This document shows, piece after piece, positions 1-64,000 of a stretch of 64,000 bases of DNA. The first letter of the stretch is position 1, and each line of letters opens with the position of its first letter. A model generated the notes under the pieces. The model did not search any database, was not told the DNA's origin, and saw nothing but the letters and a program-made list of their open reading frames with translations. The DNA comes from Woeseiaceae bacterium (lineage in GTDB: Bacteria; Pseudomonadota; Gammaproteobacteria; Steroidobacterales; Woeseiaceae), in assembly GCA_021773115.1 (NCBI GenBank), contig JAJFKS010000033.1, forward strand, positions 248,001 to 312,000, written 5' to 3'. The position numbers and the translations under genes were made by a program.

Positions 1-180
1 TGGAAAAAAAACACGCAATGGATCGGCCGATTTCTGATTGGACAGCGATTGACGGGTTTTGTCGCCACTGACTTCGGTTTGATCAATGAGGCTGATTATT
101 GTGCCGGTTACGAGCCAGACAATTAGCTGCGCTCCTATCAACAGGGTCAGCCATTTGTGTAGCTTGCGAATGAAGATCAT
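1..180 (-). CDS. PepSY-associated membrane protein, N-terminal part only (truncated by window edge)
   Basis: Reverse complement reads MIFIRKLHKWLTLLIGAQLIVWLVTGTIISLIDQTEVSGDK..., open to the window edge; ATG overlaps the stop of the 177..884 gene (ATGA). Confidence 0.6.
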   Translation of the reverse strand, partial: MIFIRKLHKWLTLLIGAQLIVWLVTGTIISLIDQTEVSGDKTRQSLSNQKSADPLRVFFP

Positions 181-884
181 TTGGCTGTCCCGACCTTGCG
201 CCGCCGATTGAAACTGTAAAACAGCAGCCAGACGCCACTTAGTCCAAAAAGCGTTCCGAACACAGAAAAGATTCGTAGTATGTTGTTATTGATATCGTCG
301 CGCGTGTCATAGTCCATCACATGTAGCATCCACAGGAAATCGAACACGCGCCACAACGAATGCCGTCTGGTCGTAAATTGGCCGGTATTCGGATTAATGT
401 AGAAGCTGCTATTCCAAACGTCGTCGAAATCGACTCGCCAAAGAGGCAAAGCCGTTGATTGGAGCTCAGTTGGCGGGTCCGTTTCCAAAAGCTGAATTCG
501 ACTGACGACCCCATCGCCCGCGTAGTGGTAAGTCGCAATCTGAGCAGCAATGTCCTTGCTGATCGGCGACATCAGAGCCCCGGTGTTTGCGTCAAGAAGT
601 CGCGTGGTTGGGCCATCGATTAGATATGCGGGGCGCTCAACAACTGCAGTAAGAGTGATGTTGCTGGAATCCGGATACTGATCGGCGACTTGCTCTAGCG
701 GTATGCCTACTTGCGAATATGAGCCCACATTTCGATCCATATTTTGGACCAGCATGTCGCCATGGATGATGTCGATATTGACCACGACCATATAGAAGCC
801 ACTGAGAGCCCAAAGGAACAGCTGGATGCCAAGAACCAATGCGAACCATTTGTGGACTTTGCGAGATAGCCTGATTGCTTTCAT
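177..884 (-). CDS. PepSY domain-containing protein
   Basis: 235 aa; N-terminal RKVHKWFALVLGIQLFLWALSGFYM signature and C-terminal TM helix typical of PepSY-TM proteins. Confidence 0.7.
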   Translation of the reverse strand: MKAIRLSRKVHKWFALVLGIQLFLWALSGFYMVVVNIDIIHGDMLVQNMDRNVGSYSQVGIPLEQVADQYPDSSNITLTAVVERPAYLIDGPTTRLLDANTGALMSPISKDIAAQIATYHYAGDGVVSRIQLLETDPPTELQSTALPLWRVDFDDVWNSSFYINPNTGQFTTRRHSLWRVFDFLWMLHVMDYDTRDDINNNILRIFSVFGTLFGLSGVWLLFYSFNRRRKVGTAK

Positions 885-960
885 GGGTACGTGACTCGGT
901 GACGGATCACAGGAGCTGACCCTCTGCAGGGGTCCGACGGTGGATGCAATGGCTGCAAAA

Positions 961-990
961 TACTGACCAGCGGATGTCCGCTGGTCAGTA
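961..990 (-). terminator. Candidate hairpin terminator of the TonB receptor gene
   Basis: Perfect inverted repeat TACTGACCAGCGGA-tg-TCCGCTGGTCAGTA followed on the minus strand by ATTTTGC. Confidence 0.55.
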
Positions 991-1015
991 CCATTTGCGA
1001 CACTTCTAGACCAAT

Positions 1016-3679
1016 CTAGAATTCATAGCTGGCCCGCATGTACCAACGTTGACCTAACAGGTCGTAGGTAAATACATCGGTGTTGGCATCATTCCATGAA
1101 GTGATATAGGGAGCCTTTTTGTCGAATGCGTTATCGACGCCAAGTGACAGCTTCAGACTATCGCTCACAAAGTAGTTAAAGTTCAGATCGTGGTAGAAGA
1201 TATTGTCAACTGACCTGCCAATCGGACCACCACCATTCTCGTCGTCTGCCTCACCGATCATACGAACCGACCATCCTGCTGACCACTTCTCTGCACGTAC
1301 TTTCGCGCCCAGATTCATGCGCCATTTTGCGAAACTGCCTCTGTCAGCAGTGATCTTGCCGCGCAAAATTTCGACTTCCGCCGCCGGATTTGCCTGATTT
1401 TCATGCTTCAGAAGATTGGTCGCCCGCGCGCTGAACAATGCGTCCAAGCCCGCGATCTCTGTGTTGTAGGTGAAGGTGTAGTCAATTCCACTGACCTCTT
1501 CCTTGGCCGCGTTAACTGGACGTTTGCTAAGGAACGTGACTTGGTTGGTAATTGGGTCGCGCGTAAATGAATTACAGAATTCGGCATATACGGTTGGATC
1601 CGTGTAGCACAAACGTAGTTGATCACTACCGTCGACCGCGTTGATTGCATTGTCAATTTTGATATCGAAGTAGTCGATTGTTGCCGTAAATCCTTCAAGA
1701 AAAGCGGGCTCGAACACGATTCCGACAGTGACGGTATCCGCATCCTCAGGTTTCACGTTCGGATTTCCGCCAACACCGGTCAAGATTGTATTGCCGTTCT
1801 GGATGAAACCCGGTGGTACGCCATCGGCCTGGCAGTTGGTAGCTATCGCCCCAGTTGCCCCCTCGCAAGGATCAACTGTGATCAGGTTTTCCTGATTAGT
1901 GCTGCCCTCTTGTTCGTTGATGGTAGGCACGCGGAATGCAGTTGACGCTACAGTCCTGAACATCAGCTGATCATTGACTTGCCAAACTGCACCGAGCTTG
2001 TAGGTCGTATTGGAGCCGAAGGCGCTGTAGTCCGACCAGCGGGCCGCCATCGTCAGGCTCAGATTTTGAGCCAAAGGCGCATCAGCCAGCAAAGGTATGG
2101 ACAGCTCTCCGTAAAGTTCCGTCACGTCCGACCGACCACTGATCGCTGACTCGCCGCCGTTCTTCAGTACGGTCGAGTCGGGGTCGCGCCAGCCTTTTTC
2201 GCTTCGGTCCTCGACGCCCAGAGCGAACCCAACGTCGCCTGCCGGTAGCGTCATGGCGTTGCCGTAGAGGTTTGCCGAGAGAGAGACCATACGATTGCCT
2301 CCAGTTCCTTCGCGTCGATACTTAATAAACTCCAGCAGTTCCGGTGTCAGCTCGCCCACTCCGAAATAGTCACCACATGGAATTGCCGCACCTGGTGCGG
2401 TACTGCAGATGTTTTCGTCAAGCGTTTGCGACACTCGATCATTGTCGATGTCAAACGTCCAGCCGTCGCGGCCAGTATTGCGGCCATAATTGACGCTGGC
2501 GTCCCAGCTCCAATCATTTTTCAACGATCCTTCCAGACCCGTTACGACACGAATTGTATCTGTTTCTTGAAAGAAGTATGGCGCACCCATTTCGACCATG
2601 CGCCTGTTCTTGATGAAAAGGTCTTGGCCGGTTGGATTGTAAGGAAATGCCGCCGATACGGGAGTTGTTGCGATGCGACGCGGTGTTACGATTTGATCCC
2701 CTTGTCGATTGGCATACAGGATTTCCGCAAACACATTGACGGATTCAGACAATTCATACGTGCCGAATGTTGAAACGTTTATTCTTTGCATCGGACTAAC
2801 GGCATTGAGAAATGGGAAATAGTTGAAGCCGTGTAAGGCGCTGTTGTACGGCTCAAAGAAATTGCCATCGCCGCCTTCTATTTGATTGAACTGAATTTCA
2901 GTTCCATCAAGATAGTGCGCACGCCCGCCGATTGTCGTTGAGCTTCCGAAACACTCCAGTCCGTTCGGACCTTCGGTCAGGGGGCATGCGTGGCGATCCG
3001 ATTGCAGCACCAATCCCGTGTCGACGTAGCTTAGGTTAACGACGATGTTGCCTTTGTCGTAGTCCCCGCCGAACGTGAAATTGACTTCAGAGTTTTCACC
3101 GTCCGACTCGGTAGTAGCGCCATATTTGACATCCAGCTTCGCACCACTAAAGTTCGTTTTGGTGATGATATTGACGACACCGGCGACGGCATCAGCGCCG
3201 TAGATTGCGGACGCACCATCTTTGAGGACCTCAATACGCTCGATCAGGGCGGCAGGAATCATATTTAGATCCACCGATGAATTTGCGCCGGTACCGCCAT
3301 TCACGATTCTGCGGCCATTCAGTAGTACAAGCGTTCGGTTGATGCCCATGCCCCTCAGGTTAGTTTGGGCTGTGCCGTAGCCGTTACTGGTCCAATAGGC
3401 GTTGGTCGAGTTTCCGGCCGGTCCGGCCGAAGCAGTCAATTCCTGAAGAATATCTTCGACATTGGAAATGCCCGAGTCGTAGATAGCCTCGGCCCCTATG
3501 ATGGTTACCGGGCTGGCGCTGTCGATTTCTGAGTTCTTGATTCGGGAACCGGTGACAACGACCTCTTCTATGCTCGTCGTTTTATCTTCGCTGTCTCGAT
3601 TCTGTGCGACAACAGGAAACGCAGCGGCGAGTCCGAAGCTCACGACAGCAATATGCGATGCAAATTTTCTAATGTTCAT
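1016..3679 (-). CDS. TonB-dependent receptor
   Basis: 887 aa; signal peptide, EEVVVTGSRI TonB box/plug start, plug domain, C-terminal aromatic YEF. Confidence 0.9.
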   Translation of the reverse strand: MNIRKFASHIAVVSFGLAAAFPVVAQNRDSEDKTTSIEEVVVTGSRIKNSEIDSASPVTIIGAEAIYDSGISNVEDILQELTASAGPAGNSTNAYWTSNGYGTAQTNLRGMGINRTLVLLNGRRIVNGGTGANSSVDLNMIPAALIERIEVLKDGASAIYGADAVAGVVNIITKTNFSGAKLDVKYGATTESDGENSEVNFTFGGDYDKGNIVVNLSYVDTGLVLQSDRHACPLTEGPNGLECFGSSTTIGGRAHYLDGTEIQFNQIEGGDGNFFEPYNSALHGFNYFPFLNAVSPMQRINVSTFGTYELSESVNVFAEILYANRQGDQIVTPRRIATTPVSAAFPYNPTGQDLFIKNRRMVEMGAPYFFQETDTIRVVTGLEGSLKNDWSWDASVNYGRNTGRDGWTFDIDNDRVSQTLDENICSTAPGAAIPCGDYFGVGELTPELLEFIKYRREGTGGNRMVSLSANLYGNAMTLPAGDVGFALGVEDRSEKGWRDPDSTVLKNGGESAISGRSDVTELYGELSIPLLADAPLAQNLSLTMAARWSDYSAFGSNTTYKLGAVWQVNDQLMFRTVASTAFRVPTINEQEGSTNQENLITVDPCEGATGAIATNCQADGVPPGFIQNGNTILTGVGGNPNVKPEDADTVTVGIVFEPAFLEGFTATIDYFDIKIDNAINAVDGSDQLRLCYTDPTVYAEFCNSFTRDPITNQVTFLSKRPVNAAKEEVSGIDYTFTYNTEIAGLDALFSARATNLLKHENQANPAAEVEILRGKITADRGSFAKWRMNLGAKVRAEKWSAGWSVRMIGEADDENGGGPIGRSVDNIFYHDLNFNYFVSDSLKLSLGVDNAFDKKAPYITSWNDANTDVFTYDLLGQRWYMRASYEF

Positions 3680-3936
3680 GGTGTTTACCCCCCAATGGTA
3701 AATTCAATTGTATTGCCTGCAGTCGTGCGGACTTGCTTCATATGGAAATTGTGCAGCGTTGAAAACCACTGGCAAAACCAGTAGCAGCAAGGGTTCTTCT
3801 TGTCTATCTACTTGCCCTTGAACGCTGTCTCGGCGTTAAAAACGCCGCGTTTCCCCCGAACACTTGTAGCACGAATCAGACTATACCTGTCTAGACAACT
3901 TTTTGAAAACTAATCTTTTCTTTTTTTCAGACAAGG

Positions 3937-4332
3937 CTAATCGAGGAGTCGGTCGAAACGACTGACGGGAGTTGCTCGTCGCAACACCGGCGGCGCATGC
4001 ACCGGGAAGGAATATATGGGGCTGCCGCCGAAAAGTATCTGGTCGGCGGGGACGAGAAGAGCGGTTATTGGCTCATCGAGGTCATTGCTGCGAGGAGCGG
4101 TCATGACCACCGAATCGGCGGCGGTGATGCTCGACAAAGTGGCGCAGTTGCCATTGCAATCAACATGCGGACAAGGCTGTGTGCTACTTGCCTCGACTTG
4201 ATTCGCGTGATGAGCATGGCTCACCGCATCGGGCGAGTCGACTGCCGCACTGGCCTCGCATAGACACGCGGTATTGCCTAGCACGAATGTGGCAATTAGC
4301 AGTGTTGATACGAGCTTTTGCAAAATGACCAT
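3937..4332 (-). CDS. Small exported His/Cys-containing protein (CopL/DUF2946-like)
   Basis: 131 aa with signal peptide, CLCEAS, HAHHANQ, CPHVDCNGNC motifs; metal-gene context. Confidence 0.5.
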   Translation of the reverse strand: MVILQKLVSTLLIATFVLGNTACLCEASAAVDSPDAVSHAHHANQVEASSTQPCPHVDCNGNCATLSSITAADSVVMTAPRSNDLDEPITALLVPADQILFGGSPIYSFPVHAPPVLRRATPVSRFDRLLD

Positions 4333-4357
4333 AAGCTGCGAAAGTATACTCCTCTTG

Positions 4358-4501
4358 TTAATTGGTCAAGATCGATGTTGGGCGGTTGAGTGGCCGGGTC
4401 AACACGTCAACTTGATGGTTGTACTCCTCAATCTCGTGAGGCTCCCGTGGATAGATCACCAGATCCACGTGTACGTTGTAGCGCTTCAAGCCTCTGTAGA
4501 T
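4358..4501 (-). pseudogene. C-terminal remnant of an S9-family (prolyl oligopeptidase-type) peptidase
   Basis: Minus-strand reading IYRGLKRYNVHVDLVIYPREPHEIEEYNHQVDVLTRPLNRPTSILTN* matches the typical S9 C-terminus (L.RYPREGHG...H..D); upstream frame has a stop and no catalytic domain. Confidence 0.55.
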
Positions 4502-4737
4502 TCGTAGCGTTGAATCAGCTGCTCAGGCGTCAACGGCTCTCTGCAACAGATCCATACGAGGCGACCCACACGAACGGCCGCCAAAAAGATCATCGAAGAA
4601 TTGCGCATATCCGGTCGCTTCACACGTCGCAGTTTGATGGCGCTCGAGTGTATTCGGCTTATCTATACACGTATAGCGCATTACGCGAGATAGCGACAGC
4701 AGGAAAGACATTTTACCGGAGCTGCCATTAAGTACTG

Positions 4738-5382
4738 TCAATTCCCGGCTTGAACAAGCCGCAATGTGCCAAATACCGTATTGAAGTGTGCGTGTTCACG
4801 CACTAGCACCGCTCCTGCATCTTTCATTAAGACAGGCAGCTGACCATCGACGCTGTCCTGTGTCGTCGCGAATCCATCAAGCAGCTGAACGAAGTAAAAC
4901 AACCAACGCATCAAAGTACTCGACGGCTTTCCCCAATCGGATACGTGTAGCTGTCCTCCAGGAGCAAGAATTCTAAGCGCCTCCGACAAGACATCCTTTT
5001 TCTGGGTAGGCAGCAAATGGTGAAAAAAGAGGCTTGAGACGATCCGCTGGACAGTGGCGTCCGAGAACGGAATAGCTGTGGCGTTAGCTTCGATGAACTC
5101 GATTTCCACACCCGCGTCGCTTGCTTTATTACGAGCAATCTCGAGCACTGCCGGATCCGCATCCAATCCAATGACGGACGCATCCGGGTATTTCTTCTTC
5201 ATCGCAATAGTCATCGTGCCGGTACCGCATCCCAAGTCCAGAACAGTGGAGTTTGGCGGTATATCGGCATAGGTAATCAAGGCCTCCTTGACGACACGTT
5301 CTCGAGTGCTCAAGCGCACGACCGGGTCATAAAACCGGGTCAATACGCTAAATCGCAAAGCTGGAATAAAATCACCGCTCAC
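4738..5382 (-). CDS. Class I SAM-dependent methyltransferase
   Basis: 214 aa; VLDLGCGTGTMTIAM motif I, GLDADPAVLEIAR motif II. Confidence 0.88.
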   Translation of the reverse strand: MSGDFIPALRFSVLTRFYDPVVRLSTRERVVKEALITYADIPPNSTVLDLGCGTGTMTIAMKKKYPDASVIGLDADPAVLEIARNKASDAGVEIEFIEANATAIPFSDATVQRIVSSLFFHHLLPTQKKDVLSEALRILAPGGQLHVSDWGKPSSTLMRWLFYFVQLLDGFATTQDSVDGQLPVLMKDAGAVLVREHAHFNTVFGTLRLVQAGN

Positions 5383-5408
5383 TTTTGCCTCCTCGACAGG
5401 CTCTATCC

Positions 5409-5861
5409 TCAGCAGCTCCTCGGCGAAGATTGTTCAATCAATGGACACAGCAGCCCATCGAAAAGCTCGTTCGCTGGCATCGTCTGCCAGCTCTCCAAAA
5501 CCTGTTCAATCCGGCCTTCGATTGCCTGCAGCTGTGATACCTCTTCGCGGATAATGGCGCGCCGCTGCTCAACCAGATTACGCAATTGTTGACCCGGCAT
5601 TTCTCCCTGTTCAACGGTTTTGAGAATCTCTTTGATGTCGCCGATTCTTAGGCCCAGCGCTTGCGCTTGCCGAATGAACTCAATGCGCCGAAGGTCTTCC
5701 TTAGAAAACAGGCGATACCCGTTGTCAGGCTCGCGTTCGGGACTGAGCAGCCCAATGCGTGAATAGTATCGAACGGTGGCCGGTGTGACCCCCGCGCGCT
5801 TTGCGAGATCGGTGACGCGCAAGGCACCAAAAGCCCTCGCCGAAAAAAGTTGGGTGTGCAT
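5409..5861 (-). CDS. MerR-family transcriptional regulator (heavy-metal type)
   Basis: 150 aa; LRVTDLAKRAGVTPATVRYYSRIGLLSPEREPDNGYRLFSKEDLRRIEFIRQAQALG winged HTH; C-terminal LLCPLIEQSSPRSC. Confidence 0.9.
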   Translation of the reverse strand: MHTQLFSARAFGALRVTDLAKRAGVTPATVRYYSRIGLLSPEREPDNGYRLFSKEDLRRIEFIRQAQALGLRIGDIKEILKTVEQGEMPGQQLRNLVEQRRAIIREEVSQLQAIEGRIEQVLESWQTMPANELFDGLLCPLIEQSSPRSC

Positions 5862-5947
5862 TATGAATCTCCTTCAAATTGCTGTGCAATAGATGCGGGC
5901 AGAATGCCCAGCGCCGCGTTCTGCGGCGCACGCAAAATGAAGGTGGC

Positions 5948-6478
5948 CTAGATTCTGAAGCGTTGAGTGCTCAGATAGATTGGTGGGGAAGACCGATGCC
6001 CAGGAGGTCCGTCATATTCAGACACGATCCGAACTTGGTATTGTGGCTGGACGACATTCTGATCGACAGATACCAAGTATACCGCTGAAAAATGCTGCAA
6101 CTTCTCGACGACGGTGCCGGTGCCGCTAAGAGCGGTTGCGTCACAACAGCAACCGCTTTCCATCGGGCCAGCGGTATCATGACCACCGTGGCATTCATCG
6201 TTGGTTTGAACGAGCGTTTTCCCACTGTCGTGATCACTATGATTATCATGATGGTCGCGGGACGCACCTTGATTGGTGAACGATTCCGGGTGGTGTGCCT
6301 TGCCGACTTCACTTTCCGCGGAAACCGTTGGTACTGCCAAAATAGTTTGACTGCTGAACGCGACGGTGCACGGCACGATGAGCACGCCAAGCCAGGCAAG
6401 CACCGCTACACCTAAAATGCCCGGTGAGCGTCTTCGGAATATAGTGTTGGTTTGCCGCTTGCTCATTACTTGACCCAA
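5948..6478 (-). CDS. His/Cys-rich exported protein (CopL/DUF2946-like)
   Basis: 176 aa; HHPESF..DHHDNHSDHDS..CHGGHD..CCCDA; C-terminus SSPPIYLSTQRFRI as in small proteins heading copper operons. Confidence 0.5.
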   Translation of the reverse strand: MGQVMSKRQTNTIFRRRSPGILGVAVLAWLGVLIVPCTVAFSSQTILAVPTVSAESEVGKAHHPESFTNQGASRDHHDNHSDHDSGKTLVQTNDECHGGHDTAGPMESGCCCDATALSGTGTVVEKLQHFSAVYLVSVDQNVVQPQYQVRIVSEYDGPPGHRSSPPIYLSTQRFRI

Positions 6479-6492
6479 ATACAGAGGTAGAA

Positions 6493-6524
6493 GTGCTAAT
6501 TACCTAGTTACTATAGTAGGTCAC
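6493..6524 (-). promoter_or_regulatory. MerR-type promoter/operator upstream of the 5948..6478-MerR-methyltransferase operon
   Basis: GTGACC-TACTATAGTAACTAGGTAAT(20)-TAGCAC; contains dyad ACCTA..TAGGT. Confidence 0.6.
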
Positions 6525-6985
6525 AAATCGATGAAATATATACGTATTTACGCGCATCTCCATGTGCATGATGCCCTTGCTATCGGTGTAGGTTGTCATG
6601 AATAGCCGCTGAGCAATCAAAATTGAGCCGAAACCGACTACGGAAACGACAACAATCAGCGGGTCACTTCGAACTTATGGCAGCAGAAATGTCGTGAGAA
6701 TAATCACATTGAGCGAGATGGCGATCAGCGGAATGACACGGCTGGCGTTCAGCTCCCTCGGCAGGTAGCGAAATAACCCTCCAATGGACGGCAACGTCCA
6801 TAACCAGGTAGAAAATAGCACCGATCGAAGCGATGCGTGTCAGATCAAAGAGCACCGTCAGCACGGTCGCCAGTACAGCTGCCAGCACCAACGCCGGATT
6901 TGTAAAACCCCGATCAACGGCCAGTCCGACGCCCAGGCCTCGCGAGCCAACATATCGCCGATGCGGTACCGATCCGTCAACGTAA
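6504..6985 (-). pseudogene. C-terminal remnant of an APC-type amino-acid permease (frameshift plus in-frame stop)
   Basis: Frame 1 GFTNPALVLAAVLATVLTVLFDLTRIASIGAIFYLVMDVAVHW, then a shifted frame GGLFRYLPRELNASRVIPLIAISLNVIILTTFLLP*VRSDPLIVVVSVVGFGSILIAQRLFM. Confidence 0.5.
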
Positions 6986-7009
6986 ATTGCTGGTAATTCT
7001 GGCCCACCG

Positions 7010-7420
7010 CTATGCCAGCTCGAGCACAGCCCGGATGACGTCCCGGCGACTAATTACGCCGACAACTCGCCCTTTATCCAGAACCGGAAAACGCCGGTAA
7101 GCACTTGTGATGAACATCTGCGCGACATCCAGCAAACTGGCTGTTGCGTCAACTGAGACAACGTCAACTGTCATGAACGCGCTTACTGCACCACCGTTGC
7201 CCTCACCATGGTAGCCTGCCGTGACGACCGACTTCAGGCAATCCCGCTCCGTCAACATACCGACCAGTTCGCCGTGCTCGTCGATCACCGGCGCGCCGGA
7301 AATTCGGTGCATTAAGAATAGGCGCATGGCATGCATGATGTCTGATTCCGGTGACAGGCTGACGACGCTGGCGGTCATAAAGTCCCGCGCCGTGACGGCT
7401 GGCGAGATTGGCACGGTCAA
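7010..7420 (-). CDS. CBS-domain protein
   Basis: 136 aa with two CBS repeats (ARDFMTASVVSLSPESDIMHAMRLF... and AFMTVDVVSVDATASLLDVAQMF...); putative TTG start overlaps the stop of the upstream ORF. Confidence 0.85.
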   Translation of the reverse strand: MTVPISPAVTARDFMTASVVSLSPESDIMHAMRLFLMHRISGAPVIDEHGELVGMLTERDCLKSVVTAGYHGEGNGGAVSAFMTVDVVSVDATASLLDVAQMFITSAYRRFPVLDKGRVVGVISRRDVIRAVLELA

Positions 7421-7596
7421 GCGCCCCGCTTATCGGTCTGTTGCCGCTGGCAGCAGCAGTTTGACACATGTTCGCCTCCGGACTGGCCCATTTGGCCACA
7501 GCCGCGCCGAACGTTACGCTTTCCCGCGCGAAGCCCAAACGCCAGGCTCAAACCGGCTAAACCGATGATGATGAAACTCAATACGAATGTCGTCAT
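7417..7596 (-). CDS. nqrM: NqrM-like (DUF539) small Cys-containing membrane protein
   Basis: Read directly: MTTFVLSFIIIGLAGLSLAFGLRAGKRNVRRGCGQMGQSGGEHVSNCCCQRQQTDKRGA*; N-terminal TM and Cys cluster immediately after nqrF, the usual nqrM position. Confidence 0.6.
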   Translation of the reverse strand: MTTFVLSFIIIGLAGLSLAFGLRAGKRNVRRGCGQMGQSGGEHVSNCCCQRQQTDKRGA

Positions 7597-7725
7597 GCGT
7601 CCTCACTCCTCCGAAAAAGACGAGCCGCGAATAGGGGCGCTCGCCATTCGTCGAACTCGCCACTTCGTGGCAAAAAAAACCTCACTATGCAGCCCTCCCC
7701 AGTCACCATGATGATGTCCGCGCGA

Positions 7726-8967
7726 TCAACTTTGCGGGCTCGCACTGCCGAAGTCATCGAGCGCAATTTGCCCCTCCTCGACACCGAGGTCTGACAGCAT
7801 CTTGATGACCGCGGCGTTCATTAGCGGCGGGCCACAAATATAGTACTCACACAACTCAGGCGTCGGATGGTCTTTCAGCAGTTGGTCGTGAACGAGTTGG
7901 TGAACAAATCCGGCAGGACCGTTCCACTCGTCTTCCGGCAGTGGATCCGATAGCGCGACATGCCATTCGAAATTGTCAAAGTCGGCGGCGAGGCGATCAA
8001 ATAAGTCCGCATAGAACAATTCCTTTAAACTGCGCGCGCCGTACCAGAACGACATCTTACGCCCGCTTTGTTGCCGCCGTAGTTGGTCGAGAATGTGCGA
8101 GCGCATCGGCGCCATGCCCGCGCCACCGCCGATGAAGACCATTTCACTATCGGTCGGTTTGGCGAGAAATTCACCGAAGGGACCCGTGAACGCGACCTGC
8201 TCACCCGGCTGTAGTGCGAATAGATACGAGGAGACCACGCCCGGTGGCGTGCCTTCCGGCGCGCCGGGTGGCGGCGTTGCGATACGGACATTGAGCATCA
8301 ACTCGTCGCCCTCACCCGGATAATTCGCCAATGAGTAAGCGCGTACCTCGGGGTCGGTCGCATGCGACTCGTAACGCCACAAGTTCAGGCGGTCCCAGTC
8401 CGATCGAAACCTATCGTCAATAACGAAATCTCTAAAGCGCGTCTGGTGGGCAGGACTTTCGATCTGGATGTAACTGCCGGCACGGAAATCGAATGTCGCC
8501 CCAGACGGCAATTCGAGCACCAACTCCTTAATAAAGGTGGCCACGTTACGGTTGGAGCGCACGGTGGCGAGGTGACGTTTGATTCCCAGTATTTGAGACG
8601 GCACCTCGATCTTCAGTGGTTCTTTGACGGCGAGCTGGCAGGCCAGGCGCTGATGCTCAGCGGCCTGTTTGGGCGTGATCAAGGCCCGCTCGGTTGGCAA
8701 CAGGGCGCCGCCGCCGTCGATGACCTTCACGCGACACTGTCCGCAGGTCCCTCGTCCACCGCAGGCCGACGGTAAAAACACACCGTGATCATTCAACGCT
8801 GCCAGAAGCTTCCGACCGACCGGGATGCGCAGTACTCGCGCCTCCTCGTTGATGTCCACCGCGACCTCTCCGCTCACCACCAATACCGATCGCGCAGCCA
8901 CAATGAAAACCGACAGCGCCATGATAATGCCGGTAAACAGCAGGATGGCGATGGCGAATTCAGACAT
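7726..8967 (-). CDS. nqrF: Na+-translocating NADH:quinone reductase subunit F
   Basis: Start MSEFAIAILLFTGIIMALSVF; 2Fe-2S motif SACGGRGTCGQCRV, FAD/NAD domains (AYSLANYP, GGGAGMAPMRSH). Confidence 0.95.
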   Translation of the reverse strand: MSEFAIAILLFTGIIMALSVFIVAARSVLVVSGEVAVDINEEARVLRIPVGRKLLAALNDHGVFLPSACGGRGTCGQCRVKVIDGGGALLPTERALITPKQAAEHQRLACQLAVKEPLKIEVPSQILGIKRHLATVRSNRNVATFIKELVLELPSGATFDFRAGSYIQIESPAHQTRFRDFVIDDRFRSDWDRLNLWRYESHATDPEVRAYSLANYPGEGDELMLNVRIATPPPGAPEGTPPGVVSSYLFALQPGEQVAFTGPFGEFLAKPTDSEMVFIGGGAGMAPMRSHILDQLRRQQSGRKMSFWYGARSLKELFYADLFDRLAADFDNFEWHVALSDPLPEDEWNGPAGFVHQLVHDQLLKDHPTPELCEYYICGPPLMNAAVIKMLSDLGVEEGQIALDDFGSASPQS

Positions 8968-8986
8968 CAGCGCTTTGCTCCATCGT

Positions 8987-9595
8987 CTACAGCCGGATGC
9001 CCGAAAATGCCATGAAGCCCATGGCCATGAGACCGGCGCAAATAAAGGTGATACCCGAGCCCTGCAACCCGTCGGGTACGTCACTGTAGCGAAGCTTTTG
9101 GCGAAGCCCGGCCAGGACGATGATGGCCAGCGCCCAGCCAATGCCGCTGCCAAAGCCATAGACGACGCTCTCGCCCAAGGTGTAGCGCCGCTCAGCCATG
9201 AACAACGAAGCACCGAGGATGGCGCAGTTCACCGCGATAAGCGGCAGGAATACACCGAGCGCCTGGTGGAGTGCCGGAAAATACCGATCCAGCGCCATTT
9301 CCAGAACCTGCACTATTGCGGCGATCACACCAATGAAGCTGATCAGTGCGAGAAAACTGAGGTCCATCGCCGGCAAGCCGGCCCAGTCGAGCGCGCCGGG
9401 GCCCAGCAGGTAGGTGAGAATGAGACTGTTGACCGGCACGGTGAGCGTCATCACCAACACCACAGCGACGCCCAGGCCAACGGCAGTGTCGAAGCGGCGG
9501 GACAGCGCCAAAAAGGGGCAGATACCCAGGAACAGCGCCAGCACCAGGTTTTCGGTGAAGACCGACTGCAGAAACAAGTTCACGTACGTGCTCAC
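8987..9595 (-). CDS. nqrE: Na+-translocating NADH:quinone reductase subunit E
   Basis: 202 aa multi-[24 protein letters not shown]; operon position. Confidence 0.95.
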
Positions 9596-10257
9596 GAGCT
9601 GACCTGCGTTCGGTGCACGTGTCGAATTCTGAATTCCGGCTGCTCAACTTGCTCAACCCGCCACGTCCGAATCGCCCAAATCATGAGGCCGATGATGAAA
9701 TATACGCCAGGCGGCAGGATCATCATGCCGTTGGGGTAGTACCACCCCCCCTCGCTGACGGTCGGCAATATCGTAAAACCGAACAGCGAACCCGCACCCA
9801 GAAGCTCACGAATCGCAGCAATGCTCATTAAGGCAAGGCTGTAGCCGAGTCCGTTGCCTAAGCCATCGAGAAAGCTCGGCACGACCTTGTTTTTCATGGC
9901 AAACGTCTCAACGCGTCCCAGCACGATACAGTTGGTGACGATCAGTCCGACGAACACTGACAACTGCTTGCTGGTCTCAAACGCGTAGGCTTTCAGGACC
10001 TGATCCACGACAATGACCAGCGAGGCGATAATCGTCATCTGCACGACAATGCGCACGTTGTCCGGGATGTAGTTTCGAATCGCGCTGATTACGGCACTGC
10101 CGAACGCGAGTACGGCGGTAACGGCAAGGCTCATTAAAAGCGCCGGCATCATCGAGGTGGTCACCGCGAGCGCCGAACAGAGGCCGAGAATCTGAAACGT
10201 GATCGGATTTTCGTTGATCAGGGGATCGAGGATTGCCGCTTTGGATTCGGGTTTCAT
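9592..10257 (-). CDS. nqrD: Na+-translocating NADH:quinone reductase subunit D
   Basis: Start [33 protein letters not shown]; multi-TM; operon position. Confidence 0.95.
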
Positions 10258-11084
10258 TGTATCGTCTCGTCGTTGGCACGCAATTTTTGCAGGAAAGGGC
10301 CGAAGCCGTGCGCGCCCAACCAATAGCGCAACAGGTTTGTCACACCGTGCCCGGTGAGGGTGGCCCCGGTGATGCCATCGACCTGATAGGCGTCGCTGCC
10401 ATCGTTCGCTCTCGCTACGATTCCTTTGGCCACTTCAATCAAGGGTTCGGCGGACGTGCCGTAGATTTTCTTGCCGCGCCACAGTTTTTGCCACTTCGGA
10501 TTGTCAATCTCGCCGCCGAGTCCTGGCGTTTCGCCGTGTTGATAAAAGCGCAGTCCGACGATCGTATTCGCGTCCGCCTCTAAGGCGACATAGCCGTACA
10601 TGGTTGACCACAATCCGTAACCATAGACGGGCAGAATGATCAGCTTCAGGCGATCCGTTTCGTACAGCAGGTAGACGACAGCATAGCGGGAGCGCTCTTT
10701 TATGACCGCGGCATCGAGTTCCTTGGGCACGCTGACGCGCATTGATGGATCGCGACTGCGCTGCGCGCTCTCGAGCATCGCCAGATCGATATCGGTGGCA
10801 TAGTCGCCGGTACTCAGATCCACGACTCGTGCCTCAACCTGCCCGAACAGCACCTCGGTGCTTTTGCCGGATTCCAGTAAGTCTGCTGCCGCCAGAATAT
10901 TCTGTTGGCGGTTGTGCTCCTGGTTCAGTTGGTATTGGGGGCGCAACGAAATCGCAGCACCGGCCACCAGCACCGCGCTCAAAAGGCTGACGATCAAGGG
11001 TACCAATAGCGTTTTGGCCAAACTGTTCTTGGGCGCGGCTAACAAACGTGAAATCCAACCGGCGTTGTTCGGTGATTCAGACAT
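10254..11084 (-). CDS. nqrC: Na+-translocating NADH:quinone reductase subunit C
   Basis: Single TM; flavinylation-type motif [11 protein letters not shown]. Confidence 0.95.
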
Positions 11085-12285
11085 GTCGCCTTTGTCTCCG
11101 ACGCAGGTGCAAGCGGATAACAATCTGATCGATTACTGGCGCGAACAGGTTGGCGAACAATATCGCCATCATGATGGCTTCCGGGAAGGCCGGGTTGGTG
11201 ACGCGGACAATCACCGTGAGCGCACCGATCAACAGGCCGAACACCCAGCGGCCTGGGTCCGTTTGCGCCGCAGTAACGGGGTCGGTCGCCATGAATACCA
11301 TCCCAAACGCGAATCCGCCTAGCACCAGGTGCCAGTACCAGGGCATGGTGCCCAGCGGGTAACTGCCGCCGACAGCGTTGAAGAGTATGGCGGTGATCAC
11401 CATACCGATGAAAACGCCCAATATGATGCGCCATGACGCCACGCCGCTGAGGATCAGCAGCGCCCCGCCGACCAGGGCCGCTAATGTCGATGTTTCTCCC
11501 AGGGATCCCGGAGTCGTTCCGAGGAACGCGCTCATCCATGTGGCGCCGGTATTGGTGAGCCCGGCAATGCCGCTCTCGGCAGCGACGGCAAGCGCCGTGG
11601 CACCGGTATAGCCGTCAACAGCGACCCAGGCCGCATCGCCGGAAATCTCCGCGGGATAGGCAAAATAGAGAAACGCACGACCCAGCAGCGCGGGGTTCAG
11701 AATATTCTTGCCGGTACCACCGAAAACTTCCTTGCCAATTACAACGCCGAACGAGATTCCCACAGCAACCTGCCACCAGGGAAGATCGGGTGGCAAGATC
11801 AGCGCATAAAGCAAGGACGTCACCAGAAACCCTTCATTCACTTCGTGGTTTCGCTGCAACGCGAACAAGACTTCCCAGGCGCCGCCGACCAGCAGCGTTA
11901 TTAGGTAGATCGGCAAAAAATAGAGCAGCCCGTGAATCGCGCTGGCCATAACGCTATCAGGGTCGTAGCCGATCGCGAACAGGTCGAGCACGCTACCGCG
12001 CCAGCCACCGGCCGAATCAAGGCCCATTCCCGCCATGGCCAGATTTGCCTGATAGCCGGTATTCCATAGCGCCATCAGGACGCAGGGTGTCGCTGCGATT
12101 ACCACCAGGATCATCACACGCTTGAGATCGACCGCATCCCGTACGTGCGGCGCGCCCGCTGTGATGTCTTTGGGCGAGTACAGCAACGTATCGACCATTT
12201 CGAACAGGGCGCCGAATTTTTCGTAGCGCCCGCCTTTAGCGAAGTGGCGCTCGAGTCGATCCAGCTGATTTCGCAGGCGAGACAT
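11077..12285 (-). CDS. nqrB: Na+-translocating NADH:quinone reductase subunit B
   Basis: 402 aa; multi-TM; flavinylation-type motif DGYTGATALA. Confidence 0.95.
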   Translation of the reverse strand: MSRLRNQLDRLERHFAKGGRYEKFGALFEMVDTLLYSPKDITAGAPHVRDAVDLKRVMILVVIAATPCVLMALWNTGYQANLAMAGMGLDSAGGWRGSVLDLFAIGYDPDSVMASAIHGLLYFLPIYLITLLVGGAWEVLFALQRNHEVNEGFLVTSLLYALILPPDLPWWQVAVGISFGVVIGKEVFGGTGKNILNPALLGRAFLYFAYPAEISGDAAWVAVDGYTGATALAVAAESGIAGLTNTGATWMSAFLGTTPGSLGETSTLAALVGGALLILSGVASWRIILGVFIGMVITAILFNAVGGSYPLGTMPWYWHLVLGGFAFGMVFMATDPVTAAQTDPGRWVFGLLIGALTVIVRVTNPAFPEAIMMAILFANLFAPVIDQIVIRLHLRRRQRRHV

Positions 12286-13631
12286 CAGCCGGATTTCTCA
12301 AGGCTGGCAAGGGTGTCGCGGAGCGCCTCACCGTAATTGTATTTGCTGCAACAAACGAAAGAACACAAAGCCAGATCCTCTTCATCAAGCTCCAGACAGC
12401 CCAGCAGCTTCGCAGTTTCGGTGTCATTGACGAGCAGTGCCTTCAGGAGTGGCGTGATCAGGATATTCAGCGGCATCACCTTTTCGAAGCTGCCGATCGG
12501 TACCAAGGCCCGTGGGCTGCCGTTTTGCGTGGTTGTAAGATCGAACAGGCGCTTTGGCAACATGCTCGACAGGAACATGCCGCTGGCGGAGAACTTGTTT
12601 TTGCCCGGTGCCAGCCAGCCAAGAAATTCACGTCGCGATTGCTCGCCGAGCACGTTGACCTGAAGATGATAGCGTCCGAGATAGGCCTCGGGGCCAGCCG
12701 CCCGGCGACCGGACAGTACGGATCCCGAGACACTACGGCTTGGTCCGTCGCGCAGCTCGCCGACGATGAGCTCATCGATGTGCGCGCCGAGCGGAACCTG
12801 GATTAATCGTGGCTTGAGTACATGCGGACCCGCCAACGATATGATCCGGTTAACGTCGAGTCGACCGGTCGTAAACAGGCGGCCGATGGCGATGACATCC
12901 TGATAGTTAAGGTGCCACACGGTCTTGTCGTGCGTGACGGGTGCCAGGTGATGAACGTGGGTTCCGACCAGGCCGGCCGGATGGGGACCGGAGAACGCGA
13001 CGGTTTCGACACGTTCCATCGAGACATTGAGATCCGGGCTATTTGCTGCAGTGCAGACAAAGACTTTGCCCTCCGTCAGCGCGCGGATCACGCGTACGCC
13101 ATCCAGAAACGCGTCCGCCGCGGTCGCGATGACGACGTCGGGATCGGCCGCCAACGGATTCGTATCAATGGCAGTGACAAAAATCGCGGCCGGGATTGAC
13201 TCCGGATGCGATACGCGGCCGAACGGCCTGGCGCGAAAAGCCGTCCATAACCCGGAGGCCAGCAGATTCTCGCGAACCGAGTGGCGATCGAGTTGGCCCA
13301 ATTTGGAGCCAGACCAGGAATCGAAAGCCCGCTCTTTATTGCCGTCGCGCTGGATAACGACGGACTGCAATCGTCTCCGCGCACCCCGATGAATGGCGGT
13401 GACAACGCCAGATGCCGGCGCGGTGAATTTCACGTCTGGCATTCCGCGATCTCCGAATAGCGGTTGGCCCAGGAGCACTCGCTCACCTTCGGCGACGAGC
13501 AGATTCGGCCGTAGGCCAGGGTAGTCAGCGCCAAGCACGGCAACGCGGTCAGTGGCGACGGTTTCGGCCACCGACTGAGCCGGAGCACCGGAGATTGGCA
13601 GGTTAAGTCCCCGTTTGATCTGAATTGTCAT
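12285..13631 (-). CDS. nqrA: Na+-translocating NADH:quinone reductase subunit A
   Basis: Start MTIQIKRGLNLPISGAPAQSV; NqrA hallmark GLNLPISG; stop overlaps nqrB start. Confidence 0.95.
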   Translation of the reverse strand: MTIQIKRGLNLPISGAPAQSVAETVATDRVAVLGADYPGLRPNLLVAEGERVLLGQPLFGDRGMPDVKFTAPASGVVTAIHRGARRRLQSVVIQRDGNKERAFDSWSGSKLGQLDRHSVRENLLASGLWTAFRARPFGRVSHPESIPAAIFVTAIDTNPLAADPDVVIATAADAFLDGVRVIRALTEGKVFVCTAANSPDLNVSMERVETVAFSGPHPAGLVGTHVHHLAPVTHDKTVWHLNYQDVIAIGRLFTTGRLDVNRIISLAGPHVLKPRLIQVPLGAHIDELIVGELRDGPSRSVSGSVLSGRRAAGPEAYLGRYHLQVNVLGEQSRREFLGWLAPGKNKFSASGMFLSSMLPKRLFDLTTTQNGSPRALVPIGSFEKVMPLNILITPLLKALLVNDTETAKLLGCLELDEEDLALCSFVCCSKYNYGEALRDTLASLEKSG

Positions 13632-13722
13632 TGTTGCGACCGCCGGTAGAGTCGGCGAACACATCAGTCACACGTAGCGCGTGCGCTTGATGCCAACTGT
13701 GCCTCACCACAAACATCAGCCG

Positions 13723-13754
13723 ATGGTATATCCTGTATCCAGCACACAGGTCAA
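13723..13754 (-). promoter_or_regulatory. MerR-type promoter/operator upstream of nqrA
   Basis: TTGACC-TGTGTGCTGGATACAGGATA(20)-TACCAT; 20-bp spacer with ACCTG..CAGGA dyad. Confidence 0.65.
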
Positions 13755-13881
13755 ACGATGGTATTTGGCCAAGACTCGAAGAGCAATCGTTGCCCGGGCT
13801 TGGCTGCTGCCGGAGCGTGGCAGAAAACACACGAGGGAATATTTACAACGCTAGTTCGGGAATTGCCGGACCCTTCCACTC

Positions 13882-15810
13882 TCATGATTGTGATCCGGCG
13901 GTCTGTCGGCGCGACAAAAGAGTCCACGAGATCGCACCGATGCATACGATTACCAACTGGGCACCGATGCTTTGCGCGGTAGGATAAATCCCCAGCCAGT
14001 CGATTCTAGGTGCACCGATGAAGGTCACGCCGATCTTGCCCGCCTCCTGGAGCGCGGCGATGCCTTTTCCCGCGAATATCACCGCCAGGACAAACATCAG
14101 CGCGCCATTCGCCTTGAAAAAGAGCCGTAGTGGCAGTCGAGCGCCAATGCGAAACACCGCCCAGCCTGCGACGCCCAGCGCGATTGCAGCAAGCGCGGCC
14201 CCCATGATGAGCGGCGATGCGGCACGCGATTGCAGCCAGAGCGCTTCATAAAACAATACTGTTTCGAGAATTTCGCGATAAACAGCGATGAAAGCCAGAG
14301 CCGCGACACCCCACAACGTACCGCCCGACAGGCTCTTTCCGAGCCGCTCATTTAGAAACGCCCGCCAATGTGCTGCATGGCTGTGACGATGCAGCCAAAT
14401 GCCGACATACAAAAGTACAATTGCCGCCAACAGTGCAGCCGCACCCTCGATCAGCTCTCTTTGAGCACCGCTGATACTGATCACTGTTTTGATACCGATC
14501 CAGGTCAACGCACCGGCGGTCAAAGCGCTGAGCCAACCAAAGTGCAAGTATCGCATTGCCGTCGTATGTTCGGTTCGCTTCAGATACAAAGTCATCGCGG
14601 CAAGCAGCACGATAGCTTCGAGACCCTCGCGCAACAGGATCAAAAAAGCGCTTGTAAATAATGTCGCCGTGGACGAACCGCGGGACGACAGTAGTGCTGA
14701 GGCGTCCTCCAGGCGCAGTTCGAGATTCGCCACGGTCGACGCGAGTACGTCGTCAGCCACGCCTTCTCGGATCATGTTCCGCAACACCTGCATATCCCGC
14801 TCGATACCGACCGCGAGCTCGCCATCCAGTACTCGAAGCGACGCTTCGACCAACTCGTATCCTTCTAAATATGCGGATAGCGCCAATTGCGCAGCAGTAT
14901 CCGCCTGGCCGTCGGCGTACACCGCCACAACCTCTTGTAGCTCGGCAATCGTGCGTTGGATGGGATCACCGGACGAGTCCACCAGTGCCTCCGGATAATG
15001 GCGAAGGTACGCGAGGACGGGACTGGCAATCTCCGTGCTCCCACCCAACGCAGCGGGCGCTTCGGACGTAAAACTGGCGAGTGTTGGCAACGTCTCGTTT
15101 AATGCGCCGTCATTCCAGAGTCGCTCTCCTTGTGCAATAACTGCCGGGGTATCACGAAGGCCCGCAACATAAAATGCGAGTGACCAGCGCTGATTCTCTG
15201 TCAGCGATGAAAATGCGGGCATGCCGGTCCCCGTAACACCCAGCGTGATGGTTGAATACAGGCTGTACAAGCTGCGCTGTCGCGCCCGCCCAACATCAAG
15301 GAAATTTGTTGGCGAGGGGTCGAGCGCTTTTCCCATGAGACCGTCACCACGGCCTGAATCGCCGTGGCAACCGGAACACTGATCGAAATATAGAGAGCTA
15401 ACGCTGAGTGGAACCGGCGCGACCCGCGGGGCGGTTTCGATATCATAGACCGCAATCAAGCCAGCGATGAGATTGCGCGAATCTGATGCCACCTGAATGC
15501 TCGGCGCACGCGTATCGACCAGAGACGCCAAGGCCCGTGCTTGCGAAAGCAGACCTTGCTGCTCTGCTTTGGGCGGCAGCGTCAAAAGGAGTTCGTTTAC
15601 TAATGCCAAAAACTCGCGTTGCTCAGCATACTCCACAGCGTGGACGACATGCCCGGTCTGTACTGCTTCGGGATAGTCTACGGCTACGTAATCCAACAAG
15701 GCGACGATTGACTGCGCGCTGGTCTGCCATTCCGGGTGTGTGGGTGGTTGTGCCTCGGCAACAGCGACAGTGCTGAAAGCAAGCAGAATGGTAATGAGAA
15801 TTATTCGCAT
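13882..15810 (-). CDS. FTR1-family iron permease with N-terminal cytochrome c domain
   Basis: 642 aa; CSGCH heme motif; FTR1 motifs LREGLEAIVLLA and REILETVLFYEALW; multi-TM C-terminus. Confidence 0.88.
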   Translation of the reverse strand: MRIILITILLAFSTVAVAEAQPPTHPEWQTSAQSIVALLDYVAVDYPEAVQTGHVVHAVEYAEQREFLALVNELLLTLPPKAEQQGLLSQARALASLVDTRAPSIQVASDSRNLIAGLIAVYDIETAPRVAPVPLSVSSLYFDQCSGCHGDSGRGDGLMGKALDPSPTNFLDVGRARQRSLYSLYSTITLGVTGTGMPAFSSLTENQRWSLAFYVAGLRDTPAVIAQGERLWNDGALNETLPTLASFTSEAPAALGGSTEIASPVLAYLRHYPEALVDSSGDPIQRTIAELQEVVAVYADGQADTAAQLALSAYLEGYELVEASLRVLDGELAVGIERDMQVLRNMIREGVADDVLASTVANLELRLEDASALLSSRGSSTATLFTSAFLILLREGLEAIVLLAAMTLYLKRTEHTTAMRYLHFGWLSALTAGALTWIGIKTVISISGAQRELIEGAAALLAAIVLLYVGIWLHRHSHAAHWRAFLNERLGKSLSGGTLWGVAALAFIAVYREILETVLFYEALWLQSRAASPLIMGAALAAIALGVAGWAVFRIGARLPLRLFFKANGALMFVLAVIFAGKGIAALQEAGKIGVTFIGAPRIDWLGIYPTAQSIGAQLVIVCIGAISWTLLSRRQTAGSQS

Positions 15811-15922
15811 TACTGGATGCTAGTCTGGAGCACTAGGTTTCGCAAGCGTTCGGGGCCGTATCAGGCAGGTGGTCAGGGTCCCTTAAAATCAATTCGACCT
15901 TAGATGCTGACAGCTTATTCGT

Positions 15923-16486
15923 TCAATGGTGACCATCACCAGTCTCCGCTCGTGCGGAAAGTATTTGATATTGCTCGGGGGAAAGTGCCGGTAACTTCTC
16001 AAGGAAGGCCACCATATTCCATATCCGATCGTCATCATGTCCTGACCCCCACGCAGGCATCCCGGACCCTTTGATACCGTGTTTGATAATCCAGAAGCGC
16101 CTTTGCGCTTGTTGCGTTGGTTCATCGCCATGCTCGCCCGGCGCCGCTGCCAAATTGGGTGGCGCGGGATAAAGCCCCAGGGATAAGTCGCTGTCTTTCT
16201 GGCCCGGACTCAGGTGACATCCGGCACACATGTCGTTGTAGTCGGCACCGCCTGCAAGCAATCGATCAGAAGAGTCGATATCGGCCGGCACTTGAATGTT
16301 GCCTGAGGCACGATCAATAGAGCGCTCACGCAAGGTTTCCAATACCCAGTAGGTAAAATCGTTGTGCGGCACATCTGCGTGCATTGGATAGAGTCCGGAA
16401 TAGACGAAGCCGATTCCGCCGAGCCCTATTACGATTGCAGCGACGCTAAGGCACCTGATACAGCCGAAGGGTTTGGATAATGTCAT
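15923..16486 (-). CDS. Membrane-anchored cytochrome c
   Basis: MTLSKPFGCIRCLSV... TM, single CAGCH heme motif, GMPAWG. Confidence 0.8.
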   Translation of the reverse strand: MTLSKPFGCIRCLSVAAIVIGLGGIGFVYSGLYPMHADVPHNDFTYWVLETLRERSIDRASGNIQVPADIDSSDRLLAGGADYNDMCAGCHLSPGQKDSDLSLGLYPAPPNLAAAPGEHGDEPTQQAQRRFWIIKHGIKGSGMPAWGSGHDDDRIWNMVAFLEKLPALSPEQYQILSARAETGDGHH

Positions 16487-16566
16487 TTGTTTTCCTTGAG
16501 ATTGCTCACCCTTCCACGCACCGGAAATCGACCGGCGCAATGGACTCCGGACGTGAAATATCGAAA

Positions 16567-16932
16567 CTAGTGGCTATGTTCGGCGCCTGGCGTTTCTTCT
16601 GACGCTTCCGGTTTCTCATGATGATTGTCGTCAGGCGCCGCTGATGTTTCGTCATCATTCGGCGGCGCATCGTGCTTCATATGCTCATCGTGATCACCGG
16701 GGGACGCCTCGGATGCCTCATCGTCACCGTGCATTGATGCCATGCATTGCTTCATCATGGCCTGCATGACAGGGTCGTTCATGTCCATCTTGCTGTGGTC
16801 CATGTCCTTCATTGCCGCACAGTTGGGCTTCTCAGCATCTTTCATGTGTTCCTTGGGATCATGCGCCTGCGCTGTCGACGCCAGGGCCATGATCGAGAAC
16901 AAAGTCAAAATAGTGATGATTAGATTTTTCAT
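16567..16932 (-). CDS. Met/His/Asp-rich periplasmic protein, probable metal-binding
   Basis: Signal peptide MKNLIITILTLFSIMALASTAQA, then HDPKEHMKD..MKDMDHSKMDMNDPVMQAMMKQCM and His-rich tail. Confidence 0.6.
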   Translation of the reverse strand: MKNLIITILTLFSIMALASTAQAHDPKEHMKDAEKPNCAAMKDMDHSKMDMNDPVMQAMMKQCMASMHGDDEASEASPGDHDEHMKHDAPPNDDETSAAPDDNHHEKPEASEETPGAEHSH

Positions 16933-16980
16933 GGTGTTACTCCTGATGATCAATAAAAACAGCAGCTACCGGAAGCCCAA

Positions 16981-17150
16981 TCAGAACCAAAACCGCAGCC
17001 CAGCTACATAGCTGGTCACGCTCGTTGGCTCATTCAGCGCTTCGGCAAAGTCAGCTGTTCGGCCAAACTTGCCGGTTCTTTCAATGCCAATGTAGGGTGC
17101 GAATTGGCGGCTAAATTCACGGTTCGCCAACAGCGATGCGCGACCGATCA
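16981..17150 (-). pseudogene. copB: C-terminal remnant of copper resistance protein B
   Basis: Minus-strand reading IGRASLLANREFSRQFAPYIGIERTGKFGRTADFAEALNEPTSVTSYVAGLRFWF*; CopB C-terminal pattern (EFAPYVGV.W...G.TA......V....VAGLR.WF); no N-terminal part present. Confidence 0.7.
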
Positions 17151-18110
17151 CTTAGTCGGCTGCATCGTTTTGATTAGCCCCATCAAATCACTATCAGTCG
17201 ACAGTATGAGGGTGGTGTTCGAATCAATCACCGATTGATAAGTCTCCAGGGTTTTTACAAACGTGTACAAGTCAGCAGCGGCCGCGGACTGATTGTAGCT
17301 GCGCGCATAGATATCGGTGGCTTTGGCATCCGCCTTGCCCTGAATCGTCTGAATCTGTTGATAGGCCTCAGAGGTGATTTGCTGTAGATCACGTTCCTTG
17401 TTGCCGTTGATCCGGGCAGCTTCACCTGCGCCTTCAGAGCGAAACCGCTCTGCGATTTGATTGCGTTCGCTGATCATGCGTGCGTAGATCTTCTGGCGCA
17501 CACTTTCATTGTAGTTGATACGCTTGAACCGAATATCCAGCAACTCAATGCCGAATTCTGCCAACTTTCCTGAAGCCGCATCGAATATGTCCGCCTCAAT
17601 GCGCTTCCTGCCCTTGCTGATCGGCAGCAGCGTACTGATGTCGACATCCGCCAGCATCGGATCCACTTCCGGGGTTCGGTCCTTGCTGGTACGAACAATC
17701 TCGATAAGCTCGTGTTTCGCGACCGCATTGCGGGTTTCGCTGCCGAGAATATCCTCCAGACGCGATTGCGCGCTGCGCTCGTCCCGCAGCCGCAGAAAGT
17801 ACTGCAGCGGGTCTTTGATGCGCCACCGTCCGAAGGTATCCACCGTGATGTAGAGCTTGTCTTTGGTGGGCATATCATTGGCAGAGCCGTCCCAAACAAG
17901 AATACGTTTTTCGATACGATTCACCGTCTGGATGAAAGGCACCTTAAGCTTCAGGCCGGCCTCATCGATAACCTCACCAATCGGCTTGCCGAACTGCGTA
18001 ATGATGACGCGCTCGGTTTCGTCCACCGAATAAAGCGCCTGTGTTGCCACAATTCCGCCAAGCAACAGCACTACCAGAATCACCGAACTCACCCTGTTGA
18101 AACTTCTCAT
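17148..18110 (-). CDS. hflC: HflC-like SPFH/band-7 protein
   Basis: 320 aa; DETERVIITQFGKPIGEVIDEAGLKLKVPFIQTV; stop-to-start overlap with hflK. Confidence 0.88.
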   Translation of the reverse strand: MRSFNRVSSVILVVLLLGGIVATQALYSVDETERVIITQFGKPIGEVIDEAGLKLKVPFIQTVNRIEKRILVWDGSANDMPTKDKLYITVDTFGRWRIKDPLQYFLRLRDERSAQSRLEDILGSETRNAVAKHELIEIVRTSKDRTPEVDPMLADVDISTLLPISKGRKRIEADIFDAASGKLAEFGIELLDIRFKRINYNESVRQKIYARMISERNQIAERFRSEGAGEAARINGNKERDLQQITSEAYQQIQTIQGKADAKATDIYARSYNQSAAAADLYTFVKTLETYQSVIDSNTTLILSTDSDLMGLIKTMQPTK

Positions 18111-19093
18111 TGCTTCGTCCTCGCATTTGCTGTGTCTAGCTGTAACAAGGGCAGTACAGACGACGCCGACTCATCAACAATAAGCTTGGTTTCCACGCGC
18201 GGCAGTACTTCATTCAAGGTTTCCAGGTACAAGCGTCGCTTGGTGATATCGGGGGCTTTGAGATACTCCGCCAACAGCGCATCAAATCGATTCACGTCGC
18301 CTTCGGCTTCGTTCACTCTCTGAATGGCGTAGCCTTCGGCCGCCTGAATGCCTTGATCAGCTTCTCCGCGTGCCCGTGGCACCGCCTTGTTGTACTCGCC
18401 GCGTGCAACATTGATCATCTGCTCCCGTTCTTGCTGCGCTTCGTTCACCCGGTCGAAAGACGTCTGAACGGGCTTGGGTGGATTGACGTTCTTTAGCTGA
18501 ATTTGGTCGATTCGAATCCCCATTTCGTACTTGTTCACAACGTCCTGGAGCTTCACCTGAGCGGTGGACTCAATTTCCTGGCGCCCAATGGTGAGCACCT
18601 CGTCAACCGTTCTGTCGCCGATGACTTCGCGCATCACCGACTCGGAAACATCGCGAAGTGTGTCACCAGGGTCGCGAACGTTGAATAGAAAATCGAAGGG
18701 CGCTTCGATGCGAAATTGAATAATCCATTCAACCAACGCGGTGTTGAGGTCCCCGGTGACCATAGTGGTCTCGAGTACCCACTCACTCGGTGCTGATACC
18801 TGATCAAGAAATGTAGCCCCTGGCGTGCTGAAGCCGAACTCCTCTTTTAGCTGCCGCTTCACGGGAACCTGGGTCACCCGATCAATGCCGAACGGCCACT
18901 TAAAATGCAAGCCTGGATCGACCTCGCCGTGGTAGTGCCCAAAGCGCTGCATCACACCGACGGACTCGGCCGGCACCGTGAACACGGCTGACATCAGTAA
19001 CCAGATGACCAGGGCAGCGGCGATTGCCAGCGGGACAAGCCAGCCCGGCTGGGGTGTCTGACTCAGATTGGGCGCTCCGCGCTGTATGGCCAT
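18107..19093 (-). CDS. hflK: HflK-like SPFH/band-7 protein with short N-terminus
   Basis: Start MAIQRGAPNLSQTPQPGW; VPAESVGVMQRFGHYHGEVDPGLHFKWPFGID, C-terminal RRLYLETLNEVLPRVE. Confidence 0.88.
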   Translation of the reverse strand: MAIQRGAPNLSQTPQPGWLVPLAIAAALVIWLLMSAVFTVPAESVGVMQRFGHYHGEVDPGLHFKWPFGIDRVTQVPVKRQLKEEFGFSTPGATFLDQVSAPSEWVLETTMVTGDLNTALVEWIIQFRIEAPFDFLFNVRDPGDTLRDVSESVMREVIGDRTVDEVLTIGRQEIESTAQVKLQDVVNKYEMGIRIDQIQLKNVNPPKPVQTSFDRVNEAQQEREQMINVARGEYNKAVPRARGEADQGIQAAEGYAIQRVNEAEGDVNRFDALLAEYLKAPDITKRRLYLETLNEVLPRVETKLIVDESASSVLPLLQLDTANARTKQ

Positions 19094-19163
19094 GTCGTTG
19101 TTCTCTGCATTAGTGGTAGGTATTTTGCTCGAGCCGATATGCCCGAGCGCCAACTGTCTGCGC

Positions 19164-19195
19164 AGTGTGCAACCTGTACCCTACTGCCATGTCAA
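19164..19195 (-). promoter_or_regulatory. MerR-type promoter/operator upstream of hflK
   Basis: TTGACA-TGGCAGTAGGGTACAGGTTG(20)-CACACT. Confidence 0.6.
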
Positions 19196-19269
19196 GGCCG
19201 ATCGGTGCGCCGCGTGGCACCGCCGGCGAGGGGTTGTGGTGTGCCCGGTTTCAGGAACGCAGCCGGACC

Positions 19270-20946
19270 TTAATCTGCGGTGAGCGGCGGCCGGGCACGG
19301 TCTATTATCGCCGCGCACGGTATGCCCCGCGGCAACGTGCCGAACAGTCCGGAGACGCCAGAAGACAAGCGCGCCCGGCAGAAGGCGTCGGCGATCAGCG
19401 CGTTGTCACTGCAGAGCAGCAAGCTTGCCTGCAAGCCCAGCGCGAGTGACTCGGTTAGCCGTCGCCCCTCGTAAGTCGATACGCCCGCATCGTTGCCTCG
19501 CGCGGCGTTTGCCAGCGCCTTGTCCAGGTTTCGACAATGACGATCATAGTCATCGTTCAGACCCGCGGCGCCCTTTAACTCTGCCGCCACAACGTCCAAC
19601 GCATCCGGCTGTCGTTGAATGGCGCGGAACAGGTCCAGACACTGAATATTGCCACTACCCTCCCAAATCGCGTTGATCGGCGCTTCACGGTACAGCCGTG
19701 GCATTATCGACGTTTCAATGGCACCGCTGCCGCCGAGACACTCCATGGCTTCGTAGGCATGCGCTGGCGCTCGTTTACATATCCAGTATTTGCCGATCGG
19801 GGTCAATAGCCGAAACAGCGCCGCTTCGCTGTCGTCGGCGAGATGATCCAATGCGCGCGCGGCTCGCATGCTTAACGCCAGCGCCGCCTCCGACTCAAGG
19901 GCCAGGTCCGCCAGGACATTTTGCATCAGCGGGTGTCGATCCAGCCGTTTGCCAAAGGTCTGTCGATAGGCTGCATGGTGAGTGGCCTGTGCCGCCGCCT
20001 GGCGCATGCCGGCCGCGGAGGCCACCATGCAGTCGAAACGGGTCAGGGCGACCATCTCCAGGATATTCGCCACACCCCGACCTTCGTCACCGACTAACCA
20101 GGCGTGGGCGTCATCCAGTTTCACCTCGGCCGACGCGTTGGAGACATTTCCCATCTTGCGTTTGAGCTGTTGCAACTCGATACCGTTTTTGGTGCCATCG
20201 TCTCGCCAGCGCGGCAACAAGAAACAGGACAGACCGCCCGGAGCCTGAGCCAGCATCAAAAATGCATCACTCATGGGCGCGGATACAAAGTACTTGTGCC
20301 CGTTGACCACGTAGCACTCGCCCGCGCCCGACGATTTGAGCCGTATTGCCCGCGTCGTGTTCGCGCGCACGTCCGACCCGCCCTGCCTTTCTGTCATCGC
20401 CATGCCCATCGAGACACCCGATTTTTCCGTCGCGGGCACGTTACGCGGATCGTACTCACGCGCCGTCACCAATGGCTCCCATATCGCCGCTAAATCCGAT
20501 TGTTTTCTAAGCGTCGGGATCGCCGCAAACGTCATTGTCAGCGGACAGCCGTGGCCCGCCTCTACCTGTGCCTGTAGGTAGTTGAACGCGGCACGCGCAA
20601 CGTGCGAACCGGCCCGTTTATCCGTCCAGGGCCGTGCGTGCAGACCGTGACGAATCGCGCCGCCAAGAAGCTCGTGGTAGGCGGGGTGGTATTCAACAAG
20701 ATCAACGCGACGCCCTTTGGCGTCATGTGTGCTCAAGCGCGGTGGATGTTCGTTCGCTTGAAATCCCAGGCGAATGAACTCGCTTCGACCCGTCAGTGCA
20801 CCATAGGCCGCCAGCTCATCGGCGGCCCAGGCGGCTCCCTCACGGCTCAACGCTGCTAGGAGCGCAGCATCGCTCAAGAAAGTGTTGTAGTTCTCGAGAA
20901 CCGGTGATTGATTGAATTCCATACACGAAGCTTGAATTGCTGTCAT
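19270..20946 (-). CDS. AidB-like acyl-CoA dehydrogenase
   Basis: FNQSPVLENYNTFLSDAALLAALSREGAAWAADELAAYG resembles AidB N-terminus; MTERQGGSDVR, CLGGSGAIE, AIWEGSGNIQCLDLFRA acyl-CoA dehydrogenase motifs. Confidence 0.88.
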   Translation of the reverse strand: MTAIQASCMEFNQSPVLENYNTFLSDAALLAALSREGAAWAADELAAYGALTGRSEFIRLGFQANEHPPRLSTHDAKGRRVDLVEYHPAYHELLGGAIRHGLHARPWTDKRAGSHVARAAFNYLQAQVEAGHGCPLTMTFAAIPTLRKQSDLAAIWEPLVTAREYDPRNVPATEKSGVSMGMAMTERQGGSDVRANTTRAIRLKSSGAGECYVVNGHKYFVSAPMSDAFLMLAQAPGGLSCFLLPRWRDDGTKNGIELQQLKRKMGNVSNASAEVKLDDAHAWLVGDEGRGVANILEMVALTRFDCMVASAAGMRQAAAQATHHAAYRQTFGKRLDRHPLMQNVLADLALESEAALALSMRAARALDHLADDSEAALFRLLTPIGKYWICKRAPAHAYEAMECLGGSGAIETSIMPRLYREAPINAIWEGSGNIQCLDLFRAIQRQPDALDVVAAELKGAAGLNDDYDRHCRNLDKALANAARGNDAGVSTYEGRRLTESLALGLQASLLLCSDNALIADAFCRARLSSGVSGLFGTLPRGIPCAAIIDRARPPLTAD

Positions 20947-21102
20947 CACGCCTCCTGGGCCGTGCAAGGTTCGCGACTGCTCCAAAGACAATCGCGTCAA
21001 TCCTGTGCCTCAGCTCACGAAATGTCCAATGCCTTATGGGACAACCGATCCTGTGAGCATCCGAATTCTGCCGGGCGACACGCAGCCGCTCAATCAGCAG
21101 CT

Positions 21103-22287
21103 TCACTGAACTTCTGCGTTGGCGGTCGAGTTCGACATGGTGGGCCGCCGATAGGTCCGCGCCTGGGCGTCGTTGCCGAGCACGATTTGCCACAGCTGCA
21201 CGTGTCGCGCCCGGAAAGCGCCGGCGCACGACAGCAGATAGAAATTCCACATTCGCCGAAAGCGTTCGTCATAACGCTCACCGAGCCGATGCCAGGCCTT
21301 GGTGATGCGCTGATGCCATGCCATCAGGGTCCGATCGTAGTCGGCGCCGAAACTATGCCAGTCTTCCATCAGGAAGTATGGCTCGATCGCTTTACCTATC
21401 TGGGCAATTGAGGGCAGCATCCCGTTCGGAAAGATGTACCGATGCAGCCACGGGTCCGTTGCATGGACTGAGGTATTACCGCCGATTGTGTGCAACAGCA
21501 TGAGCCCATCGGCACGCAAGACACTGCGGCACTTCCGAAAAAAGACGTCGTAGTTTTTGTAGCCAACGTGCTCGAACATGCCAACAGAAACGACGCGGTC
21601 AAATTGCCCTGACACGTCGCGATAGTCCTGGCGGCGAATCTCAACCGGCAGTTCGTGCCGTTGCGTTGCGGCCCATACCTGCTGCTCCCTGGAAATCGTC
21701 ACGCCGACCACGCTAACGCCGTGGTGCTCGGCGGCATAACGCGCCAGTCCGCCCCAACCGCAACCGATATCGAGGAGTCTCATGCCAGGCTCCAGCTCAA
21801 GCTTTCGGCAAATCAACTCCATCTTGTCGCGTTGCGCCTGCTCCAGCGACTCGGCTCGCTCCCAGTACGCGCAGGAATAGTTCATGTGCGAGTCCAACAT
21901 TGACTCGAACAAGGCATTGCCGACATCGTAATGCCGCTCGCCGACTATTCGCGCACGGGCCCGCGTTTGCAAATTTTGCAGCCGTGATAACCACGTCAAC
22001 CAGCGATAAGCGCGGGTATTCGAAAATCGCCGATTCAGGGCTCCGCGAAGCAGGCGTTCAACCAATTGATCAATGCGCTCGCATTCCCACTGTCCATCCA
22101 TGTACGACTCGCCAAGCCCCAGTGATCCGTGCCGTAGCATGCGATCCATCGCTTGCGGCTCATGTACTTGTATATCAAACGGGCGGCTACCGTTGAGGGT
22201 CACCCCACATTCGGCCAGTAGCGCTTGTAGCCTTCCCCGTCGTGGCTTAACCAGGGCTTGCGTTATATGTGCTGTCGATCTGCTCAT
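21103..22287 (-). CDS. cfa: Cyclopropane-fatty-acyl-phospholipid synthase
   Basis: LGLGESYMDGQWECERIDQLVERLL; ERHYDVGNALFESMLD; LLDIGCGWGGLARYAAEHHGVSVVGVTISREQ. Confidence 0.93.
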   Translation of the reverse strand: MSRSTAHITQALVKPRRGRLQALLAECGVTLNGSRPFDIQVHEPQAMDRMLRHGSLGLGESYMDGQWECERIDQLVERLLRGALNRRFSNTRAYRWLTWLSRLQNLQTRARARIVGERHYDVGNALFESMLDSHMNYSCAYWERAESLEQAQRDKMELICRKLELEPGMRLLDIGCGWGGLARYAAEHHGVSVVGVTISREQQVWAATQRHELPVEIRRQDYRDVSGQFDRVVSVGMFEHVGYKNYDVFFRKCRSVLRADGLMLLHTIGGNTSVHATDPWLHRYIFPNGMLPSIAQIGKAIEPYFLMEDWHSFGADYDRTLMAWHQRITKAWHRLGERYDERFRRMWNFYLLSCAGAFRARHVQLWQIVLGNDAQARTYRRPTMSNSTANAEVQ

Positions 22288-22354
22288 GATGCTCCTCCTT
22301 TCACAACCAGCCCATGCGGGCTTGAGGACAAGTTCGATCCGTCCCGCCAATCAA

Positions 22355-23032
22355 TCAGGGCCGTTGCTGGGTTTTGACATCGGCAATGTTCGAACGTTCT
22401 AGCAGCTGCTTCCATTGGCCCGGCCGTGGGAAAAACATCGGCACTTGCTGCTGATAGTTACGATATTCGTCACCGAATTCCTCAAGCACCCGTTTTTCTT
22501 CGCGCCGCGCCAGTAACACATACGCAAGCACGATCAGCGGCAAAACAGTAATTGAGAACACCGTCGGCCAATGCACGAAACCCTCTCCAAACAGACCGAG
22601 AAAAAGGCCGGAATACTGCGGGTGTCTCACCACGGCGTACAGGCCGTCCGTAACGAGGCGGTTTTCCTGGCGCGCACGGTAAAGTTCGCGCCAGCCTTGT
22701 ATGAAAAGACCAATGCCGATAAACAAAAAGCCGTAGCCGAGGATCATTGCGATCATCATGCCGGTCTCACCCATTCCCAGCAGCGTCGACCACAAGTTTG
22801 CATTCAGATTGGCCTGATCCAGGCCGAAGAAGCGCACCAGCAGGTAGATTGTTAGCGGAAAACCGTACATTTCCGCGTACAAGGCAATGATAAATGCCTG
22901 CACCAGGCCTGCACTGGCCCACTCGCGCCAACTCTTGGGTGCCAGAAAGCGATAAAAAAACCAGGATGCAACGACGATCATGAAAATGGCGAGGATCCAT
23001 GTTCCCGAGTGTGCGATGTTGTTTATCATTGT
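22355..23032 (-). CDS. Isoprenylcysteine carboxyl methyltransferase-like membrane methyltransferase
   Basis: Probable start MINNIAHSGTWIL; GLYAVVRHPQYSGLFLGLFGEGFVHWPT and REEKRVLEEFGDEYRNYQQQVPMFFP. Confidence 0.8.
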   Translation of the reverse strand, partial: TMINNIAHSGTWILAIFMIVVASWFFYRFLAPKSWREWASAGLVQAFIIALYAEMYGFPLTIYLLVRFFGLDQANLNANLWSTLLGMGETGMMIAMILGYGFLFIGIGLFIQGWRELYRARQENRLVTDGLYAVVRHPQYSGLFLGLFGEGFVHWPTVFSITVLPLIVLAYVLLARREEKRVLEEFGDEYRNYQQQVPMFFPRPGQWKQLLERSNIADVKTQQRP

Positions 23033-23125
23033 AATTAGCCTCCCGCTAAGCATTCCGGTCGCACTGCTGTTTGACCGTTTGCAATGCGCCGATTGATGAA
23101 AAGTAGCAGTGACCCCGGAACGGCA

Positions 23126-25648
23126 TCATCGCTGCCACAAAATGTGCGCCGCTTCCAACGGCACCGATACGCCGACGCGGTTCGGTAGCAACCGCGCCGC
23201 GTAATGCTCTGCCGGTCGATTCGCCGGCACTGACGCCGCGAACACGACCCGACCGTCTGCGCCGCTGTTGGAGTGCATCGGTTCTCGCACCGGATCGCCG
23301 TTGCCCGAACCCTCGGCGTACAGCTCAGCCACAATATCGTCCGGCGCAAGTTCCCCAAGGTAAACGTCGACCTGAAAGAAATGCTGTCCGTCACGCGTAT
23401 TGATGCTGACATCGCCGATGCGCAACACGTGCCACTGCTGCTCAATTGCAGCGCCCCAGTTGGCGATGTCCGCACCCAACGCTCCACTGTCGGCCACGCG
23501 TGCGCGATATGACGACGCCGCGGGCAGGTAAAACCTTTCGGTATATTCGCGAACCGCGCGATTGGTGGAAAATTGCGCTGTCAGTTGCGACATGCTTTTG
23601 CGCATACGCTTGATCCAGGCACGGGGAATGCCTTGCTCATCCCGATCATAGAATTCAGGCACCACTTCACGCTCCAATAACTCGTAGAGCGCTTCCGCCT
23701 CGGCGGCATCCCAGGTCGGATCATCACCGTGTTCCTTGCCGTCGCCAAGGGCCCAGCCGACCTCGGGCGTGTATGCCTCGGCCCACCAACCGTCGAGTTC
23801 GGAAATATTAATTCCGCCATTCACCAGCACTTTCATGCCACTGGTACCGCTGGCCTCCCACGGTCGTCGCGGTGTATTGAGCCAGACGTCGACTCCCTGG
23901 ACCAGGTGCTCAGCCAGGTGCATGTCGTAATCGCTGAGAAACACCACGCGGTCACGAACTTCCGGATTTCGGGTAAATTCGATCCAGCGCCGAATCAGCT
24001 CCTGTCCGGCTGTATCTGCCGGATGTGCCTTGCCTGCGATTAGCAGCTGAATTGGATGCTCCGGGTGATTCAACAGGCGCAATAAGCGCGCTGGATCGTA
24101 CAGCAACAGGTCCGGTCGCTTGTAAGTTGCAAAGCGCCGGGCGAAACCGATCGTGAGGATGTTCGAGTCCATGGGCCGCGCCTCAAGGTGGCTACCCGCA
24201 GCCGCCTGGTCTCTTGCAAGTCGTTCCTGCACGTAGGTAATTAGATCGCTGCTGGAGGCAATGCGAAATGCCCACAGGTCCGCGTCGGACACACCGGCAA
24301 TATCGCGGCCCGGCGAATCCATTGTTCCCAGCCAGCGATTCTGTCCGCACGCCTGTGTCCACAAAGCATCCGCTGATGCGGAGTCCCACGTTGGCGTATG
24401 CACACCATTGGTAATATGCCCGATCGGCACCTCATCGACCGGCCAACGTGGAAACAACGGTGCGAACAGCTGCCGGCTGACACTGCCATGCAAACGGCTC
24501 ACCCCGTTGACCGCACCGCTACCCCGGATGGCCAGGTATGCCATATTGAATTTTTCCGAGGCATCGTTCGGATTTTTTCGACCCAGACCCAATAGCGCGT
24601 TTCGTGAAATGCGCAGCTCGGATTCTGCATAGCTCCCCAAACAATGCGCCACCTGGGCGGGTTCGAATCGATCGAATCCCGCGGGCACCGCCGTGTGCGT
24701 TGTGAAGAGGTTGCCGGCACGCGTAATGGAGAGTGCCTCATCAAAGGACCTGCCCGTTTCGGCCATGCAATGGCGAGCGCGCTCCAATACCAGGAATGCG
24801 GCATGACCTTCATTCAGATGACAGACTTCAGGCTCAACACCGAGAGCCGCCAGCAAGCGCCAACCGCCAATGCCAAGCACCATCTCCTGCATTAAGCGCA
24901 GATCCGATCCACCGCCATAAAGCTCACTGGTGATGCCACGATACGGCGCATGGTTCGCGGCGTCGTTGGTGTCCAGTAAGTAGAGCTTTAAGCGTCCAAC
25001 ACGGGCTTGCCAAGCACGTACCCAGATCGAGTGACCGGGAAGCTCAAGTTTCAGGCGCAGCCATTCACCGTTCGACTGGCGCAGCGGAGTAATGGGCAAC
25101 TGGCCGGGGTCGTTGTACGGATAGGCGGCTTGTTGCCGTCCCTCGGCATCGATCAATTGCCGGAAGTAACCCTGTTGGTAGAGGAGGCCGACACCCGTGA
25201 CCGGAACACCCAGATCATTTGCCGCTTTGAGTTGATCGCCCGCCACATTGCCGAGTCCACCCGAATAGATGGGCAGTGCTTCACTGAGCATGAACTCCAT
25301 ACTGAAGTAGGCGACACTTTTCAACGAAGATGGCTCGTGTGTTTTTTGAAACCACGCGGGCGCCTGCGCCAGCTCACGCCTCGCCCGGACCTGTTCTTCA
25401 ACGTTGCCGCGAAAGCTGTCATCGGCGAGAAGGCGCTCAAGCGTATCCCGTGAGGCCGTTTGCAATACCACCCACGGATTTTGCGTCGCCTGCCACAGAT
25501 CGGGCTCGAGCTGCTCCCAGACGTTATCGGCGCCATGGTGCCACGACGAGCGTAAATCCAGCGCCAGTTCGACCAACAGATCCACGCCCGTGATATCCGT
25601 GTGTATCAGGCCGTAGTTCAATGCATCGGCCAAAATTTTGTTGCTCAT
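23126..25648 (-). CDS. glgP: Alpha-glucan phosphorylase
   Basis: 840 aa; AYFSMEFMLSEALPIYSGGLGNVAGDQLKAANDLGVPVTGVGLLYQQGYFRQ; C-terminal ASGTSGMKVLVNGGINISELDGWWAEAY. Confidence 0.92.
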   Translation of the reverse strand: MSNKILADALNYGLIHTDITGVDLLVELALDLRSSWHHGADNVWEQLEPDLWQATQNPWVVLQTASRDTLERLLADDSFRGNVEEQVRARRELAQAPAWFQKTHEPSSLKSVAYFSMEFMLSEALPIYSGGLGNVAGDQLKAANDLGVPVTGVGLLYQQGYFRQLIDAEGRQQAAYPYNDPGQLPITPLRQSNGEWLRLKLELPGHSIWVRAWQARVGRLKLYLLDTNDAANHAPYRGITSELYGGGSDLRLMQEMVLGIGGWRLLAALGVEPEVCHLNEGHAAFLVLERARHCMAETGRSFDEALSITRAGNLFTTHTAVPAGFDRFEPAQVAHCLGSYAESELRISRNALLGLGRKNPNDASEKFNMAYLAIRGSGAVNGVSRLHGSVSRQLFAPLFPRWPVDEVPIGHITNGVHTPTWDSASADALWTQACGQNRWLGTMDSPGRDIAGVSDADLWAFRIASSSDLITYVQERLARDQAAAGSHLEARPMDSNILTIGFARRFATYKRPDLLLYDPARLLRLLNHPEHPIQLLIAGKAHPADTAGQELIRRWIEFTRNPEVRDRVVFLSDYDMHLAEHLVQGVDVWLNTPRRPWEASGTSGMKVLVNGGINISELDGWWAEAYTPEVGWALGDGKEHGDDPTWDAAEAEALYELLEREVVPEFYDRDEQGIPRAWIKRMRKSMSQLTAQFSTNRAVREYTERFYLPAASSYRARVADSGALGADIANWGAAIEQQWHVLRIGDVSINTRDGQHFFQVDVYLGELAPDDIVAELYAEGSGNGDPVREPMHSNSGADGRVVFAASVPANRPAEHYAARLLPNRVGVSVPLEAAHILWQR

Positions 25649-25760
25649 TGATCCTCCACGATCGGAGTCCTCAGTACATCCGCGCAGTTACCACGCGGCC
25701 AGCGTAAGTCCGGCGCTACGCAACTCCGATCACAGTGCGGTGTCGGCGCCAGATTCCAGT

Positions 25761-25792
25761 ATTTTGCGAGATGTACGTTACATACATGTCAA
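25761..25792 (-). promoter_or_regulatory. MerR-type promoter/operator upstream of glgP
   Basis: TTGACA-TGTATGTAACGTACATCTCG(20)-CAAAAT; dyad ATGTA-N7-TACAT. Confidence 0.5.
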
Positions 25793-25953
25793 GCGATGAA
25801 ATCAGAATTCGAATCCTGATACGCTTATCACGAACTGTGTTGCTGCACTTCGAGGACGCGACTGATGCCAGCATTCTCTCCGCCTTGTCACACGGCGCAG
25901 TCGGACGTTTACCCGCACGCCTCTGGGCATACCATTACGGATCAAACGACTTA

Positions 25954-26874
25954 ATGATCACCATGCTAAAACGCGTGCTTTACGTCGCCCTCGCTACAAT
26001 CTTGCTCGCTTTTGCAGGAGTCGGATTACAGAGTTATTTGGATGGTGTTCTTGAGCCTCCTTATGATCAAGACGCGATGACGCTTAACTATGAACGCATT
26101 GGAAATGGCCCTGACAAGATCGTTCCTTTGCATGGATTGACGGGATCCTTGAAATACTGGAAAAAGGGACTGGGCGCGGTACCTGATTCCCATTCACTGT
26201 TGCTCATCGATCTGCTGGGTTTCGGTGACTCACCCAAGCCAAATGACGCCTACACACTCGAGCAGCATTTGGGGGCAATTGAAAAAGTACTGCGAATAGA
26301 GGGCTTTGATTCCGGTGGATCCTTTGCCGTGGGGCACTCGATGGGCGCAATCCTGGCAATCGGACTCGTTGCAAAGCACCCGGACTGGTTTGACGGACTG
26401 GCCGTCATCGGCCTTCCCGATTATGCCAACGAGGACTCGATCAGAAACGGATTTGCCAAACTGTCGCTGTGGGACGGACTGTCGGTGGATTCCAGATTTG
26501 AATTCATTTGCTTCTTCCATCCTCTTTACATGAAGGAGTGGTTTCGGCCGAAAAATCTTCCACAGGACATTTTCGAAGATGCACGAAAACATACATGGGT
26601 CAGTTACTATAATTCTCTTGACGAAATTGTTGTCAAAACAGATTTGCGGCAGTTGAGTTTGGCGCTTGGGGGAAAAAGGATCCTGCTCATTCACGGCGAG
26701 AACGACATATCTGCGCCGATAGAAAACGTAGCGGCATTACTACCTTCTTTCAGTAACGCACAGCTTGAACGGCTCGCGGGAGCAGATCACCAGGTTTATC
26801 TTGCGGCGCCCGCAAAAATCTGGTCGTTGATTGATGAGTTCAGAGGCAACGGCGTTACGAGTGCAGGGCCTTGA
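25954..26874 (+). CDS. Alpha/beta-fold hydrolase, membrane-anchored
   Basis: MITMLKRVLYVALATILLAFAGVG TM; PLHGLTGSLKYW, GHSMGA nucleophile elbow, GADHQVY. Confidence 0.85.
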   Translation: MITMLKRVLYVALATILLAFAGVGLQSYLDGVLEPPYDQDAMTLNYERIGNGPDKIVPLHGLTGSLKYWKKGLGAVPDSHSLLLIDLLGFGDSPKPNDAYTLEQHLGAIEKVLRIEGFDSGGSFAVGHSMGAILAIGLVAKHPDWFDGLAVIGLPDYANEDSIRNGFAKLSLWDGLSVDSRFEFICFFHPLYMKEWFRPKNLPQDIFEDARKHTWVSYYNSLDEIVVKTDLRQLSLALGGKRILLIHGENDISAPIENVAALLPSFSNAQLERLAGADHQVYLAAPAKIWSLIDEFRGNGVTSAGP

Positions 26875-26916
26875 GCGACTGGCTTAACAAGTCACGCGTT
26901 GGCTGTTTGAAAGTCA

Positions 26917-28569
26917 CTATTGCGTACCAAGTCGCAGCGCGTCGTCGACGATGTCCTGCGCCTCGGAAAGCAGACCGTGCAGATGCTCCTTGCCACTAAA
27001 ACTCTCGGCGTAAATCTTGTAGATGTCCTCAGTGCCGGACGGCCGCGCGGCGAACCAGCCGCTAGCGGTGACAACCTTGATGCCGCCGATTGGCGCATCG
27101 TTGCCCGGTGCGCGATCGAGCACCTGCTCGATTTTCTCGCCGCCGAGTTGTGTGATCCGCACCTGTTGCGGTGAGAGTTTCGACAGCGCCTTTTTCTGTG
27201 CCGGTGTCGCGGGCGCTTCCACCCGATCGTAAACAGGCTCGCCGAACTCACGCGTTAAATCGCAATACAGCTCGCCCGGATCGCGGCCTTCACGCGCAGT
27301 GATTTCTGCGGCTAGCAAGGCCGGAACGATACCGTCTTTGTCGGTCGTCCAGACACTGCTGTCACGCCGCAGAAACGTCGCGCCCGCGCTCTCTTCACCG
27401 CCGAATCCGAGCGACCCGTCAAGCAAACCATCGGCGAACCACTTGAAGCCGACCGGCACCTCATGGAGCTTGCGTCCGAGCTTCGCCGCGACACGATCGA
27501 TCATCTGGCTGCTCACGACGGTTTTTCCGACGGCCACTTGCGCGTGCCATTCCGATCGATGCTGAAACAGGTAGTAAATTGCGACGGCGAGATAATGATT
27601 CGGCGGCAGCAGACCCGAACCCCGCGTAACGATACCGTGTCGATCGTGATCGGTATCGCAGGCGAAGGCGATGTCGAATTGATTTTTCAGGCCGATCAAA
27701 CCCTGCATCGCATAGGACGATGACGGGTCCATGCGAATCCGACCGTCCCAGTCGACGGTCATGAACCGAAAAGTGGGATCGACATCCTTATTCACCACCG
27801 TGAGCTTCAAATCATAGCGCTCCGCAATCGCCGCCCAATAGTGAACGCCGGCACCACCTAGCGGATCCACGCCCATGCTGATATTCGCACCACCAATCGC
27901 GTCAAGGTCAAGCACGCTATCGAGATCGTTAACGTAGGCGCTCAGGTAATCGTGCCGGTGCGTCGTGGCCGCACGCAAGGCCTGTTTGAACGGCATTCTC
28001 TTCACGCCCTGCAGGGCGTCTTTCAATAAAGTGTTCGCCCTTTTCTCGATCCAGCCAGTAATGCCGGTATCGGCCGGCCCGCCAGTGGGAGGATTGTATT
28101 TATAGCCGCCGCTGTCGGGCGGATTGTGTGACGGCGTGATCACGATGCCGTCGGCCAGTCCGCTGTCGCGGCCCCGATTGTGAACAAGAATGGCGTGCGA
28201 AACAGCGGGGGTGGGCGTGTATTCATCGTGCTCAGCCAGCATGACGTCCACGCCGTTGGCCGCAAACACTTCGAGCGCACTGGCAAAAGCAGGCTCGGAC
28301 AGCGCGTGCGTGTCAATGCCGAGAAACAGCGGGCCATCAATACCGGCTTGCTTGCGGTACTGACAAATCGCCTGGCTGATCGCAAGCACATGCGCTTCGT
28401 TAAAGCTGTTGTCGAGTGCGGATCCGCGATGTCCCGACGTACCGAACGCGACGCGTTGTGTAGGCTCCGCAAAGTCAGGCACGCCAGTGTAATAGGCCGT
28501 CATCAATCTTGGGATGTTAACCAGCATCTCCGGTGGTGCAGGCTTGCCGGCAAGCGGGTTTGGTTCCAT
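26917..28569 (-). CDS. pgm: Phosphoglucomutase (alpha-D-glucose phosphate-specific)
   Basis: 550 aa; [47 protein letters not shown]; start overlaps stop of the ATPase gene. Confidence 0.95.
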
Positions 28570-30938
28570 TACGATGTCGCCGAAACGGCGGCGGGCTGGG
28601 GTTGCGGGGCGTTGATGCCGTCAAGACGGGTGCGCTTAAGCAGCAAGGCATTAACCGCCACCAGCGCCGAACTGCCCGACATGGCGAGAGCGGCCACCTC
28701 GGGACTCACGACCAGTGGATAGAAAATCCCCGCCGCCACTGGAAAAGCAATGACGTTATACGCGACGGCCCAGAACAGATTTTGGTGCATCTTGCGCAAG
28801 GTTGCGCGTGACAGCTCAATCGCGCCGAGCACGTCATAGGGATCGCTTTTCATCAGCACCACGTCGGCGCTGTCCATGGCGACGTCGGTGCCGGCACCTA
28901 TGGCAAAACCTACATCCGCCTGCGTCAGGGCCGGGGCGTCGTTGACGCCGTCGCCGACCATCCCGACCTTCTTGCCCTGGGACTGAAGCTCCTTGATCTT
29001 GTCGGCTTTTTGACCGGGCAGCACATCGGCAATTACCGTCTGGATGCCAAGCTCTTTGGCAATCCTCTCAGCGGTAGCCTGGTTGTCGCCGGTGAGCATG
29101 GCGACCTCCACACCCCGCTCGCGCATCTTTTTCACCATCGCCGCCGCCGTCGGTCGTGGTGCATCGGCGATGGAAATCAGTCCCACCAGTTTGCCGCCTT
29201 GAGCAACGTGGACGACCGTTTGTCCACTACCCTGAAGCCGGGCCGCCTCTTCGGCGAGTCCCGCCATGTCGACACGCTCCTCGTCCATCAAGCGGCGGTT
29301 TCCCAGCAGCACGGTCTGGCCCGCCACCTCGGCACGTGCGCCTTTGCCTTCGATGTTCAGAAATTCAGTCAGCGGTGCGGTAGCAAGCCCAGTCGCGCGA
29401 CGCAAAATCGCTTGTGCGAGAGGGTGATCGGAGCCTTGCTCCACCGTGGCCGCCAGACTCAGCACCGCATTCTGGTCGCCCTCGGCTGCGGCCACCTCCA
29501 CCACCTGGGGTTCGCCCATGGTCAGCGTACCGGTCTTGTCACAGACAACAATGTCGAGCCGGGTGGCCTCCTCAAGCGCCGAGGCATTCTTGAACAATAT
29601 TCCGTTCCTGGCGCCGAGACCAGTGCCCACCATCACGGCCATCGGTGTTGCGAGCCCGAGTGCGTCCGGACAAGCGATGACGAACACGGTAATCGTGAGC
29701 GTCACGGCGAACAGCAGACTGGCATTTAGCGCCCAGTACCAAACCCCGAATGTCAGCAGGCCGATGACGATGGCAATGACGACCAGCCACTGTGACGCTT
29801 TGTCGGCCAGCAGTTGCGCCGGCGCTTTGGAATTCTGCGCCTCCTGCACCAATTTAACGATCTGCGCCAGCGCGGTATCGGCGCCGACCTTGGTCGCACG
29901 GTATTTGAAGCTGCCGCTCTTGTTGATTGTGGCGCCGATCACTGTGTCGCCGGGCTTTTTGGCCACCGGCATGGATTCGCCGGTGAGCATCGATTCGTCC
30001 ACCTGCGACTCGCCGTCGAGGACCTCGCCGTCCACCGGAACCTTGTTACCCGGACGGATCACGACGATGTCATCCTTGATCACCTCAGCCGTCGGGATCT
30101 CCAATTCCTGACCGTCACGTATCACGGTGGCCTTCGGCGGTGCGAGATCCATCAGCGAACGAATAGCGTCGGACGCTCCTGCGCGGGCGCGCATCTCCAA
30201 CCAGTGCCCGAGTAGAATGAACACCAGCAGTACGGCCACCGCCGCGAAGAACTGTACGCCGTCGAAAAAGAACGTCGCACCGAGACTGAACAGATAGCCC
30301 GTGCCCACCGACAGCACCACCAGCACCGCCATATTGAGAACGCCATTGCGGAGCGCCCGCCACGCGGCAACGAAAAACGGCCAGCTGGGCCAGATGACGG
30401 CAACACTGGCCAACAGAAACAGCCACAGATTGAGCTTCAGGCCGAACGGCGGCGCCGGCGGTGTGAAAATCTCACCCATCGGCGAGTAAATGAAGATCGG
30501 CACAGTGAACAACAGGCAAATCCAGAAGCGCTTGCGCATATCGCGCACCATGGCCTGCATATCCATACTGCCGCCATGGCCCATCTCGTGCGCCATGGCC
30601 GTCGCATCGTCACCGCCAGCGTCGGTCCCGGTGTGCGCGGCATGGTGGTGATGTTCGTCGACGCCCGGGCCCGCCGTCCGTGTTCCATCGGGGGAATCGC
30701 CGGGTGTGCAAACATGTTTCGGCGTCAGTTCACCGCGGCAGTGAAAACCGCATTCGTGTATTTTTGCCTGGATCGCTTTGAGATCGGTGACATTGTCGTC
30801 GTAGCTGACGGTCGCGCTGCCGGCGACATAGTTAACGTCGGCTTTGTGCACGCCGGGTAGACGCATCAGTTGCTTTTCGACACCCGCCGCGCTCAGAGCG
30901 GAAATCAGTCCCGCGACTTCTACTATCGATTTAGTCAT
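28569..30938 (-). CDS. Heavy-metal translocating P1B-type ATPase with CPD transmembrane motif and Cys-less N-terminal HMA-like domain
   Basis: 789 aa; DKTGT phosphorylation site, [29 protein letters not shown] loop; TM motif [13 protein letters not shown]-terminus [25 protein letters not shown] lacks CxxC; His-rich linker. Confidence 0.93.
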
Positions 30939-30956
30939 GTTTATTCCATTCGCCGG

Positions 30957-31142
30957 TCAATGCCGGTGTTTTTGCTGTTGGTCGTTACGCTCCGCAGCTT
31001 CGGAATCATGCTGCGACTCGCTATCGTTGCTGTGACCGCCATGGCTGCCGTGACCGCCGTGACCGCCGTGACCGAATAAATGCATCGCGACAAATGCGAT
31101 GCCGACCACGACCCAAAACCCGTTTTCTATCAGCCAATCCAT
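30957..31142 (-). CDS. Small DUF2933-like membrane protein with His/Gly-rich tail
   Basis: 61 aa; MDWLIENGFWVVVGIAFVAMHLFGHGGHGGHGSHGGH; ATPase-operon context. Confidence 0.65.
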   Translation of the reverse strand: MDWLIENGFWVVVGIAFVAMHLFGHGGHGGHGSHGGHSNDSESQHDSEAAERNDQQQKHRH

Positions 31143-31305
31143 AATAAGCCTCTACTCCGACCGTTTTCGCCGGTAATCAGGACGATACCCGCTTCTTTTT
31201 TCATGTCGCAACCCTTGTTGCGTGGCGACCAGAACGTCATCGGCAGGACAGTCTGGATGCAGACGATTCTCGGGAATGGCCGTGCTAACCCGGGTACCGT
31301 ACTGA

Positions 31306-31337
31306 AGGCTACAACCTGCACCCAACTGTCAGGTCAA
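31306..31337 (-). promoter_or_regulatory. MerR-type promoter/operator for the DUF2933-ATPase-pgm operon
   Basis: TTGACC-TGACAGTTGGGTGCAGGTTG(20)-TAGCCT; inverted copy of 31454..31485. Confidence 0.75.
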
Positions 31338-31453
31338 GGAAGAACGATTGCCTGATGCTCCCGGTCTCACCTGTAAACCGAAACGACAGATGCCGCACCG
31401 CGATTGGATGACGGCCCGAGTGCACTCGTGTCTCCCGACCTGCGCGCGAGCCG

Positions 31454-31485
31454 TTGACCTGACAGTTGGGTACAGGTTGTATGCT
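31454..31485 (+). promoter_or_regulatory. MerR-type promoter/operator for the plus-strand esterase gene
   Basis: TTGACC-TGACAGTTGGGTACAGGTTG(20)-TATGCT. Confidence 0.75.
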
Positions 31486-31629
31486 ATGCCTCAACAACGG
31501 GATATGACGCTGGTGGGTGTGGCTGATGCTGCCTGGCTTGGCCCCGCTCGACGCTCCGCGCGCGGCATCGGATGCCGCGCAAGAGCAAACAAAAGGCAAC
31601 ACTGACATGCAAACCGACCGGCGACAGCG

Positions 31630-32652
31630 ATGACACCGACCACACCGGTACAGCACTCGGAGATCGAGCTACAGGTTTACTATCCAGTGAGCGACGGCCG
31701 TATCGTGTTGCATTGCGATTCGGATTGGGACGCTGATATCGAAGCCGACGAAATCCGCGACCAAGGTCAATGCTCGACGTTCAGACTGCGGTTCGACACG
31801 CCGTTTCGCTACTTGAAGCCCGTATGGGTGCGTGATAATTCGCGACATTGGGCGCGGGGCGAAAATTATCTGGTTCTGGCGCATGGCGAGCGCACGCGCC
31901 GCATTTATCCCTACTTTCTCAGGGACGACGGCTGCACCGTCTGCGACATCGAGCGAATGACATCAGCCGAGTCCTCCGCCCACTATGCTTTTCGGGTGTT
32001 TACGCCGCCGGGCTACCATGAGAACACCCTGAAGCGTTATCCCGTCCTGTATTTGCAGGATGGTCAAAACGTCTTCTTTCCCAGCGAGTCCTTTAGTGGT
32101 GCGGACTGGCGAATCCCGGAAACGCTGTCTTTGCTGAACGACATCAATTTGATCGATAAAGTCATTGCGGTCGGCATCTACCCGAATGACAGGGAACAAG
32201 ATTACACGCAGCCCGGCTATGAGGCCTACGGACGCTTCCTGGCCGGCCAACTAAAGCCGCGGATAGACAGCGTCTTTCGCACATTGTCCGACGCTCGCAA
32301 CACCGCGATCATGGGTTCATCGCTCGGCGGCGTCGCGTCGCTTTTTGTGGCGTGGCAGTGGCCGAAACTGTTTGGCAAGGTGGCCTGCCTGTCGAGCACC
32401 TTCGGCTGGCGAGATGACTTGCACACCCGCATCGCCGCCGACCAGCCGCGAGACATTCGCATATACCTCGACAGCGGCTGGCCGCAGGATAACTACGAGG
32501 TCACTCGTGACATGCAGGCGTTGCTCTTGAGCCGTGGCTATTCGTTTGGCCAGGATCTGCAGTACTTTGTGTTTCCTGGCTCCGCACACAACGAAAAAGC
32601 CTGGGCGCTGCGCAGCCATATTCCCTGCCAGTTCCTGTTCGCTGATCGGTGA
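31630..32652 (+). CDS. Putative esterase (esterase D/enterochelin esterase-like)
   Basis: 340 aa; RYPVLYLQDGQNVFF, NTAIMGSSLGGVASLFVAWQWP (GSSLGG nucleophile elbow), PGSAHNEKAWALR. Confidence 0.85.
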   Translation: MTPTTPVQHSEIELQVYYPVSDGRIVLHCDSDWDADIEADEIRDQGQCSTFRLRFDTPFRYLKPVWVRDNSRHWARGENYLVLAHGERTRRIYPYFLRDDGCTVCDIERMTSAESSAHYAFRVFTPPGYHENTLKRYPVLYLQDGQNVFFPSESFSGADWRIPETLSLLNDINLIDKVIAVGIYPNDREQDYTQPGYEAYGRFLAGQLKPRIDSVFRTLSDARNTAIMGSSLGGVASLFVAWQWPKLFGKVACLSSTFGWRDDLHTRIAADQPRDIRIYLDSGWPQDNYEVTRDMQALLLSRGYSFGQDLQYFVFPGSAHNEKAWALRSHIPCQFLFADR

Positions 32653-32670
32653 TCGGTGATCGGTGATCGT
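32644..32670. repeat. Short 7-bp tandem repeat (GATCGGT)x3 plus partial
   Basis: Read directly: gatcggtgatcggtgatcggtgatcgt spanning the stop codon of the esterase gene. Confidence 0.85.
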
Positions 32671-32713
32671 CCATCGACATTGACGCTACACGAGCTTCGC
32701 ACAGCCGCCCGAG

Positions 32714-32980
32714 TTACCCCTGTCTCAAACCATGTTGCCGATGCGTTCGGATGTATTGCTCCGGATTGCCTTCGAAGGTTTGTCGGCACGCCGGGGCACA
32801 AAAATAGTAGGCCTTACCGCGGTACACGAATTCCTCGAGTGCCGTCTTACGGCTAATCTCCATACCGCACACCGGATCTTTGTAAGCTCTTTGATCTTCT
32901 GGGTGTTTCACCGCTGGTCTCCTTTGCAGAGATTCAAGCACGACCGGACAGCGCGTCAATGACTTCAGGCTGGCAGGCAC
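32714..32980 (-). CDS. YHS-domain protein
   Basis: KDPVCGMEISRKTALEEFVYRGKAYYFCAPACRQTFEGNPEQYI is a full YHS domain; start may be an internal GTG. Confidence 0.85.
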   Translation of the reverse strand: MPASLKSLTRCPVVLESLQRRPAVKHPEDQRAYKDPVCGMEISRKTALEEFVYRGKAYYFCAPACRQTFEGNPEQYIRTHRQHGLRQG

Positions 32981-32983
32981 GAT

Positions 32984-33295
32984 TCATTGGGCTGGCACTT
33001 CGACGACAGAGTTGTCGCTGCCAAAAGGCGATGACACGTAACCGTCTGCCTCAGCGTCGTTCTCCCAGATCGAACCATCAATGACATAACGAAACTGATA
33101 GGAATCGCCGCACGGCAGCTTGACCGCTGTCGCAAAACCGCCCTTTTTGCGGCGCTTCATCGGATTGGCCTCGTCATTCCAGCCATTGAATTCACCGACC
33201 AACGAAACGCTTTCTGCCGCCTCCGCGGCACCGTGGTCAATCGAGAAACTAACTTTGCACGTCTTGTTGTCCGCCAAATACTGTTTCTTGAACAT
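32984..33295 (-). CDS. Stand-alone CBM48/isoamylase N-terminal-type glycogen-binding domain protein
   Basis: 103 aa; VSLVGEFNGWNDEANPMKRRKKGGFATAVKLPCGDSYQFRYVIDGSIWENDAEAD. Confidence 0.85.
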   Translation of the reverse strand: MFKKQYLADNKTCKVSFSIDHGAAEAAESVSLVGEFNGWNDEANPMKRRKKGGFATAVKLPCGDSYQFRYVIDGSIWENDAEADGYVSSPFGSDNSVVEVPAQ

Positions 33296-33401
33296 GATTG
33301 TCTCCTCTATCCATTTTCAGAACGCTGTTCCTCAAGGCAGTCAAGCGGCCACCCAGACACACAGCTCTGTTTGCATGGTATGGCCGCCTCTTTTACTGCG
33401 G

Positions 33402-34709
33402 TCAGGTGGCTGTCTGTCGCAACTCCTGGTGTATCGCTGGCCGGGTTCTCGGATCACGCAGTCGCGTGCTGCGCGGTGCATAAGTGGCAAAGTTTGTGTC
33501 TGCGGTAACCAGTATTGGCACGTCACCACCGGCGCCTCGGTTGCTCGCCTCAATCACGGTACCGGCCGGTACGCGGACCCCTGCATCAACAATGACGCCG
33601 CTCAACCGACAGTCACGACCGATTACAACATTCGGCAGAATCACCGCGTTCGAGACCGTCGCATTGGGCGCGACCGTCGCCTGGCTAAACAGGACCGAGC
33701 GACTCACCGTCGCCTGCTCGAACTGGCAGTCACCGGCAAGCAACGCATTGACAACCCGTCCGGGCCAGTCCATCTGCGTTGCATACCCAGGTGGGCGATG
33801 ACGATATCCGCGGCGCGGCCACACCGGCCAGTCGGCGTCATCGAGGTGGAACCCCGAAATGCCGTCCAGCAGTTCCATATGCGTTCGCCAATAGGCGGAC
33901 ACGGTTCCGACGTCACGCCAGTAGCCGCCACCGACGGCCGCGTCACGAGTAAACGGATACGCACAGATCTTAAGCGCGCCGATTAGCTGCGGAATGATGT
34001 CGCGGCCGAAATCGTGGCTTGAGCTCGCAATGTTTGCGTCCTCTGCCAGCAATTGCCCCAGGCAATCGCGGTTGAACACATAGATGCCCATCGATCCCAG
34101 TGCGCGATCTGGCTGCCCGGGCAAGGCTTCGGGATTGCTCGGCTTCTCCGTAAATCGAACGATGCGGTTCGTGCTGTCAACGGACATCACGCCGAACTGG
34201 CTCGCTTCGGCAATCGGGATCTCTACACACCCAATCGTGACATCGGCTCCGGAACGTACGTGTTGTTCGAGCATCGTCCGGTAGTCCATCTTGTACACGT
34301 GATCGCCCGCGAGGATCAGCACCCGCTCAGGGTTCATGGCTTCGACTTTCTCCCAGTTCTGGAACACCGCGTCGGCGGTGCCGCGATAACCAGCACCGTT
34401 GGGCACCGAATCGGCACGCCACGGCTCGATAAAACCCTGCGCGTCTGTAACGGTGTGACACCACACTTGCCGCAGGTGGTTGACGAGCGACGTATCCCGG
34501 TATTGCGTTGCAATGCCGACGCGGTCAATACCGGAGTTGACGCAATTCGATAACGAGAAGTCGATGGTCCGATACGCTCCACCGAATGGCAGCGCGGGTT
34601 TACACTCACGCCGGGTCAGGGCGCCGAGGCGTGTTCCCTTGCCGCCAGCCAACACCACCGCAGCCGTCTCTTTGGACAGTTGTGACGACCCAATGGCACC
34701 GCGGTTCAT
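33402..34709 (-). CDS. glgC: Glucose-1-phosphate adenylyltransferase
   Basis: Start near MNRGAIGSSQLSKE; VVLAGGKGTRLGALTRRECKPALPFGGAYRTIDFSLSNCVNSGI; left-handed beta-helix C-terminus. Confidence 0.93.
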   Translation of the reverse strand: MNRGAIGSSQLSKETAAVVLAGGKGTRLGALTRRECKPALPFGGAYRTIDFSLSNCVNSGIDRVGIATQYRDTSLVNHLRQVWCHTVTDAQGFIEPWRADSVPNGAGYRGTADAVFQNWEKVEAMNPERVLILAGDHVYKMDYRTMLEQHVRSGADVTIGCVEIPIAEASQFGVMSVDSTNRIVRFTEKPSNPEALPGQPDRALGSMGIYVFNRDCLGQLLAEDANIASSSHDFGRDIIPQLIGALKICAYPFTRDAAVGGGYWRDVGTVSAYWRTHMELLDGISGFHLDDADWPVWPRRGYRHRPPGYATQMDWPGRVVNALLAGDCQFEQATVSRSVLFSQATVAPNATVSNAVILPNVVIGRDCRLSGVIVDAGVRVPAGTVIEASNRGAGGDVPILVTADTNFATYAPRSTRLRDPRTRPAIHQELRQTAT

Positions 34710-34952
34710 CGAGCAGCCTTGGTCCGGACACAATCCATGATCGCTGTACAGAACCGCCGATTATTGCGGCGACCGAACGCGACGCGGGTATCCGGACGCG
34801 TAGTCCACCAAAGTTTGTTGCACACAGGCTTTCTCCTTCATGACCGAACGCGCAAACTAAAACAACTTCGGACCTGGCTCGCGACGCACTCTCATGGAAC
34901 TGTTGGACCGCCGCGACTGATCGTTTTGGCATCCGGTGGTTAACGTTCGGCA

Positions 34953-34984
34953 AGTGTAGGGGGTGTATCCTGCACACAAGTCAA
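34953..34984 (-). promoter_or_regulatory. MerR-type promoter/operator upstream of glgC
   Basis: TTGACT-TGTGTGCAGGATACACCCCC(20)-TACACT. Confidence 0.55.
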
Positions 34985-35817
34985 TGGCCATCGACCGTTC
35001 GGGAAACGATGTCATCGATCAGTCTCAAACAGGCCTGTGGCTTGCGCAGGAACGGATGGTGATCCACGCCCGGCATTACCACCACATGCACGCGCGTATT
35101 CTCGGCCGCCAGTCGCTTGACGGCGTCCACCGGCGCCATCAGATCCTGATCACCGTGAATAAACAGCACTCGAATCCGGTGCGGCAGACGCTCCAAGTCT
35201 GCGGCGATGTCATATCGATACACGACCTCCCACAGCGAGGACGTCGATGAACGCCAGGTATGCTTGACCAGATCCTCGGCGACCTCTCGCGGCACGTGAC
35301 GAAGTACATACGGCAACAACCAGCCCAGGACGCGCCGCGTGATGACGCAGGCCATCATCGTCAGGAAAATGTTGGTGTAGAAAACACCGCCTTTAACCGG
35401 ACCCGTACGAAAGTATTCGTAGGCACGCGCTTGCGAGCCGAAGTACGGCATCCCCACAACGATAATGTTCTCGACCTGATCCGAATATCGGGCGGTATAG
35501 GCGACCGTCAGCAAAGCACCTAGCGAGTGACCAATGATCGACACTTTGTCGAACGGCGCCAACACCTTTCGCAGCTCGCTGACATGACGATCGACACTGT
35601 ATTGCGTCCAGGGTTTCGGCGATTCGCCAAAGCCCAACAAGTCCACTAACACGATCCGATAGTGCGCTTGCAACGGCTGTGTTCTCGCCCGCCAGTAACG
35701 TGTGGTGCCGCCGAGCCCCGCGACAAACACCAGGGTCGTCGCACCCTCGCCGTACACTTCCGTGTGCAGCGGCCGACTGCCGTCGTCGCGGTTAAAAAAG
35801 GAAAGCACCCGGGTCAC
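34981..35817 (-). CDS. Alpha/beta-fold hydrolase
   Basis: 278 aa; VFVAGLGGTTRYWRA, IIGHSLGALLTVAYTARY, GVDHHPFLRKP. Confidence 0.88.
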   Translation of the reverse strand: MTRVLSFFNRDDGSRPLHTEVYGEGATTLVFVAGLGGTTRYWRARTQPLQAHYRIVLVDLLGFGESPKPWTQYSVDRHVSELRKVLAPFDKVSIIGHSLGALLTVAYTARYSDQVENIIVVGMPYFGSQARAYEYFRTGPVKGGVFYTNIFLTMMACVITRRVLGWLLPYVLRHVPREVAEDLVKHTWRSSTSSLWEVVYRYDIAADLERLPHRIRVLFIHGDQDLMAPVDAVKRLAAENTRVHVVVMPGVDHHPFLRKPQACLRLIDDIVSRTVDGH

Positions 35818-35829
35818 AGCTATCTCTGC

Positions 35830-36942
35830 TCATAGCCAACGTCGCAATCGATGCCCGAGTGCTTCAGCAAGTGCGCGCAGGAGATCTCCTGGACGCCGCG
35901 CCAGCTCGAGGCGACCGGCTTGTGAAAAATCCTCCCGAAGCAGGGCGTCCAACTGCCGACACACCTCCGGCGCATGGCTCACGAGATTGAGCTCCTGATT
36001 CGTGAAAAAACTTCGGTAGTCTACGTTCGCAGAGCCCACCATCGCCCAACGCGCGTCAATCAGCGTCACTTTGGCGTGCAGCATGCGCGGCAGGAATTCA
36101 AAGAACTGCACACCGCGTCTCGCCAGCGGCCGCGCCAGCGCGTGGCCGGCCCACTGAACGAAGCGTCGGTCGCTCTGCGCGGGCAGTAGAACGCGGACCT
36201 CGACGCCGCGTCGAACGGCTGCGACGAGGGCGGCTCGAAAGCGTCGATTCGGCACAAAATACGGAGTGACAATGCTTATGCAGCTCTCGGCAGTACCCAG
36301 GGCATCCAGATACTCGCAATACAGGACTCGGCGGCATCTCCGGGAGGCATTTGGCACCAAACGGTACGATCCATCCCAGGGCGGTGGCGTCGGCGCCGGC
36401 CGCCCATCCCAAAGCTCGTCAAACAACGCGCTCGCCGGTGCGGCCAGGCGCCCGGCGAGGCGCACGTGTACATCGCGCCAGCGTCGGTTGCCGACCTGCA
36501 TCCTCGAGCTCGCACGGTGCAGGTTGAAGCCGCCGAGGTATACCGAACGATCGTCCACGACGAGCAGCTTACGGTGGTTGCGTCGGTTGTAGTACCAGGG
36601 ATCGCGCCAGCGCCAGCGGTTGAACCATCGGGCATCGACGCCGGCTTTGCGCAAGTGCCGATAGAGTTTGTCAGTACCCTCGAACAGCGCGCCGGCCGCG
36701 TCCACGTGGACGCGCACGTGCACGCCGACTTTAGCTCGTTCCACCAACGCGTGCGCGAACCGCCAGCCAATTTCATCACCGGCAAAGATGTAGCTCTCCA
36801 GTCGGATCGCGTCCCTGGCTTGACTTATATCCTCCAGCATCGCCGCATACAGGTCATCGCCCTCGCCATAGACGACACAGGATTGCGGCACGGCAAGGCT
36901 ATCCACCAACGGCGTATCCTTGGCGCTGGTCGGGGGATTCAT
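35830..36942 (-). CDS. Phospholipase D-family cardiolipin synthase (ClsB-like)
   Basis: 370 aa; two HxK motifs (NHRKLLVVDDRSVYLGGFN and HAKVTLIDARWAMVGSANVDYRSF). Confidence 0.9.
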   Translation of the reverse strand: MNPPTSAKDTPLVDSLAVPQSCVVYGEGDDLYAAMLEDISQARDAIRLESYIFAGDEIGWRFAHALVERAKVGVHVRVHVDAAGALFEGTDKLYRHLRKAGVDARWFNRWRWRDPWYYNRRNHRKLLVVDDRSVYLGGFNLHRASSRMQVGNRRWRDVHVRLAGRLAAPASALFDELWDGRPAPTPPPWDGSYRLVPNASRRCRRVLYCEYLDALGTAESCISIVTPYFVPNRRFRAALVAAVRRGVEVRVLLPAQSDRRFVQWAGHALARPLARRGVQFFEFLPRMLHAKVTLIDARWAMVGSANVDYRSFFTNQELNLVSHAPEVCRQLDALLREDFSQAGRLELARRPGDLLRALAEALGHRLRRWL

Positions 36943-36946
36943 CGTG

Positions 36947-37885
36947 TTACTCGCCCCGCGTCTGCGCGCCGGCAGCCATCCTGGGCGGCCGACTCACCGC
37001 GCAAATGCCGAGCAGACTGAGGCCAATACCAGCCAGTTCCAACGCATGCAACTGTTCGGCAAAAAAAACGACGCCCATGATCAGCCCGAAAATGGGCGTC
37101 AGGAAGGTAAAGACATTTAGCTGGCTCAAGCGCGAGCGGCGCAGCAAGGCAAACCAGAGCACAAAGGCCGCCGAGGTCCCAAGCACGCTCAATACCGCCA
37201 AAACGACGACGAAACGCCCCGACCAGTTGATGCTGCCTATGTCCTCGATGGTCGCCGCCAACACCGCCAGCGGCACGGCACCGATCAGCAGCTGCCAACC
37301 CATGCCACGCAGAATGTCCACGCGCCCGGCCAGGCGTTTGAGCGCAACATTGCTCACGGCGATGCCGAGCGCCGCGATCAGGATGAAGACGATACCCAGC
37401 AGCTGTGAATCTGTGCCGGAGAGTCCCGGCGCGCCAATCAGCACGATGCCGCCGAAGCCGCCCGCAAGCCCCCAGCGCTGCAGTGCCGAAAGGTGCTCGT
37501 TCAGAAACCCCCAGGCGAGTACCGCCGCGATCAGCGGCTGGGTGTTGGCAATAACCGTCGCCAGGCCGGGCGACACGCGCGCACCGCCATAGAACATGCC
37601 GAAAAACCCGAGGCTGGTCGCCGTCAGACCGACGAGGACCAGACTGCCCCACTGCGAACGGTCCGCGATCGCGGGACGACCCAGCCACTCGGCCGCAGCG
37701 ATAAGGACGCCACCCGACAGGGCAGCACGCAAAGCGGCGAAGGCCATCGGCGGCGAATCCGCCAGGCCCACGCTGATCAGCGGAAAGCACACCGCCCACA
37801 AGAACATCACCACTATCGCTCCCAACGCGACACTTATAGGGACGCGGTCAGTGCCCGGTGCGTCGGTGTCGACAGGCTCACTCAC
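36947..37885 (-). CDS. EamA/DMT-superfamily permease
   Basis: 10-TM repeat structure (VALGAIVVMFLWAVCFPLISVGLADSPPMAFAALRAALSGG...); probable start around VSEPVDTDAPG, so the end coordinate is approximate. Confidence 0.85.
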   Translation of the reverse strand: MSEPVDTDAPGTDRVPISVALGAIVVMFLWAVCFPLISVGLADSPPMAFAALRAALSGGVLIAAAEWLGRPAIADRSQWGSLVLVGLTATSLGFFGMFYGGARVSPGLATVIANTQPLIAAVLAWGFLNEHLSALQRWGLAGGFGGIVLIGAPGLSGTDSQLLGIVFILIAALGIAVSNVALKRLAGRVDILRGMGWQLLIGAVPLAVLAATIEDIGSINWSGRFVVVLAVLSVLGTSAAFVLWFALLRRSRLSQLNVFTFLTPIFGLIMGVVFFAEQLHALELAGIGLSLLGICAVSRPPRMAAGAQTRGE

Positions 37886-39017
37886 GCGCTGCTCCCGACG
37901 CGGCTCGAGTGTCGCGCTGGCAGCGACACCAGGTGCAATCGCAATCCGCTCGGGTATGTTCGGTGCGTAGCAGGGGTGTGGACGGCAAGCACCGGGCAAG
38001 CGCGGATTTCCATCGCGTCGGCGCATACAGGCGTTGCAGCACGCGCCGCGGATCGCGTCCGGGAACCGCACGTTCGAGCAACATTCGGCGACTCCTGTCA
38101 CCGAGTCGTGCATACAACCAGCGATTGAAAACACTCGCAGCATTCAGCCCCGACAGACGCGCTGACCATGCCTTTTCGTAATTCCCGTTGTCAGCGAGGC
38201 TGCGCCCGGCAAGGTGGCCCGAGCCGAATGCATAGCGCAGCCCGAAGCCGAACAGCGCGTCTTGAAAACCGGCCGATTCGCCGACGTAATAATGATCGCC
38301 GCTGCGGACGCTTGCCACGCGTTGATAATTGCCGCTACCGCCGAATCGGCGTGCACTATGCCAACGCAGCCCGACTTCGCGTCGGAAAAACTCCACGGTC
38401 GCGTCCAGGTATTGTCGCTCGTCATGGAAATGCTTAAAAAGGCACGTTGCTACCGTGCCACGACCCTGGTCGACCAACAGATAACTGTAGCCCGCCGGAG
38501 CCAGCCGATCCGACACCGTCGCATAACAGCCATTCGCCATGTCCGTCTCGAACACGTATCCGGCTGCGATTACATCGGCGCGATGCGGACCCTCGGCGAC
38601 CACGCCGCCGCCGGATAAATGTCGACGACGGTCGCCGAAACGGATCGTAACCCCGGCCGCGAGCGCCTGTGTTTTCAACGCCTGGTCGAGCGTCCCTGCG
38701 TCCCTGCCGCGACGCAGCAAGTAGAAAATCGGTTCGGTAGCCCGCAGCGTGTGGGCCGCGCCGTCGCTGGACAAAAACACGATCTCGTCGATCGGCGTGT
38801 GCGAAAAATTTGCCTGAATGCCCCAGTGTTCGAGTTCTGCGAGCACGTCGGTCGTCGATGTCCAGTTTTCGAGCCCCTGAAAGTCGCCGTGAAACCGGGC
38901 GCCGACATCGGGGCGCTTCTCATAGACGGTCACATCTGCGCCGCACGCACGAGCCGCGAGTGCTGCGCTTAGTCCTGACGGACCGGCACCGACAATCTCC
39001 AGCATACGAGCGGTCAT
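37878..39017 (-). CDS. FAD-dependent oxidoreductase (geranylgeranyl reductase/lycopene cyclase-like fold)
   Basis: MLEIVGAGPSGLSAALAARACGADVTVYEKRPDVGARFHGDFQGLENW; GESAGFQDALFGFGLRYAFGSGHLAGRSL. Confidence 0.8.
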   Translation of the reverse strand: MTARMLEIVGAGPSGLSAALAARACGADVTVYEKRPDVGARFHGDFQGLENWTSTTDVLAELEHWGIQANFSHTPIDEIVFLSSDGAAHTLRATEPIFYLLRRGRDAGTLDQALKTQALAAGVTIRFGDRRRHLSGGGVVAEGPHRADVIAAGYVFETDMANGCYATVSDRLAPAGYSYLLVDQGRGTVATCLFKHFHDERQYLDATVEFFRREVGLRWHSARRFGGSGNYQRVASVRSGDHYYVGESAGFQDALFGFGLRYAFGSGHLAGRSLADNGNYEKAWSARLSGLNAASVFNRWLYARLGDRSRRMLLERAVPGRDPRRVLQRLYAPTRWKSALARCLPSTPLLRTEHTRADCDCTWCRCQRDTRAASGAARE

Positions 39018-39067
39018 TGACCCTCGCTCGTCATCACGCCTCACTTGCCGAACGGTTGGCGTGCGCG

Positions 39068-39196
39068 TTACTCCACGGCATGCTCGAGGCTCCGTGAGCA
39101 CGCGGCCTCGAAGCTACCATCGTCGAGAAAATCCCGTCGCAGGTCCTCGAGCCAGACGCTTTGACCGATTTCCTTCAGGCGTCGATGTGAACTCAT
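39068..39196 (-). pseudogene. N-terminal transaldolase fragment (42 aa) coupled to xfp
   Basis: [55 protein letters not shown] is the transaldolase N-terminus; ATG overlaps xfp stop. Confidence 0.6.
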
Positions 39197-41613
39197 CATT
39201 CGACAGCCTCCGCGCTATTCGGTGGCGTCGAACTATCCGGCCAACGCCAGTCACGAATCGCTACCGGGTCCTCCCCGTGCTCGGTGATGTACTGACGATG
39301 TTCAATAAGTTTGTCGCGAATAAATTGTTTAGCGTAGGCGGCCGTGTAGCCGAGCGAAGGCACCCGATCAATGACATCGCCAACCAGGTGAAAACGATCG
39401 ATGTCGTTGCGCACTGCCATATCGAAGGGCGTCGTGGTCGTACCCTCCTCTTTGTAGCCGCGCACATGCAGATTACCGTGGTTGGTACGCCGGTAGGTCA
39501 ATCGATGGATCAATGTCGGGTAGCCATGGTAGGCGAAGATGATCGGCTTGTCCGTGGTGAACAGCGTGTCGAAGTCACGATCTGACAAGCCATGCGGATG
39601 CTCCTCCTTGGGTTGCAGTGTCATCAGATCGACGACGTTGACTACGCGTATTCGAAGTTCCGGTAACTGCTCACGCAAAATTGAGACAGCAGCCAGAGTC
39701 TCGAGCGTTGGCACGTCGCCCGCACAGGCCATCACCACATCGGGCTCGGCATCCTGATCGTTGCTGGCCCAGGACCAGATGCCCACGCCGGCGCTGCAGT
39801 GCTTGATCGCGGCATCCATATCCAGCCATTGCGACTGCGGCTGTTTGCCGGCGACGATAACGTTGACGAAATCGCGTGAGCGCAGACATTGATCGGCTAC
39901 GCACAGCAAGGTGTTGGCATCCGGCGGTAGATAGACACGGATAACGTCGGCCTTCTTGTTCACGACGTGATCGATAAAGCCCGGGTCCTGATGCGAAAAG
40001 CCGTTGTGATCCTGACGCCAGACGTGCGAGGTGAGCAGGTAGTTCAGTGAGGCAATCGGCCGACGCCACGGAATATCCTGGCTGGTCACCTTGAGCCACT
40101 TCGCGTGCTGGTTGAACATCGAATCGATGATGTGAATGAAGGCTTCGTAGCAGGAGAAAAAACCGTGCCGGCCGGTCAGCAGATACCCTTCCAGCCAACC
40201 CTGGCAGGTGTGCTCGCTCAAGATTTCCATGACCCGCCCGTCCGCAGCGAGGTGATCGTCCTCGTCGCTGCGCTCGGCCATCCAGGCACGGTCAGTCACC
40301 TCAAACAAGGCCGAGAGGCGATTGGACGCGGTCTCGTCCGGACCAAACACGCGAAAATTGCGGTTGCGCTCGTTACGTTGCATGACGTCACGCAGCAACT
40401 GGCCGAGCACACGGGTCGCCTCCCCCTGCACGCCGCCCGGCACGGGTACCTCGACTGCATAGTCGCGATAGTCTGGCATGCGAAGATTCTTTAGTAACAC
40501 GCCGCCATTGGCGTGCGGATTCGCACCCATGCGTTGGCAGCCGCTGGGCGCCAGCGCCGTCACATTAGCGACCGGTGCGCCCTGTGCATCGAACAATTCT
40601 TCCGGTCGATAACTCTTCAGCCACGCCTCAAGTTGCGCCACGTGTTCAGGATTGCCAGCGAGGCCTGAGAGTGGCACTTGGTGCGAGCGCCAGGAGCCTT
40701 CAGTACGTTTGCCGTCCACCTCAGCCGGGCCCGTCCAGCCTTTGGGTGTGCGCATTATGATCATCGGCCAGCGCGGTCGCTCGGTGTTAGTGCCATCGCG
40801 TGCTGTTTGCTGGATCGTCTGAATGTCCGTCAATGCACGATCGAGCGTCGTCGCCATCGCCTCGTGCATACGATCGGGATCGTCGCCTTCGACAAAATAC
40901 GGTCGATAGCCGTAACCAACGAACAGGCTCTCCAGCTCCTCGTGACTTATGCGTGCGAGTAACGTTGGTGCCGCAATTTTGTAGCCATTCAGGTGCAGGA
41001 TCGGGAGCACCGCACCGTCGTTAGCGGGATTTAGAAACTTGTTCGAGTGCCAGGCGGCTGCGAGCGGCCCGGTCTCCGCCTCGCCATCGCCAACCACACA
41101 CGTAGCGATCAACGATGGATTGTCAAATACGGCACCGTAGGCATGCGACAGCGCGTAACCGAGTTCGCCGCCTTCGTGAATTGAACCCGGGGTCTCGGGA
41201 GCAACATGGCTCGGGATACCACCCGGAAATGAGAATTGTTTGAACAGGCGGCGCATGCCGTCAGTGTCCTGGGACACATTCGGGTACACCTCGCTGTAAC
41301 TGCCCTCAAGCCAGGTGTTGGCGACCAGTGCCGGGCCGCCGTGGCCGGGGCCGGCAATATAGATCATGTTCAGGTCCCGAGCCTTGATCGTACGATTTAG
41401 ATGCGCGTAAATGAAGTTAAGGCCCGGACTTGTGCCCCAGTGCCCGAGCAGGCGCGGCTTGATGTGTTCAAGCGTCAGCGGCTCGGCCAACAAGGGGTTG
41501 TCGAGCAAATAGATCTGGCCGACGGACAGATAGTTGGCGGCGCGCCAATAGGCATTGAGTTGCGTGAGTTGGTCGGCGCTCAACGTTACCTGTGTGTCAG
41601 GTGCAGTGTTCAT
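39196..41613 (-). CDS. xfp: Xylulose-5-phosphate/fructose-6-phosphate phosphoketolase
   Basis: 805 aa; [62 protein letters not shown]. Confidence 0.96.
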
Positions 41614-42779
41614 TCGGATAGCTCCAGTATTGAAGTTGTTTCTGATGGGTGGTCAATGTTCAGCAAAATTCGGGCGGCGTCAGCCATGACACGCGCCTCA
41701 TCGGTGGGTACGACCCAGATTTCCACCGCGCTGTCCTCAGCATGAATCAGCCCGCCAGCCTCCGCGGACACTGTTGTATTGTGCTTCGCATCAAGCCGAA
41801 TGCCCGCCCAGGCAAGACGTTCCAGGATTCGGGCCCGCACGAGACTGGCATGCTCGCCGATACCGCCGCCAAACAGGATTGCGTCGGCGCCGCCGAGCAC
41901 AGCGAGATAGGCACCCAGGTACTTGCGAATACGGTGACAGAACATCGCGACCGCGAGCGCAGCGTCGCTGCTATCACTCCCCAAGAGCTCCTGCATGTCG
42001 CCGGTTTGCCCGGAAACGGCCCGCAGGCCAGATGACTCGTTCAAAATCCAGCCGAGTTCGGCCGGGCTGAATCCAGCTTCGTCAATCAGGTGCAAGACCG
42101 CCGCCGGGTCGAGGTCACCGCAGCGGGTGGCCATCATCAGCCCCTCAAGTGGCGAAAAGCCCATGGAGGTTTCCAGCGGTGAACCGTGGTCGCTGGCTGT
42201 CATCGAACACCCGGCTCCCAGCTGCAGCGAGATCACACGAGTACCGCCTGGACTCTGACTACGCTCGCGCCACTGGTCCAGCATCGACTGATGCGCTATG
42301 CCGTGAAACCCGTATCGGCGCAGTTGGTACTTGTCGGCCCACTCCCGGGGTACCGCGTAGTGAGCGGCCGCCCGCGGCAACTCCGCGTAGAACCCGGTAT
42401 CGAAACAGGCCGCCTGTCGAACCTCAGAACCAAACGCCTCGCGGCTGGCACGAATCCAATCGAGCGCGACGCCGTTATGCAGTGGCGCCAGCGTTCTGAG
42501 CCTGTCAATCTCGTCCTCGACACCGGCGTCAATCCAGCACGGTGCGCGCAAGCGCTGGCCACCGTGAACGACGCGGTGCATGACAAGCTTCGGAGCACCC
42601 AGGGCATGGCGGCGCACGAAATCCACGAGTACATCGGGATCCCGTGCCGGCGACGGCGACAGGTGCATATCGGCAACGCGGCTCAGCTCACCGTCGAGCA
42701 CATAGTCCGCCAGTCGCAACGACGAACTGCCGGCGTTAACGGTGAGAATGTGGTGGCCTTTGTCGGGTGCCGCAGTCAT
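41610..42779 (-). CDS. ackA: Acetate kinase
   Basis: Start [66 protein letters not shown]. Confidence 0.93.
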
Positions 42780-42816
42780 TGGCCGCCTCTTGTTTACTCT
42801 GCGCCGGCCGGCACCA

Positions 42817-43074
42817 TTAAGCGCCCCACCGCCGACTGAAAAAGTTGTAGAGCGGGACGTAGACGATGGCGGCATAGAAGCCGAACAGGAAACTCTCAAT
42901 GAGCCCCAGCAAAAAACCCCACCAGGACAGCCATTCGAATGCTGGCAGGATCTGCTCAAGAAAAGCATGCATGTGCAGAGATTCCGGTGTCACCAGCCCC
43001 CAAAGCACGCACACGACAAACGACACCGCCGCCCAACTGCCGAGCGACCATCCCACGATTTTCCAGTTCAACAT
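42817..43074 (-). CDS. DUF5676-like small membrane protein
   Basis: MLNWKIVGWSLGSWAAVSFVVCVLWGLVTPESLHMHAFLEQILPAFEWLSWWGFLLGLIESFLFGFYAAIVYVPLYNFFSRRWGA. Confidence 0.7.
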   Translation of the reverse strand: MLNWKIVGWSLGSWAAVSFVVCVLWGLVTPESLHMHAFLEQILPAFEWLSWWGFLLGLIESFLFGFYAAIVYVPLYNFFSRRWGA

Positions 43075-43084
43075 CAGGTTCTCC

Positions 43085-43240
43085 TCAATGGTGTTTGTCC
43101 GGCTTTTGCCCGTCATCGCCAGGGTCTTCTTCACTGTTCGCGCCATGATCGCCGTGGCCGCCGTGTCCGTGAAACAGGTGCATGCCAACGCACAACAATA
43201 AAATGATCAAAAAAAACGAATTTGCATTCAGCCAACCCAT
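43085..43240 (-). CDS. Small DUF2933-like membrane protein with His-rich tail (second copy)
   Basis: Read directly: MGWLNANSFFLIILLLCVGMHLFHGHGGHGDHGANSEEDPGDDGQKPDKHH*; not in the ORF track. Confidence 0.65.
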   Translation of the reverse strand: MGWLNANSFFLIILLLCVGMHLFHGHGGHGDHGANSEEDPGDDGQKPDKHH

Positions 43241-43250
43241 ATTGGTCACC

Positions 43251-43583
43251 CTACTCGGTTAACGAGGCGCCCAACACCTCGGCGCCATTGGTCAGATTGA
43301 CCAGCCGGTCGATGCTTTCAACAGTCAACATGCCAGCCTGAGCACCGCAATCTTGCGCGCACTGTCCAATCGCACCAATTATGGAATCAAGCTTTTCGTC
43401 GCCGACATACAATATCAATCGGGCGTTGTCGTTCATCAGGTCGCGGCGAAAGAAATTGGGATGTTCACCGTAACCTTGCACGTGCTCAACTGTCACGCCG
43501 GGTACACCGCAAGCACGCAAGCTCTTTTCCATGGTCGGCAGAATGTCGATCGGTACGATCGCCGTGATACGTTTGATCTTCAT
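43251..43583 (-). CDS. PII-family/PII-like signalling protein
   Basis: MKIKRITAIVPIDILPTMEKSLRACGVPGVTVEHVQGYGEHPNFFRRDLMNDNARLILYVGDEKLDSIIGAIGQCAQDCGAQAGMLTVESIDRLVNL: ferredoxin-like PII pattern with shortened T-loop. Confidence 0.75.
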   Translation of the reverse strand: MKIKRITAIVPIDILPTMEKSLRACGVPGVTVEHVQGYGEHPNFFRRDLMNDNARLILYVGDEKLDSIIGAIGQCAQDCGAQAGMLTVESIDRLVNLTNGAEVLGASLTE

Positions 43584-43647
43584 GTTAGGGTCTCCTGAAT
43601 TGCATTGCCGTGGCCGCGGGTCGCCAGCAGGTGCTGTACATAACCAG

Positions 43648-44025
43648 CTATTCCACAATCAACTTGCCGCGGAACATGCCCATCTGGCAGGCGAACTCAT
43701 ACTCCCCAGGCTCCGTCGGAACGAATTCCACGGCCACCGTTTCACCGGTCGGCAATTGCACGCTTTTATCAAAGTCCGGCAGCATCACCATTTCCGAACA
43801 ACTCGCCGTTTCCTCGCGGCGAAAGTTCAAGCGCACCGGCTTACCGCGCTCAACCAGCACAAGGTCGGGCGTGTAGCCGCCCTTGACCAAAATCATTGCC
43901 TCCTGCTGTCCTGAGCTTGTCAGCGTCGCTCGCGTCCCCTTTGATTTCTTCAACCAGAAAAACCACACGATGAACACGATCAGCGTAAATCCAAGCACCG
44001 TTACGAATAGACGATCGGGTGTCAT
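43648..44025 (-). CDS. Membrane-anchored cupredoxin-domain protein
   Basis: 125 aa; N-terminal [58 protein letters not shown]. Confidence 0.85.
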
Positions 44026-46490
44026 GTCACAGCTCCTTTAGGTTGGAAATAGCGAAGGCGATTGGCGTTGGTAACCACCGTGACCGAGCTGAACGCCATG
44101 GCGCCTGCGGCAATCAGCGGCGAGAGCAACAAGCCCGTGAACGGATACAACAGTCCCATCGCAACAGGAACGCCCAAAATGTTGTATATGAATGCGCCAA
44201 AGAGGTTCTGCTTAACATTTCGCATCGTCGCGCGGGAGATTTCCATGGCTGTCACAACGCCCGTCAAACTCCCCTTAATCAAGGTTATGTCGCTCGCCTC
44301 AATCGCTACGTCGGTTCCGGTGCCGATCGCCATGCCGACGTCGGCTTGTGCAAGCGCCGGTGCATCGTTAATGCCATCGCCGACCATTGCGACGACCTTG
44401 CCTTCGAGTTGCAGCTTCTGAATTTCGTGGGCCTTGTCCTGCGGCAGGACATCAGCCAGAACCCGGTCAACGCCGACCTGTTCCGCAATCGCCTCGGCAG
44501 TGCGCGCGTTGTCGCCGGTGATCATGACGACCTCAAGACCCAGGCTGTGCAAGGCCTTGATCGCCATCGGCGAGTCGTCCTTGATCGTGTCAGCAACCGC
44601 AACCAGGCCCGCGGCTTCGCCGTCGATTGCGACGTACATGGGTGTTTTGCCATCGGCGGCGAGGCGATCCCAGTCAGCGCTCAAGGCATCGGCATCGATG
44701 TTTCTATCGCGCAATAATTTGACGTTGCCGAGCAACAGCTCGTGCTCGCCCACTCGGCCACTGACGCCGTGTCCGGGGATAGCGGCAAAATCGATACTCG
44801 CCTGAAGCGTGAGCCCGCGCGACTCCGCGCCGCGCACGATCGCCTCGCCCAAAGGGTGCTCAGAGCCTTTTTCCAGTGCCGCCGTCCACGCCAGAAGATC
44901 GTCCTCGACAAACCCGCCAATCGTGACTACGTCGGTCAAGGCAGGTTCACCCTTGGTGATGGTGCCGGTCTTATCAAGGACAATGGCATCGATGCGTTTG
45001 GCCGTTTGCAAGGCATCGCCCGAGCGAATCAGAATGCCGTTCTCGGCGCCTTTACCAATACCCACTGTCAGCGACGTTGGCGTTGCCAGTCCTAAAGCGC
45101 AGGGGCACGCAATGATGAGCGTGGTGACCAGAACAATGATGGCGTAGACAATACGTGGCTCGGGACCGACGTTGTACCAGACCATGAAGGCGAGAATGCC
45201 GAGGATCATGACGGTCGGAACGAAGTAGGCGGCAACCTGATCCACCACACGCTGAATCGGCGCTTTGGATCCCTGCGCGTCCTGCACCATGCGAATGATG
45301 TTCGCCAGTGCGGTGTCCTTGCCGACTCGGGTGGCCTTGAATGTAAAGCTGCCGGTTTTGTTAAGCGTCGCACCGATCACCTCATCGCCGACGCCTTTTT
45401 CCACCGGCATCGACTCACCGGTGATCATGGATTCATCGATGCTGCTCGAGCCTTCTGTCAGCGTGCCATCGACCGGGATCTTTTCGCCCGGGCGTACCAC
45501 GACCAGGTCACCGCCCACGACTTCCTCGACGGGAATGTCCACCTCTCTACCTTCACGTACGACGCGGGCTGTCTTGGCCTGCAGGCCAACCAGCTTCTTA
45601 ATCGCCTCCGAGGTCTTGCCTTTGGCTTTGACTTCCAGCGCCATCCCTAAGACAACCAACGCCACGACCACTGTCGAGACATCCCAAAACGCTTCGGCCA
45701 GCGCCTGGGTTGGAAACCACTGCGGAAACAGCACGGCGACGGCCGAATACAAAAACGCCGCGGTGATACCGGATGCAATCAGCGTGTGCATGTTGGCCGT
45801 ACGATGTTTGAGTGCCGCCCACATGCCGGTGTAGAACTGCGAGCCGGACCACACGAGAACCGGTAGCGTCAACAGGCCAAGCAGGCCCCATACGATGCGA
45901 CGATTGTCACTGCCCATTGGCATCCAGTCGCGGAGCCCAGGAACAAAGTCCGGATAGCTAAAGAACATCACCGGCAGAGAAATTACGCCCGCGAACCAGA
46001 ACTTTCGCATCAGGCTCTTGTATTCAGCGTTTTGTTGTTCAGCATGTCGATCAACACTCCCTCCCGTCGAATCCAGTGCCGGCGCCAACCGATAGCCACT
46101 TTCCTCGACAGCTCGCCTCAAACCCTCGACATCAATCAATGCCGGTCGGTATTCGATATTCACTTCAGCGGTGGCCGAGTTCACCGAGGCGGAAATAACA
46201 CCTGAAGTCCGCAGCAACGCACCCTCGACCTGCGAAACGCAGGAAGCGCAGCGCAAGCCCTCCACGGCCATACGCGCCTTGGCCCCTCCGACGGTAAAGC
46301 CTTCTTCGCGTACGGCGTCAGCCAATGTACGCACTTCAACCTGTTCCTCGTTGTATTCAACCTGAGCACTTTTGTCCGCCAAGCTGACGCGTGCATCTGA
46401 CACGCCAGGGATGCGACGTAGGGCGACCTGCACACGCTTTGAGCAATGTATGCAAGTCATGTCCTCTACGGTGAACTTAAGTTGTTGCAT
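44022..46490 (-). CDS. copA: Copper-translocating P1B-type ATPase
   Basis: Two HMA domains ([18 protein letters not shown]), CPC motif [35 protein letters not shown]. Confidence 0.95.
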
Positions 46491-47124
46491 GATCGACTCC
46501 AATTTCAAGAATGCTGTCATCAATGAATCGATAAGGCGGCACGACGAGGTTGGTTGGTGCAGGCACATTCTTGGTCACACGCCCGGCTAAATCGAACTTG
46601 GAGCCGTGGCACGGACAAAAATAGCCACCCATCCAATCCTCCCCGAGCCCTTCTCCAGCCACGTCCGGGCGAAATAGCGGCACACAACCCAGGTGTGTGC
46701 ACAGAGCCACTGCCACAAAAATTTCAGGGCGTAGTGAACGCAGCGGATTTTGCGCGTACGGCGGCTGCTGCGTCTGCACAGCTGAGTCGGGATCACGCAG
46801 CTCGTTAATCCAGTGCCCGTGCGCCATGCGCTCAAGCATCGCCGGTGTGCGACGCAAGATCCAGATGGGCTTGCCGCGCCAGATAACCGTGATTTGTGCG
46901 CCCGGCTCGATTTGGCCAACGTTTACGGACACCGCACCGCCGACCGCCTGCGCTTTCGCGCTCGGTCTTAGCGATGCAATAAACGGCCATGCCGCCAGGC
47001 CCGCGCCGACCACCCCGGTGGTGGTGGCCGCGGCGACCAGAAAATGTCGGCGTTGCCGCTCGGGATCACTCACCAACTTACTGGTGGATCCCGTATCCGC
47101 AGCGGCGTCTGGTTTGGATTTCAT
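46477..47124 (-). CDS. Rieske 2Fe-2S protein (ubiquinol-cytochrome c reductase iron-sulfur subunit-like), no cytochrome b/c1 adjacent
   Basis: 215 aa; N-terminal [12 protein letters not shown]...[17 protein letters not shown]. Confidence 0.92.
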
Positions 47125-47555
47125 AGTTCGACCTTACCTATGTCGCCGCCCATTTCTGCCACGGCATCAATCAGGTGGCACAAACTTTCGTGGCTGGGTA
47201 GTTGATCCGGCATGGACTCCCACACGTCGACCGCAGACTCAATACGGCTTTGCAGTGCGTTGAGTTCCTGGAGTCGCTTCCGATTTTCGTTTGCGCGCCG
47301 CGTGATTATTTGACGAACCTCCCGGCACGGCGATTGACCCGCGTCCGCGTCGGCCAATATTCTTTGTATGTCGCTGAGCTTAAAACCCAGTAATTTTGCG
47401 CGCCGAATGAAGCGAACACGATAAATGTCCGTCGTCGAGAACTGACGATAACCGTTGTCGGAGTCACGCGATGGCGTAAGCAAACCAATCTGCGTGTAAT
47501 AGCGCACCACGTAGGACCGCACACCGGCTTTGTTGGCTAGTCCTTTTACGTGCAT
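47121..47555 (-). CDS. MerR-family transcriptional regulator (heavy-metal type)
   Basis: 144 aa; VRYYTQIGLLTPSRDSDNGYRQFSTTDIYRVRFIRRAKLLGFKLSDIQRIL; Cys at SPCREV and SLCHLI. Confidence 0.9.
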   Translation of the reverse strand: MHVKGLANKAGVRSYVVRYYTQIGLLTPSRDSDNGYRQFSTTDIYRVRFIRRAKLLGFKLSDIQRILADADAGQSPCREVRQIITRRANENRKRLQELNALQSRIESAVDVWESMPDQLPSHESLCHLIDAVAEMGGDIGKVEL

Positions 47556-47587
47556 CGCGCTTCTCCCGTACTCAGCGACAAAGTCTG

Positions 47588-47941
47588 CTAGTTTTTCGCA
47601 GCAGCCGTTCCAAAGGCTTTTCGAAGATAAGCAAGCACCGCCTGAATATCAGCCTCTGTAAGGCTCGGGTTGCCGCCCTTGACGGGCATCGCCAATGGCG
47701 AGCCTGGGCTTTGAAATCCGTTGGTAATATTGGTGATGAGTTCCTCATCACTCTTGCTCAGCGGCCCGTCGGCGGCGTTAAAATCCTTGACGCCCGGAAT
47801 GGTTCCTTTGCCATTCGCACCATGGCAGGCGATACAGGTCTGGGAAAACACCTTCTCTCCGGCCTCTACTTTCGCCCCTGTCGTATCAGCAAACGCCGAA
47901 ACATTCGCGCCGAACAGCAAAACCAATAGCGCCCATCGCAT
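47588..47941 (-). CDS. Cytochrome c
   Basis: 117 aa; signal peptide; CIACHGANGKGTIPGV; SPLAMPVKGG; LRKAFG. Confidence 0.88.
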   Translation of the reverse strand: MRWALLVLLFGANVSAFADTTGAKVEAGEKVFSQTCIACHGANGKGTIPGVKDFNAADGPLSKSDEELITNITNGFQSPGSPLAMPVKGGNPSLTEADIQAVLAYLRKAFGTAAAKN

Positions 47942-47942
47942 G

Positions 47943-48251
47943 TCAGTTGCTCCCTTGCAGGAATATCAGAATATCTTCCGTCTCCGCGGCGGTAAGCCCG
48001 GCACGAACTCGCATATGCATCATCGCCGCACGCCACTGGTCATCTCGAAGCTCCTTCGGATCGCGCATGTTGTGGCACCGCGTACAATTGTTCGCCCAAG
48101 CCTTGGCACCACGAGCAAACTGCATTGGATCGAACTGATTTGTCGTCGGCGATTCGGCGGCAACTGCGGAGCTCTGTGAAAGCGCAAGTCCTGTGCCCGA
48201 GGCAACTGAAACGAGAGCGAATGCGATAATGGGTAGTAGTTGCTTTTTCAT
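47943..48251 (-). CDS. Small cytochrome c
   Basis: 102 aa; signal peptide; CTRCHNMRDPKELRDDQWRAAMMHMRVRAGLTAAETEDILIFLQ. Confidence 0.85.
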   Translation of the reverse strand: MKKQLLPIIAFALVSVASGTGLALSQSSAVAAESPTTNQFDPMQFARGAKAWANNCTRCHNMRDPKELRDDQWRAAMMHMRVRAGLTAAETEDILIFLQGSN

Positions 48252-48266
48252 GATTCGAATTCCTCT

Positions 48267-49535
48267 TTAGTAGCCGTAGGCGATTTGGACCAGCCAACGA
48301 TCATCGTCTGTGGATTCACCGACCAGACCGGTGTTGGATTCGTAGGCAAATTTCAGCATCGCGCTGGGTGCCAACAGATAATTCACGCCTAGCGCCCACT
48401 GCTCCTGTGATTTGTCGGCATGTGGCGACGTGTAGTCTGTGTAGCGCGCTACACCCTCCCATTTTGCGTCGGCAAACTTGTAGGCACCCTGCACGTACCA
48501 GGTTTCCCAAATACCACCCTCGGGAGCAATACTGGTTTGCTCGTCGGCAATATCTTGACGAATAAATTCACTTCGGAGATCCAGGTTGTTCCATTGGTAA
48601 CTGGCGTCGACGCCAAATACTTTGTAGTCGCGGGTTGGGTCACCTTCGAAATCAACTCCATCGTTCTCAACGACTGCAGCATCACCAAATGCGCCAGACA
48701 CAGCGAACTCAAACTTTGGAAACGGCAGCAAACTAACCCGCCCACCAAACACCTTTTCATCATCCGGGTCGCCTGTGAATCCATCGGTATCGATGCCGTG
48801 AATCTCGCCGTCTTCGCCTTCGAGCTTGGGGCCATTGCCGATAAAGCCGGCATAAGTCATTTTGCTTTGCTCGCCAACCCTGATGCCGCCGCGCAATTGA
48901 ACGCCCACCTCGGCCAGCGGTGCTGCGCCATCGTGGCCAAATCCTGGTGGCGCCGAAGGTAGCTTGTTGATCCAGGACGGGTGCATGTTCTGACGGAAAT
49001 TGCCGATGGGGCTCAAGAACTTGCCGGCTAGCAATACCATGTTGTTGTTGAGAAACAGATCAATACTGCTGTACTCGAGGGCCATGTTGGTATCGCCATT
49101 TTCCTCGATTTGTACTTCTATCTCCGCTTCCCACAAAATACGGTCTTTGAATTGGAAGTGAAACATTGGATTGAAGTTCGCGACAAAAGCAGCATTGCCG
49201 TTCTCGGGACTAACGTAGTCGGCGGATGCGTAGCCAGCCAGGTGCGTAACCGAGTTGCTGTTCTTCCATTCATTGGCAGCGATCTCCGCATTTTGCGCCG
49301 CTTGCCTGGCCGCAACGCTTTCTGCTCGAATTGATTGCATATCCTCGCTGTCGGGTGCCTGTCGCTCCTTTTCCAACTCAGCGCGGAGTACTGCCAGCTC
49401 CTCGGCCATCGCCAGTGTTTTCGCTTCAAGCTCGTCGATCCGGTCGGCGTGACTCTGCGCAAATACCGGCGAAGCGCTCACCAGGATTAGCAAGCAGAGT
49501 GTGCTGGACAACTTGGATTGTGGCGCTGTTTTCAT
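48267..49535 (-). CDS. Outer-membrane porin (phosphate-selective porin O/P-like)
   Basis: 422 aa; signal peptide, N-terminal coiled coil (IDELEAKTLAMAEELAVLRAELEKE), beta-barrel pattern, C-terminal aromatic IAYGY. Confidence 0.75.
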   Translation of the reverse strand: MKTAPQSKLSSTLCLLILVSASPVFAQSHADRIDELEAKTLAMAEELAVLRAELEKERQAPDSEDMQSIRAESVAARQAAQNAEIAANEWKNSNSVTHLAGYASADYVSPENGNAAFVANFNPMFHFQFKDRILWEAEIEVQIEENGDTNMALEYSSIDLFLNNNMVLLAGKFLSPIGNFRQNMHPSWINKLPSAPPGFGHDGAAPLAEVGVQLRGGIRVGEQSKMTYAGFIGNGPKLEGEDGEIHGIDTDGFTGDPDDEKVFGGRVSLLPFPKFEFAVSGAFGDAAVVENDGVDFEGDPTRDYKVFGVDASYQWNNLDLRSEFIRQDIADEQTSIAPEGGIWETWYVQGAYKFADAKWEGVARYTDYTSPHADKSQEQWALGVNYLLAPSAMLKFAYESNTGLVGESTDDDRWLVQIAYGY

Positions 49536-49611
49536 CAGTGTCTCCCTCGTCTCGTAGTGACCGTGTTGACGTTATCTAAAAAATTGAAAGCAATACGCTG
49601 CTCCAACCTGA

Positions 49612-49643
49612 ATGCTACGACCTATACGTTGCACACAGCTCAA
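49612..49643 (-). promoter_or_regulatory. MerR-type promoter/operator upstream of the porin-cytochrome-CopA array
   Basis: TTGAGC-TGTGTGCAACGTATAGGTCG(20)-TAGCAT. Confidence 0.6.
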
Positions 49644-49701
49644 GTAGGTATTACCCACAGTGCACCCCGTGTTTTCCTGCGGCGCTGATGAATTCGCTTC
49701 G

Positions 49702-50217
49702 CTAGTCAGTCAACTCTTTGCCTTGGACGCTCGCGTAAACGCTGGTGCTACCGTCAGTGTGATACGCGATGACGTCGTACCTGACCGGGTTTGGACCTTC
49801 CATACCGGGTGAACCCATTGGCATGCCTGGTACCGCAATACCCTGTATGTCAACCGGCCGCTCCGTCATCAGGCGGTCTACTAAATCCGCGGGCACATGA
49901 CCTTCGACCCAGTAGTCGCCCACCACCGCGGTGTGGCAGGAACCCAGCCGATTGGGTACGCCTGCCTGTTCGCGTGCAGGCGCGGTACTTGCTACGTTAA
50001 CCGCGGCGACGTCAAGTCCACTTTTCTGTAAATGTTCAACCCATTTGCTGCAACAGCCACAGGTCGCGGTCTTGTAGACGACAATGTCTACGCCTTCAGT
50101 GTTCGGCCTCTCGGCCAGCTCACGCATGCTCGAAGTCGCCGAATAAACCAGCGCCATTCCAATGACACCAACCGCAGTAATTACCGTTATCATTTTTACG
50201 TTGTTCGATATCTTCAT
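49702..50217 (-). CDS. DUF411-family protein
   Basis: 171 aa; VVYKTATCGCCSKWVEHLQKSGLDV and LGSCHTAVVGDYWVEGHVPADLVDRLM, GIAVPGMPMGSPGME. Confidence 0.88.
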   Translation of the reverse strand: MKISNNVKMITVITAVGVIGMALVYSATSSMRELAERPNTEGVDIVVYKTATCGCCSKWVEHLQKSGLDVAAVNVASTAPAREQAGVPNRLGSCHTAVVGDYWVEGHVPADLVDRLMTERPVDIQGIAVPGMPMGSPGMEGPNPVRYDVIAYHTDGSTSVYASVQGKELTD

Positions 50218-50276
50218 TTTCTTGCTCCCAGTTACAATCGGCGAAAGACACTTGCGCTACTGTTTCACCGAATGTT

Positions 50277-53200
50277 CTAAATACGGATTCCCGAACGTAA
50301 ACCGTGCCCACGCCATAGCAGGAACAGCGCGGGAATGACGATGAGAGTGAGTATCGTGGCGCTCACCATGCCGCCGACCATCGGTGCGGCAATTCGGCGC
50401 ATCACCTCAGATCCAGTACCACTGCCCAACATGATTGGCAGCAAGCCGGCGATAATCGCCGCAACAGTCATCATGATGGGTCGTACTCGCAGTACTGCCC
50501 CATCTATGACGGCTTGTTGCACGTCTTCAGTTGACAACGCACGCCCTTCTGATTCCGCCGTCGAGATGTGTTGGCGGATGGCCTGATTCAGATACACCAG
50601 CATCACCACGCCGATTTCGACGGCAACGCCTGCAAGCGCAATAAAGCCAACGCCGACAGCGACCGACAGGTCGTATTCAAGCAAGTACAGCAGCCAAAGG
50701 CCGCCAATGAATGCCATGGGTAGCGTACCGATGATGATGGCGACCTCCGCGAATCGGCGAAAGTTCAGGTACAGCAGTAGTACGATAATGGCTAGAGTTA
50801 CGGGTCCGACGAGAGAAAGCCGCTCTTTTGCGCGAACCATGTATTCGTACTGTCCTGACCATGCGAGTGAGTAACCTGCGGGCAGCTCCACAAGATCTGC
50901 GACCACTTTTTGTGCCTCGGCCACGTAGGAGCCGAGGTCGCGCTCAGTGATGTCGACGTAGGTCCAGCCGTTCAATCGGGCGTTTTCGCTCTTGATAGCG
51001 GGAGGTCCGTCAATTACGTTGACGTCTGCCACGTCAGCGAGCGCTATGCGTGCTCCCTGGGGTGTGACGATCGGTAACAAGCGGAGCTGTTGCACAGAAT
51101 CGCGGAAACGCTGTGGGTATCGAACATTGACCGGGTAACGTTCCAGACCCTCGACGGTTTGCGTGACATTCATGCCACCCACGGCCGACTGCACCACGTC
51201 TTGAATATCCGCGATATTCAGGCCAAATCGTGATGCGCGTTTACGGTCGATTTGAACGTCGACGTAGCGACCACCAGCAACCCGCTCCGAATACACAGAC
51301 GCCGTTCCGTCAACATTTTCAAGTACGCGCTCGAGATCCTGACCGATGCGTTCGATCACCTTGAGGTCCGGTCCAGCAACCTTGATGCCGACCGGTGTCT
51401 TGATGCCCGTTGCCAACATATCGATACGTGTCTTGATCGGCATCACCCAGGCATTGGTTAGCCCGGTGTATTTCACAACCCGATCAAGCTCGGCGCGCAA
51501 TTTGTCCGGCGTCATGCCTTCACGCCATTCCTCACGAGGCTTCAACTGAACGACGGTCTCAATCATTGTTAGCGGAGCCGGATCGGTTGCCGTTTCAGCT
51601 CTACCGATCTTGCCAAACACTCGCTTGACCTCCGGCACCTTTTTGATCATTCGATCGGTGTGTTGCAGGATTTCTCGAGCTTTGTCGATCGACACACCGG
51701 GATACGTGGTCGGCATGTACATGATGTCGCCCTCGTCGAGCGGCGGCATGAACTCTGAACCAAGCTGAGTTGCCGGCCATAGCCCGATGATCAATACCGC
51801 AGCTGCCGCAATCAACGTTCCCCTCGGAAAACGAATCACGGCATGAATAATCGGCTGGTACAACGCAATGAGTACACGGTTGATCGGGTTTTTGTGCTCT
51901 GGGGTGATCTTGCCCCGTATGAAGTAGCCCATCAGAACCGGCACGAGCGTAATTGACAGGCCTGCGGATGCTGCCATCGCGTATGTCTTTGTGAACGCCA
52001 GTGGCGCAAACATACGACCCTCTTGCGCTTCCAGCGTGAACACCGGCAAGAAGCTCAGCGTGATAATCATCAACGAAAAGAACAGTGGTGGACCCACTTC
52101 GGCAGCCGCATCGCCCATGATGCGCCATCGATTTTCGTCAGTGAGCGGCTCCTTTTCAATGTGTTTGTGCACGTTTTCGATCATCACAATGGCCGCGTCG
52201 ACCATGGCTCCAATAGCAATCGCGATGCCGCCGAGCGACATGATGTTCGCGTTGAGGCCCTGCATTTTCATAACGATAAATGCACTGAGGATGCCGATCG
52301 GCAGGCTCAGGATGACGACCGCAGACGACCGCAGATGGAACAGGAAAACCGCACACACCAACGCCACCACTAGAAACTCCTCCAGAAGTTTTTCCTGCAG
52401 AGTCTCAACAGCGCGTTCGATAAGATCGGATCGGTCGTATGTCGTTACAATTTCCACGCCATCAGGAAGGCTGCGTTGTAATTCGCCGAGGCGCTCTTTG
52501 ACGGCATCGATCGTCTTCAGCGCATTCCCGCCCCAGCGCATTACGATAACTCCGCCGACCACTTCGCCTTCACCGTCAAGCTCAGCAATACCGCGGCGCA
52601 TCTGCGGCCCGATGCGAATTTCCGCTACATCCGACAACACGATGGGTGTTCCTTCACTGTTGACGCCCAATGGTACGTCGCTAATATCGTCGATGCTTTG
52701 CAGGTACCCACTGGCTCGGACCATGTATTCAGCCTCGCCCATCTCGATCACCGAACCGCCGGTCTCCTGATTGCCGCGCTGAATCGCCGTTTTGAGTTTC
52801 GATAGAGGAATCCCAAACGCACGCAGTTTGTCGGGGTCGACAACGACCTGATACTGACGCACCATGCCGCCAATCGTTGCCACTTCAGCTACGCCGGGTA
52901 CAGTCTGCAGTTCGAACTTGAGGAACCAGTCCTGCAAGCTTCTCAACTGTGAGAGATCGTTCTGGCCGGTGCGATCAACCAGCGCATATTCATAGACCCA
53001 GCCAACACCCGTCGCGTCCGGCCCGAGCGCGGGTTTCGCATTGTCCGGTAGCTGCCCAGCGACCTGGCTCAGGTATTCCAATACTCTTGAGCGGGCCCAA
53101 TAGAGATCAGTACCGTCCTCAAAAATGATGTAGACGTAAGAATCTCCAAAGAAAGAATAACCACGTACGGTGACGGCTTTCGGTACAGCCAACATCGCCG

Positions 53201-53411
53201 TTGTCAGTGGGTAAGTCACCTGATCTTCTACAACCTGGGGCGCCTGGCCCGGGAACGATGTCTTGATAATGACCTGTACGTCTGAAAGATCCGGCAGGGC
53301 ATCAACCGGTGTCTGAGCCACCGAGTACAAACCCCAGGCGGTAACAAATAGCGTTAAGATCAATACCAGAAATCTGTTCCCGATCGACCAACGAATAATT
53401 CCAGCGATCAT
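50277..53411 (-). CDS. CusA/CzcA-family heavy-metal RND efflux transporter
   Basis: 1044 aa; [66 protein letters not shown]. Confidence 0.95.
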
Positions 53412-54718
53412 TGTTTTGGCTCCATGTCATGCTGGCTATGGTCTATTACCGGCTCGGCATCTTCGGCCTTGGCGTCTTCCGTCGGCATTTCGTGCTGACT
53501 GTGATCCACCGCGTCGCCAGCATTCATGCGCGCCAACGCCGCCCCTATATTGGATTCGGAGTCGATCAGGAATTGTCCGGAAACGACTACTTCGTCGCCT
53601 GATGAGAGTCCCTTTCTAATTTCAATTCGGTTTCCGGATTCGATACCAATGGATACCGGCTGAGATTTGAAGCGACCGTCGCCTAGCGCGACGACGACTC
53701 GGTTGAGTGTGCCACCGCGGATGACGGCTTCACGCGGGACATGGACGACATCGCCGAACGCGTCCCCTTCAATGGCAACGCGCGCGAACATGTTCGGACG
53801 GAGTACCGTCGATGCATTGTCAAATCGCAAGCGCACTTTCAATGTGCGTGTTTTGGGGTCTAGCTCCGGATAAACGTAGTCGACAACACCTCGCCAGGTC
53901 TTGCCCGGTTGGTAGTCGAGTTCGACGGTCGCGCTTTGCCCGGCCTTCACCCAGGCCGATTGGCGCTCAAATACCTCGGCAATCACCCAAATCTTTTTGA
54001 GTTCAGCAATCGACATGATCTCTGTCGCGGGCGTTACGAATATCCCTTCGCGCACACCCAGGTATGCGATGACTCCGTCAGCCTCAGCAATGACGCGGAC
54101 GCGCTGATGTACGGTTCGTTCTTTGTCGAGACGAGCGATATCACTCGCATTTACGCCGAGCGCACGAAGTCGATCTTTTGACGCTCCTAACAGTAGCTTG
54201 TTGTTGCTCCGCAGCGCTGTCAGATATTCCTCTTGCGCATTGACCAGCGTCGGCGAGTAGAGCTCGAACAGTAACTGCCCCTTGGTTACCGGATCGCCGC
54301 TGGCCTTGGTCGCCAGTTTTTCGATCCAGCCATCAACGCGCGTGTGTACATGTTGCACTGTGTCTTCGTCATAACCGACATAGCCGACGGTGTCGATTAG
54401 CCGCGACAATGGGCCACGTTGTGCCTTGGCAGTCCGTACGCCAAGGTTATTCACGATTGTTGAGTCGATAGCGACAACGCCCGGCTGCCCATCCACTTCA
54501 TCCGCGTAGACGGCGACCATGTCCATGCCCATTGGCGACTTCCCTGGCTCATCGCGCCGGTAGCTGGGATCCATCGGCGCCACCCAGTAAAGCACCTTGC
54601 GATCTCCGCTGGATGCACTGTCGCCGGTGTTAGTCGTACCGCTCATCGAGCGGCCGATGAAAGCGCCGACGACGATGGCGGTAATTACGGCAAGTACCGT
54701 GTAGGTATTTCTGTTCAT
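53408..54718 (-). CDS. CusB-type periplasmic adaptor subunit
   Basis: 436 aa; [28 protein letters not shown] heavy-metal binding N-term; HlyD-type core. Confidence 0.93.
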
Positions 54719-56037
54719 TGTGATATCCCTCCGAGGTTGGCGAGCACCGCGTAGCTTTGTGCGCGCTCCACCTGCAGGCGAATGTGGTCAATACGAGTAT
54801 TCAGGTCATCGATATAGGCGCGCATAACATCTGCGAAGTCGCCTCTATCGCTTTGGTAGGCCAGCAGCGATGCTTGTGCGTTGTCGTTGGCCTGACCGAG
54901 AATTCGGGTGTCGTACAGGCCGAGACGGCGTGTTATGTCGGTCCATCGTGCGTACTCTGCTGCCAGCTGGCTTTGCAATTGCCGAAGCGCTTGTTCGCGA
55001 CTGGATTTCGCTGCACTTCGCTCCTGAAGTGCCGCGGACAATGTGCTATCGACTGATCGTTTGCGAAAGAATGGCAAGTCGACGGTGACACCAACTGTAA
55101 TAAAGTCGGAGCGTGGCTGACCCGACGGCAAGGACCCGTCTCGATAGCTGTACCCAACGTCGAGCGCCCAGCCCGGCTTTGCCCGTTGCTCGGCAATACC
55201 GACTCCGGCAATGCGTGCATCGATTTGGGCATTGGCGGCCTGCATCAGCGGGTGTTGGAGCAGGGTGGACTGTAGTGATTCGTAGGGCGGCACATTCGAC
55301 CATGCAGGCAACTTCAGCGCGACTGGACGGCTGGCTTCGCCTCCAATCCACTCGCTAAGCGCTGCTCGAGATCGCGACCGTTGTCGTTCGATCTCAATCA
55401 AGCGATCGTCAAGTCGACTCAACTCTAATTCTGCACGCAAAACGTCCTGTTGCGTCTTGCGTCCAACGCCATATAGAGAGCGCGTGATCGTTGCAAGATC
55501 GTCAAAGAACGGTCGTGACTCCAAAACAAGCGTATGCGCACGCTCCCAGTAGTAAAGGTCAAGCCACGATTGACGCACTGCAGTCAATACGTTGCGGTGC
55601 CGAGTGGCCGCATTTTGATTCATCTCATTGGCGAGAAAATCGAAGCGGCGCGTATTTAGTTCGCGAGTCTTGCCGGCCGGAAACGCCTGTCGATAACTGA
55701 CCGCAGCATTTGTCATGCCCTCAGTGGTGAAACCGCCAGACTCGAGGGGGAAATTATTCAGGCCAATCCGCAGCATCGGATCCGGCAGTTCACCAGCAAC
55801 TACACCTTGCTCCTGAAGCGCCAGGGCCCTGGCATGCATTGCTTGCTGGCCCGGTTCCGCCAACAGCGCCTTATCCTCGGCTTCGGCCAGGGTAAGCGGG
55901 ACGGAATGCTGCGAGAAGGCGCTTGCGGACAGAAGAAGGCCTACCACCGCAATCAGACTGCGTAGTAGCGTCGCCGTGTCGTTTCGGACGCGGTGCGCGG
56001 GACTTAAATCGGGCGCCTGCCCGAATGATGAATACAT
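54715..56037 (-). CDS. TolC-family outer-membrane efflux protein (CusC-like)
   Basis: 440 aa; LTLAEAEDKALLAEPG..., two OEP repeats; overlaps cusB-like start. Confidence 0.9.
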   Translation of the reverse strand: MYSSFGQAPDLSPAHRVRNDTATLLRSLIAVVGLLLSASAFSQHSVPLTLAEAEDKALLAEPGQQAMHARALALQEQGVVAGELPDPMLRIGLNNFPLESGGFTTEGMTNAAVSYRQAFPAGKTRELNTRRFDFLANEMNQNAATRHRNVLTAVRQSWLDLYYWERAHTLVLESRPFFDDLATITRSLYGVGRKTQQDVLRAELELSRLDDRLIEIERQRSRSRAALSEWIGGEASRPVALKLPAWSNVPPYESLQSTLLQHPLMQAANAQIDARIAGVGIAEQRAKPGWALDVGYSYRDGSLPSGQPRSDFITVGVTVDLPFFRKRSVDSTLSAALQERSAAKSSREQALRQLQSQLAAEYARWTDITRRLGLYDTRILGQANDNAQASLLAYQSDRGDFADVMRAYIDDLNTRIDHIRLQVERAQSYAVLANLGGISQ

Positions 56038-56090
56038 CAGAAAAACTCCTACGTTGAAAACCTGAGAAAGGACTTGCAGCGTGGAGTTAG

Positions 56091-56570
56091 TTAATTCCGA
56101 TAGACACAGTTCAGAATGTAGAGAGGAACAGATGATTGGCGTCGATCCGGCGGATCAACGACCGGGATTCTTTGAACTATCCACAACGGCGACGATGGAC
56201 CAGCATTGGGCGGCGGCGCCGCGACATCACCAAAGTCTTTGAGGTCGAAAGTGTTGTACCGAGTATCAATCGCGCCGTCGTCGGCGTCGCAACACTCGAT
56301 CGATGCAGTTGCATCAAGCGTCGGTTCAGCATGGTCACCGCAATGCTCGTTCTCCGGCGCAATTGAATGCGTCTCAGCTGGCGGGCAATGTGGGCAATCC
56401 GCATCACTAACCGCGGCAACAGCACAAGGCTGTATTCCGAGGCTAACCCACAACGCGACCAACGCATACAGCATACGGCTGCTCGCCATACCGGAATTCT
56501 TGCGTTTTTTGGCGGTGAATATCATTAGTTTGGACTCGAATTGCTCGTTACATATGCTCATGCCTGGCAC
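56091..56570 (-). CDS. Small exported Cys/His-rich protein heading the RND operon
   Basis: 159 aa; DADCPHCPPAETHSIAPENEHCGDH; C-terminus SSVPLYILNCVYRN as in small proteins heading copper operons. Confidence 0.5.
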   Translation of the reverse strand: MPGMSICNEQFESKLMIFTAKKRKNSGMASSRMLYALVALWVSLGIQPCAVAAVSDADCPHCPPAETHSIAPENEHCGDHAEPTLDATASIECCDADDGAIDTRYNTFDLKDFGDVAAPPPNAGPSSPLWIVQRIPVVDPPDRRQSSVPLYILNCVYRN

Positions 56571-56593
56571 GCGAATACCAAGAAATTGCCGCC

Positions 56594-56625
56594 ACCTTAC
56601 AAGGTTTATGCAACATACAGGTCAA
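56594..56625 (-). promoter_or_regulatory. MerR-type promoter/operator upstream of the RND efflux operon
   Basis: TTGACC-TGTATGTTGCATAAACCTTG(20)-TAAGGT. Confidence 0.6.
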
Positions 56626-56889
56626 GCGCTATCGTGCCCCTTTTCACGTTAATCGAGGCTGGCGTTAGCCGGCGGCAGCGTTCAGCACTTCTTGCTTATG
56701 TTCTATGATCAGATCCTCCGGCAGACTACGCTCACCAACGACGTTGTGACAGTATCGGATGTGGATGACGCACACTCCTCGTGGCACGGTCATCGGCGGA
56801 TCACTGAAGTTTCGCGGTGCAGCTGCCGCGCCGATTTGTCCGATCGCACTGCCACTGAACAAATAGATCTCAGCTAAGGAATTAAACAA

Positions 56890-57288
56890 ATGACTCAAGC
56901 GAATCCCATCAACATTACCCGTATTGATCACGTCGTTCTGCGGGTAGACAATCTGGAAAACATGATCGCTTTTTATCGCGATGTTTTGGGTTGCAAGCTG
57001 GAACGAGGCCCCGGCGACAGGGGTCTGGCGCAGCTTCGTGCCGGGCTGTCACTCATTGATCTTGTGGTCGCCACCGCAAATCATTCCGCGCCCAATATGG
57101 ATCATGTCTGTTTTCAGATCGACCCATGGGATGCGAATGCGGTTCAGGAACAGCTGCGACGGCATGACGCTTCATTTGGCGAAGTTGCGGATCGCTATGG
57201 CGCATCGGGGGTAGGGCCTTCGATCTATCTACAGGACCCGGAAGGTAATACCATCGAACTGAAAGGAAGCACCAACAAGGCTTGCTGA
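56890..57288 (+). CDS. VOC-family (glyoxalase-like) protein
   Basis: 132 aa; RIDHVVLRVDNLENMIAFYRDVLGCKLER...YLQDPEGNTIELK. Confidence 0.9.
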   Translation: MTQANPINITRIDHVVLRVDNLENMIAFYRDVLGCKLERGPGDRGLAQLRAGLSLIDLVVATANHSAPNMDHVCFQIDPWDANAVQEQLRRHDASFGEVADRYGASGVGPSIYLQDPEGNTIELKGSTNKAC

Positions 57289-57364
57289 TGAATACTCGAA
57301 AACGTCGCGCGCATTCCGCCTCGAAGCACCGCGTCGCTGATCGCCTGACGCGCATGGAACCTAA

Positions 57365-58813
57365 TTGATTTCTTTTTCGTCCACTCGGTTTCTACTTGGC
57401 CCCATTCTGGCCGGCCTGGCGCTGCTAATGCTGGCCCCTTGTGTGGTGGCCTTTTACTACGACTCGCCGGATCTTGAGGCCTTTCTCATTAGCGAGGCGG
57501 CGACCGCTGGCGCGGCACTTTTGCTCGTTATCTCTGGTCGGCGCCAGTCTGTGCATTTGCGGCTCCGCGACATGTTTCTTCTGACCAGTATGTCTTGGCT
57601 GATGATTTGTGTATTTGGTGCGTTGCCGTTCATTCTGTCCCATACGGTCAGCAGCTTTACGGACGCCATTTTCGAAAGCGTTTCGGCCGTCACGACAACC
57701 GGCTCGACAGTTTTGACGGGGCTAGACACTATGCCGCGCGACATATTGCTTTGGCGTTCGATGATGCAATGGCTCGGTGGACTCGGCATTATCGCACTTG
57801 GTGCTGCGGTGCTGCCGTTTTTGAGTATTGGCGGCATGCGACTCTTCAACACGGAATCCTCTGACCTCTCGGAGAAAGCGCTACCGCACACTCGTCGTAT
57901 TCTCAACCGATTGTTGCAGGTATACGTTTTCATCTCGATCCTGTGCGCGATCTGTTACAACCTTGCCGGCATGACCGTTTTCGACGCGATCAATCACGCG
58001 ATGACGACGGTATCTACAGGCGGTTTCTCTACGCACGATAGCTCGATCGCATATTTCGATTCCCGCCTCATCGAATTGGTCGCCGTCGTCTTCATGTTGC
58101 TCGCAGCTGTACCTTTCATGTTGTACTTGCCGGTCATGCTCGGACGTCGAAGTGGCCTGTTCAGCGACAGCCAGGTTCAAAGCATGGTTGCGATCTACCT
58201 GACAGTATCCACGGTCTTGGCAATATGGCTAATACTCACAGGCCAGTTAAATATGTTTTCGGCTTTTCGTGAGTCGAGCTTCAACGTGATATCGATCGCG
58301 ACTACGACGGGATTTGCCAGCACTGACTACGTCAACTGGGGTAGTTTTGCCGCTATGACCTTTTTTTTCCTGACTTTTGTCGGCGGCTGCTCCGGGTCTA
58401 CTAGCGGCGGTATTAAGATATTTCGATTCAAAATTGCCGCGATTATGCTCCGAGAAACATTGCAACGCCTTTTGCATCCGAACGCCGTATTCTCTCGGTC
58501 GATGCAAGGTCGGCCACTAACGGACGAAATCGTCGCCTCGGTAATGGCGTTTTCCCTTGTTTTCGCGACGATAGTGGGCATTGCGGCGATGTTGCTGACG
58601 GCTGCAGGCAACGACGTTCTCACCAGTTTTAGTGCCGCGGCAACCACGATGTCGAATGTTGGGCCAGGTATCGGTGACGTAATTGGACCGACCGGCAACT
58701 TCGCATCTCTGACAGCCGAGTCCAAGTGGGTATTGTGCGTCACGATGCTGCTTGGTCGCTTGGAGATTTTCACAATGCTGCTATTATTGACGCCCGCGTT
58801 CTGGCGCGCTTGA
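57365..58813 (+). CDS. trkH: TrkH-family potassium uptake protein
   Basis: 482 aa; FTDAIFESVSAVTTTGSTVL, HAMTTVSTGGFSTHD, ATTTGFASTDY, AAATTMSNVGPG selectivity-loop repeats. Confidence 0.92.
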   Translation: MISFSSTRFLLGPILAGLALLMLAPCVVAFYYDSPDLEAFLISEAATAGAALLLVISGRRQSVHLRLRDMFLLTSMSWLMICVFGALPFILSHTVSSFTDAIFESVSAVTTTGSTVLTGLDTMPRDILLWRSMMQWLGGLGIIALGAAVLPFLSIGGMRLFNTESSDLSEKALPHTRRILNRLLQVYVFISILCAICYNLAGMTVFDAINHAMTTVSTGGFSTHDSSIAYFDSRLIELVAVVFMLLAAVPFMLYLPVMLGRRSGLFSDSQVQSMVAIYLTVSTVLAIWLILTGQLNMFSAFRESSFNVISIATTTGFASTDYVNWGSFAAMTFFFLTFVGGCSGSTSGGIKIFRFKIAAIMLRETLQRLLHPNAVFSRSMQGRPLTDEIVASVMAFSLVFATIVGIAAMLLTAAGNDVLTSFSAAATTMSNVGPGIGDVIGPTGNFASLTAESKWVLCVTMLLGRLEIFTMLLLLTPAFWRA

Positions 58814-58825
58814 GCTGAGGGTCCG

Positions 58826-59884
58826 ATGGCGAACGATAAGAAGAGCGATGGCCATCCTCCCATGGCGACTATTGGAAACGTGACTTTTCCGGAAGGCAAA
58901 GCGCCCCCCCAGCGAATCAAGCTGATTACTGTCCTTGGCATAATCGTTGTCGCGGTACTTCTGATTCTCGTCGTAAAACCAAAGGAGCTTGACGTCTACA
59001 AATCATTTGACGAGTTGCAATTCGCAGATGCTGCGCTGGCACGTTGTGTTTGGGATTCGGCCATCGTCAATGACTGGAGTAATGTTGGCCAGGCTCTGAA
59101 ACTGCGCTGCAACAATCCGTCCGGCGCCGGCATCAAGAGCCTCGAAGGTATTGAGCATCTGGTCGACCTGTCAGACATCAATCTCGCATTTAACCGCATT
59201 AGCGACGTGACGCCACTCTCTAATCTGACGCATCTCGAGGTTGTTGACTTGAGCCACAACAGTATCTCGGACTTACCCGTATTCCATTCCGCACCAAACC
59301 TCAGGCGTATTGAGCTCAACTTCAATCGAATTGAATCGCTCTCCTGGCTGACAACGGAGCACTTTCTGGCACTGCAGAGCTTATCCGTCGCCCACAATCA
59401 CATAAGTGATGTTGCCGAGATTCCCGCCCTGAATAAGCTCAGCGAATTGAGTATCCGCGACAACAACATTACGGATTTGACGCCAATATGGCAGTTACGG
59501 GAGCTGGTAATGCTCGATGTGGGCAAGAACCGACTGACGAACATCTCAGGAATCGGGGCCGTCAATGAACTCAGGCGGCTATTCCTCGACAGGAACGAGT
59601 TTACGAATGTCGATGGAATAGATGCGCTAGCCAACCTCGAGGAACTTGATCTTTCCTACAATCGTCTGCAATCGATTGCCCCTATTGCAGGTTTGGAACG
59701 ATTGCAGCGCCTGAACCTGGCTTTCACTGGGATATCGCAACTGCACGATAATCTCTCGCTTGGCGACCTCGACCTGCTGAGGATTTCTGGCAATCCTGAC
59801 CTTCCGTGCGCGGATATCGCCGCAGCGATTAAGAAATATGGGACGACGGCGGTTCGAACGGACAAGCAGTGCCCGGGCAACTAG
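58826..59884 (+). CDS. Membrane-anchored leucine-rich-repeat protein
   Basis: 352 aa; N-terminal TM; repeated LxxLxxLxLxxNxIxD(I/L)xP units. Confidence 0.85.
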   Translation: MANDKKSDGHPPMATIGNVTFPEGKAPPQRIKLITVLGIIVVAVLLILVVKPKELDVYKSFDELQFADAALARCVWDSAIVNDWSNVGQALKLRCNNPSGAGIKSLEGIEHLVDLSDINLAFNRISDVTPLSNLTHLEVVDLSHNSISDLPVFHSAPNLRRIELNFNRIESLSWLTTEHFLALQSLSVAHNHISDVAEIPALNKLSELSIRDNNITDLTPIWQLRELVMLDVGKNRLTNISGIGAVNELRRLFLDRNEFTNVDGIDALANLEELDLSYNRLQSIAPIAGLERLQRLNLAFTGISQLHDNLSLGDLDLLRISGNPDLPCADIAAAIKKYGTTAVRTDKQCPGN

Positions 59885-61290
59885 AGATAGGGCGAAAATA
59901 GCGCAAATGCAGAGTCCCGCAGTCTTGTTGGCACCGATCGATTCACGAGCTGCTCGTACTGGATCGGCGTACTCGCTTTCACGACGGACTCAAAATGTGA
60001 ACGAAGCTCTGCACAAAACGTCAAGGAAAACACTTCAATCCCCAGCTCGTAGTTCAGTCGTAAGCTTCGTGGATCAAGGTTTGCTGAACCAATCAGGCAA
60101 TACTCGCGATCAACGCAAAGCAATTTCGAATGACAAAAAGGAGCAGGCTGGTAATAGGCCTCAACCCCCCATTTCAGCAACTCCATCAGCGTGTTGCGGT
60201 TGGCCCAATGGACGTAGAGTAAATTGTTCTTTGCTGGCAGAACAATTTGAACCCTGACGCCGCGCAGGGCTGCCGCCTGTAAGACAGAGATTAACTCCCT
60301 GCTCGGCAAGAAGTACGGTGTCATGATTTCAACACTCTCTTTTGCGCCACTAACAACGGACTGAATAGTCAATGCGAGTGCGTCCATCTCCCCGTCTGGC
60401 CCGTCAGGAATTGCTCGGCAATCGGCGTCGCCGCTCGCAGCCGGTTGAACCGGGGAATCATTTCTAAACGCCTCTCCGGTCGTAAAGTGCCAGTCGCGAT
60501 AAAAGATTTCCGCGAGGGAATTAGCAATCGGCCCACGCAACTCAAAATGCACATCCGATACCTTGCGCGGCTTTTCCTCCGAAGCGACGTGATCGTCGCT
60601 AATATTCATACCGCCGGCAAAAGCCGTATCGTGGTCGACGATCAGCAATTTGCGATGATTCCGAAGGTTGAGATAAATACTCGGAGGCAGCAATCGTGGA
60701 GGAAGAAAACGAGCAGCATTGATGCCGCGCTTCCTGAGCACTTTTGATGCCCTCTGCCAGGAATACATTTCGCCAATACCGTCGACCAGGACCAGGACCT
60801 GCACCCCTCGCTCAACCGCTGACACCAGCGCATCAGCGAAATTTGTCCCGACGCGATCAGTATTTAGTATATAGGTGGCCAGGAGCACCCGATTCTCAGC
60901 ACGATTGATCGAGTCAATCATTGCCGAGTAGGCGCTCTCACCGTTGTGAAGCGGCGTAACGCTATTGTGAGCTAAGGTTGACCGCCCAGTGATTCGTGCG
61001 CCTGCGGCTCTAATCCCGCTACCCGCTTTTTCCGGGCTCTGCGTTTGTTCACCACCTGCCTCGTATTCGATTGACAGAAACGACCGCTTGATATTCCTCG
61101 CCCTCGACCTGACGCGATTGATACCGAACAGGAAATAGGCGACGGGTCCGGCAAAGGGAATGAACAGGCAGACAATTATCCACCCCATTGCCGCGCGGGA
61201 ATCGCGTTTATATAGCAAGACATGATAAACGCCCCAGGTTGCGGGAGCCATGTGAAGAAGCGTAAGAAAATAGACTTCAAAAGCCGGCAC
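59881..61290 (-). CDS. cls: Cardiolipin synthase
   Basis: 469 aa; two N-terminal TMs (ATWGVYHVLLYKRDSRAAMGWIIVCLFIPFAGPVAYFLFGINR), two HxK(x4)D PLD motifs. Confidence 0.93.
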   Translation of the reverse strand: MPAFEVYFLTLLHMAPATWGVYHVLLYKRDSRAAMGWIIVCLFIPFAGPVAYFLFGINRVRSRARNIKRSFLSIEYEAGGEQTQSPEKAGSGIRAAGARITGRSTLAHNSVTPLHNGESAYSAMIDSINRAENRVLLATYILNTDRVGTNFADALVSAVERGVQVLVLVDGIGEMYSWQRASKVLRKRGINAARFLPPRLLPPSIYLNLRNHRKLLIVDHDTAFAGGMNISDDHVASEEKPRKVSDVHFELRGPIANSLAEIFYRDWHFTTGEAFRNDSPVQPAASGDADCRAIPDGPDGEMDALALTIQSVVSGAKESVEIMTPYFLPSRELISVLQAAALRGVRVQIVLPAKNNLLYVHWANRNTLMELLKWGVEAYYQPAPFCHSKLLCVDREYCLIGSANLDPRSLRLNYELGIEVFSLTFCAELRSHFESVVKASTPIQYEQLVNRSVPTRLRDSAFALFSPYL

Positions 61291-61437
61291 TACATTTTTT
61301 CCGGTTAGATATACGGGATGCTGAATAGTAACATTCCGCTGTTACGAGGCCCGATAGGTGAACGGAATACTGGATTACACCAATAATCTTTCACTACCGA
61401 TCAAGCTTGGCCTGTTTGTCGGGCTTGCCATTATTCG

Positions 61438-64000
61438 CTACTTCTTCAATATATTAGTGAACCCGCCTGAGACAAGCCGCGATACGTCGATTAGCGCCCG
61501 CGGAAGATTCAACACTCCACCCGGGCATGCCATATACCGCGGGTGCCACTCCGGACTAAATTTTTCCTTGTAATTTCGCAGTCCTTCGAAATTATAAAAG
61601 CTCTCTCCGTGCGTAAATATGAGGTGACCCAGTTTGTGCCACAACGGTGCCAGTGATCGTTGCTCCATACCCGACAACGGCGCCATACCCAGACTAAACC
61701 ACCGATAGTCGTTCGCCGTGCCCCACAGCATCAGTTGCGCGAACAGGTAGTCCATGACGCCTTTCGGTGCTTGCTGCGTGTAACGCATCAGATCGATGGA
61801 CAACTCACCACCTGCGGGCGCGGTCCAAAGATTGGCAAATGCGACAATTGCACCATCGACGCGTACGACGGCGCAATCGAAATTGGCGACGTAGGCTTCG
61901 GAGAATGAGCCAAGCGAAAATCCTTTCTCGGCAGTCGACTTGTCATTGAGCCAACTGTCTGAAACCCTGTGAAGCTCAACCAGGATAGATTCAACATTCG
62001 AGCGCGGTACCACCTCGAATGAGGCGCCGTCTCTGGTAGCGCGGCTCACTGCCTGCCGCAGGTCAGCGCGATGACTGCCCTGTAACGAAAATCCAGTCAA
62101 TGGAACACGACCGTCCTCACCGAGTTTCGCCAGCGTTAGCCCGAGATCCACATAAAGCGCGAGCGATTCTTCGGAAACCTGGTAAAACACGGGCCGACCG
62201 TCATGGCGATCGACCATCTCCCGAAATGCCCAAGCCAACTCCTCATGACACTCCGCCGGTCCAACCGGGCCTCCCATCGCAATCCAACTCGATCCGCAAA
62301 CCTGGTACATGATGAATGCGCGTTCGTCGGCGGACCACAAAAAGTGCTTGTCACCAAGAAGCGCGACATTCGCAGCCGCGTCTGTCGTGTTGGCAAGAAC
62401 CTTGAGGATCTTGTCGCGCTCACCTGGCGCCGGCTCAAGTACGATCGGGCGAGGACCGCTGCGTAGCACTTTCCACAACGCGAACGCCACGGCCACGATG
62501 GCTGCAAGCAAACTCGCACGCAACATCCTGGGCGCTTCAGCCTGAAACGCGAATTGCCACCACAGCTGATCGCTGTACTCAACATGACGGTAGCTCAACA
62601 ATCCAATCCACACAGACAAACCGATGACGATGACAATCGCAGCAATCCATTGCGCTGAAAATGACTGCCGCGCCAGGGAGCCCGTGCGATAGAATTCTTT
62701 GCGAGAGGCGTACAACACCGCCGCTATTGCGCACAGGATAACGGCTTCTTCGTAGTCGATACCCTTTGTCATTGAAACGAGTGCACCAACGAACAGTGCG
62801 CCGAGAGCAGTGACGTAAGCACCGTGCAAGCGTCGCATAAGCCCCCGTGCGAGAATCAGGAGCCCGACGCCGATGATACTTCCCACCATGTGGGACAGCT
62901 CCAGCATAGGTAACGGAATGCCTCCCGCAATCAAGTGCAATCTAGCTTCGATTGCAGGGCTGGCACCGGAAACCAGTAGCACCACACCGGCGAGGAAGAC
63001 ACCTATACCGGCGACATGCGGCGCAACACCGGAAAGCCAGTTGCCGGCGGCTTCAGCGGGCCGTCGGAGCATCTGACCGTGTTGACGAAGTTCGTGCGCC
63101 ACCAACAGCGCCAGTGCGATCATCAAAGGACCAACATAGTAGATCAGTCGATAGACAATAATGGTTGCAAGTAAGGCGGCCGAACTCACCTGGGGAAGCA
63201 GTGCTACTAGAACTGCTTCAAAAACTCCGACCCCTCCTGGCACGCTACTGACAATGCCGGCGCCGATCGCGAGAAGGTAAATACCCAGAAAGGGCAAGAA
63301 GCCGATGTGTAATTCCGGCTCTAAGAGAATGTACAGCGTTGCCGCGGCAAACGTCATATCCAAAATCGATATGACAATTTGTGTCAACGCGATAGAAGGT
63401 TTTGGCACCGCGACTTGCCAGCTACGAAACGTAATCGGTTCGCGACGGCGGAATGCGAGAATCAAATAGGCGATGGGCACCGCCAACAATAGCGTGCCCG
63501 CGACATTCAGCAAATCCGGCGAAGCTTTCAAAACAGCCGTATGCGTAGCGGGCATCAACAACAGCGCCATGCCCAGCAATCCAGATGCGCCCAGCACGAA
63601 CGTTACCGTCACAAACACGATGACTCGAGCGACGTCCGTCGCCGATAGTCCCGCCAGGGTATACATGCGATAGCGAATGGATCCGCCGGAAAGCGCCACA
63701 AGACCAACGTTGTGTCCAACGGCGTACGCCATGAATGCGGTCTGCGCAGACTGACGGTATGAGATCTGGCGATTGAGATAGCGAAATGCGGTTGCATCGT
63801 AAGCCGTCAATACCGCGTAACTGCACGCCGCGAAAAAGGCAGATAACAGCAGCACAGTCAGAGGAATACCGCGAACATGCTGCACCAGCGCATCGCGGGA
63901 GAGTCCCGCCAGTTCACGATGCAAGAACCAAAGCGCGACACTTAGAACGGCGACACTTAGCGTGGCACCGATAATTGTCTTAAGGTATTTGCGCCCTACC
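61438..64000 (-). CDS. mprF: MprF-like bifunctional lysyl-phosphatidylglycerol synthase/flippase (5' end beyond window)
   Basis: Multi-TM N-terminal flippase region; C-terminal DUF2156 domain (GDKHFLWSADERAFIMYQVCGSSWIAMGGPVGP...; APLSGMEQRSLAPLWHKLG); frame open to window end. Confidence 0.88.
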   Translation of the reverse strand, partial: VGRKYLKTIIGATLSVAVLSVALWFLHRELAGLSRDALVQHVRGIPLTVLLLSAFFAACSYAVLTAYDATAFRYLNRQISYRQSAQTAFMAYAVGHNVGLVALSGGSIRYRMYTLAGLSATDVARVIVFVTVTFVLGASGLLGMALLLMPATHTAVLKASPDLLNVAGTLLLAVPIAYLILAFRRREPITFRSWQVAVPKPSIALTQIVISILDMTFAAATLYILLEPELHIGFLPFLGIYLLAIGAGIVSSVPGGVGVFEAVLVALLPQVSSAALLATIIVYRLIYYVGPLMIALALLVAHELRQHGQMLRRPAEAAGNWLSGVAPHVAGIGVFLAGVVLLVSGASPAIEARLHLIAGGIPLPMLELSHMVGSIIGVGLLILARGLMRRLHGAYVTALGALFVGALVSMTKGIDYEEAVILCAIAAVLYASRKEFYRTGSLARQSFSAQWIAAIVIVIGLSVWIGLLSYRHVEYSDQLWWQFAFQAEAPRMLRASLLAAIVAVAFALWKVLRSGPRPIVLEPAPGERDKILKVLANTTDAAANVALLGDKHFLWSADERAFIMYQVCGSSWIAMGGPVGPAECHEELAWAFREMVDRHDGRPVFYQVSEESLALYVDLGLTLAKLGEDGRVPLTGFSLQGSHRADLRQAVSRATRDGASFEVVPRSNVESILVELHRVSDSWLNDKSTAEKGFSLGSFSEAYVANFDCAVVRVDGAIVAFANLWTAPAGGELSIDLMRYTQQAPKGVMDYLFAQLMLWGTANDYRWFSLGMAPLSGMEQRSLAPLWHKLGHLIFTHGESFYNFEGLRNYKEKFSPEWHPRYMACPGGVLNLPRALIDVSRLVSGGFTNILKK

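Follow-up and report, generated by a model that had tools for sequence, protein, structure and literature searches.

In the window, by which we mean the whole 64,000-nucleotide stretch of Woeseiaceae bacterium DNA analysed here, a near-perfect 28-bp inverted repeat can be read with good confidence as a pair of back-to-back, metal-responsive promoters of the MerR type, which would fire outward and form two members of a predicted island-wide regulon. The kind of promoter is already known, and it is the metabolic content of the regulon that is of interest. The original prediction recognized divergent MerR-type promoters at this place but missed the regulon to which they belong.

Anatomy of the divergent arms and their flanking genes

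The repeat comprises two putative promoter/operator arms and the stretch between them:
31310..31337, minus strand: minus-facing MerR-type promoter/operator arm, with -35 TTGACC at 31337-31332, a 20-bp spacer and -10 TAGCCT at 31311-31306
31454..31481, plus strand: plus-facing MerR-type promoter/operator arm, with -35 TTGACC at 31454-31459, a 20-bp spacer and -10 TATGCT at 31480-31485
31338..31453, no strand: 116-bp stretch between the divergent promoters, without an assigned gene

As had been proposed, the arms form a 28-bp inverted repeat with one mismatch: they are complementary at 27 of 28 positions (96%), differ by a single A/G and are separated by 116 nt. The expectation that each arm possesses its own -35 and -10 is borne out as well, since both follow TTGACC-N20-TANNNT and point outward, the full spans being TTGACC-N20-TATGCT (31454-31485) for the plus arm and TTGACC-N20-TAGCCT (31337-31306) for the minus arm. 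Beyond the 28 bp the flanks are unrelated, again as foreseen, and agree only at the last two -10 bases (CT). Inside each spacer lies an outer dyad, ACCTG-N11-CAGGT, which is imperfect: the outer five base pairs pair and the inner ones do not. A standard sigma-70 scan (16–18 bp spacing) detected neither arm promoter because the spacer measures 20 bp, and a spacer of 19–20 bp is a hallmark of the MerR family (PMC3431237, PMC5045206).

At up to three mismatches, the 28-mer has no match in the 4.41-Mb genome besides the two arms, and the 21-bp core is found three times in the window (both arms and 19172-19192), compared with 0.00 expected in shuffled windows. No Rfam family reached its gathering score between 30900 and 31900, the exact 28-mer had no match in viral contigs, and comparison of the intergenic DNA with plasmids returned just 28–30 bp matches, which is the chance level.

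The genes on either side are those originally named, DUF2933, ATPase and pgm on the minus strand and an esterase on the plus strand, and this context is correct by Pfam/NCBIfam and by a homologue in the genome G054:
30957..31142, minus strand: small DUF2933-like membrane protein, encoded by the gene that opens the minus operon (Pfam 20.1 bits vs a cut-off of 21; G054 homologue)
28569..30938, minus strand: HMA-type P-type ATPase, whose membrane motif reads CPD rather than CPC and whose HMA domain has no CxxC
26917..28569, minus strand: pgm, phosphoglucomutase (TIGR01132 above cut-off), overlapping the end of the ATPase gene
31630..32652, plus strand: putative esterase (PF00756), served by the plus arm
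31607..31633, plus strand: possible 8-aa leader ORF, MQTDRRQR, read from the sequence and with an inferred function; its stop overlaps the esterase start (ATGA)

The CPD motif and the CxxC-less HMA domain of the P-type ATPase are common to five orthologues on alpha-, beta- and gammaproteobacterial plasmids, and because these traits are kept there, the ATPase may be no ordinary copper exporter.

In MerR-family promoters generally, the metal-bound regulator untwists the over-long spacer and transcription starts (PMC3431237, PMC5045206). By this model, a MerR-family dimer would bind the dyad within each 20-bp spacer; once bound to metal, it would untwist the spacer and thereby let sigma-70 RNA polymerase use the otherwise misaligned -35 and -10 elements. 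One arm would then turn on DUF2933-ATPase-pgm and the other the esterase, and since both arms face outward, one signal would turn on both flanking units.

An island-wide set of sites

Judged by sequence, the arms belong to a regulon that spans the island and has at least eight sites. The sites were found by an arm-similarity scan of the window, followed by matrix scans that raised the total to eight, and the target genes take their names from Pfam/NCBIfam:
13727..13754, minus strand: same-type site before nqrA (similarity and matrix scan)
19168..19195, minus strand: same-type site before two Band-7 (HflK/HflC-like) genes; of the other window sites the nearest to the arms, 24/28 vs the plus arm
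25765..25792, minus strand: same-type site before glgP, alpha-glucan phosphorylase (similarity and matrix scan)
34957..34984, minus strand: same-type site before a glgC-like nucleotidyltransferase (matrix scan)
49616..49643, minus strand: same-type site before an operon of a porin, two cytochromes c and the regulator MerR_B
56598..56625, minus strand: same-type site before a cusCBA-like efflux operon

Each of the eight, both arms included, lies upstream of a gene on its coding strand. They score 30–38 bits in the final matrix scan, which the same sites helped to build, and the reversed window yielded none at or above 12 bits. Pattern searches served for whole genomes and matrix scanning for selected sequences; among 149 genomes, a relaxed consensus pattern gave six matches in the source genome, all in the window, seven in G054 and none in most others, while the reversed-pattern control gave none in the source genome or in G054. 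All 20 main-set sites, including the two arms, have a 20-bp spacer (19–20 bp in plasmid relatives) around a 21-bp dyad centred 7 bp from the -35. The sixth -10 base is T in 20 of the 20 main-set sites, and as it falls outside the 28-bp search window, its constancy offers strong independent support for real promoters. It is on the spacer, this fixed T, the sites in relatives and the merR genes behind sites that the promoter part of the original prediction stands. The same model would extend control to cusCBA, porin-cytochrome-merR, nqrA, the Band-7 genes, glgP and glgC.

The same site type recurs in same-genus genomes before the orthologous nqrA (G054, C72), porin (G066 and G054) and cusCBA (G054, G048 and G023). 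On plasmids, a matching site stands just upstream of the MerR_B homologue in Alteromonas macleodii, A. stellipolaris, Shewanella baltica and Acidovorax; in Variovorax RA8 the site is far from merR. A Methylophaga pinxianii plasmid (L118, positions 2926 and 5408) has sites in two settings, in front of glgP and at the end of merR with DUF2934/DUF2933 genes following, which independently connects this type of regulator with glycogen genes. The island itself (13700-57000) mixes genes for copper efflux, Na-NQR, Band-7 proteins, glycogen metabolism, phosphoketolase and acetate kinase, and a Methylophaga thalassica plasmid (L057) has many of them: hflKC, ATPase, pgm, glgP and xfp.

Some observations weigh against the promoter reading. 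The arm dyad is imperfect, and its inner ACAG..GGGT differs from the regulon consensus TGTRTG...; of the other sites only 19168 has this variant. In the loci examined from five other plasmids with an ATPase orthologue, no site was found directly before the ATPase (none at all in loci L057-L060, and sites elsewhere in L061), and in G054 the DUF2933-ATPase pair directly follows a coding region read as glucose-6-phosphate dehydrogenase (G6PDH-like), with no site between. The G054 case indicates that the divergent layout has not been conserved as a unit, and it looks to have come about locally through island shuffling.

Near-identity of the two arms

Since the arms are two of eight regulon sites, much of their resemblance is ordinary conservation of a shared motif. 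Both fit that motif, other site pairs reach 24–25 of 28, and a back-to-back pair in G054 (C153:1011-1038 and 1084-1111), flanked on one side by a multicopper-oxidase-like gene and on the other by an ORF that by eye looks like the end of a MerR protein, shows that divergent pairs arise. That pair is far less alike than the arms, though, and two sites drawn independently from the motif that the other 18 define would be expected to agree at about 18 of 28 positions rather than 27 (P ~2.4e-5 per pair, or ~0.005 when all 190 pairs are allowed for by simple multiplication). The arms agree even at weakly constrained positions. The per-pair probability makes shared regulation an incomplete explanation on its own, and it is unlikely that the arms are just two regulon sites, independently evolved or recruited and alike by chance. 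The comparison instead points to a mixed source of the near-identity, the shared motif accounting for some of it and recent common origin or homogenisation for the rest.

One route to such homogenisation is a template switch of the quasipalindrome kind, in which replication copied one arm of two similar divergent sites onto the other. Template switching that perfects imperfect inverted repeats has been documented in E. coli (PMC7202029). It would fit an identity that is confined to the promoter element and ends in unrelated flanks on both sides, as well as the strong hairpin into which a single strand across the arms is predicted to fold (minimum free energy -45.4 vs -25.5 kcal/mol in shuffles, z -6.3). 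Like known quasipalindrome hot spots, the arms form an imperfect inverted repeat that could be made more perfect; they differ in that the loop is 116 nt and the case is known from sequence alone. The size of the loop, and the lack of an ancestral state or an orthologous region displaying the change, leave this route possible but rather improbable. Simple inverted copying of one arm could produce the same outcome. Copying and template-switch homogenisation are inseparable here because the orthologous intergenic region, sought via esterase homologues and plasmid comparisons, was not found. As an anchor, the esterase is rare: homologues of 45–53% identity occur in two same-order genomes and in Acidobacteriota/Blastocatellia, the stretches examined there show no convincing site, and the plasmids hold no close relative. 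The original prediction had offered recent duplication or inversion, or else strong selection on the site. Agreement at 27 rather than about 18 of 28 positions favours recent copying or homogenisation over selection alone, but the event is neither dated nor polarised, and much of the likeness belongs to the shared motif.

Near-perfect 28-bp inverted repeats around a 116-bp stretch that lacks an assigned gene also recall the ends of a small mobile element (a MITE or IS remnant), a reading that we consider very improbable: the unit is single in the genome, no direct repeat or target duplication was seen by eye beside the arms, and the arms are themselves complete MerR promoters, a type found singly in front of other operons. 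Terminal repeats of such an element would be expected in multiple copies and with a target-site duplication. A segment flanked by inverted repeats could likewise act as a phase-variable switch through inversion of the 116 bp, which is less probable still, given that both promoters lie in the arms and face outward, so that inversion would leave the output unchanged, and that no recombinase appeared among the Pfam-assigned ORFs of the window (a subset of ORFs was scanned).

Candidate regulators, sensed metal and the reach of the regulon

Two MerR-family regulators are encoded in the window:
47121..47555, minus strand: MerR_B, the likeliest regulator (144 aa), with a Cys in an SPC motif and a C-terminal LCHLI, in the operon behind site 49616
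5409..5861, minus strand: MerR_A, another MerR regulator, with about 40% identity to MerR_B

MerR_B is the likeliest regulator of the arms, although the presence of two paralogues tells against a firm assignment. MerR_A may instead govern both arms and site 19168; the CAG..GGGT inner sequence common to these three may reflect either common ancestry or the preference of one regulator. Plasmid homologues of MerR_B are about 40% identical to it, and the regulators have the SPC-type and C-terminal Cys in common, MerR_A being the exception at the former. MerR_A has PGQQ where its G066 orthologue has PCQQ, and the lack of this Cys may alter its sensing. The G066 orthologue of MerR_B (L050, 5597-6011) spans two reading frames, which may reflect a frameshift or an error of assembly.

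Both proteins fall below the NCBIfam equivalog cut-off for CueR (147.4 bits; MerR_B 70.6, MerR_A 62.5). MerR_B also fails those for MerR (77.1 vs 150.85), ZntR (73 vs 167.95) and CadR-PbrR (58.7 vs 151.45), and MerR_A lies below the same three. The sites here share with the CueR promoters of copA and cueO an over-long spacer, copper-efflux targets and a 21-bp dyad centred 7 bp from the -35. The CueR half-site, however, is unlike the half-site here, and MerR_B has Cys, not Ser, at the equivalent of CueR position 77. Divalent-metal sensors have Cys at that position more typically than copper sensors do, which argues against copper sensing by MerR_B. The same dyad geometry applies to CueR and CadR/PbrR sites (PMC5045206). 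Promoters of MerR (Hg), ZntR and PbrR/CadR have the 19–20 bp spacer and activator-type anatomy found here, and that of ZntR is also 20 bp (PMC3431237), but the regulator here is below every equivalog cut-off.

The closest parallels are the merR-copA clusters of Alteromonas plasmids, whose MerR variants are assigned to cd04787 and which include the A. macleodii HOT1A3 MerR, the homologue matched here (PMC8478169). They resemble the present system in their MerR_B-homologous regulator (~40%) with the same Cys positions, in the motif TTGACCTG...CAGGTT just upstream of merR, which matches the sites here, in their DUF2933, cupredoxin and isoprenylcysteine methyltransferase neighbours, and in often lying on genomic islands. 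They differ in having a 19-bp spacer and one site before merR at the loci examined, whereas here the spacer is 20 bp and there are eight sites, two of them back to back, which reach glycogen, phosphoglucomutase and Na-NQR genes. Copper induction of merR-copA has been measured in Alteromonas strains CUKW and KCC02 (PMC8478169), and because of these copper-induced relatives, copper is our best guess for the sensed metal. The site anatomy, the regulon, the conservation at orthologous genes and the linkage of sites to merR are read from the DNA; regulator binding, the metal, activation and the origin of the arm identity are what we infer from them.

At least eight metal-switch sites distributed across a metal-and-carbohydrate island suggest that one metal-sensor type also controls sugar-storage genes there. 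A broader proposal, to which we give slightly less than even confidence, is that one MerR-family sensor type on mobile islands jointly controls cusCBA, the CPD-motif ATPase, pgm, glgP, glgC and nqrA, and that metal stress directly triggers glycogen turnover. The wiring of glgP, with a site before the gene, recurs on the Methylophaga plasmid, and a literature search on this gene combination found no paper. If this reading is right, the repeat would give access to a metal regulon undescribed in the literature searched, one in which genes for sugar storage and respiration are tied to copper-type efflux on islands common to Proteobacteria and whose sequence motif allows its targets to be predicted. 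The near-identical arms, if rightly read, would offer a natural test case for the copying or homogenisation of divergent operators.
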